Source: Chloroflexota bacterium
GTDB taxonomy: Bacteria; Chloroflexota; Anaerolineae; Anaerolineales; Villigracilaceae
DNA length: 42,001 nucleotides
Direction of reading: 5' to 3'
Assembly: GCA_026390015.1 (NCBI GenBank)
Contig: JAPLGS010000108.1
Coordinates: 1-42,001, forward strand
The notes under the pieces are model-generated. The model did no database searches. It was given only the letters and a program-made list of their open reading frames with translations, and was not told the DNA's origin. Below are positions 1 to 42,001 of this stretch, piece after piece (position 1 is the stretch's first letter; every line of letters starts with the position of its first letter). A program made the position numbers and the translations under genes.

Positions 1-33
1 CTTTTCCGTGTACAATTCTCGCTGGGTTTTCAT
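1..33 (-). CDS. Start of an unidentified gene, truncated by the window edge
   Basis: Only the first eleven codons are inside the window (MKTQRELYTEK). An ATG at 33-31 follows a strong ribosome-binding site, AAAGGAG, with normal spacing, so a real start is likely. It continues the minus-strand direction of the neighbouring operon. Nothing can be said about function. Confidence 0.55.
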   Translation of the reverse strand, partial: MKTQRELYTEK

Positions 34-97
34 GGCTTTCTCCTTTGTCAAAAGCCAGTTTGCCATGAAAACCCTTTTTATTCAAGTCAATAGCAAG

Positions 98-202
98 TTA
101 TGCTGTACTGCCATTAATGGTAATAAATAGCGCGAGAATGCCAAGATCAAGGAAGAGTTTGAAATGGGTGATGCCGAATATTTTTTTGACGGGTTGCTGC
201 AT
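98..202 (-). pseudogene. 34-residue hydrophobic ORF, probable remnant of a small membrane protein
   Basis: The ORF begins MQQPVKKIFGITHFKLFLDL and runs into a hydrophobic stretch (GILALFITI) before an early stop. The layout resembles the first membrane helix of DUF4405-type proteins, which are normally several times longer, so I infer a truncated remnant. A GAAGGA motif lies upstream but at long spacing. A real small membrane peptide cannot be excluded. Confidence 0.3.
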
Positions 203-261
203 GATAGTGGATTTTTCCTTCGCTTATTTTTTTTGAAATTGATACTGCTGGCATATTAGTT

Positions 262-837
262 TTATTCAGCCAGTTTATTCTCAATCCGCTTTTCAGGGAC
301 AAGATACATGATCGAAACTGCCACATATAATGCGACAGCGACCCATGCGGAAACAAATGAAAGTGGAATTGCCACGATATATATTAAAAGGGCGTACATT
401 CCCTTTTTGTCTTTGCCCAGGACATCGGCGAGTACCGAATCCGCGCCGTGAGTGGTTACAAGCGTGCGAACGAGAATGTAGAAAGCCAGCCCGGATAATA
501 AAAGCACAACGCCATAAGCCGCGACGGGGATCGTTGAAAAATTATTCTCGCCCATCCAACCTGTAACGAAGGGCACCATCGACAGCCAGAACAGAAAGTT
601 CAAATTAGCCCACAGCACCGCGCCGTTGACCTGCTTCGCCGCCTGCAATAGATGGTGATGATTATTCCAATAAATGCCGATGAAGACAAAACTAAAAATG
701 TAACTTAGAAATTTTGGTATCAGCGGAATCAACGCCGCGAGTTCACCCTCTTCAGGGATTTTTAATTCCAGGATCATGATCGTAATGATGATGGCGATCA
801 CGCCATCGCTGAACGCTTCCATTCTTCCTTTATGCAT
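262..837 (-). CDS. TMEM175-family (DUF1211) membrane protein, putative potassium channel
   Basis: The 191-residue protein begins MHKGRMEAFSDGVIAIIIT. The R-x3-FSDGV-A-I-T signature in the first helix is the hallmark of the bacterial TMEM175/DUF1211 family, whose characterised members conduct potassium. Further hydrophobic segments are visible near residues 40-60, 75-95, 105-125 and 150-180. This fits the usual six-helix half-repeat of about 190-200 residues. The start follows AAAGGAG. It is the last complete gene of the minus-strand operon beginning near 3880 and sits 15 bp behind the gene before it. The family call is firm. The transported ion in this organism is inferred. Confidence 0.88.
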   Translation of the reverse strand: MHKGRMEAFSDGVIAIIITIMILELKIPEEGELAALIPLIPKFLSYIFSFVFIGIYWNNHHHLLQAAKQVNGAVLWANLNFLFWLSMVPFVTGWMGENNFSTIPVAAYGVVLLLSGLAFYILVRTLVTTHGADSVLADVLGKDKKGMYALLIYIVAIPLSFVSAWVAVALYVAVSIMYLVPEKRIENKLAE

Positions 838-852
838 TTGAGTACTCCTTTA

Positions 853-1263
853 TTATTTCGCTGTGAGATTATTCCTTAAAGATAACTCATTTGCTATTTT
901 GTTGAGTTTGAAATAGGCGGTGATCTCTGGAATAACGAAAACGATTAAAAACACGAAAAAGATTGCCAGCCCGCCGCCTGTCAGCGGAACAATGAACATA
1001 TCCTGCAACTCACGCAGGCTGTGCATGAGAAAAGCGAAGGAATAGAAGCGCGCATCCTGCCTGATGAGCGCCAACAGCGAAATGATCATCATCACCGCGT
1101 TTCTGCCAGCCAGAACATAGATCATCTTCACAGTGACAGCGTCAACGGTAAAGCCAGCGTAGAGCAGGCTTGGGTTGAAGTAACAGGCATAAGTTTGAAA
1201 AGTCAGAATCGCAAGGATAAGCACTTGCAGTATATTGATCCAGATGGGGATTTTAGTTTTCAT
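853..1263 (-). CDS. Small integral membrane protein of unknown function
   Basis: The 136-residue protein has four hydrophobic segments: about residues 8-27, 46-66, 73-85 and 95-115, the last containing GGGLAIFFVFLIVFVIPE. The ATG follows AAAGGAAATTAA, a good ribosome-binding site. It lies 22 bp behind the ferredoxin gene and 15 bp before the TMEM175-like gene, so the three are probably co-transcribed. I do not recognise the family and propose no function. Confidence 0.7.
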   Translation of the reverse strand: MKTKIPIWINILQVLILAILTFQTYACYFNPSLLYAGFTVDAVTVKMIYVLAGRNAVMMIISLLALIRQDARFYSFAFLMHSLRELQDMFIVPLTGGGLAIFFVFLIVFVIPEITAYFKLNKIANELSLRNNLTAK

Positions 1264-1285
1264 TTAATTTCCTTTGACAATGTAG

Positions 1286-1573
1286 TTAAGCTCGAGCAAG
1301 TGTAATGGCATGTTCGGGGAAAGCCTTGACGCACAGTCCGCAGGCGCGGCATGACTCGGGGCTGACCAACAGTGCCTGCTGCCACTTGTGCGCGGAGCCT
1401 TTGAGTTTGCCGATAAAAGTTAATCCCACACGTTGATTCTTTGGCAAAGTGCCAACGGTGAATACCGAGTACGGGCAAACGGGCACGCATTCCGCTTTGC
1501 CTTCACAACGGTTGCGATCAATGATTGGAGTGAAGACCCCTGCTTCCTGTTTACAATCTTTATTCTCAGACAT
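1286..1573 (-). CDS. Ferredoxin-like 4Fe-4S protein with a partly lost second cluster site
   Basis: The 95-residue protein has two ferredoxin-type cysteine motifs. The first is CEGKAECVPVCP (from about residue 18), where the second cysteine of CxxCxxCxxxCP is replaced by lysine. The second is CRACGLCVKAFP (from about residue 74), where the fourth cysteine is phenylalanine (codon TTC, one base from TGC). In two-cluster ferredoxins, cluster II uses three cysteines of motif 2 plus the last of motif 1, and all of these are present. Cluster I keeps only two ligands. A single functional [4Fe-4S] cluster is therefore predicted. The start follows AAGGAATTA. Its partner is unknown. The neighbours ribA and a methyltransferase give no clear pathway. 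Confidence 0.82.
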   Translation of the reverse strand: MSENKDCKQEAGVFTPIIDRNRCEGKAECVPVCPYSVFTVGTLPKNQRVGLTFIGKLKGSAHKWQQALLVSPESCRACGLCVKAFPEHAITLARA

Positions 1574-1659
1574 CTTTTTGTAATTCCTTGTATCTTTAAA
1601 TTTGAGCGGCGATTTACCGCAAATCCAAATCTATCGTTTTCTTCTTATCGGACTTCATC

Positions 1660-2421
1660 TTAAATCCAGCCTATCAAAATGGTAAGCCATTGGTCGGTAA
1701 TAAAGATGGGTTGCATGCCATTCATATCAGAAATAGCATTCTGGATTCGATTGAGTCCGGCATCATAAACGGCATCACTTAATAAGGCAAGCTGGGATGA
1801 GCCGTTCTTTTGGGTGAAGGGATTATCCAAAACCGCGCGCCCTACAAACTCTTGTTGAATGTGTTCAGCCACGCGCCACTCTGCACGTACAAAACCTTCG
1901 GCAAGCATCCAATCGGACAGGCTGCCGCTGGAAGGAAAGCGCTGTAAATCAGCGGCGTGCACTCCCTCAAAATAATCATAGAGATACCAGCGGTCGCGCC
2001 CGATGTGCGGGTCTAAATTCACAATTGCCAACGCGCCGCCATCCCGCAGTAAGCGCCGCGCTTCAGTAATGAACGCGCGTTGATCGGCATAATGCTGTAA
2101 AGCATTCACCGAAAGGACCAGATCGAAACTGGCATCGGGAAAAGGCAGGTGGTTGGCATCGCCATTCACCAGCGACAGTTCTGGTGATTGCGTTTGGGCT
2201 TGCTGCAACATTCCATACGAAAAATCAAGACCAACAACTCGGCGGACAAGCGGATGAAGTTCGTTGACCCACCTTCCAGTACCGCAGCCCACTTCAAGCA
2301 CATCGCGTACGCCGCTATGCGCTGCCAATGTATGCAATTCGCGGGCAACTCCATTCAGCGGGTTTTGAGCGTAGCGGGCGTTGTAATTAGGCGCAACCGC
2401 GTCATAGTTAACCAGGTTCAT
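1660..2421 (-). CDS. Class I SAM-dependent methyltransferase
   Basis: The 253-residue protein has the Rossmann-fold methyltransferase signature. Motif I is VLEVGCGTGRWV (about residues 41-52), an acidic residue follows at the end of beta-2 (VGLDFSYGML), and FDLVLSVNALQHY is the motif IV/post-II region typical of Methyltransf_11/25 enzymes. The C-terminal ~90 residues, which normally bind substrate, contain nothing I recognise. The start follows AGGAAGG with 6-nt spacing, 11 bp after the ribA stop, so the two genes are co-transcribed. The substrate is unknown. UbiE/BioC-like small-molecule methylation is possible, but no residue proves it. Confidence 0.85.
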   Translation of the reverse strand: MNLVNYDAVAPNYNARYAQNPLNGVARELHTLAAHSGVRDVLEVGCGTGRWVNELHPLVRRVVGLDFSYGMLQQAQTQSPELSLVNGDANHLPFPDASFDLVLSVNALQHYADQRAFITEARRLLRDGGALAIVNLDPHIGRDRWYLYDYFEGVHAADLQRFPSSGSLSDWMLAEGFVRAEWRVAEHIQQEFVGRAVLDNPFTQKNGSSQLALLSDAVYDAGLNRIQNAISDMNGMQPIFITDQWLTILIGWI

Positions 2422-2432
2422 ATCATGCCTTC

Positions 2433-3182
2433 CTATTCATTCAAATCCAGAATTTGTTTGTCCGACATTCCCTCGATAATCGGACGGTCGGTTTGTTCCA
2501 GTAAATGTTTATTACCCTGCGAGTCAATCAAATGTCCTGACTTGACTGCTTTGGTTTCAAGATAAAAAGCGTTGTATGGGTTGGGCGGAATTACCAGTGG
2601 AATCCGATCGGTCACATTGATGCCGAATGTTTTGAGACCGTCGATTTTGCGCGGATTATTGGTGATTAAGCGGACAGACTTGATTTGCATTGAGTCGAGC
2701 ATGTGCGCGGCAATGCTGTAATCGCGTTCGTCATCGCGGAAACCCAACGCTTCGTTTGCCTCCACGGTGTCAAGCCCTGTATCCTGTAACTCATACGCGC
2801 GAATCTTATTCGTCAAGCCAATACCGCGCCCCTCTTGCCGTAGATAGAGAACAATACCCTCATCCATTTCACCGATCATTTTCAGCGCGGACTCTAACTG
2901 GTCGCGGCAGTCACAGCGCAGGGAACCGATGGCATCGCCAGTCAGACATTCGGAGTGTAAACGCACTGGCACATCTTCGTGATTAAACGGCATCCCTTTC
3001 ACAAAGGCAGCGTGTTCCTTGCCATCCTGCGTATCTGAAAATGCAACGACATGAAAATCGCCGAAGCGCGAAGGCATTTCAGCGAACGCCACGACTTTGA
3101 CACAAATATGGTCAGGACCGTATCCAGCGCAATCATGCTCTGCTACCAACATCTCTCGAATCCGTTTGTGGTGATTCTCCAT
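2433..3182 (-). CDS. ribA: GTP cyclohydrolase II
   Basis: This enzyme opens the GTP imidazole ring to 2,5-diamino-6-ribosylamino-pyrimidinone phosphate, the first step of riboflavin synthesis, in the cytoplasm. The zinc-site segment HSECLTGD...LRCDCRDQL supplies the three cysteines. LYLRQEGRGIGL is the catalytic loop, and LITNNPRKIDGLKTFGI is the GTP-binding region of RibA. At 249 residues it is a stand-alone RibA rather than a RibBA fusion, with a short N-terminal and ~30-residue C-terminal extension. The ATG follows AAAAGGAGATCAAT. Other rib genes are absent from the window, so it may serve as an accessory copy or in deazaflavin/pterin chemistry. Confidence 0.93.
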   Translation of the reverse strand: MENHHKRIREMLVAEHDCAGYGPDHICVKVVAFAEMPSRFGDFHVVAFSDTQDGKEHAAFVKGMPFNHEDVPVRLHSECLTGDAIGSLRCDCRDQLESALKMIGEMDEGIVLYLRQEGRGIGLTNKIRAYELQDTGLDTVEANEALGFRDDERDYSIAAHMLDSMQIKSVRLITNNPRKIDGLKTFGINVTDRIPLVIPPNPYNAFYLETKAVKSGHLIDSQGNKHLLEQTDRPIIEGMSDKQILDLNE

Positions 3183-3256
3183 ATTGATCTCCTTTTACGG
3201 TCAACTAATGGGATAAATACTTCTGCATCCTGTTTACAATCTTCTTTTTCAGTCAT
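3143..3256 (-). pseudogene. Truncated ferredoxin paralogue overlapping the ribA start
   Basis: A 37-codon ORF starts MTEKEDCKQDAEVF and continues IPLVDRKR. It aligns residue by residue with the start of the ferredoxin at 1573 (MSENKDCKQEAGVF, IIDRNR). The similarity stops exactly where the cysteine motif should begin, and the ORF then runs over the ribA ribosome-binding site and start. It is a duplicated, truncated ferredoxin 5' end. Translation could still occur and couple to ribA, since it begins 4 bp after the preceding stop. See findings. Confidence 0.6.
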
Positions 3257-3260
3257 TGGT

Positions 3261-3452
3261 TTAATTCCCTGATTTAGCGGAAAGATGCTGCGCCTTAAAC
3301 TGATTTATTTCTCTGACCGCTTGTTGATATCCACCTGCTTCGCGTACAGCGCGCTGAAACAGGACGGCTTTTTCGCGATAACTCGAATCTCGCCTTACCG
3401 TTTCAACAGCCTGAACCAATTCAACTGCTTTGCTGCGAGTGCTGTTCTGCAA
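3261..3452 (-). CDS. 63-residue basic helical protein of unknown function
   Basis: The protein starts at TTG, one base after the stop codon of the membrane protein before it. No clear Shine-Dalgarno is seen, which suggests translational coupling. The sequence (MQNSTRSKAVELVQAVETV, later REAGGYQQAVREINQFK) is charged and looks alpha-helical, without cysteines or hydrophobic segments. It ends 4 bp before the truncated ferredoxin ORF. I do not recognise it. Its position inside the operon is the main reason to believe it is real. Confidence 0.45.
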   Translation of the reverse strand: MQNSTRSKAVELVQAVETVRRDSSYREKAVLFQRAVREAGGYQQAVREINQFKAQHLSAKSGN

Positions 3453-3453
3453 A

Positions 3454-3864
3454 TTAATTCAAATAGTGATCGCGCAAACCTTTCGAGGTCAGCGCCAAAA
3501 TTGCGCAAAGTTCAACAATGCTCATCACGGTCAGCATGATCGCTGTGGATGAGGGCGCGCCGCTCATCATGGCTGGCAGCGGTAACTTGGTATTGAGAAC
3601 CACGGTCATCGCATCCATGTGATCGCTGATCGAAAGAACGAAGAAGATGATTGCGCTTGTCCAAACGACGAGACCTTTACCCTTCCATACGGCGATTGCC
3701 ACAAAGACGGCTGTGACTCCGATAAACACATCCATGGATGCGGGGAAGAGCCACGCCTCAGGTATTATGCCTGCCAAAACATCCTGAATCATGGAATAAG
3801 CCGCACGCGCACGAGTTGAAATAGTGCCAATGCGCCAATCGCAATAATGCCGAAACGAAGCCAT
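3454..3864 (-). CDS. Membrane protein with an apparent N-terminal frameshift
   Basis: From about residue 28 (YSMIQDVLAGIIPEAW) the frame is a plausible three- to four-helix membrane protein, with hydrophobic segments at about 47-60, 67-79 and 107-124. The first 27 residues of this frame look artificial (MASFRHYCDWRIGTISTRAR). The other reading frame encodes a clean lysine-flanked helix, KSDKWLRFGIIAIGALALF then QLVR, and it starts near 3887 just behind a strong AAGGAG. Removing two bases at the GC/GT-rich spot near 3801-3815 would join that helix to AAYSMIQD. Either a recent 2-nt insertion has damaged the gene or the sequence contains an error. It is the first gene of the operon and divergent from marR. 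Function unknown. Confidence 0.6.
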   Translation of the reverse strand: MASFRHYCDWRIGTISTRARAAYSMIQDVLAGIIPEAWLFPASMDVFIGVTAVFVAIAVWKGKGLVVWTSAIIFFVLSISDHMDAMTVVLNTKLPLPAMMSGAPSSTAIMLTVMSIVELCAILALTSKGLRDHYLN

Positions 3865-3910
3865 TTATCTGATTTTGTTGTATTAATTTTGAACTCCTTA
3901 TGGTAGAATA

Positions 3911-3953
3911 TGCGTGAGCAATCACGTAATTCCTATTATACGTGCGTGAGCAC
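3911..3953. promoter_or_regulatory. Putative MarR operator: two TGCGTGAGCA copies 32 bp apart
   Basis: The divergent intergenic region has the decamer TGCGTGAGCA at 3911-3920 and again at 3943-3952, a spacing of three helical turns. Each copy lies in a short dyad: GTGA-gcaa-TCAC at 3914-3925 and GTGC-gtga-GCAC at 3942-3953. Placement between marR and the operon it probably controls fits the usual MarR layout of binding and repressing the shared promoter. Binding is inferred. Confidence 0.5.
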
Positions 3954-3983
3954 ACATCTGTCAAGATAAAAGGGAGTGTATTT

Positions 3984-4424
3984 ATGGAAAATGGATTTTC
4001 AGAAATTGAAAGGAGTGCCTGGGGAGGTTTCCTCAGCGCCTATGCCCGCATCAACCGCATCGTCGAAGAGGATTTACAGGAACATTCCCGCATTACGCAT
4101 GTGGAATTTGAAATTTTATTGCGCCTATCCTGGGACGAAAATCATCGTGTGCGAATACAAGACCTCGCCGCGCAGAGCCTCCTCACCCGCAGCGGAGTCA
4201 GCCGCGTGGTGGAGCGCCTCGAAAAAGCGGGGCTGGTCACACGCGAGGAAGCCAGCGAAGATCGGCGCGGTGCGTACGCGGTCTTGACCGAGGAGGGGAT
4301 CGAAAGATTCCAAAAAGCAGCGCAGGCTCACATGGCTTTCGTGCGAGAGAAATTCCTGGGTTTATTCAATGAACAGGAACTGGAGCAGATGTCAGTTTTT
4401 TGGAAGCGCCTGCAAGAAAAATAA
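3984..4424 (+). CDS. MarR-family transcriptional regulator
   Basis: I choose the ATG at 3984 because AAAAGGGAG lies 8 nt upstream. An in-frame ATG 42 nt earlier has no such site and lies inside the operator repeats. The resulting 146-residue protein has the winged-helix core: VEFEILLRLSW (helix 2), RIQDLAAQSLLTRSGVSRVVERLEKAGLV (helix-turn-helix, about residues 56-84) and the wing SEDRRGAYAVLTEEG, whose D-x-R-x3 pattern is diagnostic of MarR. It probably represses the divergent operon and itself. The ligand is unknown. Confidence 0.9.
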   Translation: MENGFSEIERSAWGGFLSAYARINRIVEEDLQEHSRITHVEFEILLRLSWDENHRVRIQDLAAQSLLTRSGVSRVVERLEKAGLVTREEASEDRRGAYAVLTEEGIERFQKAAQAHMAFVREKFLGLFNEQELEQMSVFWKRLQEK

Positions 4425-4425
4425 G

Positions 4426-4532
4426 ATGAACTTCAATATCACCCACATCAGCACAGCCGCCTTGCTTTTGGAATTGGAGCACGCGCCTCTTAACCGACCC
4501 CGTGTTTGATCCTGCGGTCTGCCGCTATGCAA
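4426..4532 (+). pseudogene. Decayed 5' end of a metallo-beta-lactamase-fold hydrolase
   Basis: Two bases after the marR stop an ATG opens MNFNITHISTAALLLELEH, which matches the start of UlaG-like Zn-dependent hydrolases (HISTA-LLE). A frameshift follows. The adjacent frame then reads RLLTDPVFDPAVCRY, matching the family's LLTDPVFDPAG segment. Nothing of the HxHxDH metal site remains before the next gene. The gene was evidently co-transcribed with marR and has been mostly deleted. Confidence 0.6.
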
Positions 4533-4559
4533 AACGGTCAAAATGGATGATGTTTGATT

Positions 4560-5807
4560 TCACACTTCCTTGAGATATTCGCGGATGAGCAACGCCGCAG
4601 TTGCGCCTTCGCCTGCCGCTGACGCAACCTGCTTGGTACTCCCTTGACGGACATCTCCTGCAGCGAAAATGCCCGGTATGCTGGTTTCAAGGAACATTGG
4701 TTCACGTCCGCCAAACGCTGGAATTTTTCGCCCATCGTGCACGAGATCATGCCCGGTTTGGACAAAGCCCCATTTGCTGCGTTCCACATCTGTTCCTTCT
4801 AAAATACTTGTATTGGGAGTTAATCCAATGAACACAAATACGCCGGACGGGTGGATGGTTTCACTCGCACCGGTTTTTATGTCTTTGATCTCCATTGCTT
4901 TTAACTTGCCGCCTTCGCCGCTGAATTTTGTCACTTCAGTATTGAAACGCACTTCAATTTGCGGATGATTAAGAGTCTTGTCTTGAATTATCTGGCTGGC
5001 AGATAGTTCACTGCCGCGCACGAGCAGAGTCACCTTCTCTACAAATTTAACCAGGAACAGGCTTTCTTCCGCAGCGCTGTTGCCGCCACCGATGACTGCT
5101 ACTGGCAGTCCCTTGTAAAATGGTCCATCACAGGTGGCACAGAAGTGAATCCCCGCGCCGATAAATTCATCCTCACCTGGCGCACCAAGGTGTTTGTAGC
5201 GGCTTCCCGTTGCGAATAGAACTGCACGCGCAGAGTATTCACTGCCATCGGCAGTATCTACGCAATGATAATTATCGTGGCTGTGAATTCGAATCACATC
5301 TTGCGCTTGCAACATTTCCACGCCAAAGCGCTCCGCCTGTTTGCGTAGTTGGGATGCAAATTCCGAACCCAATACGCCCTCGGCAAAACCAGGTACATTA
5401 TCCAATCGCTCGGTGGCGGCAGCTTGTCCACCCAACGCGGCGCGCTCGATGACCAGCGTCTCAATCCCTTCACGCGCAGTGTAAAGCGCGGCGGTCAGCC
5501 CGGCAGGTCCGCCACCGACTACGATCAGGTCATAGTGATGACGTGACGCGCTGGTCTTCAAGCCAAGTTTAGCGGCGATTTCAGCGTTCGATGGCTCAAC
5601 CAAAATGGAATCATCCGCAAATTCAATTGTGGGAATTATGCGCTTGCCATTATTTTTTTGCAAGACATAAGCTTCGCCTTCTTTATCCTGTTCAATGTCC
5701 ACCCAATTATAAGGAATCTGGTGTTCGCCTAAAAACTGTTTACTGCGACGGCAGTCCGGACACCAGTAGGCGCCATAAATGGTAATGTCATATTTTTGAT
5801 CGTTCAT
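4560..5807 (-). CDS. Glutaredoxin-thioredoxin reductase fusion flavoprotein
   Basis: The 415-residue protein joins two modules. Residues 1-85 are a glutaredoxin-like domain with the redox motif WCPDC (about residue 15) and the TIP turn (IIPTIEF). From residue 92 a low-molecular-weight thioredoxin reductase follows: FAD-binding DLIVVGGGPAGLTAALYTAR, active-site disulphide CATCDG, NADPH-binding VAVIGGGNSAAEES and the C-terminal FAD site IPGIFAAGDVRQGSTKQV. NADPH electrons should pass via FAD and CATC to the attached glutaredoxin domain, giving a self-contained disulphide reductase. The start follows AGGAG. It lies convergent with the marR unit and is probably monocistronic. The family call is firm. 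The client protein is unknown. Confidence 0.93.
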   Translation of the reverse strand: MNDQKYDITIYGAYWCPDCRRSKQFLGEHQIPYNWVDIEQDKEGEAYVLQKNNGKRIIPTIEFADDSILVEPSNAEIAAKLGLKTSASRHHYDLIVVGGGPAGLTAALYTAREGIETLVIERAALGGQAAATERLDNVPGFAEGVLGSEFASQLRKQAERFGVEMLQAQDVIRIHSHDNYHCVDTADGSEYSARAVLFATGSRYKHLGAPGEDEFIGAGIHFCATCDGPFYKGLPVAVIGGGNSAAEESLFLVKFVEKVTLLVRGSELSASQIIQDKTLNHPQIEVRFNTEVTKFSGEGGKLKAMEIKDIKTGASETIHPSGVFVFIGLTPNTSILEGTDVERSKWGFVQTGHDLVHDGRKIPAFGGREPMFLETSIPGIFAAGDVRQGSTKQVASAAGEGATAALLIREYLKEV

Positions 5808-5875
5808 GAGTTCTCCTGATTACGATTGGTATTTCATTTATAGATAGCAACACGGGGGGTTCTTCTTACGCAGGC

Positions 5876-6042
5876 TATACTGAACGCGGTCATAAACTGA
5901 GGATTTGTCTCATCCGATTTTTGCCACAGAGATCGCAGAGACCTTTGAGGAAAACCTCTTAAAATCTCACTTTTCTCTGTGGGCTTATTACCCTGTGGGC
6001 TGTGGCTAATAAAAAGCGCAATGTATGCCCGTGCTTGGTATA
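5876..6042 (+). mobile_element. MITE-like repeat, copy A (167 bp)
   Basis: This 167-bp unit is almost identical to 33198-33364 and, inverted with a 14-bp deletion, to 11137-11289. Its ends are imperfect inverted repeats: TATACTGAACGCGGTC against TATACCAAGCACGGGC, 11 of 16 matching, with outer TA. Internally it carries ACAGAGA/TCTCTGTG arms and GAGG-aaaa-CCTC. It encodes no protein. The ends and TA target suggest mobilisation in trans by an IS630/Tc-like transposase, an inference, as none is present here. Confidence 0.75.
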
Positions 6043-6192
6043 TATGCAAAGGTTGAGTTCGGCGGCAATTTTATGCTGTCTACTTTCCGGTAATATAAAC
6101 ATTTTTCATTATGACACGAGCAGAATTTTCTTAACCAGTAAACCCAACCTGATACTTTTGTACCAAATCTATTAATCCTCTTTGATACAACG
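6043..6192. other. Intergenic DNA without recognisable gene
   Basis: This AT-rich stretch lies between repeat copy A and the terminator of the HxlR-type gene. Together with 5808-5875 it makes up the rest of the 430-bp gap upstream of the thioredoxin reductase gene. I see no convincing promoter or ORF. The reductase promoter should lie here or be supplied by the repeat. Confidence 0.4.
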
Positions 6193-6224
6193 AACCGCCC
6201 TGTTTTTCTCAAACAGGGCGGTTT
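6193..6224 (-). terminator. Rho-independent-type terminator of the HxlR gene
   Basis: A perfect 13-bp stem, AACCGCCCTGTTT with AAACAGGGCGGTT, encloses a 5-nt loop. It sits 14 bp past the stop of the regulator at 6238. Confidence 0.75.
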
Positions 6225-6237
6225 ACTTTACAATTTT

Positions 6238-6639
6238 CTAGGCTTCAGATAATTGAAGCGAGTATATATCTTCCCGCATCTCATAACTCTCTCTCGCCTT
6301 TTGCACCGCGTCTGAATTTTTCTCTGCCCACGCGCCGAGCATGGAAATTGGTTCCAATAATTCCTTGCCAATGGGAGTGAGAGTATATTCCACCATCGGC
6401 GGGAGAACGGGGTATACCTTGCGATTGACGACTCCATTTTGTTCAAGTTTACGCAAAGTTTGCGCCAGCATTTTCTTTGAGATGCCGCCGATCTCGCGCA
6501 GCATGCGGTTGTGCCGGTTGATCCCGCGCGCGATGGAGACGAGCACCAGTGTCGCCCATTTATCTGCGATGATCTCAAGCGCCTGCCGCGATGGACACAT
6601 CTCATTCAATACGTTTGGCGGATATTTTTGTGGTTGCAT
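6238..6639 (-). CDS. HxlR-family transcriptional regulator
   Basis: The 133-residue protein has the HxlR layout: an N-terminal cysteine (NEMCPSRQALEIIADKW, Cys about residue 15), then the winged helix GINRHNRMLREIGGISKKML and LAQTLRKLEQNGVVNRKVYP, followed by the wing PPMVEYTLTPIGKELL. HxlR proteins such as YodB, HypR and QorR sense quinones, aldehydes or oxidants through this N-terminal cysteine. The ATG follows AAAGGTAACC. It is divergent from three small ferredoxin-fold genes, so it probably controls them. The inducing signal is inferred, not shown. Confidence 0.9.
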   Translation of the reverse strand: MQPQKYPPNVLNEMCPSRQALEIIADKWATLVLVSIARGINRHNRMLREIGGISKKMLAQTLRKLEQNGVVNRKVYPVLPPMVEYTLTPIGKELLEPISMLGAWAEKNSDAVQKARESYEMREDIYSLQLSEA

Positions 6640-6740
6640 GGTTACCTTTGGGTTGCCTAGTTACTAAAAAGTGCGTTCTATGAAGAATGCACATTACCGA
6701 ATAAGATGGCATTATATCTGATAACGGAGTTGAAATCATT

Positions 6741-7082
6741 ATGCACATGCGCGTTGTATCAATGAAAATTAAATCTGAGATGGTGGAAGGTTTCAAATCC
6801 GCTTCGGCGCCTGGGATCGAAAAACTGCTCAGCGAGCCGGGCGTGGTCAGCACTGCGCTGCTACAGCAAGTGGATGCGCCATCACACTTTTTATTTATCG
6901 AAGCATACAGCAGTCTCGATGCCTATAGTGAACATTTGAAATCTGACTGTTATTTGGAGTGGCAAAAGGAAGTTGCAAATCTGCTGGATGAAGCGGCTGA
7001 GTCAGTGGAGTACACGCCCATCTATCCGCCAGAGGATGCCTGGGTTGACGAATCAGTTCAAGGTTTGGAAAAAGAAGCGTGA
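6741..7082 (+). CDS. Antibiotic biosynthesis monooxygenase-type (ABM) dimeric barrel protein
   Basis: The 113-residue protein has the ABM/dimeric alpha-beta barrel pattern. A beta strand near the start carries residues 3-10, GIEKLLSEPGVVSTALLQQ forms a helix and strand, and FLFIEAYSSLDAYSEHLKSD matches the family's EVY.S..A...H..S..Y region. Members act as cofactor-independent monooxygenases or quinol-handling enzymes, but many are uncharacterised. GGAG lies upstream at about 10 nt. It is the first gene of the HxlR-divergent cluster. The C-terminal 20 acidic residues are unusual. Confidence 0.72.
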   Translation: MHMRVVSMKIKSEMVEGFKSASAPGIEKLLSEPGVVSTALLQQVDAPSHFLFIEAYSSLDAYSEHLKSDCYLEWQKEVANLLDEAAESVEYTPIYPPEDAWVDESVQGLEKEA

Positions 7083-7173
7083 TATCTGACGAGTCACTAA
7101 ATCCCATTAAGTAGTGTAATCCAGATTTGGGACTTTCAAGTCTGTTGAAAAATAATTCCAAGGAGAATAAATC

Positions 7174-7515
7174 ATGAAGTATGTTGCCTATAGCACGATG
7201 AAGCCTGTAGCCAAATTTTTTATGGCGATGAGTACGAAGTTTTCCAAGCCGAAGCCGCCGACCGATATTGATCCGCTTATGGCGGATGAGATCGAAACGG
7301 GTTGGAGGCTGCAAAAGGAAGGGAGCATTCGCGAATTATATTGGCGCAAGGATGAGATCGGGTCGGTTGTGGTGTTGGAAGCGAATAGTTTAGCAGAAGC
7401 AACAGCCATGGTCAACAGCCTGCCGTTCGCAAAGAAAGGATACATCACATTCAAAGTGATACCCGTCGGATATTTCGAGCCCTTTGAAGCCGTTTACCTG
7501 CGCTTGCAGAAATAA
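7174..7515 (+). CDS. Small ferredoxin-fold protein, muconolactone-isomerase/YCII-like
   Basis: The 113-residue protein starts at an ATG behind AAGGAG. Its second half reads EGSIRELYWRKDEIGSVVVLE, then SLAEATAMVNSLPFAKKGYI. This is the pattern of the muconolactone isomerase/YCII dimeric alpha-beta barrel superfamily: a reporter strand, then a helix with LPF/LPL, then F-V-P. The next gene has the same plan (RQAHSRTDQVGSIFMMEV, KLAALPLAEAGLIEFDVFP), so the two look like tandem paralogues. The activity is unknown. Regulation by the divergent HxlR protein is inferred from position. Confidence 0.65.
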   Translation: MKYVAYSTMKPVAKFFMAMSTKFSKPKPPTDIDPLMADEIETGWRLQKEGSIRELYWRKDEIGSVVVLEANSLAEATAMVNSLPFAKKGYITFKVIPVGYFEPFEAVYLRLQK

Positions 7516-7549
7516 TTTCGTAGCCAACATGCTACACAAGGAGAATCAC

Positions 7550-7846
7550 ATGAGAGTTATCGCTATCAGCAAAATGAAATCCGGCGCGACGAAGGAAAAG
7601 ATTGCCGCGCTGAATGCTAAAGAATTGGTCAAGGAATGGGAACTTCAGAAAGCGGATGTGATCCGTCAGGCGCACTCGCGCACTGATCAGGTTGGTTCCA
7701 TCTTTATGATGGAAGTCGCCTCTGCCGACGACGCGCACAAAAAACTGGCCGCGTTGCCGCTGGCGGAAGCAGGCTTGATTGAGTTTGATGTGTTCCCATA
7801 TCAGGCGTATGAGGCTTACGGAAGCATCTTCGGGAAGATCACGTAA
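7550..7846 (+). CDS. Small ferredoxin-fold protein, paralogue of the previous gene
   Basis: I choose the ATG at 7550 because AAGGAG lies 7 nt upstream. An in-frame ATG at 7484 lies inside the previous gene without a ribosome site. The 98-residue product shares the plan of the gene at 7174: WELQKADVIRQAHSRTDQVGS, then ALPLAEAGLIEFDVFPYQAY. Proteins of this type usually dimerise into a barrel around a small aromatic or quinone-like ligand. Here that is inference from the fold. The 34-bp gap implies co-transcription with its neighbour. Confidence 0.68.
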   Translation: MRVIAISKMKSGATKEKIAALNAKELVKEWELQKADVIRQAHSRTDQVGSIFMMEVASADDAHKKLAALPLAEAGLIEFDVFPYQAYEAYGSIFGKIT

Positions 7847-7867
7847 ACCTGCCTAACAGTCTAAAGT

Positions 7868-8040
7868 AAACCATTGAGACACGGAGATGCTGAGAAAATT
7901 ATAAAACTCCGTGACTCTGTGTCTTCGTGGTTATATTCCTAACTCGGACAAGCCGAAAAAGATTTACCGCAGAGTCGCAGAGAGCGCAGAGTTTAAGAGG
8001 TTTTCTCCGCGAACTCAGCGTCTCTGCGGTTCAAAAATTC
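7868..8040. repeat. Two imperfect palindromic intergenic repeats
   Basis: The first unit (about 7873-7932) pairs GAGACACGGAGA with TCTGTGTCTTCGTGGTT. The second (about 7967-8030) pairs ACCGCAGAGTCGCAGAG with CTCAGCGTCTCTGCGGT. Both belong to the same loose 'cacagag' palindrome class as the MITE-like repeats elsewhere in the window. Neither codes for protein. They mark the border between conserved genes and the decayed region, and fold into hairpins on either strand. Confidence 0.55.
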
Positions 8041-8125
8041 TTGTACAAAAAGCAAGCATTTAATTTTTAAGTTCTTAAAGAGCGCCATGAAACTTCCTTC
8101 CACCAGCCGTATTACGGGAGAAATT

Positions 8126-8498
8126 TTATCGAAGCGCTACTGCGCAAATATTATTGAATCCCGCGCGAATTAGCTCGCATATTTCTGCCACAACATCAGC
8201 GTTTGAGGGGTTTCCCAGCGGGTCGAGAATATCATAAGGTATTCCTTTCGCCGCCTCGGAAAGCAACAGAATTTTTTCGCGGAAAAATGGAAACTCAATA
8301 TGTAAAGCTTCTTTCTGTCCACTTTCCATGACAAGCACCAAATTCGCATCCTGAAGCATAGTTTCTGTAATGGCGCTCAAGCGATGATCCTGAATATCAA
8401 GACCGATCTGTTTTGCCCTTTGAATTGCCTCTGTCATGGCGGGCAACCCATTAGTCGTCCACGTGCCGGCGCTCAGAACATTCCACCTATTTTCCTGT
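8126..8498 (-). pseudogene. Low-molecular-weight protein tyrosine phosphatase remnant
   Basis: From about 8490 downward the frame reads NVLSAGTWTTNGLPAM, LSAITETMLQDANLVLVMES and YDILDPLGNP. These are the body of the LMW-PTP family, including the DP loop that carries the general-acid aspartate. The essential N-terminal P-loop (CxxxxCRS) is missing. In its place the frame runs through an out-of-frame piece of a GDP-mannose dehydratase gene. It cannot be catalytically active as it stands. LMW-PTPs of this kind (Wzb-like) regulate capsule export, which matches the other remnants nearby. Confidence 0.72.
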
Positions 8499-8651
8499 CT
8501 ACGCTTTGGATGGGTCGGAATTGATGAGCAAGTCCACTTCGGCGGGGCGGTAGAATTTTTCATCCTGTAGAACGTATTGCCTGTAGTCCAGGTCCGCGTG
8601 AGAGAAGGCAGTCTCGCAGAACTCGCGCACGGTACGTTCGGAGTCAGGTGC
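8499..8651 (-). pseudogene. GDP-mannose 4,6-dehydratase fragment 1
   Basis: One frame reads [20 protein letters not shown] and then [18 protein letters not shown] before a stop. This matches the C-terminal substrate-binding part of GDP-mannose 4,6-dehydratase (HSVREF..., [16 protein letters not shown]). No N-terminal Rossmann domain or catalytic T-D-E-YxxxK region is present. The fragment abuts the phosphatase remnant directly. Confidence 0.68.
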
Positions 8652-8705
8652 GCAGCTACTCGATCAGCAGCAATTCAGACAGACCCGTTGTGGATCTAGT
8701 ATTCG

Positions 8706-8798
8706 TCAAAAGTCCTCTGCCCCAAGCCGGTGAGACCTGACGAAGCTCATCTCGCCTTTGAGGATGTTGCTCAACTGGGGAAGTTCGCAGCGTCCATA
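8706..8798 (-). pseudogene. Sugar-phosphate transferase (WcaJ/bacterial sugar transferase) fragment
   Basis: A minus-strand frame reads ELPQLSNILKGEMSFV and then RSHRLGAEDF before a stop. It matches the highly conserved DELPQL.NVLKGEMSLVGPRP segment of polyprenyl-phosphate sugar transferases, which begin exopolysaccharide repeat assembly. Only about 30 codons survive, and the GPRP end has been altered. It adds to the evidence for a destroyed polysaccharide locus. Confidence 0.62.
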
Positions 8799-8846
8799 CA
8801 AATATGATGTGAATTACGACAGATGGAAGAGTGAAGGCAATGGCGT

Positions 8847-9068
8847 CTACGATTCGCCAAGCCACTCCTCGCGTGTAACACCAGCCTGTCGAAGAAGGCG
8901 GCTCAAAAATCCCGTGCTGATTTCACCCTCATGCTGGTTGGGGATAATTACCGTAAGATTGCCCCGCCGCATTTGCGGATGTCGTCCGCCAGCATAAGGT
9001 CCTTCAAAGCCCAATTCACGCATACGCTTTACAAATTCGCGCCATGATACCGGTTTCAAGCGAGTCAT
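8847..9068 (-). CDS. hicA: HicA-family toxin, mRNA interferase
   Basis: The 73-residue protein has the HicA double-stranded RNA-binding-like fold: KPVSWREFVKRMRELGFE, then GGRHPQMRRG with the catalytic histidine, then VIIPNQHEGEISTGFLSRLL and RQAGVTREEW. HicA cleaves mRNA and is neutralised by HicB. It starts 6 bp after the HicB stop with no strong Shine-Dalgarno, consistent with translational coupling. The family call is firm. Whether the pair is active is unknown. Confidence 0.88.
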   Translation of the reverse strand: MTRLKPVSWREFVKRMRELGFEGPYAGGRHPQMRRGNLTVIIPNQHEGEISTGFLSRLLRQAGVTREEWLGES

Positions 9069-9074
9069 AAAGTT

Positions 9075-9320
9075 TTATACGGGTTGAGAAATCTGGCTGA
9101 GGTCAATACCAGCAAGGATTGGGATAGGCAAACCTAAGCGTAATCGCAAGGCAATCCAATCACTCAGAGCCTCTCGAAGCTCGCGCCGGCAGTTTTCGAG
9201 TGTCTTATGGCGCGCCCATACGCCTTGAACGCCGGGAATTTCTCCCCAATAGGTTTCTTCCTCTTCGATAATTTCGTAAACGGCTAATTCCATCGCCATG
9301 TCAATATAATTTGCAAGCAT
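9075..9320 (-). CDS. hicB: HicB-like antitoxin partner of HicA
   Basis: I choose the ATG at 9320 because AGGAG lies upstream. Longer in-frame starts run antisense-like through the other HicB gene and have no homology. The 81-residue product reads YEIIEEEETYWGEIPGVQGV and then TLENCRRELREALSDW, the HicB ribonuclease-H-like half. There is no visible C-terminal DNA-binding domain, as in short HicB antitoxins. It is the first gene of the hicB-hicA pair. Confidence 0.85.
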   Translation of the reverse strand: MLANYIDMAMELAVYEIIEEEETYWGEIPGVQGVWARHKTLENCRRELREALSDWIALRLRLGLPIPILAGIDLSQISQPV

Positions 9321-9381
9321 GTCTTTTTCTCCTGTAGTTCTGCACGTACCGCAAACGCCGTCTTTTAGGGAAGTGCGGGCA

Positions 9382-9555
9382 TCAGGCAAACAAGCCTTGC
9401 TCTGCTCGAACTTCAAGGCAAAGTTGAATGGCTTCTTTGATGTTCTCCAAGGCTTCGTCTTTTGTGGAACCCTGGCTGACACAGCCGGGTATGGACGGAC
9501 ATTCTGCAATCCAGATGCCGTCTTCATCACGATCTAGGCTTATGGTTAGTTTCAT
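9382..9555 (-). CDS. Second HicB-like protein (57 residues)
   Basis: The ORF starts behind CAGGAG and reads MKLTISLDRDEDGIWIAECP, then GCVSQGSTKDEALENIKEAI and CLEVRAEQG before a stop. It is a clear HicB half-domain, shorter than usual because the family normally continues about 15 residues after EVRAEQGLP. Its stop overlaps ATGCCCGCACTTCCC (MPALP), which resembles the start of the HicA toxins that usually accompany this HicB subtype. That frame then stops. I infer a module whose toxin was lost and replaced by the downstream hicBA pair. Confidence 0.7.
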   Translation of the reverse strand: MKLTISLDRDEDGIWIAECPSIPGCVSQGSTKDEALENIKEAIQLCLEVRAEQGLFA

Positions 9556-9618
9556 TTTTCAACTCCTGTTTCGCAATTGATAAAGAACTGTGTTGTTGCG
9601 TTTGATCAATGCTTCCAC

Positions 9619-9636
9619 CTGATTATATCGTATCAG
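9619..9636 (-). promoter_or_regulatory. Putative hic promoter with overlapping dyad
   Basis: On the minus strand a perfect TATAAT (9627-9622) lies about 65 bp upstream of the first HicB gene. It sits inside the dyad CTGAT-n8-ATCAG. A -35 box is not obvious. Toxin-antitoxin operons are commonly autorepressed at such dyads. Here that is inference. Confidence 0.4.
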
Positions 9637-9717
9637 AGGAACGAGCCGCTTGCGCGTGCAGCGAAGGTTTTCACAGATGCGCTATGCCTGTACGACAGGA
9701 GTATGCCGCCTACTCGA

Positions 9718-9885
9718 TCACATTTGCATGGCAATATTCAAAAACAGAGCATCCTGTGACTGCCGCGCCAGATCCGCATCCACTATCATAATAACGAGTT
9801 CCTTGAAGAAAACGGCAGGCTGCCAATTCAAGCCTGTCCGCGCTTTGGAAGGGTCGGAGATGAGCAAGCCCACTTCGGCGGGATA
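9718..9885 (-). pseudogene. GDP-mannose 4,6-dehydratase fragment 2 (C terminus)
   Basis: The frame reads [20 protein letters not shown], then [20 protein letters not shown], and ends at TGA 9720-9718. It matches the extreme C terminus of GDP-mannose dehydratase (DPSKAR..LGW.P...F.ELV.MMVDADL). It overlaps fragment 1 in content ([13 protein letters not shown]), so two separate gene copies contributed. There is no start codon or N-terminal domain. Confidence 0.7.
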
Positions 9886-9890
9886 GAGAA

Positions 9891-9918
9891 GGAGACGGAG
9901 GACTCATCCTCCGTCTCC
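9891..9918 (-). terminator. Terminator hairpin downstream of the 9927 gene
   Basis: A perfect 12-bp stem, GGAGACGGAGGA with TCCTCCGTCTCC, encloses a CTCA loop and begins 9 bp past the stop. The following T-tract is weak (TTCTCT). Confidence 0.6.
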
Positions 9919-9926
9919 CCTACTAT

Positions 9927-10610
9927 TTATGTTGAAACGGGCTTCTTGCGCGCCGCGCGCGGGGTAGTGCGGGCGAGTACGCCGATCTTCTCGAGTAGTT
10001 GACGCTTTTCACGCAAGGCAACGCGCGCGATCTTGATGTATTGCGCGCGCCACGCATCGAGCGAGGTCAGGGCCGCCTCCTGCTCACGGGTGGCTTGCTG
10101 TGCGGCTCCCTTGGCGGCCTGCTGTCTTTGGTTGGCAAGGTTGAAGGCGGCGATCTTCACCCTTTCCGACTCGAGCCGCCCGGCGTCGTAACCGTACTCT
10201 GCCAGGGTCGGCGCGCCTGCGGCGTTATCGAAGAGCGCCGAGGCCGAAGCCAGAAATTCCGCCGTGTTGTCGGGGGCCTTGCCGGTCAACCCGAGGGCGG
10301 TCAGGCGCGCCTTGTCATTCTTGAAAATCGCGCGCGCCACTTTGGAAAGCGACAGAAACGCGTCGCGGGCTGATACTTCGGCTGCATCCATTTCCTGGGT
10401 GGATTGCTTCTGCGCGCCTGCCGCAGCTTTCTGCGCGGTCACTGCCGCCAGCGCGCTGTAATAGAGCGACTGGCCTGCATTCAGTTTATCAGACGAATAG
10501 CCGTAGCCAGCCACAAGCGACTGGATCTCGGCATCGGCCAGGCTGTTCGAGATCGCCATTTGAGCGCCATTCAAGCGCCCGGCGATCGAATCATTCGAGT
10601 TTGTAGGCAT
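9927..10610 (-). CDS. Alanine-rich helical protein with two internal repeats, unknown function
   Basis: I start at the ATG at 10610 (MPTNSNDSIAGRLNG). An in-frame ATG 105 nt upstream gives an implausible cysteine- and arginine-rich leader. The 227-residue product is rich in Ala, Gln and Lys with no hydrophobic segments. It consists of two related units of about 80 residues. The first begins GYGYSSDKLNAGQSLYYSAL and the second EYGYDAGRLESERVKIAAFN. Both continue through a long charged helix and end with (A/V)ARxxxxxxKxxLxxLG(L/V). I do not recognise a named family. A helical-bundle scaffold is possible. Confidence 0.65.
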   Translation of the reverse strand: MPTNSNDSIAGRLNGAQMAISNSLADAEIQSLVAGYGYSSDKLNAGQSLYYSALAAVTAQKAAAGAQKQSTQEMDAAEVSARDAFLSLSKVARAIFKNDKARLTALGLTGKAPDNTAEFLASASALFDNAAGAPTLAEYGYDAGRLESERVKIAAFNLANQRQQAAKGAAQQATREQEAALTSLDAWRAQYIKIARVALREKRQLLEKIGVLARTTPRAARKKPVST

Positions 10611-10801
10611 GGATAACTTCTTTTTTAGGTTGGATGTGGAAAACCGCCGCTGCCCCTTCGCCCGGGGTTGAATCACGCGGCATGGCACTTGTGCAACCGT
10701 GCATGTGTGCTGCACTACACTCCGATGAAGTTACGCGGCTCTTCTTTGCGCTGACCAACACCTCCTTGACGCACCAAAACCCTTCCCTGGTGCAGTCCTG
10801 G

Positions 10802-11011
10802 CTTCCTTGATGATCGTTTATCGTGCCTTACAGTACCTCTACGGTTCCTTGATGGTGGATTCTCGTCCCTTGATGGTGGTTTGTCGTTCCTTACAGCCCG
10901 TCTGCGCTTCCTTGATGGTGGTTTGTCGTTCCTTGACGATGGATTCTCGTCCCTTGACGGTGGTTTATCGTTCCTTACAGCCCGTCTGCGCTTCCTTGAT
11001 GGTGGTTTGTC
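10802..11011. repeat. Tandem array of ten 21-bp units
   Basis: Ten contiguous 21-mers run from 10802 to 11011, such as GTTCCTTGATGGTGGTTTGTC-type units alternating with TTACAGCCCGTCTGCG-type units. An 84-bp higher-order period of four units appears about two and a half times. Weak relatives extend left to about 10760. Because 21 is a multiple of three, both strands stay open. The minus frame would give a basic heptapeptide repeat (NDKPPSR, KRRRAVR, DENPSSR). No ribosome site or homology supports translation. Confidence 0.75.
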
Positions 11012-11136
11012 GTTCCAGTGAAATAACCAGTATCCGCCCTTCTGACCTAATGTCAGAAGCTTATTCGTCACAAATCTTTTGGAAAACGATCCGCATAAAA
11101 AGCAGAGTCTCTATCCCCGCAACACTATGGGAACCA

Positions 11137-11289
11137 TATACCAAGCACGGGCATACATTGCGCTTTTCACAGGGTAATAAACCCACAGAGAAAAATGAGA
11201 TTTTAAGAGGTTTTCCTCAAAGGTCTCTGCGATCTCTGTGGCAAAAATCGGATGAGACAAATCCTCAGTTTATGACCGCGTTCAGTATA
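11137..11289 (-). mobile_element. MITE-like repeat, copy B (153 bp, inverted)
   Basis: This is the reverse complement of the units at 5876 and 33198, with one internal 14-bp deletion (TATTAGCCACAGCC missing on the plus strand). Both TATAC ends are intact. It lies immediately downstream of the AbiEii-like gene at 11325. Confidence 0.75.
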
Positions 11290-11324
11290 CAATTCAACCA
11301 TCTTGCCCCTTTTCAGTCTTCTGC

Positions 11325-12242
11325 TCAGACCTGAAACAGGCAGGGATCGTCACGGATGGCGGCAATCTGTTGCCCCAAATAGGCGAGAGGCAAGAGTCCA
11401 TGCCAGCGGCGCAAGAGATGATAAGCTGGGGAGGTCAACAAGCGGCAGGCCTCCACTGCGGGAGCCCAGCCTTTGCCGCGGATTTCCGTGATTGTTTCTG
11501 CAGTGGGCAACAGTCCAAAATCCCAGGCGGCGCATAAGCGGGCGAGAAAATCCACCCTTTCAGGGATTGTTTCCAGCGTGTCTGGGGTATCCACATCCGG
11601 ATATAAAGCACCATCCAACCAGGGGGAGTTATTCATTTTTTTGGCCTGTAAGAATTCATCGAGAAACCAATCTCGTAATTGCTGTGCTTGATGGCGCTGT
11701 TCCAAATCAATGATTTTCTCCAAGGGACGATGCAAGGCAATGCGCTCCAGATGGGTTTCAATTGCCAGGCATGCGCGCGCGGCATCGGTGTCACTGCCCG
11801 ACAGGCTTTGCCGCCTAAACCAAAGCGCCCAGCACTCGTCCACGCTCAGCAATCCAGACTGGCAAAGTGTGAAAATATCCAAAAAGTCACGCGGCGCTCT
11901 ACGCTCCACCAAGGCATTCATCTTGCTTGCCACCAAGTCAGCCAGGCTATCCAGTGGAACATTGATCCAACCAGCTGAAACAGGTTCTTCCAGGCGCAGG
12001 CTGCCAAAACTGGACAGGCTCGTTTCAAGCACCTGCAGCACGGCCTGCTTTTGCGCCTCTGTCAGGGATTCAGACCACCAGGCATCCACGTGATGAGTTG
12101 GGCGATAATCGAGGTAGTGGAACAATCCCAAGCCTCCCCCTAGAGAGATTCGATCCGCAAGGTTTGCATTTACCAAAGCGTTCAGACAAGCCTGCGCATA
12201 AGGTGATAAATGAGATGGTTGTTGCGGTTGGATGTTTTTCAT
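11325..12242 (-). CDS. AbiEii-like nucleotidyltransferase-fold protein
   Basis: I start at the ATG at 12242 (MKNIQPQQPSHLSPYAQA). The frame is open for 53 more codons upstream, but those read as the tail of a decayed membrane protein. The 305-residue product has LADRISLGGGLGLFHYLDYR, which corresponds to the glycine-rich start of the AbiEii/AbiGii fold, then PLDSLADLVASKMNALVERR and APRDFLDIF, the family's 'V.DL.A.K..AL..R...RD..D' signature. The metal-binding D-x-D of active enzymes appears as HHVDAWW, with only one aspartate, so catalysis is uncertain. AbiEii proteins act as toxins or abortive-infection factors. No AbiEi antitoxin is adjacent. Confidence 0.6.
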   Translation of the reverse strand: MKNIQPQQPSHLSPYAQACLNALVNANLADRISLGGGLGLFHYLDYRPTHHVDAWWSESLTEAQKQAVLQVLETSLSSFGSLRLEEPVSAGWINVPLDSLADLVASKMNALVERRAPRDFLDIFTLCQSGLLSVDECWALWFRRQSLSGSDTDAARACLAIETHLERIALHRPLEKIIDLEQRHQAQQLRDWFLDEFLQAKKMNNSPWLDGALYPDVDTPDTLETIPERVDFLARLCAAWDFGLLPTAETITEIRGKGWAPAVEACRLLTSPAYHLLRRWHGLLPLAYLGQQIAAIRDDPCLFQV

Positions 12243-12260
12243 ATCAATAAAATTATACCG

Positions 12261-12551
12261 TATCCATGAGCCTGATGAGGCATTCTCCTTATCCATTTTG
12301 GCAGGCTCTCCATTTACATCGTCTGCAGGAAGAGTTTCCTGGTAGTTAAGCGCGATAAAGCTGAGCATCGGAACAATTACACCTACGAAAGCTACACTCA
12401 TTCATGGTAGATCGGGAAGTATGGGGGAAAGCCAATCAAAAGTCTGCATTAAACCGAGATAAGCAATCGAGGCAAACGGCCCTGCAGAAATTGCCAAGTA
12501 AGCAGCCAGCAAGTTTTGCGAACGGCGAGTCCTTACAAGGCGAACATTCAT
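12261..12551 (-). pseudogene. Broken membrane-protein remnant
   Basis: An ORF from 12551 reads MNVRLVRTRRSQNLLAAYLA and then SAGPFASIAYLGLMQTF before a stop at 12402. The overlapping frame starts at 12401 with MSVAFVGVIVPMLSFIALNY and runs on, in frame, into the AbiEii-like gene. Together they look like two transmembrane helices of one protein split by a frameshift at the CATGAATGAG overlap. I cannot name the family. Confidence 0.4.
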
Positions 12552-12592
12552 ACGGTAATATTTGGAAGTAAGAAATAAATGGAATTGACCAT

Positions 12593-12630
12593 AAAAAAAC
12601 TACGCCTCAAATACTGAGACGTAGTTTTTA
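12593..12630. terminator. Bidirectional terminator below the cohesin operon
   Basis: ACTACGCCTCA pairs with TGAGACGTAGT (one mismatch) and is flanked by A- and T-runs on the two sides. It lies 28 bp past the stop of the gene at 12658. Confidence 0.75.
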
Positions 12631-12657
12631 TCAGACGAGGCTGCCCACTTGTCGTTA

Positions 12658-13344
12658 TTAGTCCCTACGCATCATTGCGTAACTAAAAACTCCACTTGCC
12701 AGCAAAAACACAACAATAGCCGCTGTCGCCATATTTTTTTTTGTAGATATTCCGTTGACCGCATTTGTATCAACCTGGTTTGGTGTTAAGGCAGCATTGG
12801 CATCGGGAGCCTCCCCCGATGAATTTACACCAATTAATCCATTTATCTTTGTCGTGGTGATTTCCTGCGCATCTCTAGTGGATAGAATAGCCGAGTCTAT
12901 ATTGATCTGGCTTGTTCCTTTATCTTTTGCTTTGAGAGTAATTGTTGCGACAGTTTGTTTGCCGGCAATTGGCAGGGCGGGATTGAGCAGTGTTACCGCG
13001 AAATCAATTTTTCCAGCAATATTATCCACCTTGTTGCTGGCAATAAACCCATCCTTCCATACATCTGTGGAGGCGATCTGAATGCCATCTTTCGTCAGAT
13101 CCGCGTCAACGACCTCAACGAATTGAGGATTAAAGCTGAGGTGAAACTCCAGCGCATAAAGATCGTGCACATTCTCAATTATTAAGGAAACGGTGCCATT
13201 TGAATCGGGCTTCAATCCTATTCCCGTCGGATCAAATTGTAAAACCACATTTTGGTCCTGCGCATTTACACTCGTAGGTGACAGTATTCCTGCCAGGATA
13301 ATTCCAAGTAATGCCAATGAAATAATAATCGATTTTTTCTTCAA
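12658..13344 (-). CDS. Membrane-anchored cohesin-domain surface protein
   Basis: The 228-residue protein has a signal peptide (KKKSIIISLALLGIILAGIL, cleavage near VNAQ), then a cohesin-type domain of about residues 30-175. It shows the beta-sandwich markers FDPTGIGLKPDSNGTVSLII, LYALEFHLSFNPQFVEVVDA and KINGLIGV. A C-terminal helix (AAIVVFLLASGVFSYAM) with RRD behind it anchors it in the membrane. Translation starts at TTG, overlapping the TGA of the previous gene (TTGA), with GAGAGGT upstream, so the genes are translationally coupled. Cohesins bind dockerins. Two dockerin-bearing proteins are encoded just upstream. Confidence 0.82.
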   Translation of the reverse strand: MKKKSIIISLALLGIILAGILSPTSVNAQDQNVVLQFDPTGIGLKPDSNGTVSLIIENVHDLYALEFHLSFNPQFVEVVDADLTKDGIQIASTDVWKDGFIASNKVDNIAGKIDFAVTLLNPALPIAGKQTVATITLKAKDKGTSQINIDSAILSTRDAQEITTTKINGLIGVNSSGEAPDANAALTPNQVDTNAVNGISTKKNMATAAIVVFLLASGVFSYAMMRRD

Positions 13345-14135
13345 CCCGACCTCTCTTTTTTTGTTTTCTTTCGCTTTGATATAAGCATCCGCATTGACAG
13401 TATTATTAACAGAATCGCGCCTCCAAACCCCGCGTAGATAATCGCAGTATAAACTCTATCGGAATTTATATTTTCAGGTGTATTTGAAGATGGATCGTTT
13501 TGGACAGTTGAACTTGAAGTTGGGGTTTCTATCAGAGCAGTGATCAATTCAACTGTTGGTGTGAAAGACGGTGTAACTGCAAGAGATAGTGTAGGCGTTG
13601 GTGGCTTGGGAGGTACTATAACCAAATCTCCGCTTTGATCTTCATTCGGCATCTTATTTCCGTGTTGATCTGCAATTTGAGCGGATGTTATAGTTAAATT
13701 AGATTGCCCTCCCAATATTTTCCCGCGAAATTGAACCAACAGGATAACCCCAGTGCCTACGGCGGGTGGAGTAGGATTGACTTGCGCGGCAACGTAGTGC
13801 AGTGTTCCAGCCGCGTTATCTGCCAGATTGATGACGATAAAATCTGGTTTTATGAAATCGCCGGGGATCATTTGTATACCGTCCCGATCCGGGTCAGAAT
13901 CCACAACTTCGACAACATTAGGGTCAAAGGTGAGTTGATAATCAACCCCATAAACTCCCTGGGCATTCTCCAAAATGATCTTTACGGTTTCGACCTGTCC
14001 CTCTCCAATTTGTAATGTGGGGGGATCAGTACGAAAAACAGCGTTTCCGCCCTGGGCAGATACCCATTGAAAAGATGTAAAAAAAAATAAAAGAATAATA
14101 ATTACATAAGGGACAACATGTCGTTTTGATCGCAT
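13341..14135 (-). CDS. Membrane-anchored cohesin-domain surface protein with PT-rich stalk
   Basis: The 264-residue protein has a signal peptide ending near VSAQG and a cohesin-like domain of about residues 30-175 (FRTDPPTLQIGEGQVETVKI, VYGVDYQLTFDPNVVEVVDS). A Pro/Thr/Ser stalk follows (PPKPPTPTLSLAVTPSFTPT onward), and a C-terminal helix near residues 233-252 is followed by KRKKTKKE. It is a paralogue of the next gene, with which it overlaps by 4 bp. Its start follows AGGAAAAATT. The lengthened stalk suggests it projects further from the cell. It is a plausible docking site for the secreted cohesin-dockerin proteins. Confidence 0.82.
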   Translation of the reverse strand: MRSKRHVVPYVIIILLFFFTSFQWVSAQGGNAVFRTDPPTLQIGEGQVETVKIILENAQGVYGVDYQLTFDPNVVEVVDSDPDRDGIQMIPGDFIKPDFIVINLADNAAGTLHYVAAQVNPTPPAVGTGVILLVQFRGKILGGQSNLTITSAQIADQHGNKMPNEDQSGDLVIVPPKPPTPTLSLAVTPSFTPTVELITALIETPTSSSTVQNDPSSNTPENINSDRVYTAIIYAGFGGAILLIILSMRMLISKRKKTKKERSG

Positions 14136-14165
14136 AATTTTTCCTGAATGCCTATATTATACACA

Positions 14166-14201
14166 AGAGATGGCGCTCAAAGGTACAAGAGCGCCATCTC
14201 T
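14166..14201. terminator. Perfect 13-bp intergenic hairpin
   Basis: AGAGATGGCGCTC pairs with GAGCGCCATCTCT around a 10-nt loop, between the dockerin gene at 14228 and the cohesin gene at 14135. A T-run follows only on the plus side, so it may be an mRNA-stabilising or attenuating hairpin for minus-strand transcripts. Confidence 0.6.
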
Positions 14202-14227
14202 TTTTATACTATTTTATTAGACAGGGA

Positions 14228-15916
14228 TTACCAGCCTTGCGGTGCTAACAAACCGTAGTTGCCGCCAGGCAGGACGAGATCAAGAATATTGACCAGGCCG
14301 TCTGCATTGATGTCACTGCTGCCCGTTGCGCCGCATGTGACAGGTGCAGCACCAAACGAACCTGAGATGCATGTTATGTCACTGACATCGATCAGCCCGG
14401 TGTTATCCGCATCGCCGCCTTTTAGCTTCGTGGCTGCGGCCGCATAAGTTTCTCCCGGCATCAACGCATGTGTCATCCGATTGCCCAGATACAAGCCGTG
14501 AGCGGCATCAAAAGTGTAGTTCGTGCCACCAGGCATCACCTTAATGTTAGGGATGCTCCATGCACCAGTACTGGAGTTAAAGTTCGCTGAGTAGGGTCCA
14601 AATGCCCCTGTCAATGTGACTGTACCTGAATTGATCGGTGTCGGGCGCCCTTGCAGTGACACCACGCCGTTGACTGTGGCAAATCCACAGACCGTCAGGT
14701 GTACTGGCCCGCCGACTGTATGCCCGATGACATTCGCGTCACGGTCGGAAAGGATGTCACCAGCTCCAATGGTCACGTCGAATTCACCAACTTGTAAGCC
14801 TGTGAAGTTGATCTCTGCCACTGTCCCTGAACCATTTGAAGGAGTCTGCGGAGCAAGCTTGCTGACTGAGAATTTGCATGTTCCAGCGGAACAGGTTGCG
14901 TTCCAGGGGGCATAATCGCCGGTCGTGTCAAAGAACGAATTGTTGAAGGCGCCTGTTGCGCTTACTTTCGTGGCATCGTAGTTCACTTGGAACTGGTAAC
15001 CATAGAGATTGGCAACATCGTTAAGATTGATCTTGACCTTGCTCGTCTCACCCGTGCAGAAGAGAGGGGTGTCGGTGGTGGGCACAATGCTCGTGCCTGG
15101 TACAGGGGGGGCAAGGGTAACATCAAAGCGAATGGCTGGCACGTACGGTGTCCATCCGGTGTCACGTCTGAATGTGCCTGTGATGCCGCCACCTGTATAC
15201 CAACCTGCGGTTATGGTGTTCCAGAATACAGCATCTGGCTCCACGTCGGTTCCTACGCTGGGTACTGTTGTATTGAGCGCAAAGTTGAGTGAATTGTATG
15301 GGCCGGGTACTCCGATTGGGGGATTCCCGTACGTCTGTGTATTTGATGCGATACCGTAAATGATCTCGTCCGGCAGGGTAATGCCTTCACTGCTTAGATC
15401 AAAAACAACATTAAAAACAAAGCCATTGTAGCAGTTCGTGTCAGGCGCGCCGGGAGTTTTTTGCCACTTGTACGCGTAGCCCGGGTTATCCTTTGTCGGA
15501 CAGTTGGTAGGATCCTCGGCTGGACGCCACTGCATCACAAAATTCTTCGTGACAGTTTTGATCAATGATCCAAGCGCCGGAGTTGCTCCGCTTTTGTCAA
15601 CATTGTAGATGTTAAGCGTGAGATCATGGTTAAATCCGGCTGCAGGCATTGCTGGATATTCGGAATGTAATGCCCAACCGCTCATGGTCACCGTCACACT
15701 CGAAAGGTTGCGTTCAGTTCCAGCGAAGTGGATATAATCACCGACTTCAGTCGCTTGTTGTGCCTGATACGGCTGGCTGGGTAAATTGCCAGGTAATGGA
15801 TCAGGTATGCTGTTGAAGATTGCTGTGCTGGCAGCGGACACGCCAGTAACAAAAGTTAATGGAATTACCATACAAAGAACAATCAATATGCTGATCAACC
15901 GTTGAAATTTTTTCAT
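14228..15916 (-). CDS. Secreted protein with cohesin and dockerin modules (1)
   Basis: The 562-residue protein has a signal peptide (about 1-28, cleavage near VSAAS) and an N-terminal domain of about 30-280 that I do not recognise. A cohesin domain follows at about 285-405 (TPLFCTGETSKVKINLNDVA, YGYQFQVNYDATKVSATGAF). Next is a carboxypeptidase-regulatory/CNA-B-like beta domain (GVVSLQGRPTPINSGTVTL). A type I dockerin closes the protein from about residue 497, with calcium loops DADNTGLIDVSD and DINADGLVNILD and a terminal PQGW. Having both partners on one chain allows self-association or chain building. The last ~280 residues are nearly identical to those of the next upstream gene. The start follows GGAG. 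Confidence 0.88.
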   Translation of the reverse strand: MKKFQRLISILIVLCMVIPLTFVTGVSAASTAIFNSIPDPLPGNLPSQPYQAQQATEVGDYIHFAGTERNLSSVTVTMSGWALHSEYPAMPAAGFNHDLTLNIYNVDKSGATPALGSLIKTVTKNFVMQWRPAEDPTNCPTKDNPGYAYKWQKTPGAPDTNCYNGFVFNVVFDLSSEGITLPDEIIYGIASNTQTYGNPPIGVPGPYNSLNFALNTTVPSVGTDVEPDAVFWNTITAGWYTGGGITGTFRRDTGWTPYVPAIRFDVTLAPPVPGTSIVPTTDTPLFCTGETSKVKINLNDVANLYGYQFQVNYDATKVSATGAFNNSFFDTTGDYAPWNATCSAGTCKFSVSKLAPQTPSNGSGTVAEINFTGLQVGEFDVTIGAGDILSDRDANVIGHTVGGPVHLTVCGFATVNGVVSLQGRPTPINSGTVTLTGAFGPYSANFNSSTGAWSIPNIKVMPGGTNYTFDAAHGLYLGNRMTHALMPGETYAAAATKLKGGDADNTGLIDVSDITCISGSFGAAPVTCGATGSSDINADGLVNILDLVLPGGNYGLLAPQGW

Positions 15917-15931
15917 TTTTATTCTCCACTA

Positions 15932-15965
15932 GATGTGACGCTCATGCTTCCATGAGCGTCACATC
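15932..15965. terminator. Perfect 15-bp intergenic hairpin
   Basis: GATGTGACGCTCATG pairs with CATGAGCGTCACATC around a CTTC loop. It sits between the two cohesin-dockerin genes. No U-tract follows on the minus strand, so partial termination or transcript protection is as likely as full termination. Confidence 0.6.
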
Positions 15966-15989
15966 CGCTATATTAATTTATTCCAGGTT

Positions 15990-17579
15990 TTACCAGCCTT
16001 GAGGCGTTGTCAAGCCGTAGTTACCACCAGGCAGGACGAGATCAAGAATATTGACCAGGCCGTCTGCATTGATGTCACTGCTACCCGTTGCGCCGCATGT
16101 GACAGGTGCAGCACCAAACGAACCTGAGATGCATGTTATGTCACTGACATCGATTAGCCCGGTGTTATCCGCGTCACCGCCCTTCAACTTCGTGCTGGGA
16201 GCAACATAACCGGCCGTTGTCAGGAGCTGTGTCATTCGATTGCCCAGATACAAGCCGTGTGCCGCATCAAAGGTGTAGTTCGTCCCACCCGCCAATACTT
16301 TGATGTTGCTGATGCTCCATGCACCAGTAATGGGATCAAAGTTGGTTGAATACGGTCCAAATGTCCCGTTTGTCAATGTGACCGTACCAGCGTCTTTCGG
16401 AGTCGCGCGGCCTTGCAGTGACACTACACCGCTGGCTGTGGCAAATCCACAGACCGTCAGGCGCAATGGTCCGCCGACTGTATGCCCGATAACATTCGCG
16501 TCACGGTCGGAAAGTATGTCGCCAGCTCCAATAGTCACATCGAACTCACCAGCTTGTAAGCCTGTGAAATTGATCTCTGCCACTGTTCCTGAACCATTCG
16601 ATGGAGTCTGCGGAGCAAGCTTGCTGACTGAGAATTTGCATGTCCCAGCAGAACAGGTTGCGTTCCAGGGGGCATAGTCACCAGTTGTGTCAAAGAACGA
16701 ATTGTCGAAGGCGCCCGTTGCACTGACTTTTGTGGCATCGTAGTTGACCTCGAACTGATAGCCATAGAGATTACTAATATCGTTGAGGTTGATCTTGACT
16801 TTGCTCGTCTCACCCGTGCAAAAGAGAGGAGTGCTTGTGCCCAAATTTAATGTTGAAAGCGGCTCAAAGTTATAGATATCGGTATTCCCGCCGATCTGAA
16901 TGGTCAGATTATCAACATTACCGGCAAAGCCGTTCCAGTTTGAACCAGCCTTCACCAAAATAAATGATGACGCATCGTTGCGAATACCAATATTTGGGTA
17001 TGCGGCAATCAGGGCTGACAAAGTGCAAGGAGAAGCTTGAGGGCAGGTATCATCTACAGGAGATTTTAGATTGAGACTCGCCCACCATTTACCATTCCCG
17101 CCATTGAGCATATCCCAGGTTTGCCACGTACCATTAACAACTGTTCCATTATAGTAAGGTTCATACACAAGACGACCATACCAGGAACTTTCTATAGTGG
17201 TTATATCTGGATCGTAGTTAATTTGGAAGGCCAACGCTGCCGGGGAAAGGTTGGTATATGTTGAATAACTTAATGTCTGAATATTTGAAAGCAGAGTACC
17301 TTGATATTTCTGTGTGCCGAAAATAATTCCCGCTCCAGCACTATTCAACTTAATCGAGGCACTACCAACACCCAACGGTGCGGCACCTGGACCACTTTCA
17401 AAACCTGTTGACCAGTCTCCTGTTGTTCCGTTGTCATTGACAAATATCCAATCTGTTGAAGCAGATGTGACCACTATGTTATTAGTAACACCACTTGCCG
17501 CTACACTCGTTACCAGTGTGAAAGACATGAGGAGGCTTAGTACAACCATAATGCTGATCAAACGTTGAGTGATTTTCAT
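15990..17579 (-). CDS. Secreted protein with cohesin and dockerin modules (2)
   Basis: The 529-residue protein has a signal peptide (about 1-28) and a distinct N-terminal domain of about 30-245. That domain resembles a lectin-like beta sandwich (STDWIFVNDNGTTGDWSTGF, SFILVKAGSNWNGFAGNVDN). The cohesin, CNA-B-like and dockerin modules follow, almost the same as in the gene at 14228 and ending in the same calcium loops and PQGW. The two proteins differ mainly in the N-terminal module, so they are module-swapped duplicates. The start follows AAAGGAG. The lectin-like assignment is inference. Confidence 0.87.
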   Translation of the reverse strand: MKITQRLISIMVVLSLLMSFTLVTSVAASGVTNNIVVTSASTDWIFVNDNGTTGDWSTGFESGPGAAPLGVGSASIKLNSAGAGIIFGTQKYQGTLLSNIQTLSYSTYTNLSPAALAFQINYDPDITTIESSWYGRLVYEPYYNGTVVNGTWQTWDMLNGGNGKWWASLNLKSPVDDTCPQASPCTLSALIAAYPNIGIRNDASSFILVKAGSNWNGFAGNVDNLTIQIGGNTDIYNFEPLSTLNLGTSTPLFCTGETSKVKINLNDISNLYGYQFEVNYDATKVSATGAFDNSFFDTTGDYAPWNATCSAGTCKFSVSKLAPQTPSNGSGTVAEINFTGLQAGEFDVTIGAGDILSDRDANVIGHTVGGPLRLTVCGFATASGVVSLQGRATPKDAGTVTLTNGTFGPYSTNFDPITGAWSISNIKVLAGGTNYTFDAAHGLYLGNRMTQLLTTAGYVAPSTKLKGGDADNTGLIDVSDITCISGSFGAAPVTCGATGSSDINADGLVNILDLVLPGGNYGLTTPQGW

Positions 17580-17856
17580 TTATTCTCCTTTATATGAAAA
17601 TGGATAATTTATTTTAAGAATATGGACTTACATGGAGAAATTCAGGTAAACTTCTCCCTTCTCTGAGTTTCTGGTCATATTTTTTTCTTCCCTAATAACT
17701 GCCTCCTTTTTTGTAAAAATAAATACAATGCACAAATAATATGCAGGTACTTACCCAGTAAATTTATGCCTACTTTACTGGAAAGGATATTTATGTACGT
17801 TATGAAATTCTTATGAATTCTTAGGATGTCCCCCGGACAGTCCCCCTGCCTTCAGT
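17580..17856. other. Intergenic region upstream of the cohesin-dockerin genes
   Basis: This 277-bp AT-rich region must hold the promoter for the genes from 17579 downward and the end of the response-regulator transcript. The dyad CCAGTAAA-n11-TTTACTGG at 17755-17781 could be a weak terminator or operator. The tripartite element of the oxidase promoters is not present here. Confidence 0.4.
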
Positions 17857-19158
17857 TTACGGTTTCGGTATCGTGAAATTAGCCATACCATTAGGCCCAA
17901 AAGAGCAAGGATCAGTTCCCGGGCAATGCTCCGTGCCGGGTTCCAAGTCTAAATAATTTGTGATCGTAATGCTGGCCAGACTCTTATATTTAACTTCCTT
18001 CTCAGAGTCCGCCTCAAAGGGAACCTTATAGGGATAACAATGCGACTCACTTGGACTGAGTACAGGTTTCTCATCGAGGTTTAAAGTAGTTGAGACAACA
18101 TTATTTTGGTTTTGATCAAGCGTTTCAACACTGTTTACAATGGATAATTTCTCTGTGGGATATTCCCCGATGTTTGTTACACAAATTTGCCCGCGCACAC
18201 CTGTAATATCTTCCTCGACGAATCCTTCAGCCGTGATCAACATTTCAAGGGATGTGCTCCCTTTCACGGGGCTGGCAAAAACGCTAAAAATACTTCTGGT
18301 TCGTAATGCCAAAATTACCAGCAGGATTATGAGGGAAATCCATAGCCACATATGTTTTTTGGGGTTGACAGATTTTGCCTTATCTTTAACACGCCTGTCA
18401 AAATTATGCACGTCTGAGCTGCGTCTGTCAAAGTTGTGAGCGCTAATGGGTTCCGGAGATTTTGGCAAAGGGTTGAAAGAATATCCCCGCCCCCATTGTG
18501 TTTGGATGTATTTATGTTCCTTGCTATCATCGTCCATCAATTTTTGTCTTAATTGATGGATATAGAGCGAGAGCACACCCTTGTCATGACTGTAACCATC
18601 CCCCCAAACTTCGGTCAGCAAGGTGCGGGTCGAGAGTGTCTGGCTTGGATGTTGTATGAGAAGTGAAAGCAGCTCAAATTCGGTTGCGGTGAGGGAAACG
18701 GAATTTCCTTTGACAGAACAACTTCGCTCGATCAGATCAATCTTGAGAACATCATCCGAGTAATTCTTAATGGCAACATTATTTATATTAACATTTTTTC
18801 CGCGCCTTAATAGAGCCTTTACTCTCGACAAAAGTTCGTCCCTGGCAAAAGGCTTTTTGAGGTAATCATCCGCGCCAACCGCGAAACCATGTTTTATATC
18901 AGCGGTGGCGCTTCTGGCAGTCAGCATTAAAATCGGGACGGTTGTGATCTCGCGTAAACTTTTGCAAACATCGAAGCCACTCTGCTCCGGCATGGAGACA
19001 TCCAAAATTATTAGATCAGGGTGCTGCTCATAAGCGATGTGTAAACCGTCGGATCCACTTGGCGCCAGGAAAACCTTATAACCCTCCAGACCAAGAATTT
19101 TTTCAAGCAGTCTCAGGGAATCAACATCATCATCTATAGTAAGGATTTTTTTATCCAT
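17857..19158 (-). CDS. OmpR/PhoB-type response regulator with a transmembrane helix and extracellular domain
   Basis: The 433-residue protein begins with a complete receiver domain: acidic cluster D9-D11, phospho-acceptor D53 in LIILDVSMPEQ, threonine in ILMLTARS, lysine in DDYLKKPF. A winged-helix DNA-binding domain follows at about 135-235 (SLTATEFELLSLLIQHPSQT, VLSLYIHQLRQKL, IQTQWGRGYSF). After a linker with two HNFDRR copies comes a helix (WLWISLIILLVILAL, about 272-290) and about 140 residues predicted to be outside. That outer domain is Ig-like: GVRGQICVTNIGEYPTEKLS, SHCYPYKVPF, LASITITNYL, with four cysteines. Response regulators are normally soluble, so the fusion is highly unusual. 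No histidine kinase is adjacent. Control of the surrounding surface genes is inferred. Confidence 0.9.
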   Translation of the reverse strand: MDKKILTIDDDVDSLRLLEKILGLEGYKVFLAPSGSDGLHIAYEQHPDLIILDVSMPEQSGFDVCKSLREITTVPILMLTARSATADIKHGFAVGADDYLKKPFARDELLSRVKALLRRGKNVNINNVAIKNYSDDVLKIDLIERSCSVKGNSVSLTATEFELLSLLIQHPSQTLSTRTLLTEVWGDGYSHDKGVLSLYIHQLRQKLMDDDSKEHKYIQTQWGRGYSFNPLPKSPEPISAHNFDRRSSDVHNFDRRVKDKAKSVNPKKHMWLWISLIILLVILALRTRSIFSVFASPVKGSTSLEMLITAEGFVEEDITGVRGQICVTNIGEYPTEKLSIVNSVETLDQNQNNVVSTTLNLDEKPVLSPSESHCYPYKVPFEADSEKEVKYKSLASITITNYLDLEPGTEHCPGTDPCSFGPNGMANFTIPKP

Positions 19159-19187
19159 GATCGTGGGTCACCCATATTCCTGTTATT

Positions 19188-19216
19188 AATAAATATCTAT
19201 CGGATAGGGATTTCAA
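19188..19216 (-). promoter_or_regulatory. Possible promoter of the response-regulator gene
   Basis: TTGAAA (19216-19211) and TTTATT (19193-19188) are separated by 17 bp on the minus strand, about 30 bp before the ATG. A TGGGT-c-ACCCA palindrome at 19164-19174 lies between promoter and start. These are weak consensus matches. Confidence 0.3.
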
Positions 19217-19600
19217 TACGGAAGATATACACCAAAGATCTGTCCATAAGTGTTGTTGATGGTAATTGGACAAGCCCAAACCGGGCCTCTGGATATTTGC
19301 TACCGTTCAAAAATATATCCATTTATATGGGGGAACTTGAAATGTTTTCCCCACAAACAATAGGCTGTGAGTTTACATGTTTTTTGACGTATTTACAAGT
19401 TCTTTTTATGACAGAATAATTACAGGATATTTTAATATATTTTATCTTGTTGTGCCTGTGCTGGCACCTTATTTCATCTGTTATTTCTTTGGAGATTTTA
19501 AGTGGGAATTTGCCAGATAATCAAAGACTTTGTTTTCCCCGCAAATTGGGCGGATGAACAATGGTGCCTAAACAAATCAGTGGCACTCCCGCACGTCAGA
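19217..19600. other. Long AT-rich spacer without gene
   Basis: This 384-bp stretch separates the response-regulator promoter from the end of the lipoprotein gene. I see no credible ORF on either strand and no strong terminator hairpin. Confidence 0.4.
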
Positions 19601-21559
19601 TCAGTCCGTCACCTGCAAGCCGAGCGGCGGCATAGCATCCAGACCAAAGTTGCGCGAGCTGACACTCAACAGCACACTGAAAGTTCCACTTTGCGGGATG
19701 GTGAGCAGTACCTCATACACGCCCTCCCCGACAGATTTCGCCAGATACCTTTGACTCCAATTGCCGCCAATCTGATTGACTGATATTACAAAATCCTCAA
19801 GACCGTCCAGAGGCTGATTTAACTTTAGATCGGTAACGAGGAACTTCATGCTGAACTGCTCGCCACTTTTGACCTGAGCGGGAGGAGCCACAGGTTCGAT
19901 CGTTATTTCCGCCTGCGCACTGACTTCAGCATCGCCGGGTTTCGCAGTGAAATCAAAACAATGCACCAGTTTCGGTGTATCAAGCAACAGCGCCACTTGA
20001 TAAGCTCCACCCGAAGGAATAAGCACCTTGCCTGAATAAATGCCGGGCGCCTCCTGCTTCAGACTGCGATCTACAAAAGTCACAGCCCTCGGCTGGGTTG
20101 CCGTATCTTTATACGAACCGGCCGGCGAAAGCGTGCCTTCGATCAAATAATAGATCATATTATCGGCTGAGTTCGCAATCAGAACCGCGCCTTCATCGGG
20201 CAAAGTCGCAACGGAATTGGCAATGGCATACTCGGCCGATTCACCCGGCGCGCGCTCGGCGTATGGAATTTCAATCAGCTCAGGAGTTTTTCCGCTTTCC
20301 AGATCAGCTAACGCGAACGAGAAAAGACTCTTCCCGTTCAGCGGGCGGATGTAAACTGTTTCCTTCCCAAAAGCGACCTGGTCTGGCGCACCGCCAATTT
20401 CCAATGTCTGACGTAGTTCGGCGCTGGCTGTGTCAATCAGATAGACGCGGTTCCGGTTTGGGTTTAGTACAAAAGCCCAGCGCCCATCCGGGGTGAGGCT
20501 CATGCCCGTTAGGCCGGGATCCACTTTCAGCGAAGTTTGCAACGCCAAATCTGGAAGTGAAAAAACATCCACGGTTCCTTCACCGCCGTTTGCGATGAAC
20601 GCGCGCTTGCCATCTGCCGAGACAACCACAGCAACAGGCAGCTTGCCTGTCTGGCTTGATTCCACAACTTTATAATTTTCGGTATCGATCAAATCCACTT
20701 CAGCATCAGTTTCACTGGTGACGAGGATGTATTTTCCGTCGGGGGTAAAAGCCAGTTCATGGTGTCCCCTGCCAAGGGTCAGGCTTGAAACGATCTGGTG
20801 CGTCTTGGTGTCGAGCACAGTCACGCCGCTGTCACGATCCTGTTTGCTATCATTGCCGATCCAAAGCGATTGGCCGTTTGGCTGCAGCGCCAGCCGTACG
20901 GGTACATCACCGGAGGGAATCCTGTCAGTTACGCGGAATGATTGCAAGTCGGCGATCGCGACCTTACCAACCTCAGGCAGGCTGATGTAAAGCGAAGCGC
21001 CATCCGCACTAGCGACCCAATCCTGAGCGGGGCTTTCGAGTAATAAATTCGTGTAGAGCTGAGTGATGCCGCCGACCTGAATCAATGGATCGATGACCGA
21101 GATCGTGTTTCCCGAATTCATGGCGAGGATAAAAAAACTGTTCAAATCCACCAGCGGACGGTTGCTGATCTGGCCTTTCAAATAACCGTTGATCTGATCC
21201 TGACAAGCCTTATCATCCTTGGGGGAGGAATTCGCGGCAAGCAGATCCATCCATGCGGCCGGGCGGGCATCGGTCAAGGGGTTGCCGCTGGCAATGTCGG
21301 TGACTCGAAAGCGCACAGTGGCATAAGCACCCTTGGCAATTTCGGTGTTGCCGAGAAATGGGTCTTCCGCCTTCACGGTGAACTCAACCTGCACTCCATC
21401 CTGTTCATATTTTTCATAGATCGGCTCAACCTCCGGGAACAGGCTGGCCATATTATGAGTAGGCGCCGCTTCGACACTGCCAGTCTCTGCCGGTTGTGCG
21501 GCGCAGGCAGACAGGATGAATGAAATAAAGAGAAAAACAATGATGAATTTTTTTTTCAT
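19601..21559 (-). CDS. Beta-propeller (YVTN/YncE-like) lipoprotein
   Basis: The 652-residue protein has a lipoprotein signal peptide with lipobox LSAC (Cys about 19). Residues ~45-130 form a beta domain (VEFTVKAEDPFLGNTEIAKG). Residues ~130-490 are a seven-bladed-type propeller with YVTN signatures: SGVTVLDTKTHQIVSSLTLG, ELAFTPDGKYILVTSETDAE, VVSADGKRAFIANGGEGTVD, SLTPDGRWAFVLNPNRNRVY. The C-terminal ~150 residues are another beta domain (GTFSVLLSVSSRNFGLD), resembling FixH/YtkA-type folds. It lies 135 bp downstream of the giant oxidase gene in the same direction. It may be an electron-transfer or scaffolding partner, but no haem-binding CxxCH is present. Confidence 0.85.
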   Translation of the reverse strand: MKKKFIIVFLFISFILSACAAQPAETGSVEAAPTHNMASLFPEVEPIYEKYEQDGVQVEFTVKAEDPFLGNTEIAKGAYATVRFRVTDIASGNPLTDARPAAWMDLLAANSSPKDDKACQDQINGYLKGQISNRPLVDLNSFFILAMNSGNTISVIDPLIQVGGITQLYTNLLLESPAQDWVASADGASLYISLPEVGKVAIADLQSFRVTDRIPSGDVPVRLALQPNGQSLWIGNDSKQDRDSGVTVLDTKTHQIVSSLTLGRGHHELAFTPDGKYILVTSETDAEVDLIDTENYKVVESSQTGKLPVAVVVSADGKRAFIANGGEGTVDVFSLPDLALQTSLKVDPGLTGMSLTPDGRWAFVLNPNRNRVYLIDTASAELRQTLEIGGAPDQVAFGKETVYIRPLNGKSLFSFALADLESGKTPELIEIPYAERAPGESAEYAIANSVATLPDEGAVLIANSADNMIYYLIEGTLSPAGSYKDTATQPRAVTFVDRSLKQEAPGIYSGKVLIPSGGAYQVALLLDTPKLVHCFDFTAKPGDAEVSAQAEITIEPVAPPAQVKSGEQFSMKFLVTDLKLNQPLDGLEDFVISVNQIGGNWSQRYLAKSVGEGVYEVLLTIPQSGTFSVLLSVSSRNFGLDAMPPLGLQVTD

Positions 21560-21600
21560 GGCTGTACCTTTTTGCTTTTAATCAACATGTATAAAATACC

Positions 21601-21635
21601 TGGACGGATGTAACCAGTTTGATCACATCCGTCCA
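21601..21635. terminator. Perfect 11-bp hairpin after the giant oxidase gene
   Basis: TGGACGGATGT pairs with ACATCCGTCCA around a 13-nt loop, between the oxidase stop (21695) and the lipoprotein start (21559). It lacks a strong U-tract, so the lipoprotein may still receive read-through. Confidence 0.6.
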
Positions 21636-21694
21636 TATATACTACAATTTTTGAATTTCCAACTGACGAAAAATGGCAGCTGGGTGATATCTAC

Positions 21695-24600
21695 TTACTT
21701 GATCGTGATCGTCACTGTGGCGACAGCGCTGCACAATTTCTCTGTCGTCGCAGATTCGCAAGCCTTGTATGTGAAGATCATATTTCCGACAAAGTTGCTA
21801 GCTGGAGTAAAGTTGAACGAACCATCAGCGTTGAGTATCAATGTGCCGCTAACTGGTTTCGTGACCAATACAGCATTGAAGATATCGAGGTTCAGGTCTT
21901 TATCGTTAACCAATAGTCCAGTAGATTTACTCACTGTAAGCTTGGAATTCTTTTTGCCTATGTAGCTGTCGGCAGCGGCGGTGGGGGCGGCGTTGACTTT
22001 GATCGTGGCTGTTACGACATTACTGCACACGCCTCCGGGGATGTTCTCACAGACTGCATAGGTGAATGTGTCTTTTCCAACAAAAGAGGCAAGCGGCGTA
22101 TAGATCAATGAACCGTCTTCGTTGACCATCAATGTTGATCCAGATGCCAGAGTGATCAGACTGCCGACATTCAAGTTACTGCCATTGACTTCGCCGATGA
22201 TGATCGGGTCGCCGTCGGGGTCTCTATCATTGGAGAGCAATCCGGGCGCGGCTAATGTCAACGAAGGAGTACCAGCCGTGATCGAGTAGGAATCGGCGGC
22301 GGCTATTGGGGCTTTCCCAACAGAGATACTGACTATCACTGGGCTGCAGGTGGCGCAAACCTTGTATTGGAAGGTATCCGTGCCGGTGTAGTTGGCGGGC
22401 GGTGTGTACTTGAAAGACCCATTCGCGTTGAGTGTGATCGAGCCGCCAGCTGTTGTTTTTGATCCGCTGGATAAAGTGGCGGTGAAGGTGTCGCCATCAA
22501 GATCAACATCGTTGGCAAGCACACCGGGAAGAGATACATTGCGGATCGTATTCTTAGGCGTTGTGTAAACATCAGCCTTAGCCATGGGTGCGCTGGTATT
22601 CTTGCGCATGATGCCCCATAAACCCTGGTAACTTCCGAAGGAGGCAAAGTCGCGGAACAGGTAATCGCCATTGGGGTCTGCGCTTGTTGAGACCACCATG
22701 TTAAAGATGCTGCCTGGGCCGATACCTTCCTGGCTGCCGGTCCACCAGGCGCTCGAATTGGGTCCGATCTCAGTTGAGTTGTTCATGTATGGTTCACGCT
22801 GCCAGGTGTGACCGCTCAAAGTGTACACGATTCCGCGCGCATGGCCACCGGGTAGAATGACGCGCATACGCACCTGGCTGGGGCCATTCGGGCTGACGTA
22901 GAAGACTTCTGTTTGTGGATCGCCGCCAACCAGATCATTGGAAAACGCGAGGTGGGTATCCGTTCTGTTGAGCAGAGATTCAAAGGGTGTTTCAGGAGAG
23001 ACTCCCAAACGATACCAGATCGGGTCGGCGCCATAGTTGACAGCTTTGTGACCTGAATCCTGCGGGTCCTCAGGGGTAAATCCGCCTTCAGAAGCGACAT
23101 TCTTCACAGCACAGAACAGGTTGTCCAGCGAGGGTGTGCAGCCAGAACTAAAGCGGAAGTTCACATCCGTTTGGAGAACGGTAACAAAGTCACGGAATTT
23201 GGAACCATCTGTTTTTGTTACTGTGGCCGAGGCTCGTGAGCTTGGATCTTCGATCCAAGTTGAACCTTTCGGCTCAACGATCAACGCGCCGACCAGTCCC
23301 TTGCCTGAACCTTTGATGCGGTCGGCGGGTAACAATCCGATGGAGCCATATTCTACAGGGGTCGCGACCAATTTGAAGTCGGTTGTGATCGGTGTGCTGG
23401 TATCGGGGACCATGTCAACATCACCGGCATACCAGGTGAATGTCTTTTTCGCTCCCGATGAAACCACTGAGTCGAGGTTATTGCGCCCGGCTGCAAAACC
23501 ATCTGCCTCGCGGACGTTGTAAGCCAGCAGCTGCGGGTGTAGACCGACCACGCTCGAAGGAGTAATATCGTTATTGTTGAAGGTGATGATGCCGCTGCCA
23601 AGGATCGGATCTGTAACGAAACCTTTTTGGACAATCCCCGGTAGAACACTAAAGCCGGGCATATCGGGGCGTGCGATGCCGTTAGTATCTGTCCATGTCA
23701 AACTTGCAGGCAGAGCGTTCGTCAATGTTAATTTGATGCAGTCACCGGCGCGGGCGCGCAGGATCAAAGGTTCAATTGGTGTTCCGGGTCTGAGGCCGAT
23801 CGGCTTCCCAGTGGGGTTGAAGAGCAGATCTTCAGTACGTACATACATCAAAGCGCTCGGATCATTGAGGGGGCCGTTCCCGACAGGAGCGAACTGGGTG
23901 GCTTCACCGGTGATCGGATCGAAGGCAACTGGGCCAGTGAGTGATGTGGCACGGGTGTTGTAAACCAGGCTTCCACCAGGCAGAACATCAGCAGCGCGGA
24001 CAGCGGTCACGTTAATTTTTGCGAGCGGGGCAGTGTTCGGGCAGATCTTATTGAAATCCTTCTCATTGGTGATCGCAAAGGGAGTGGCTCCAATTGGATT
24101 ATTCGGCAACGCCAGAAGACCGGGTGTGGCTTTGTTGTAGGCGCGCATGATACCCCAGATGCCGTTCCAGTAATCCTCGAGCTGGGCACCCATTGTATAA
24201 AGGTAATCTGTCTTATGCGGAGTCCCAACGCCAATATCTGGCAGGATCGGCATCTCCATGATGGCGTATTCTGAGATACCCATGAATTCGGCATTTTTCC
24301 AGCCGGAGTTGCCTGCCTGAGGTTCCTTCTTCCACTTGAGACCGTGGATCATGAAGTTATGTTCTTCTTCATGTGCGCCTACTTGAACGCGCAAGCGGAT
24401 CTTGTCACCCATGTATACACGGAGAAGCGGAGTGGCCGGGTCACTTGGGTCAACGCCCTGAGTCAGCGGCGGGTAGGCCGTGAAGGGTTGATTCAAAGCT
24501 GGGATGGCGCGCGTGATGAGCGATGAGAAAGCGTATGCGAGATCACCAGCCTGGCCAACAGCCTGAGATTTCGTCGCCGGGTCGTAAACACGCAGGCCGA

Positions 24601-27600
24601 TCGGCTCATTGCGATAGTTGACTACATAGGTACCAGGGTCGGCGCCAGAGATGGCCTCGGGACATGGGCGCGGAGATCCATCAGGGCAGATCGGCGGAAA
24701 GAAATAGATGGATGACTCAGACCCAACGGGTGGTTTTACCCTGAAGGATGGATTGATGGCGTTCGGGAAGTCGGCATAGGAAGTGATGGGTAGACCGGCT
24801 CCATTATCGATGGTGCTCTTGGCTCCACCACCCTTTTGATAAGCATGTTGGAAGTCGGCGAATTCGAAGTAGAACTCGCGATGACTCATATCCTTGCCGG
24901 TGGAATCTTGGATGTTAATGATATCCGCGCGCCAGGAGGTCGGACCGCCGTCATGGCGGGTGCCCATCATCACACCGGTCTCGGGATCGCGATATTGAGC
25001 GCCGGAAGGCTCGATCAACACGGTGGCGTACAAGCCAACTTGTTGATGGGTGGAAGGTCCATAATGATCGTGGGTAAAGACTGTGCCCAATCCTTTATCC
25101 CATGAAATGTTCAACATCGGATCCGCGTACCAGCGTTGGACAGTGGTGCGAGCGCCCACCCAATCGCCGACGCCATCGCCATTGTTATCCGGCCCGGCTC
25201 CAAAGAATGGATGAACCTGGGCTTCGGGGCAAGCATAGCCGCTGCAGCCATTGGCTTTAATGGCGTGCACGCGTTCCTGCACTTCCATCGGGCTGAGCGT
25301 TCCGTCTTCGTAATTGAAACCGTTGGCAGAGCCGTCGGAAGCGGTCACATCGAATTTGACGAGGTGAATGTGCTGGCCAATGATGTCAGTAGGTGTGCGT
25401 ACCTGGTAATCATCCAACTCATACACGTTCGGTACAAGATTGGCATGCTGATAACTGGCACAGTCGCCAACATTCAAGCGCATGACCAATGGCTCGGGGG
25501 CCTTTTTACCATCGAGGACGGGCTTGGCGTCATCCCAAAGTGTAATAATACGCTGCTGCGGGAAGTGCCAGCCAACCTTGTTCATGGTCAGGTCAAGTTG
25601 AATATCAACACCCTTGTAAGTTTTGTTCTGCGGAATCGCGCTGACAGTCCAGCCATTCGCGGCCGTTGGGTCTGTGCGGCATGGCTCAGCGAAGGGAGCT
25701 CCTTGTTGCGGAGGCAGACCGTTCGTCTCAAAACCTTCCACGGGACGTCCGCTTGCGGCGAAGATTGGATTCGCTGCGCTGACAGGTGTGCCATCTGGCA
25801 GATAGGATTCGTGCCAGAGTGTCGAATGAAATTGCATCGCCACAACTTCTGCCGCGGTACCTGTTTCGGGTATGGGCAGATAGCCTACGTTGAGCAGTTC
25901 CTTGTTAAAGTCGAGCCGTGTTTGATATTGCTCATGGGTCACGCCGACCTGCTGTCCGCCGGTGATGATATGGCGGGGCAAGCCTCCGTCGTTAAGAATA
26001 TCCAACACCGGGCTGGGCGGGCGGTGCCCGGCAACTCCGGGGATATAGAATGGGAAGCCAGGATTTGAAGAAGGTACCACATCAAACGCACTCACGAGGT
26101 CCGCTATGCCATTTGAATCCAGATCGTATTGGCTCGAGTCTAGGATGCCATCGCCATTTTCATCATAGGCAACTATCGCGACCTTAGAATCTGGCATGGG
26201 AGCCATGGCCTTAACCGGTCTAGCCTGATTGGGCATGATTGGCGCGGAGCTGGGTAATGGAACGATACCGGGGATGGGAGTACCAGCGAGGATTTCGCCA
26301 TCGGGCAAGGCGCGCGCATGTTTCAGCGGAATGCCGTTTGCGTCGAGTTCAGTTCCCTGCTCAAACGTATCGTGAGTACGCCACATTTCCCACATGCCCA
26401 TGGCAAAGTGCGGGTAGAAGTGACAATGGAAGATGGAATCGCCCAAACCCTTATTGCGATTTCCTGAACCGCCGTAGGCGATCTCGTAGGTAAAGCCGGA
26501 GCCTGGGCCAATGCCCTGGCTGTCGAGATAATTGGAGTTGGGATCATTCCAGTTATACTGCCATTGATGGGCATGTAAATGGAAGATGTGATGTTCCTTG
26601 GGACCCGCATGTAACTGGCGGAACTTGATGTGGTCGTTCAGGTAGGAGTGGTGCACATTGGAAGGATCATCAGGATAGAGAGCCTTGTTGGCGCGCAGGC
26701 CGTTGGGGACCATGGTTACAGGATCTATTGTCTGGTTAGCCGGAACATCAACGATCATGGCTGGGTCACCGACAGCGGTGGATGTCAGGAAGAATTCCTC
26801 ATACTTACATTCCACGCAGTTTGCCATTGGGCCGACGCCCAAACGATTGGCGATGATCTCAGATCCAATGCCGCCTGCGCCGTAATTGATAGCGAAGCCG
26901 TCTTTGACGATTGCCAGTGCGTGAGAAAGCTTTGGGTCATTATAAAATTGAGGGAAGGCCTGAACGGCGAAGATCTCATCATGAAAGATAACAGTAAACT
27001 CACGGAAGGGTTCACCGCGATCCTGAGCACCGTAGACATCGTCGGCCAGATAATAGCCAGTGGGGAAATCGCTGCGCCCGGGTCCACTAATGACCGCATT
27101 GATATCGGAATGTACGATCTCGCCGTCATAACCAGCCTTGGGCGCCAAAAGATTTATGATGGGCAAACCGGCTTTGCCGAAACCCGCATCAGCGGGATAA
27201 ACCGCATCGTAGTTCAGGATCGGTTGTCCGCCAGGCGTGGTGCGATGAGCATCCCAGACGCCATTGTTATTTGTGTCGGTCAGAGCTTCGCCGGGCAGGG
27301 TTATATCCAATATTCCATTATTGTTTGTATCGACAAAAGGTTCGGCAGCGACAGCTGCATCCCAAACGCCATTTCCATTTGTGTCGGTGAATGTTTCAGC
27401 AGATACGGCTGCGTCCCACACGCCGTTTGAGTTTGTGTCTGTGAATGTTTCAGCGGGAATTTCTGCATCCCAGATGCCGTTATTGTTTGCATCGACAAAA
27501 GGTTCGCCAGCATCCCATGCGCCGTTTCCATTTGTATCGGTGAAAGTTTCGGCGGGAACAAGTGCATCCCAAATGCCATTATTGTTTGTATCAACCAAAG

Positions 27601-29680
27601 GTTCAGCGGCCACAGAAGCATCCCAGATGCCGTTGTGGTTTGCATCGACAAAAGGTTCAGCGGCTACTGCGGCATCCCAGATGCCATTGCCATTTATATC
27701 AGTGAATGTTTCTGCGGGTAGTGCGGCGTCCCATTTGCCATTGCTATTCGCGTCGACAAAGGATTCAGCGGGCGTGGCCCAATCCATTTCAACGCGGGTG
27801 AGCTGACTGCGATACCACTCCGATTGCCAGCCTGCGCCGGCAGGTTCAACATTTACAGCGCCGAATAATCCGTAGGAAAGTGTTCCGCCTGTTCCTTCAC
27901 CGCCGGCCGTGACGCCCATATCGTAAAGCAGATAGGTATTTTCATACTGGGCATGTAGTGTATAAACCGTGCTGCCACCTGGGGCGACCAGACTGCTGGC
28001 ATTTTTCCCAACAAAGGAACCGCTGTCACTAATGCTGTTGGAGACCTGCATGCCATTGACTTGAATACCCACGTTTCGATCAGCGGGTTGTCCACCGAGA
28101 GCGATGGGATTGAGCAGGTTCGTGAAATGGATCTCAAGACAATCCCCAATATTGGCGCGCAAGACGATCGGGCGCGGCCGTTTGTCTGAACGCAGGGAGA
28201 CCTGTCCAGCGGCGAGGGTTCCGCCTGCCAATTCAGTCAAGCCGGTATTATTATCAACCACATCGCGGCGCAGGGCGTACATCATGCCGGCCGGGTTCCA
28301 TGCGCCAAGGCGATTATAGTAAAACTGCTGATCAATCGCGACCACGTCAGTGTAGATGATGCGGGTACAGGAATTTGCCAGCGCAGTTTGAGGAGTCAGA
28401 GTTAAAGCAAGCGATGGAGTTGCCAGGAATGTTACAGCCGTTAGTATTGTTCTGAGGACAAGGCGTCCACTCCAGGCGGGCTGGGCAGTTTCCTGAATAC
28501 GTGATTTGCGTCGAAGTTTCTGTTCATCCTGCAAGACCGAGGCATCCAGGAAAAAGATGATGAATAGCGCAATGCCCAGGTTGACGGGCAGTGCGGCCAA
28601 TCCGTCAGATGCTGCATGAGCCAGCAAACTTGTTTCTTCGGCTGCTGCCTGATTCGTTAAAGCATAGGCGCTATCAGCGCTGGTGTCACCCTCGTGGCTG
28701 TGATCTACCGTCGCGAATGGATATGCTGTTGTGTCCGCTTCGTGAGCATGGCTGTTGAAGAGTGCATTGTGCACTGGAACGCCAAGCATGAAAACAACTG
28801 TTGCAGCAAATCCAAGGATGACTGCCAGTACAGGTTTTTGGAAAGCCTGGCTTAAGAAACGTTGATTATATTTGCGCCAGATGGATACGCCCACGAGGAC
28901 TGCAACTAAAACAGCAGGGAACGCCAGGCTGGCATCTCTAAGCCAATGCAATACCGGAGCAATATTCTGTTCTTCGTGAATACCACGCAGTTCGTGCAGA
29001 TACTGCATCCAGAACAAACCGCCGTAAGTCAACGCCATGGATAGAAGAAGGATCATTCTGCGTTTGGCGGAGAACAACGCCTTGGAAAGTTCAATAAGGG
29101 ATGATCTGTTTAACTGAAATGAAGGTATGGCCGCCGCTTGTGTTTCCAATTCCTTGAAAGCCAACATTGCAAGCAGTGTGATCACCAGATTGACCAGGGT
29201 CAGAGATGACAAATCTTGAAGAATGACATGAAGCCGCGCGGTTTCAAATCTTGAAAAGTTACTGAATATGGCATCCACGATCTGGAAACTGCTCGAGTTG
29301 ATCGTGCGGCAGACGCTCACCATCAGCGCGAAATCGTTTCCGATACCGGTCTTCAAGAAGCGATTGGCTTCCACCACAACCAAAACAATTGAGGTCAAAA
29401 TGCCCACAAGCGCAATCGTCAGGGATGATTGCGCCAGAATGGATATGCGTCCGTTGGAGCGGGCGCCAATCCATTGGGCAATGACAGTCCCGATCCACAC
29501 CGCCAGCATGACCGGTAATAGCATGACGACCGAATCTCGCAGCCAATTCAGGATGGGCGAGGAAGCGGCGATCACTTCATGGCTGTGACCGATCTGGTGC
29601 CAGACATTAAGCCACAAAATGCCGCCAAAGGCGACCAGGACTGTGAGTACAATTTTTTTGGAAAGGGTGTTGAAGTTCAT
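21695..29680 (-). CDS. Giant membrane-embedded MnxG-like multicopper oxidase
   Basis: The 2661-residue protein has four parts. Residues 1-~420 carry about eight to nine hydrophobic helices in two related halves (VLVAFGGILWLNVWHQIGHS; LLPVMLAVWIGTVIAQWIGA; later ALTYGGLFWMQYLHELRG). After a last helix ending TPQTALA, an oxidase region of ~430-2370 has several cupredoxin domains. Its copper motifs include EHHIFHLHAHQW (~1025), FHCHFYPHFAMGMWEMW (~1080), GQHIHLVKFDV (~1435), FTHDHYGPSTHQQVG (~1530) and EEHNFMIHGLKW (~1770). An insert (~638-812) holds ten DxNxNGxWD calcium-type repeats. The C-terminal ~290 residues are three cadherin/Big_9-like domains (VLANDVDLDGD, LLSNDRDPDGD, LVNDKDLNLD). The MnxG family oxidises Mn(II). 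Substrate here is inferred. The start follows AGGAG, and a conserved promoter element lies upstream. Confidence 0.85.
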   Translation of the reverse strand: MNFNTLSKKIVLTVLVAFGGILWLNVWHQIGHSHEVIAASSPILNWLRDSVVMLLPVMLAVWIGTVIAQWIGARSNGRISILAQSSLTIALVGILTSIVLVVVEANRFLKTGIGNDFALMVSVCRTINSSSFQIVDAIFSNFSRFETARLHVILQDLSSLTLVNLVITLLAMLAFKELETQAAAIPSFQLNRSSLIELSKALFSAKRRMILLLSMALTYGGLFWMQYLHELRGIHEEQNIAPVLHWLRDASLAFPAVLVAVLVGVSIWRKYNQRFLSQAFQKPVLAVILGFAATVVFMLGVPVHNALFNSHAHEADTTAYPFATVDHSHEGDTSADSAYALTNQAAAEETSLLAHAASDGLAALPVNLGIALFIIFFLDASVLQDEQKLRRKSRIQETAQPAWSGRLVLRTILTAVTFLATPSLALTLTPQTALANSCTRIIYTDVVAIDQQFYYNRLGAWNPAGMMYALRRDVVDNNTGLTELAGGTLAAGQVSLRSDKRPRPIVLRANIGDCLEIHFTNLLNPIALGGQPADRNVGIQVNGMQVSNSISDSGSFVGKNASSLVAPGGSTVYTLHAQYENTYLLYDMGVTAGGEGTGGTLSYGLFGAVNVEPAGAGWQSEWYRSQLTRVEMDWATPAESFVDANSNGKWDAALPAETFTDINGNGIWDAAVAAEPFVDANHNGIWDASVAAEPLVDTNNNGIWDALVPAETFTDTNGNGAWDAGEPFVDANNNGIWDAEIPAETFTDTNSNGVWDAAVSAETFTDTNGNGVWDAAVAAEPFVDTNNNGILDITLPGEALTDTNNNGVWDAHRTTPGGQPILNYDAVYPADAGFGKAGLPIINLLAPKAGYDGEIVHSDINAVISGPGRSDFPTGYYLADDVYGAQDRGEPFREFTVIFHDEIFAVQAFPQFYNDPKLSHALAIVKDGFAINYGAGGIGSEIIANRLGVGPMANCVECKYEEFFLTSTAVGDPAMIVDVPANQTIDPVTMVPNGLRANKALYPDDPSNVHHSYLNDHIKFRQLHAGPKEHHIFHLHAHQWQYNWNDPNSNYLDSQGIGPGSGFTYEIAYGGSGNRNKGLGDSIFHCHFYPHFAMGMWEMWRTHDTFEQGTELDANGIPLKHARALPDGEILAGTPIPGIVPLPSSAPIMPNQARPVKAMAPMPDSKVAIVAYDENGDGILDSSQYDLDSNGIADLVSAFDVVPSSNPGFPFYIPGVAGHRPPSPVLDILNDGGLPRHIITGGQQVGVTHEQYQTRLDFNKELLNVGYLPIPETGTAAEVVAMQFHSTLWHESYLPDGTPVSAANPIFAASGRPVEGFETNGLPPQQGAPFAEPCRTDPTAANGWTVSAIPQNKTYKGVDIQLDLTMNKVGWHFPQQRIITLWDDAKPVLDGKKAPEPLVMRLNVGDCASYQHANLVPNVYELDDYQVRTPTDIIGQHIHLVKFDVTASDGSANGFNYEDGTLSPMEVQERVHAIKANGCSGYACPEAQVHPFFGAGPDNNGDGVGDWVGARTTVQRWYADPMLNISWDKGLGTVFTHDHYGPSTHQQVGLYATVLIEPSGAQYRDPETGVMMGTRHDGGPTSWRADIINIQDSTGKDMSHREFYFEFADFQHAYQKGGGAKSTIDNGAGLPITSYADFPNAINPSFRVKPPVGSESSIYFFPPICPDGSPRPCPEAISGADPGTYVVNYRNEPIGLRVYDPATKSQAVGQAGDLAYAFSSLITRAIPALNQPFTAYPPLTQGVDPSDPATPLLRVYMGDKIRLRVQVGAHEEEHNFMIHGLKWKKEPQAGNSGWKNAEFMGISEYAIMEMPILPDIGVGTPHKTDYLYTMGAQLEDYWNGIWGIMRAYNKATPGLLALPNNPIGATPFAITNEKDFNKICPNTAPLAKINVTAVRAADVLPGGSLVYNTRATSLTGPVAFDPITGEATQFAPVGNGPLNDPSALMYVRTEDLLFNPTGKPIGLRPGTPIEPLILRARAGDCIKLTLTNALPASLTWTDTNGIARPDMPGFSVLPGIVQKGFVTDPILGSGIITFNNNDITPSSVVGLHPQLLAYNVREADGFAAGRNNLDSVVSSGAKKTFTWYAGDVDMVPDTSTPITTDFKLVATPVEYGSIGLLPADRIKGSGKGLVGALIVEPKGSTWIEDPSSRASATVTKTDGSKFRDFVTVLQTDVNFRFSSGCTPSLDNLFCAVKNVASEGGFTPEDPQDSGHKAVNYGADPIWYRLGVSPETPFESLLNRTDTHLAFSNDLVGGDPQTEVFYVSPNGPSQVRMRVILPGGHARGIVYTLSGHTWQREPYMNNSTEIGPNSSAWWTGSQEGIGPGSIFNMVVSTSADPNGDYLFRDFASFGSYQGLWGIMRKNTSAPMAKADVYTTPKNTIRNVSLPGVLANDVDLDGDTFTATLSSGSKTTAGGSITLNANGSFKYTPPANYTGTDTFQYKVCATCSPVIVSISVGKAPIAAADSYSITAGTPSLTLAAPGLLSNDRDPDGDPIIIGEVNGSNLNVGSLITLASGSTLMVNEDGSLIYTPLASFVGKDTFTYAVCENIPGGVCSNVVTATIKVNAAPTAAADSYIGKKNSKLTVSKSTGLLVNDKDLNLDIFNAVLVTKPVSGTLILNADGSFNFTPASNFVGNMIFTYKACESATTEKLCSAVATVTITIK
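27245..27770 (-). repeat. Ten 54-bp repeats encoding calcium-loop units within the oxidase
   Basis: The array encodes ten units of 18 residues (one of 15), of type EPFVDANNNGIWDAAVAA or ETFTDTNGNGVWDAAVAA. The DxNxNGxxD spacing matches EF-hand/dockerin-like calcium loops. The two unit types partly alternate, suggesting expansion as longer blocks. The length keeps frame, and the opposite strand is also open for 180 codons as a by-product. Confidence 0.82.
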
Positions 29681-29768
29681 TTTATTCTCCTATTTTTTTT
29701 GCCATGAAAAACAAACTATCGAAAAATTGCTGTGAATGATCATTGAATGTGCATATAATAGCCGAGAA

Positions 29769-29787
29769 CCCGTATCGGCAATACGGG
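29769..29787 (-). other. Short hairpin in the leader of the giant oxidase mRNA
   Basis: CCCGTAT pairs with ATACGGG around CGGCA. It lies between the conserved promoter element and the likely -10 sequence (TATTATATGCA near 29750), so it may be an operator rather than an RNA hairpin. Confidence 0.35.
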
Positions 29788-29807
29788 CGATGGTATGCAG
29801 TAAATAT

Positions 29808-29880
29808 GGTCATTGGTCTATTTTTTTCGGGACTTTGGAGTGTTAAAAGAATGATTGATAACCGCCCCAGGTATTAGTAC
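29808..29880 (-). promoter_or_regulatory. Tripartite regulatory element A, upstream of the giant oxidase
   Basis: On the plus strand the degenerate dyad GGTCATTGGTCTA (29808-29820) is followed after 9 bp by a 51-bp box. The box begins GGACTTTGGAGTGTTAAAAG and ends GTATTAGTAC (29830-29880). The same arrangement occurs upstream of three other genes, at 33021, 34061 and 37237. Confidence 0.7.
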
Positions 29881-30049
29881 TATTCAATGGAAACACACTG
29901 TCAATGGGATTGCCATGACAGCTCCTGTATATGGCCGCGCTTCTATCACGACAACCATATATGGTGCTATTTTTTATGGAACTATTACCGCGATCTTCAG
30001 AGAATCACAAGCCGCCAGATCAGCAGCATCTTGCGCCGACCATGGCTTG
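29881..30049. other. Spacer between the membrane paralogue and element A
   Basis: These 169 bp follow the stop of the gene at 30050. Short plus-strand frames exist but have no ribosome site or recognisable similarity. Nothing else is seen. Confidence 0.4.
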
Positions 30050-30625
30050 CTAGCCTGACGATTCACCTCTAGCCGTTTCGAGTCTGCGAAAATTAACTGC
30101 GCCTTCCAATATAAATATTAGGAGAACGCTGATGCCAAGGTTGATCAGCGTCAGATATATTCCATCTTGCAGCAAAACATGATATCGCATGGCTTGAGGA
30201 GTTGGAAAAATTCCCAGGAGTGTCTTAAGTAAAAAACTGCTGTCGAGTAGGATCCTTCGACAAAGGCTGACCTGAATGGCGACTTCATTGCTAATCCCGG
30301 TTCGAAAGACCCGGGTGGCTTCCATCAAGATGATCGCTATGGATGTCATCCCACCTAGAATGGCGGCGGTCAGTATAGACTGAGTTGAGGGTGACATGCG
30401 CCCTTGCGAACGATTTATCAACCATTGCGCAAGCGCTGTGCTGCCCCACACAGCCAGCATAACCGGCAGCAGGATGATCAAGGTGTCGCGCGGCAGACTC
30501 GATACGGCGGGGAAACTCATCCGAGCGCCGTATCCAAATTCATGCCATACGGAAAGCCACATCACACTGCAAAACGCAATTAATACTGCGAGCGCAGATT
30601 TCTTGATTATTGAGTTGATTACCAT
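30050..30625 (-). CDS. Stand-alone paralogue of the giant oxidase membrane domain
   Basis: The 191-residue protein aligns along its whole length with the first ~185 residues of the giant oxidase: KKSALAVLIAFCSVMWLSVW against KKIVLTVLVAFGGILWLNVW, LLPVMLAVWGSTALAQWL against LLPVMLAVWIGTVIAQWI, and EATRVFRTGISNEVAIQVSL against EANRFLKTGIGNDFALMVSV. Four helices are visible (about 9-25, 47-70, 85-105, 160-178). The start follows GGAGCAGGAAC. Encoded between the two multicopper oxidases, it may pair with the oxidase membrane domain, as a heterodimer or assembly factor. Function unknown. Confidence 0.8.
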   Translation of the reverse strand: MVINSIIKKSALAVLIAFCSVMWLSVWHEFGYGARMSFPAVSSLPRDTLIILLPVMLAVWGSTALAQWLINRSQGRMSPSTQSILTAAILGGMTSIAIILMEATRVFRTGISNEVAIQVSLCRRILLDSSFLLKTLLGIFPTPQAMRYHVLLQDGIYLTLINLGISVLLIFILEGAVNFRRLETARGESSG

Positions 30626-30671
30626 GTTCCTGCTCCTGCCATCCTGAAAAGATATCCCTTCAGATATTTCA

Positions 30672-30705
30672 CACCCAGAGCCTGCCTAAGGACAAGCCCT
30701 GGGTG
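30672..30705. terminator. Hairpin downstream of the Tat-exported oxidase gene
   Basis: CACCCAGAGC pairs with GCCCTGGGTG with one mismatch around a 14-nt loop, 37 bp past the oxidase stop and before the membrane-protein start. Confidence 0.55.
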
Positions 30706-30741
30706 TATTTCATCATCACGATCTGTTGCTTGTTGAGAATG

Positions 30742-32916
30742 CTAGGCGACGATATCCCATCCAAACATCATGGCGTGATCTTCGTGCGCCAGGTTGTGAC
30801 AGTGCCCAACATAATGACCAACAAAGTCTCTGAACCCTCGGTAAATGATCACCGATTCGCCGCCGTCGAGTGCGATCAGATCTTCCTTCGATCCATCATC
30901 CGGATGCGCCGCGTCTGCTTTGGGGATAACCATCTTACCGTTGCGCATCACAGTTTGATGTTCTTCCATGTGGAAGTGGAAGGGATGAACCCAGCCGCCG
31001 CCGCCATTTTTGATCTCCCATAAAGCAAAACTTCCAAGTTTTTGTTGTGCCAAAGGTCGCTTCCCGGCAGGATTCTTAAGACTGACGGCCGGCAGAGTGG
31101 GGTCGAAGGGTGCGCCATTGATCAGCCATTCAATTTCGCCGCCGGCGCTGCCGCGCTGTACTTCAAAGATCAGGCGGTTGTTCATCATGCTCTTCCAGTC
31201 TGCACTCGTAATCGAAGGCAAGGGAGGAGTTGCGCGCAGCAATTTTGTCGGAGCAGGCAGCACACTGTTATCAGGGGCATCGTCACCGATCACGATCTTC
31301 ATGACAGGAATTTTGTAGTTCGGGTCGAGTCCGGCGCGAGAAGAGTTGTTCCAAATGCGGCCATCATTCATCTTCATCACGTTCGTCAGGTAGATCACAT
31401 CACCCTTTTTGGTGGGAGTGCCATCCTGATACTTGGTGAAATCAACGATAACCTCACGACGTTTACCCGGCCAGATCTCGAATGAGTCGCGGGTCATCGC
31501 GAAAGGCATCAAGCCGCCGTCAGTTGCGATCTGGGTGAACTTCATGCACTGCTGTCCATCGGTGATGCGGTACTGTCCCTGAAGATCATCTCCAGCATAT
31601 CCGAGATCCTTAGATGCCTTCGGGCCGCCGGTCGAACTCATCAACTTGAATTCATAGATGCGGGCGATAGAGGCATCCAGGAAGCGCATACGATATTTGC
31701 GGCGTTTAACCTCAAGCATCGGGTAGGCTGTTCCGTTGACTGTAAAGATATCTCCGACAAAGCCGTGGTTGGGGAAATGTCTAAAGAAAGTTTTACCCCA
31801 CCATTCGGGGTGTATTCTTGGGTTCTTGGCATCCGGGAACTCGCCAGCGCCATCATGAATGTCCGAGTGCATCGTGGTTCCATCATCAAGGCGGCAATCG
31901 TAGAAAGCAAGCGGGATGTCATATTCAACATCGAAGGAGCCATCCACATTGTTCGTGCGTACGCCGGGCAGGCGCAGACCCTGGGTTTCGTCGCCCATAT
32001 CCATGCCGTTCTTCGGGTCGTAGATCGGGTAAAGCCCAACCATGCCCTTGTAGACGTTCGAGCCAGTGTGATCCATGCGGTGATCGTGGAACCACAAGAA
32101 GGATTGCTTCTCACGGTCATCACCACCGGCCGGCCAATTCAGGTACAGGTTATCGCACCAGGTCCCCGGCAGGTAGCCGTGAGTCTTGGGTCCATAATTC
32201 ATGGTGTAGTTCGGGTTGCCATCGCTCTCAGGCGCAGTATGACCGTTGTGCAGATGGGCGAGGAATGTATAATCGGGAGCGCCAAAATCCTGGCGGTCGA
32301 GGTTGTCTGGATTCTCATCCAGGTGATTCGCAAAGCGGACGAGGACAGGCTTGCCATATTCAGCGTTGATGCGCGGTCCGGGGAAAGTGCCGTTGTAGCC
32401 GTAAATGGTGCTGGCGGGCAGATCTCGAACAGCGCCAGCCGGGTAGGTGTTACCTGCCGCATCGTAGGAAGCAGTTGGCTTCCCGCTCTTATCGATTGGC
32501 AGCACCTGAGAAGTGGTAAAGCTGTGGGTACTCACGCGAAGATCGATCTTGTATACGATCGGGTCCGCATAGCCAACCTTGGGATTATCACAATAAAGCT
32601 GATGCTTCTCATTGCCATAAGAGTTCTGTTGGCCAGCGGCAGATCCTGGTGGATTTGCCCAGGTGCCCACCTCAGACTTGGCAATTGGAGCCATCGCCTT
32701 CGGGATGGGAAGCTGATCATTGAACGGGGAGAGGATCAGCGGGCTGGTCGGATAGGCTTCCAGATAAAAGGCAACAGCGGCTTCCGCTGCGGTAATATTA
32801 TCGATATTCTTGAGTAAGCGCGAGCCCGCCAGAGTAGCTGCCGCTGTGCCAGCCACGCCTAACTTCAAAAAGTCTCGGCGGGAAAACTGGATATTATCTA
32901 CTTTATTCTTGGACAT
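30742..32916 (-). CDS. Tat-exported CotA-like multicopper oxidase
   Basis: The 724-residue protein starts with a twin-arginine signal (FSRRDFLKLGVAGTAAATLA, RR at 13-14), so it is exported folded. All four copper motifs are present in order: HLHNGH (~216), FLWFHDHRMDHT (~273), HPFHFHMEEH (~643) and GHCHNLAHEDHAMMFGW (~705-720). The last supplies the type 1 copper cysteine, histidine and axial methionine. The three-cupredoxin layout matches CotA, bilirubin oxidase and some Mn(II) oxidases. It couples one-electron oxidation of a substrate to reduction of O2 to water. The start follows AAAGGAG. The conserved promoter element lies 105 bp upstream. Its co-occurrence with an MnxG-like enzyme favours metal oxidation, but phenol or laccase activity is possible. 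Confidence 0.93.
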   Translation of the reverse strand: MSKNKVDNIQFSRRDFLKLGVAGTAAATLAGSRLLKNIDNITAAEAAVAFYLEAYPTSPLILSPFNDQLPIPKAMAPIAKSEVGTWANPPGSAAGQQNSYGNEKHQLYCDNPKVGYADPIVYKIDLRVSTHSFTTSQVLPIDKSGKPTASYDAAGNTYPAGAVRDLPASTIYGYNGTFPGPRINAEYGKPVLVRFANHLDENPDNLDRQDFGAPDYTFLAHLHNGHTAPESDGNPNYTMNYGPKTHGYLPGTWCDNLYLNWPAGGDDREKQSFLWFHDHRMDHTGSNVYKGMVGLYPIYDPKNGMDMGDETQGLRLPGVRTNNVDGSFDVEYDIPLAFYDCRLDDGTTMHSDIHDGAGEFPDAKNPRIHPEWWGKTFFRHFPNHGFVGDIFTVNGTAYPMLEVKRRKYRMRFLDASIARIYEFKLMSSTGGPKASKDLGYAGDDLQGQYRITDGQQCMKFTQIATDGGLMPFAMTRDSFEIWPGKRREVIVDFTKYQDGTPTKKGDVIYLTNVMKMNDGRIWNNSSRAGLDPNYKIPVMKIVIGDDAPDNSVLPAPTKLLRATPPLPSITSADWKSMMNNRLIFEVQRGSAGGEIEWLINGAPFDPTLPAVSLKNPAGKRPLAQQKLGSFALWEIKNGGGGWVHPFHFHMEEHQTVMRNGKMVIPKADAAHPDDGSKEDLIALDGGESVIIYRGFRDFVGHYVGHCHNLAHEDHAMMFGWDIVA

Positions 32917-33020
32917 GAGATTGCTCCTTTATTACTATGGTGATCATGATTGCTATTGATTGCATAATAATAAGATAAGCCGCCTAATTATGAAACCGGC
33001 CATGGTCGCAAATTGTCACG

Positions 33021-33091
33021 AGACTATGGTCTTTTAGTTTTTCGACTTCGGGGTGATAAAAGAGTGGCGTAAAAAGCCAGAGTGTTAGTAC
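33021..33091 (-). promoter_or_regulatory. Tripartite regulatory element B, upstream of the Tat oxidase
   Basis: On the plus strand AGACTATGGTCT (33021-33032) precedes a 49-bp box that begins CGACTTCGGGGTGATAAAAG and ends GTTAGTAC (33043-33091). A likely -10 (TTATTATTATGCA, near 32965) follows on the minus strand. Compared with the other three elements, the box is 2 bp shorter. Confidence 0.7.
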
Positions 33092-33197
33092 TTTTTAGGA
33101 AAATAAATTCTAGTCTTCAGTAAAAGCTTGTCGTTCATGCGTATAAATCTGTCTCGGCTAGCCGAGTTGGGAGTTACGCAGTTCTTGGTGCCTCGAA

Positions 33198-33364
33198 TAT
33201 ACTGAACGCGGTCATAAACTGAGGATTTGTCTCATCCGATTTTTGCCACAGAGATCGCAGAGACCTTTGAGGAAAACCTCTTAAAATCTCATTTTTCTCT
33301 GTGGGCTTATTACCCTGTGGGCTGTGGCTAATAAAAAGCGCAATGTATGCCCGTGCTTGGTATA
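33198..33364 (+). mobile_element. MITE-like repeat, copy C (167 bp)
   Basis: Apart from about one base (TCTCATTT against TCTCACTT), this matches copy A at 5876-6042. It ends 4 bp before the stop codon of the gene at 33369 and lies between that gene and element B. Such insertions can supply termination or promoter signals. Confidence 0.78.
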
Positions 33365-33368
33365 AGTT

Positions 33369-33968
33369 CTATACTAAAGCGGGGGATACTTCGAGAGAAA
33401 CTGGGGATGGTTTGCCGACGATCCAGATCTGATCGCCTATTCCATAAAGCTTGAGATCACAATTATTATTTGGCAAAAATTGCTGGATATCAGCTGTTAC
33501 CGTTGAATGTTGCCACGCCGCCATTTCAACAGGGCCTTTAATGTGATTGCTATTGCCTCTAAAGAGTGGATTAGTAACCACCGTATAGCACGAATCATGC
33601 ACCTGGCAGGAAAGGCAGTTGGCATTCCCTGGGATGGCACAAGACGCAGCATGTTTGTCGCCTATGCGGGAGACTGGCAATTCAATCTGATTGCGCATCG
33701 ATGAAACTGAGGCACGCTTGTCGATGAGCGGTGTTCTTCCTTCAACCCAGCCGAGTTCATAAAGCAAGCCCAGCACCCGTCCGCGCGCAATGATCAAATC
33801 CAGTTTATTCAGATGTGATTGATTCCCCGCTTCGTAGGAGGATGAATGCGAATTGAGCAGAGTCACTCGATGTCCGCTGGCCTTCAGGGCAGCGATCATG
33901 CCGGCTGGTTGAGACTGTGTGATATATCTCTGATAAACTAAAACGCCGATGGCTAATGATTCATTCAT
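33369..33968 (-). CDS. Reduced RimK/ATP-grasp-like protein with a cysteine cluster
   Basis: The 199-residue protein reads like an ATP-grasp ligase with its catalytic parts worn away. The N-terminal part (IGVLVYQRYITQSQPAGMIA, then LDLIIARGRVLGLLYELGWV) resembles the pre-ATP-grasp domain of RimK/LysX enzymes. The later NPLFRGNSNHIKGP corresponds to the K-P-L-x-G-x-G ATP loop with lysine replaced by asparagine, and IQQFLPNNNCDLKLYGIGDQ matches the next conserved block. The C-terminal metal-binding D...E-x-N block is absent. Between them lies CAIPGNANCLSCQVHDSC, with four cysteines that could bind metal. The start follows AAAGGAG. The gene has its own copy of the conserved promoter element. Catalysis is unlikely. 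Metal or peptide binding is possible. Confidence 0.6.
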   Translation of the reverse strand: MNESLAIGVLVYQRYITQSQPAGMIAALKASGHRVTLLNSHSSSYEAGNQSHLNKLDLIIARGRVLGLLYELGWVEGRTPLIDKRASVSSMRNQIELPVSRIGDKHAASCAIPGNANCLSCQVHDSCYTVVTNPLFRGNSNHIKGPVEMAAWQHSTVTADIQQFLPNNNCDLKLYGIGDQIWIVGKPSPVSLEVSPALV

Positions 33969-34060
33969 AATATTTCTCCTTTATAAAAAAGATAATTCAT
34001 ACCACTAAATTTTGCTTTATTATGGTTATAGAATATCAAAAAATATCTATTTTCAATATG

Positions 34061-34133
34061 GACTAATGTAGTCATAATTCAGCGACTTCGGAGTGAATTA
34101 AGAGTGGCCTGGATAGTGCAAAAGGAGTAGTAC
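34061..34133 (-). promoter_or_regulatory. Tripartite regulatory element C, upstream of the ATP-grasp-like gene
   Basis: The perfect dyad GACTA-ATG-TAGTC (34061-34073) is separated by 9 bp from a 51-bp box starting CGACTTCGGAGTGAATTAAG and ending AGTAGTAC (34083-34133). The spacing is identical to element D. Confidence 0.72.
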
Positions 34134-34203
34134 TTTTTGCGCAAGAAAATCAAAGGCAGACCCCCTTCCAGAAGAAGCTGATCATAAAATTGGTAATGCG
34201 AAA

Positions 34204-34614
34204 TTAATTGGGGCGAAAAGCACCTTTTACAACAGCGATCAGATCATCCCGATTCGTGAGATTGAATTGCCAGCGCTTGTGAAGTTTCCTCAAAAGAGAT
34301 CGGTATGGGAAGTCATAAACATCGATGGTGTTATTGTTGGGCCTCACAATAATGACACGCCAGCCAACCAATGAAGGAATGGATATCAGCAGATCAAGCA
34401 GGCGGGCAGGATTCAACGGTGCGGATTCATTCAAGATGACCACGTGCGGCTGTGCCTGTGCAACGTCCCTCAGAAATGTGATCTCATCGTTATATCCGGA
34501 GCCTGATATCAGCAGATTTGTCTCGAACGTTAACAAATTCGAGAGGCCTTCGTCGAACAATGATTTGTCTCCAACAATAAATACGCGCTGTAATGAGATC
34601 GTCGCATCAAACAT
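34204..34614 (-). CDS. Stand-alone degenerate response-regulator receiver
   Basis: The 136-residue protein begins LQRVFIVGDKSLFDEGLSNL, which matches the VLIVDDHPLFREGL start of NarL-type receivers. The acidic pair is reduced to GD, and the phospho-acceptor aspartate is asparagine (HVVILNESAP). A late basic segment (YRSLLRKLHKRWQF) replaces the usual K-P and helix-turn-helix region. No DNA-binding domain is present. It cannot be phosphorylated in the normal way and may act as a protein-protein switch. The start follows AGGAG. It lies downstream of the 824-codon frame, behind a hairpin. Confidence 0.65.
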   Translation of the reverse strand: MFDATISLQRVFIVGDKSLFDEGLSNLLTFETNLLISGSGYNDEITFLRDVAQAQPHVVILNESAPLNPARLLDLLISIPSLVGWRVIIVRPNNNTIDVYDFPYRSLLRKLHKRWQFNLTNRDDLIAVVKGAFRPN

Positions 34615-34688
34615 GGCAACTCCTAAATAACCGCTAAAGTTTTGAGGGGATAAATTCGGTAAACCGATCGTATCTAATTACTAAAGTG

Positions 34689-34724
34689 AAGGCGGCGGAG
34701 CACCCCTGCTTTCTCCGCCGCCTT
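34689..34724. terminator. Strong terminator hairpin
   Basis: AAGGCGGCGGAG pairs perfectly with CTCCGCCGCCTT around a 12-nt loop, 27 bp past the stop of the gene at 34751. The T-run is on the plus side. On the minus strand the hairpin is followed by TTCACTTT. Confidence 0.7.
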
Positions 34725-34750
34725 TTATAGATTGGTAGTTCGCTTAGTTA

Positions 34751-37060
34751 TTACTTGATCGCAACCAAAGGAGTTGCATAACCACCGCGAGCTGAGAAGA
34801 GCGTGATCCTGTCACCAGCAACCGCGCGAAGGTTGGCGGCAACTGCAGTATTCTTATTCACGACTGCCGCCCAGGCACCTAAACTATCAACCAGTCCTTC
34901 GCCAAGGAATTTGTTCGCGGCGATGGCCTGTGCTTCAGTTGCATAACTGCCCAAGTAAGCACGGACAGAGTTGCCAGGGCCTGCCGGAATTCCGACGATT
35001 GAAGATGTGCCAGTGATCCGCCAGTTGAATTTGGTCTTGTTATATTCAACGCGCATGCCTGAAAGGACATCCAGTGTGGCACGTATTTGAACTGTATCAG
35101 TTGCAGCCCCGCCCGCGTTGTTGATCGTCAATTGGAATGTCAACGGTCCTGCAAAGCTCGGGAAGACGAAGGTCGGCTTGGCAGTGCTTGCGCCAGTGAG
35201 TGTGACGATCGGGTCGCCCACATTCACAACTTGTGCCCAGTTGTAGGTGCCCACGAGTTGCGAGGCAGAGCCATCAAGGGTGACTGTATTGCCAACCAAA
35301 ATTGTTGTCTGATCGGGTCCTGCATTGGCTACTGGAGGCAGAACATCCAGCGTGTTGATGGTCACATTCTTGGTGTCAGATGCAAACGGAGCATTGCGTG
35401 TGACGGTCAGTTGGAATTCCATGCTGGATATACCTGCAGGGGATGTGAAGGTGGCGATTGCAGCATTCGCGCCACTGAGCGCTACAGGTGTACCTGCTAC
35501 CTGCGTCCAGGAATAAGTGTCGATATCGCCGGTTGATGAAGTTCCATCAAGCGTAATCGTATGGCTTTGCTGAACATTGAAAGCAAGCGTGGTATCTGGC
35601 GCAACTGGGGGTATAACATCTCCGCCGGGAACCGTAATGCCTGCATTTAAAGCGATCGGAGCGAGGCTCACATTGCCGATAACATCCACACCCGCAGAGT
35701 CAGAGCCGCCCTTGGCGGATGTTACTGTGATGTTCGCCGGAGCAACATTGACGCCGTTCACAACCAACATGCCATTGACTTCCAACGGACCGAAACCAGT
35801 TGCAGTTAACACAGGCTCGTTGAAGGTATCACTTGACACAGCCTGGATCGTGAGTGTATGCAATTCAGCATCGAACAAAGCTTGCTTGATCGTTACCTTG
35901 TCTGTGACCACGATGGTCTTGGTCGCTACGGGCACATCACTAGCGTTTGAAACCTGGATTTGAGCAGGCGCAGCGCCGACGAAATCAATGCGTGCGAAAT
36001 ATTTGCCTAATCCATTTGCAGTCAGAAGTGTTGTACCATGGCCCGCACCCTTGACGATCTGGATGGCTTGGTCTGGCACTGAAGAAGCGAACACATCAAG
36101 TTTTCCACCGTCAATGGTGCTTTGTGTGTAGGTCGCGCGGTCTACAGTGACACCGGCGTTGGTTGCATACTTGCCAACCATGGAGAACAGGCTGATCTGG
36201 ATACAGTCATCGGTTGCGATCGGGTCATTGCCGAGCGCGGCATTTGCGCACTGGTTGGGGCTGCCGATGAAACTGCCAGCAGGACCTTCAATACGGAAGA
36301 AGTTGGTGTTGAACGGGCTGCCAACCACCTCGTGAAGTAATGCCGGGTCGCCAACATATCCAGCGGGAGCGGCGGGTAGAAAGGCAGGATCCCATTTCAA
36401 GAAGGGTCCAATACGGCTACTCAAAGCGCCTGTGAAATCACCGGCGGAACCAATGCCGATATCTTCCACCCAGCGGATAGAGCGGCGGCCAGTGCCTCCG
36501 GGACCTGTATCAGCGGTGAAATTGTCAAAGCCGTATGGGTGGGTAACTTTATAGTTGGCTCCGGGGATCAAGTTGTCGATCCAAATGCGGATACGTCCGA
36601 AAGTAACCTGGTCACCCTGGATGATCTGGGGGGATCGGAAAGCTGCTTCAAGCGCCAAAACGAGGATCGCATTGCCGCCGGTAGCGTCGGTGGGCATCAT
36701 TGCAGTGCCCATATTGTAGAAGGCTTCGCCGGTTGAGGGGAAGTTATCGGGAACGGTGATGGGCGCATTCGGGTTTGGAATATTCCCGGGCACGTAACCG
36801 CACAATGGGTTGAGCCCGCCATCGAGACAGAGCTGCATGCTGGTGCCGTTTGAATCTTTGTACCAGACTGGGAAACCGGTCTCACTTGAAGTAGGACCAA
36901 CCGCCACGGGATGACTGCCGCCCGGGGTGGGAACAGCAAAGACGCTCACGGTAGTGATGAGCAATGCCAAAATGACCAGCATGATCATCGAACTGCGCAA
37001 GCCAACTTTGGCTTTTCTATTTGAAACAGAAGTGAGAATTTTTTGAATTGTTGTGTTCAT
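34751..37060 (-). CDS. Large secreted protein with PKD/Ig-like domains
   Basis: I choose the ATG at 37060, where AAAAGGA precedes MNTTIQKILTSV. The frame is open 55 codons further up, but that stretch has no ribosome site. The ~769-residue product has a signal peptide (SMIMLVILALLITTVSVFA). Residues ~35-330 form a domain I cannot name (GFPVWYKDSNGTSMQLCLDG, DNLIPGANYKVTHPYGFDNF, GDFTGALSSRIGPFLKWDP). Beta-rich Ig/PKD-type domains follow (VANAGPDQTTILVGNTVTLD; ANAGPDQ is typical of PKD/REJ-like modules). The C terminus is another beta domain. It is a surface or matrix protein. It shares the conserved promoter element with the oxidase genes, so it probably belongs to the same response. Confidence 0.8.
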   Translation of the reverse strand: MNTTIQKILTSVSNRKAKVGLRSSMIMLVILALLITTVSVFAVPTPGGSHPVAVGPTSSETGFPVWYKDSNGTSMQLCLDGGLNPLCGYVPGNIPNPNAPITVPDNFPSTGEAFYNMGTAMMPTDATGGNAILVLALEAAFRSPQIIQGDQVTFGRIRIWIDNLIPGANYKVTHPYGFDNFTADTGPGGTGRRSIRWVEDIGIGSAGDFTGALSSRIGPFLKWDPAFLPAAPAGYVGDPALLHEVVGSPFNTNFFRIEGPAGSFIGSPNQCANAALGNDPIATDDCIQISLFSMVGKYATNAGVTVDRATYTQSTIDGGKLDVFASSVPDQAIQIVKGAGHGTTLLTANGLGKYFARIDFVGAAPAQIQVSNASDVPVATKTIVVTDKVTIKQALFDAELHTLTIQAVSSDTFNEPVLTATGFGPLEVNGMLVVNGVNVAPANITVTSAKGGSDSAGVDVIGNVSLAPIALNAGITVPGGDVIPPVAPDTTLAFNVQQSHTITLDGTSSTGDIDTYSWTQVAGTPVALSGANAAIATFTSPAGISSMEFQLTVTRNAPFASDTKNVTINTLDVLPPVANAGPDQTTILVGNTVTLDGSASQLVGTYNWAQVVNVGDPIVTLTGASTAKPTFVFPSFAGPLTFQLTINNAGGAATDTVQIRATLDVLSGMRVEYNKTKFNWRITGTSSIVGIPAGPGNSVRAYLGSYATEAQAIAANKFLGEGLVDSLGAWAAVVNKNTAVAANLRAVAGDRITLFSARGGYATPLVAIK

Positions 37061-37236
37061 TTTTTTATCCTTTTCTAACAATTTGATTTTGATCTGATTT
37101 ATTTTAGAATATAGACCCATAAGTAAGCGTAATATTTTCACAAGGGTTCCTCCTCGAGCACAGAAAAATAACTCAATATCTTGGACTGAATTTTTATATG
37201 TATGCATAATAGCAAAAATAACCAATTTTCAAAACG

Positions 37237-37309
37237 GACTATAGTAGTCAAGATTAGGCGACTTTGGAGTGAATTAAGATAGGTAAATATCAGTGTTGAG
37301 TATTAGTAC
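37237..37309 (-). promoter_or_regulatory. Tripartite regulatory element D, upstream of the PKD/Ig-like secreted protein
   Basis: The dyad GACTA-TAG-TAGTC (37237-37249) is followed after 9 bp by a 51-bp box beginning CGACTTTGGAGTGAATTAAG and ending GTATTAGTAC (37259-37309). A probable -10 (GCTATTATGCA) follows near 37205 on the minus strand, which leaves a leader of about 140 nt before the chosen start. Confidence 0.72.
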
Positions 37310-37525
37310 TTATGAGAAGCAAAATCGAGCCCACTGCAACGAGTTACATTTTTAACGCGAAGACACAAAGGATTCTTTGCTACGGGAGCTCCTTTCCCTT
37401 TGTTTTTCTACCCTTTCGTGCATGAATTCTCATATACCCTCCCCACATTCGAGAGCGGCTCAAAAATTATGGCCCCATCTGTCTGGCCGTGCGACCTGGC
37501 GGCAAACGATTTATAATTTAAAATT

Positions 37526-37578
37526 AAAAGTAAAAAGGTGACAGAGATCAACTGCTTCTCTGTCACCTTTTTACTTTT
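37526..37578. terminator. 22-bp perfect terminator hairpin
   Basis: AAAAGTAAAAAGGTGACAGAG(A) pairs without mismatch with its complement at 37557-37578 around a 9-nt loop. A- and T-runs on both sides allow termination in both directions. It lies downstream of the beta-helix gene. Confidence 0.75.
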
Positions 37579-37645
37579 TTATATCTCTTGCAAAAAGTTA
37601 TTCTCTGCCATCTATCTCAGACTCTACTGCAAAAAGATCATTTAG

Positions 37646-37717
37646 CCACAGAGGGCACAAATTTTTTGAATTTTTTTCTCTTGTTTTCTCTGTGTGCTTA
37701 TTACCATGTGGGCTGTC
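37646..37717 (+). repeat. Decayed relative of the MITE-like repeat
   Basis: GCCACAGAGGGCACAAAT...TCTCTGTGTGCTTATTACC...TGTGGGCTG follows the internal part of the 167-bp repeat (GCCACAGAGATCGCAGAG...TCTCTGTGGGCTTATTACC...TGTGGGCTG). The ends and the GAGGAAAACCTC centre are gone. Confidence 0.55.
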
Positions 37718-37805
37718 GCAGAACTGGTTTTTACAGTGGACTCATCTCAGCATCACTTATGTAAACGGTCAAATATGATGAAACCAATATGCCTATCACC
37801 ATAAT

Positions 37806-39941
37806 TCAAAGAGGGCTTTTTTTGAATTGAATATTGGCATGTATCAGCGTCCCACCCGCTGTATATCCATTCAAGCCGGGGATTTGGATCTTAAATTTGT
37901 CAGCAAACCCATGTCTACCAAAATCATAGATATCCAGAATAAACGCGAGGTTGTCTTTGCCGTTGACAGTTGCATAGCCAGTAAGAACGGCATGACTCCC
38001 GCGGATGTTTAGTACCTTAAACGATGTGGCTTTCAAAAAGATATTTGCACCATGATCTCTAAAGACCAGGTCGACGGAAGGGGTCAGCGCAATGTTCGAA
38101 TACCCAACATTGATCCCAAAGGTAATCTCGTTACCCCGATGAAATACAAAATTTCCTGCAGCCTCTACTTTGGCTAATGGAATCGGTGTATTGCTCAACG
38201 TGTCTGTGGGTGTGCTCGTTGATGTTTTGGCCGGTACTTTTGTAAGTGTTGATATATGCACCGCTGGATTGATTCTCGTCGATGTGGCGGTATTCGTCGG
38301 CGAAGTAGGAGTACGGGTTGGTGTCGATGTGGCGGTATTCGTCGGCGAAGTAGGAGTGCGGGTTGGAGTTAATGTTGCAGTATTTGTCGAAGTTTCTGGG
38401 ATGCGGGTCGGCGTTGATGTAGCTGTCTTTGTCAGAGTCGCAGCAATGCGGGTTGATGTCACTGTATTCGTTAGAGTTGACGGGATGCGGGTCGGTGTTG
38501 AGGTCGCGGTATTCGTTGGAGTTGCTGGGATGCGAGTTGGCGTCGATGTAGCAGTATTTGTCGAAGTTGCCGGGACGCGGGTTGGTGTCGACGTGGAGGT
38601 ATTCGTCGAAGTTGCCGGGACGCTGATCAAAGTTGAAGTCGATGTTGATGTGGCAGTATTCGTTAGAGTTGCAGGAATACGAGTTGGTGTCGCAGTATTC
38701 GTCGGCGGAGGATTGATTCCAATCTCGACCGCGCCAATATCACAAATCAAACTGCCGGCACCGAGCACCGGACGAGTAACACCGCGCTGGTCGGTGACCT
38801 CACAAGCACCGCCTCCACTGCCCGGCGCAGCCGGATTGCCTGCATCGATTGCCGGACTTCCCACCAGTAACGTGTACGTCGAAGTCGGCCCACCATTATT
38901 CGTTAGCGCTCCCAGCCTGGCGTTGATCGGGGCATTGTTGTTGCCCAACAGATCCCCAGTCCCGCCATTGAAATTACAGCCGTTAACGCCTATCAAATTG
39001 TGGCCGCCCGAAATGATCTTACCATCGCAATCTGGTCGGCTGTTATTACCGGTGGTGATATTTCCGGCGATAATGCTGTTCGCTACATTAACGCTCCCCC
39101 CATTCGCCATCAAACCTGTCGCCTGCTGAATACCCGTGTTGAGGGTGATCGTGACGTTGTTGAGTTGCAGATTGCCGTTTTTGTCGTTATAAACAGCCGA
39201 CGAATTGGCCTGACCAAGTGTGAAGGTGCTGTTGGTTACTGTGGCTGTGGAGTCATTGTAGAGCCCGCTTCCATTGTCTTGCCCATTGTTGGTTGAGAAT
39301 GTGCTGTTGGTAATGCTGGCCACGCCTCCGGGCCCAGCGTTATAAATGCCCGCGCCATTGGCGGCACCGGCATTAACTGCCTGCGTCAAGTTGGCGAAAA
39401 AAGTACTGTTCGCAACTTGCAACTGTCCACCTGAACTATTGAAAATTCCAGCGCCTGCTTGAGCGTGGTTAGATGCGATGACGCTGTTGATGATCGTTAA
39501 TACCCCGCTGCCCACATTCAAGATGCCGCCGCCTTGACCTAAGCCAGCTTCCCCATCACGGATGGTCAAATTGGAAATTGTCAGGTGGGCTGAGTTATTG
39601 ATCACACGGCTGGCGTGGTTGCCGCTGATGTTTAGATTCGCTGCGCCGGGTCCAATCAGGCTCAAGTCTTTGTCCACCACCAGTTCTCCGGTGGTCAAGA
39701 TAATCGTGCCGGCAAGTTCGATCGTGATGGTATCACCGGGCGCGGCGTCCGCGATCACCTGTCGCAGTGACCCTGGGCCGCTGTTATTCAGATTCGTCAC
39801 AACACCCGCGGCGGCGCTCACACTAAAGGGCATGCCAAATCCAAGGAAAAGCGCAAACCCTACGAGCACCAACATCAGAAGACGATTGGTGCTAATATGT
39901 TTTTTAATGCAGGTAGCAAGCTTTACAAATAAAACGATCAT
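37806..39941 (-). CDS. Secreted beta-helix surface protein with PT-rich linker
   Basis: The 711-residue protein has a long signal peptide (residues ~1-45, NRLLMLVLVGFALFLGFGMP then FSVSAAAG). Residues ~45-400 show the pattern VTNLNNSGPGSLRQVIADAA, then repeated strands such as VINNSAHLTISNLTIRDGEA and ITNSTFSTNNGQDNGSG. This is a right-handed parallel beta-helix of the polymorphic-surface-protein type. Residues ~408-588 are a Pro/Thr linker of ~14-residue units (PATSTNTATSTPTRI). The last ~120 residues form a beta domain (GANIFLKATSFKVLNIRGSH, ATVNGKDNLAFILDIYD) also found at the end of the next gene. It is likely exposed on the cell surface and O-glycosylatable. The start follows AAGGA. Function unknown. 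Confidence 0.82.
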   Translation of the reverse strand: MIVLFVKLATCIKKHISTNRLLMLVLVGFALFLGFGMPFSVSAAAGVVTNLNNSGPGSLRQVIADAAPGDTITIELAGTIILTTGELVVDKDLSLIGPGAANLNISGNHASRVINNSAHLTISNLTIRDGEAGLGQGGGILNVGSGVLTIINSVIASNHAQAGAGIFNSSGGQLQVANSTFFANLTQAVNAGAANGAGIYNAGPGGVASITNSTFSTNNGQDNGSGLYNDSTATVTNSTFTLGQANSSAVYNDKNGNLQLNNVTITLNTGIQQATGLMANGGSVNVANSIIAGNITTGNNSRPDCDGKIISGGHNLIGVNGCNFNGGTGDLLGNNNAPINARLGALTNNGGPTSTYTLLVGSPAIDAGNPAAPGSGGGACEVTDQRGVTRPVLGAGSLICDIGAVEIGINPPPTNTATPTRIPATLTNTATSTSTSTLISVPATSTNTSTSTPTRVPATSTNTATSTPTRIPATPTNTATSTPTRIPSTLTNTVTSTRIAATLTKTATSTPTRIPETSTNTATLTPTRTPTSPTNTATSTPTRTPTSPTNTATSTRINPAVHISTLTKVPAKTSTSTPTDTLSNTPIPLAKVEAAGNFVFHRGNEITFGINVGYSNIALTPSVDLVFRDHGANIFLKATSFKVLNIRGSHAVLTGYATVNGKDNLAFILDIYDFGRHGFADKFKIQIPGLNGYTAGGTLIHANIQFKKSPL

Positions 39942-40262
39942 AAGGCAAAATCCTTGGAAGCTTAAAGGTCAAATCCTTGCCGCTCCGAAAAAAACAAAAA
40001 TATTTTAAATACAAAGATACGGAGAAATAAACTTTTGTTTTTATTCGTATTACTTCGTGTATAACTCTTTTTCTGATTGCCAGAGTTAGTCCTTGTAAAG
40101 ATCCAATCTAACGTCACTCTCTTCAAAATTTATATTTATAAAAAGATTGTGAAATAAGGCCCAGCGCACGCACTGGACCCCATTTCTTCGTGATAAACAT
40201 GTTTGTCAGCAACAGTCAAGACCTATTCCATATTGCGCTGCCAGTCATGAAAATACTACATA
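39942..40262. other. Intergenic region between the two large surface-protein genes
   Basis: These 321 bp hold a decayed palindromic repeat (about 40012-40070, ACGGAGAAATAAAC...TTACTTCGTGTATAAC), two near-repeats of CAAAATCCTTG/TCAAATCCTTG at 39953-39997, and a terminator-like stem near 40153. No ORF with support is seen. Confidence 0.45.
40153..40187 (-). terminator. Imperfect terminator-like stem below the Ig-repeat gene
   Basis: GAAAT..GG-CCAG pairs with CTGG-CC..ATTTC with small bulges, about 75 bp past the stop at 40263. It is a moderate candidate only. Confidence 0.4.
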
Positions 40263-42001
40263 TCAATTTGTTAAAATTTCAATCTGAATATTGCCGCTTT
40301 CCAGTACCCCACCCGCGGAATATCCATTCATAGCGGGAATTTGGATCATGAAGGTGTCGGAAGATCCTAGTCTGCCATTATCATAGACATCCAGAGTAAA
40401 CGCGACATTGGATTTACCATTAACGGTTGCATATCCAGTAATGAGGGCATGCTTCCCGCTGATGTTCTGCAACGTAAACGATGTGGCCTTCAAAGAGATA
40501 TTTGCGCCATTGTCAACAAAGGTCAATTCGCCAAATGGATTCGGGATATCAGAACTCTTATCTTCAGACTTAAAGATAAACCTGCTGCGACCATTATTCA
40601 CAACTCCTTCGCCCTTCACTTTACCAGGCGTGTTTGTAAGGGCAACGTTGTTGACGTTGATGGCAACGGTTTTGCCGAGAACAGTGTTGTAGTTGGCTGA
40701 GTCAGTTGGCGTGAAATTTACCGAGAGGATCTGCCCCGCGCCCGCATTCAAGACCGTGCCCGCTGCCGGGTTGTACACAAAACTTCCTAGTACCGAGGCC
40801 GTGGCATTCAACTGTATTCCGCTCAAAGCGCTGCCAAATGTGATGTCGGATGGGTTAGTCCATGTGATGGTGGGAGTGGCTTTGTTGACGTTGACTGCAA
40901 CCGTTGTGCCGAGAACGCTGTTGTAGTTGACAGAATCAGTTGGCGTGAAATCAACTGAGAGGGTTTGCCCCGCGCCCGCATTCAAGACCGTGCCCGCTGC
41001 CGGGTTGTACACAAAACTTCCTAGTACCGTGGCCGTGGCATTCAACTGTATTCCGCTCAAAGCGCTGCCAAATGTGATGTCGGACGGGTTAGCCCAGGTG
41101 ATGGTGGGAGTGGCTTTGTTGACGTTGATCGAAACAGTTGTGCCGAGAACATTGTTGTAATTGGCCGAATCGGTTGGCGTGAAATCAACCGAAAGTGTTT
41201 GGCCTGTGCCCGCATTCAAGACCGTACCAACTGACGGGGTGTACGCAAAAGTTCCTGGAACTGAGGCCGTGGCATTCAACTCTGTTCCGCTCAAGGCGCT
41301 GCCAAATGTGATATCGGCCGGGTTAGTCCAGGTGATAGTGGGAGTGGCTTTGTTGACATTGATGGCAACTTTTGTGCCGAGCACGCTGTTGTTGTTGACC
41401 GAATCAGTTGGCGTGAAATCAACCGAGAGAATCTGCCCAGCGCCCGCATTCAAGACCGTGCCCGCTGACGGATTATAAACAAAGGTGCCTTCAACTGAGG
41501 CCGTGGCATTCAACTCGGTTCCACTCAAGGCGCTGCCAAAGGTGATGTCGGCCGGGTTAGCCCAGGTGATGATGGGAGTGGCTTTGTTGACATTGATGGA
41601 AACGGTTGTGCCGGGCACACTGTTGTAGTTGGCCGCATCAATTGGCGCGAAAACAACCGAGAGAGTCTGCCCTGCGCCTGGATTCAAGACCGTGCCCGCG
41701 GCCGGGCTGTATAGAAAAATTCCTTGAACCGAGGCTGTGGCATTCAACTCTGTCCCGCTCAAGGCGCTGCCAAAGGTGATATCAGCCGGGTTAGCCCAGG
41801 TGATGATGGGAGTGGCTTTGTTGACGTTGATGGAAACTGTTATGCCGGGCACACTGTTGTAGTTGATCGAATCAATTGGCGCGAAATCAACCGAAAGGAT
41901 CTGCCCTAATCCTGTATTCAAAACCGTGCCCGCGGCCGGGCTGTATAGAAAAATTCCTTGAACCGAGGCTGTGGCATTCAACTCTGTCCCGCTCAAGGCA
42001 C
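40263..42001 (-). CDS. Surface protein of tandem 78-residue Ig-like (MBG-type) repeats, 5' end outside the window
   Basis: The reading frame is still open at the window edge, so the start lies beyond 42001. One partial and five full repeats of 78 residues (234 bp) are visible, each like NKATPTITWTNPSDITFGSA, LSGIQLNATASVLGSFVYNP, AAGTVLNAGAGQTLSVDFTP. This is the MBG/Big_3-like bacterial Ig fold of adhesins. After the repeats comes the same C-terminal beta domain as in the beta-helix protein (GANISLKATSFTLQNISGKH, ATVNGKSNVAFTLDVYD). I recall a similar C-terminal domain named post-COAP-1 in annotations, but cannot confirm it. An extended adhesive stalk is inferred. Confidence 0.83.
   Translation of the reverse strand, partial: ALSGTELNATASVQGIFLYSPAAGTVLNTGLGQILSVDFAPIDSINYNSVPGITVSINVNKATPIITWANPADITFGSALSGTELNATASVQGIFLYSPAAGTVLNPGAGQTLSVVFAPIDAANYNSVPGTTVSINVNKATPIITWANPADITFGSALSGTELNATASVEGTFVYNPSAGTVLNAGAGQILSVDFTPTDSVNNNSVLGTKVAINVNKATPTITWTNPADITFGSALSGTELNATASVPGTFAYTPSVGTVLNAGTGQTLSVDFTPTDSANYNNVLGTTVSINVNKATPTITWANPSDITFGSALSGIQLNATATVLGSFVYNPAAGTVLNAGAGQTLSVDFTPTDSVNYNSVLGTTVAVNVNKATPTITWTNPSDITFGSALSGIQLNATASVLGSFVYNPAAGTVLNAGAGQILSVNFTPTDSANYNTVLGKTVAINVNNVALTNTPGKVKGEGVVNNGRSRFIFKSEDKSSDIPNPFGELTFVDNGANISLKATSFTLQNISGKHALITGYATVNGKSNVAFTLDVYDNGRLGSSDTFMIQIPAMNGYSAGGVLESGNIQIEILTN

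Follow-up and report, generated by a model that had tools for sequence, protein, structure and literature searches.

On sequence evidence, a single open frame of a Chloroflexota bacterium (17857–19158, minus strand, ATG start, 433 aa) joins a receiver (REC), a winged helix (wHTH), a linker, and a hydrophobic helix to a domain with homologs among exported surface proteins. The fused gene lies in the window, the whole 42,001-nt stretch of DNA analyzed here, whose host is a metagenome-like assembly of 177 contigs (95.24% complete, 3.93% contaminated). We assign a probability of roughly 0.6 to the reading that the product is anchored in the membrane, can be phosphorylated, and regulates the surface genes beside it, with a captured exported domain as its envelope input. 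The wider picture, in which a two-component regulator would be turning into its own envelope sensor by way of a captured export-cluster protein and would act on an operator behind its own gene, is put forward only tentatively.

Domains, topology, and known relatives

The receiver (residues 5–114; 18817–19146, minus strand) covers the full Pfam profile PF00072 (E 2e-28) and has all key residues, namely the acidic D9, D10, and D11, the phosphosite D53, T80, which is a conserved alignment column, and K102. The PhoB/OmpR-type wHTH (residues 151–228; 18475–18708, minus strand) likewise spans the full profile PF00486 (Trans_reg_C, E 2e-22). A basic linker with low pLDDT (residues 231–265; 18364–18468, minus strand) then leads to the predicted transmembrane (TM) helix (residues 266–286; 18301–18363, minus strand) and to an outer Ig-like domain (residues 300–431; 17866–18261, minus strand), which is assigned from homology, predicted fold, and paired cysteines. 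No Pfam family scores above cut-off in the C-terminal half. Four cysteines are located on the outer side (326, 374, 412, and 418) and two, C65 and C147, on the cytoplasmic side. The REC-wHTH-TM-Ig architecture claimed by an earlier, sequence-only reading of this DNA is thus borne out by Pfam profiles, hydropathy, the AlphaFold2 sandwich, and the four outer cysteines.

The topology is based on Kyte–Doolittle hydropathy, charge counts, and AlphaFold2, all of which are predictions. The topology prediction that the same reading had proposed as a check came out in its favor, with one hydrophobic segment and a charge bias for N-in/C-out, the helix being weak in one of two models. Hydropathy peaks at residues 276–294. 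The weakest point of the topology is the shortness, by the standard of membrane helices, of the uninterrupted hydrophobic core (270–285, with R286 and R288 beyond it). Eight K/R and three D/E precede the helix (residues 246–269), while two of each follow it (287–311, R286 being left out of both flanks); by the positive-inside rule, the K/R excess before the helix points to a cytoplasmic N-terminus and an outer C-terminus. The full-chain model (22-row alignment, mean pLDDT 81.9) has a pTM of 0.41, so that the relative placement of its domains is meaningless; it contains one helix at 266–286 after a disordered linker (pLDDT 89 at 271–280 and 62 in the blocks on either side) and a sandwich at 304–429. 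When residues 268–433 were modeled alone (33 rows, pLDDT 82.6, pTM 0.75), the sandwich was again confident, and the helix of this model, which starts at residue 268, was weak and confined to 272–281 (pLDDT 50–56).

The best structural match of the outer sandwich is residues 157–277 of a GH2 beta-galactosidase (Z 12.0, rmsd 2.3, 109 aligned), a domain that we take to be Ig-like. Foldseek rows comprised arrestins, CARDB, GH2 and GH3 enzymes, and Kir channels; they reflect a common sandwich fold only and were set aside as a guide to function. No relative was found among PDB sequences (best row E 0.43). Across 33 aligned domains, the positions of C326 and C374 hold both cysteines in 26, neither in seven, and one alone in none. 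With two columns of slack, those of C412 and C418 hold the pair in nine and none in 23; the one domain with a single cysteine (L079) is a local misalignment, its second cysteine being visible in the alignment. Such pairwise conservation implies two disulfides, which fits an outside location.

Regarding known systems, OmpR/PhoB response regulators are soluble and end after the wing. The window protein shares with them REC and wHTH over full Pfam profiles and a tandem direct-repeat candidate operator with a 10–11 bp period, but it continues for 201 aa beyond the wHTH with a predicted TM segment and the Ig domain and so departs from their solubility. With ToxR, CadC, and TcpP it has in common a cytoplasmic Trans_reg_C winged helix, a single TM segment, and an outer domain; it differs from them in the receiver before the wHTH and in an outer domain of another family. 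The sequence-only reading had set the protein apart from ToxR and CadC because these membrane winged-helix regulators lack receivers, and ToxR and CadC are indeed not known to have them.

Receiver-bearing membrane regulators have, however, already been described: Demey et al. (2023) found response-regulator domains in 9.2% of transmembrane transcription regulators (TTRs) and defined hybrid TTRs as those with two-component core domains, which make up a high fraction of the TTRs in Chloroflexota, among others (PMC10269533). Having a DNA-binding domain (PF00486), a predicted TM segment, and a two-component core (response_reg, PF00072) in one chain, the fused protein is a hybrid TTR by definition. 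The examples in the accessible part of that source are hybrid histidine kinases (HisKA/HATPase_c/Y_Y_Y, Bacteroides; PMC10269533), whereas the window protein has no kinase and combines a PhoB-type wHTH with an exported-type Ig domain. REC-wHTH-TM-Ig was not found in print in a search from which subscription papers and supplements, including the tables of PMC10269533 with a possible REC-wHTH-TM entry, largely fell away, and a literature phrase search for a membrane-bound or transmembrane response regulator returned no paper. The kinase-free REC-wHTH-TM-Ig arrangement appears to be new within the hybrid TTR class, with this one example from a metagenome assembly to date.

Integrity, rarity, and origin of the fusion

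The sequence-only reading had named as its own refutation the case that all homologues stop after the winged helix, implying a sequencing fusion. The first part largely holds: among 102 distinct REC+wHTH frames, only that of the window has a tail of more than 33 aa or a TM segment after the wHTH, and the other 101 end within 33 aa of it. These frames were called by a greedy script in loci resembling the regulator or its neighbors and are no census of the phylum. Other evidence speaks against the implication drawn from it. If sequencing or assembly had gone wrong in the linker and joined two genes, the regulator would end near residue 240 and a TM-Ig protein would start at M270; in line with this, both halves are separate genes in relatives, and frame 2 of the linker meets stops at once. 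Yet HNFDRR stands twice in the linker, encoded by two 18-nt stretches with four differences, all synonymous in the fused frame, as expected of a frame that is translated and kept. Moreover, CAACCCCAAAAAACAT stands directly before ATG270 without a ribosome-binding site, the outer domain is intact, without a stop and with all four cysteines kept, and the operator of the regulator's subfamily, described below, sits beyond the fused stop. We therefore regard such an error as very improbable.

Equally slight is the chance that the locus makes two products, a promoter within the linker yielding a separate TM-Ig protein beside the long regulator. A sequence of the form TTGACA-17-CATAAT (11/12) does occur at 18431–18403 on the gene strand, ~50 nt before ATG270, but promoter-like sites in the region number 15 against 14.9 expected by shuffling, ATG270 again has no ribosome-binding site, and the phylum may not follow sigma-70 rules. 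The sigma-70 scan was set aside as evidence, its sites being no commoner than in shuffles. Terminator-like sites in the region numbered 16 versus 11.2 in shuffles.

The architecture was then sought more widely, a profile search for REC-wHTH-TM-Ig having been suggested as a further check; it is present in the window, and no second copy came to light in the genomes searched. None was found in 201 relatives (the window's own genome included), in 400 genomes of the phylum, or, among the matches listed, in 57 genomes of the genus. The C-terminal part matches four of the 201 relatives, again including the own genome (best others E 2e-30 and 1.5e-27); the three other genomes show no regulator fusion, the frame in one of them (G132) being cut at a contig end. 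Searches for second copies with the C-terminal half turned up no relative in genome contigs and none in viral contigs. In a search of the class with wHTH-linker-TM, the wHTH accounts for the matches in 117 of 298 genomes; past the linker there are, among the matches listed, three besides the window, all of which contain stops and were rejected.

A profile of the outer domain matches nine of 400 phylum genomes (E 1.1e-64 for the window domain, which is one of the rows that make up the profile). The seven newly matched genomes (L064–L070) have Ig frames with signal-like N-termini, six of them with a second module, G-C-x-x-T-x-G-Y/F-W. A pattern scan of 84,980 species genomes, which needs one of two short peptide patterns and misses diverged copies, gave 35 loci with the Ig domain, mostly from Chloroflexota. 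Fusion to REC or wHTH was seen in none of these 35, of which 32 were checked by script and three by frame (L077, L085, and L087), L085 being cut at its 5′ end. By profile and by paired cysteines, the window domain belongs to an exported Ig-like domain family of Chloroflexota. The kinship with secreted surface proteins of the same phylum that had been read from the sequence is supported, the matched exported proteins coming mostly from this phylum.

The regulator half and the Ig half each find their closest match in a genome of the window's genus (G025, whose contig is that of Anaerolineales assembly CHL17), as two unfused genes within the same cluster. Here and in a second genome of the genus (G016), the order is regulator, two small exported proteins, S26 signal peptidase, and TM-Ig protein. 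The G025 regulator is soluble. The peptidase of this cluster belongs to the archaeal/SipW type (TIGR02228, 77.6 bits against a cut-off of 51.85), with 43.1 bits to the SipW model, under the cut-off of 190. The exported and TM-Ig proteins of the clusters, none of which reaches the cut-off of a family model, start with a hydrophobic stretch followed by L/M-W-x-E…G…TG; this start presumably resembles that of SipW substrates such as TasA, and we take the motif on the small exported proteins to be a SipW-type signal. In the named strain Thermanaerothrix daxensis, an exported protein, the peptidase, and the TM-Ig protein stand in a row, with no regulator match within 16.4 kb around the cluster. In G132, a regulator of a different subfamily from the window's, an exported protein, and the peptidase occupy one contig end, the Ig domain lying at another. 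Clusters with SipW-like peptidases and TasA-like exported proteins were observed in Chloroflexota at L077 5845–8700, L136, L137, and L139, T. daxensis being among the strains that have them.

In the window itself, a SipW-like signal peptidase survives as a remnant (12261–12548, minus strand; E 1.4e-12, E 8e-13 over 96 aa, and E 2.5e-15). It consists of the membrane part only, has one in-frame stop, is cut on both sides, and lies between a cohesin gene and an AbiEii-like gene, running into the AbiEii-like ORF. No intact SipW-like peptidase was found in the window genome, TIGR02228 reaching only sub-threshold scores elsewhere in it, and no TasA-like protein was matched there. The Bacillus SipW/TasA export operon is tapA-sipW-tasA. 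Like such operons, the relatives line up a regulator, exported proteins with SipW-type signals, an archaeal-type peptidase, and a TM-Ig protein, whereas in the window the peptidase has decayed and regulator and Ig domain form one chain.

A protease might cut off the outer part, freeing the regulator (regulated proteolysis) or the Ig domain. The V-F-A before S-P that follows the helix resembles a signal-peptidase site, and the Ig relatives of the clusters carry SipW-type signals. Against cleavage speak the two arginines after the hydrophobic core, the state of the local peptidase gene with TIGR02228 below cut-off in the rest of the genome, and the fused protein itself, which lacks what we take to be the export motif, W-x-E…G..TG; we give this alternative little credence.

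The identity of the regulator half is at best 49%, to the G025 cluster regulator, and in a midpoint-rooted tree the three regulators from the window, from G025, and from G016 are the first to split off in their subfamily (20 rows, support 100/99). The best BLAST matches of the outer domain are the G025 and G016 cluster genes. The Ig tree was set aside as proof of descent: the domain sits on a long branch, its placement is not settled by the tree, and the nearest rows by path are not cluster genes. The BLAST matches, the cysteines, and a short N-terminus in common make the TM-Ig protein of a SipW-type export cluster the probable source of the outer domain.

A candidate operator and the neighboring surface genes

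A repeat search revealed a candidate operator, TTCATAA-GAAT-TTCATAA-CG-TACATAA (17791–17817, minus strand), ~40 nt past the fused stop and ~210 nt before the first cohesin/dockerin gene. Its strict two-half-site part, TTCATAA-GAAT-TTCATAA (17800–17817), is the sole exact match in the window, and no other site there comes as close as one mismatch to the relaxed form; with two mismatches allowed, one more site appears in the window, 0.49 being expected by chance. Fusion by a plain deletion between the first and last cluster genes was rejected, as the operator would have been lost or trapped between the two halves. Its position past the fused stop is easier to explain if the Ig piece was inserted ahead of it.

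Immediately 3′ of the regulator, G025 and further loci of the subfamily carry a TTCAAAG-type repeat with a period of 10–11 bp, in many cases with a third, A-rich half-site after it; in G025, the repeat precedes the export genes. Of 19 non-redundant subfamily loci, the window among them, 14 have the relaxed motif TCAWA-N5/6-TCAWA, which was tuned on the same loci where it was counted, no more than 400 nt 3′ of the regulator and on the gene strand, compared with 1/19 on the 5′ side, none on the opposite strand, 0/18 at loci of other regulators, and a mean of 0.25 in 200 shuffles (largest 2). The G016 locus (L043) is outside the 14 and has a one-mismatch site of the stricter form. Overall, an operator-type repeat is present in the window, L042, L043, L046, L049–L057, L059–L061, L029, and L221–L223.

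Among held-out loci, the site was found at L029 (1/1). In other genera of the family, where 25 of 30 loci were parsed (eight subfamily, 17 other), it occurs in three of the eight subfamily loci and none of the 17 others (Fisher p 0.024), the remaining 5/8 being without the motif; another parsing of these loci gave 3/7 versus 0/12. Membership in this set was decided by a gap in E-values, not by a tree: nine matches lie at ~1e-101 or better and the rest at ~1e-71 or worse, and eight of the nine came with a locus. The held-out subfamily strips are more AT-rich (37% vs 46% GC), which helps the motif somewhat.

The strict pattern occurs at three places in the window genome, G000 (the window, C129, and C171), against none for the reversed pattern. 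The C129 and C171 sites do not look like surface-gene sites, and the idea of a genome-wide regulon was dropped. Over ten genomes there are 30 matches versus five reversed; ten of the 30 represent one repeated sequence in G017. This sequence, TTCAAAGGGATTTCATAA, is found ten times in G017:C2 (L191, L201, L210, and L214–L220) and is perhaps part of a repeated element.

The first candidate target is a cohesin/dockerin-like exported protein of 529 aa (15990–17579, minus strand; Pfam Cohesin E 1.4e-9, dockerin below cut-off). A second protein of this kind, 562 aa long (14228–15916, minus strand), was recognized by Pfam and self-comparison; the two are 88% identical over a 283-aa C-terminus and differ in their N-terminal parts. 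Two cohesin-domain proteins, each with a hydrophobic segment near the C-terminus, follow (264 aa, 13341–14135, and 228 aa, 12658–13344, both minus strand; Pfam and sequence). Ten neighbors were picked from four other loci of the subfamily; among them are MatE/Wzx, Wzz, sugar transferases, polysaccharide flippases, and SLH proteins, which fits control of the surface by the subfamily. No histidine kinase was detected among 26 window ORFs scanned with Pfam, and in a crude motif screen of the 20 subfamily loci, with the window among them, no ORF looked like a histidine kinase, the screen's one match (L044) being outside the subfamily. With operator repeats, surface neighbors, and no local kinase, the regulator probably controls the adjacent surface genes and its kinase is probably encoded elsewhere; the adjacent cohesin/dockerin gene is the likely target. 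A link between the regulator and the surface genes nearby had been surmised before, and the candidate operator in front of these genes supports it.

Several other features of the window were observed. A 2661-aa protein (21695–29680, minus strand) has a membrane part at its N-terminus and Big_9 domains at its C-terminus, as well as multicopper-oxidase-like His motifs (by eye) and ten acidic D-x-N-x-N-G-x-W/L-D repeats; a 191-aa paralogue at 30050–30625 is 42% identical to its N-terminus. Hairpins lie between surface-gene ORFs at 15932–15965, 14165–14202, and 21601–21635, with perfect arms of 15 and 14 nt and a terminator-like stem of 16 pairs. An array of imperfect CCATCAAGGAACGACAAACC-like repeats (by eye) at 10715–11071 (minus strand) is open as an ORF by chance.

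Proposed mode of action and significance

In the mechanism that we favor, an unlinked histidine kinase would phosphorylate D53 of the cytoplasmic half, which would dimerize as other OmpR/PhoB proteins do. The regulator would bind the tandem repeat at 17791–17817 and thereby control the downstream cohesin/dockerin surface genes. Since the operator lies beside the regulator's own gene, coupled transcription, translation, and insertion could bring the site to the protein: the nascent regulator would be inserted co-transcriptionally, and operator and regulator would be kept together at the membrane. The captured Ig domain, without an export motif, would remain tethered and might act as envelope input, contact with a ligand or with surface assembly shifting the dimerization or the lifetime of the regulator. 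One chain would thus read phosphorylation inside and the state of the surface outside.

The main rival reading is that the fusion is real and the outer domain a passive anchor left by gene rearrangement, in which case the protein would be an ordinary phosphorylation-driven regulator that happens to sit at the membrane. The singleton architecture in the genomes searched, the decay in the window of the peptidase found in related clusters, and the long branch of the outer domain would all suit this reading, as does the statement of Demey et al. that hybrid TTRs show no conservation at the level of the genus, the class, or the phylum (PMC10269533). An outer part without a stop, its four retained cysteines, and a confidently predicted sandwich argue against it, and we consider it rather unlikely. 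A role of the Ig domain as envelope input, speculative as it is, appears most likely because its cluster relatives travel with matrix-type exported proteins.

The locus offers a natural test of how a two-component regulator becomes a transmembrane one, because the unfused state, the likely donor of the outer domain, and the candidate operator are all at hand in relatives, so that reporter strains can be built with or without either half. The candidate operator provides a handle on a subfamily that, in the loci examined, has no neighboring kinases and stands beside genes for surface polysaccharides and surface proteins. With a candidate site ~40 nt from the gene of a membrane protein, it also bears on the question of how membrane-bound regulators reach their DNA.
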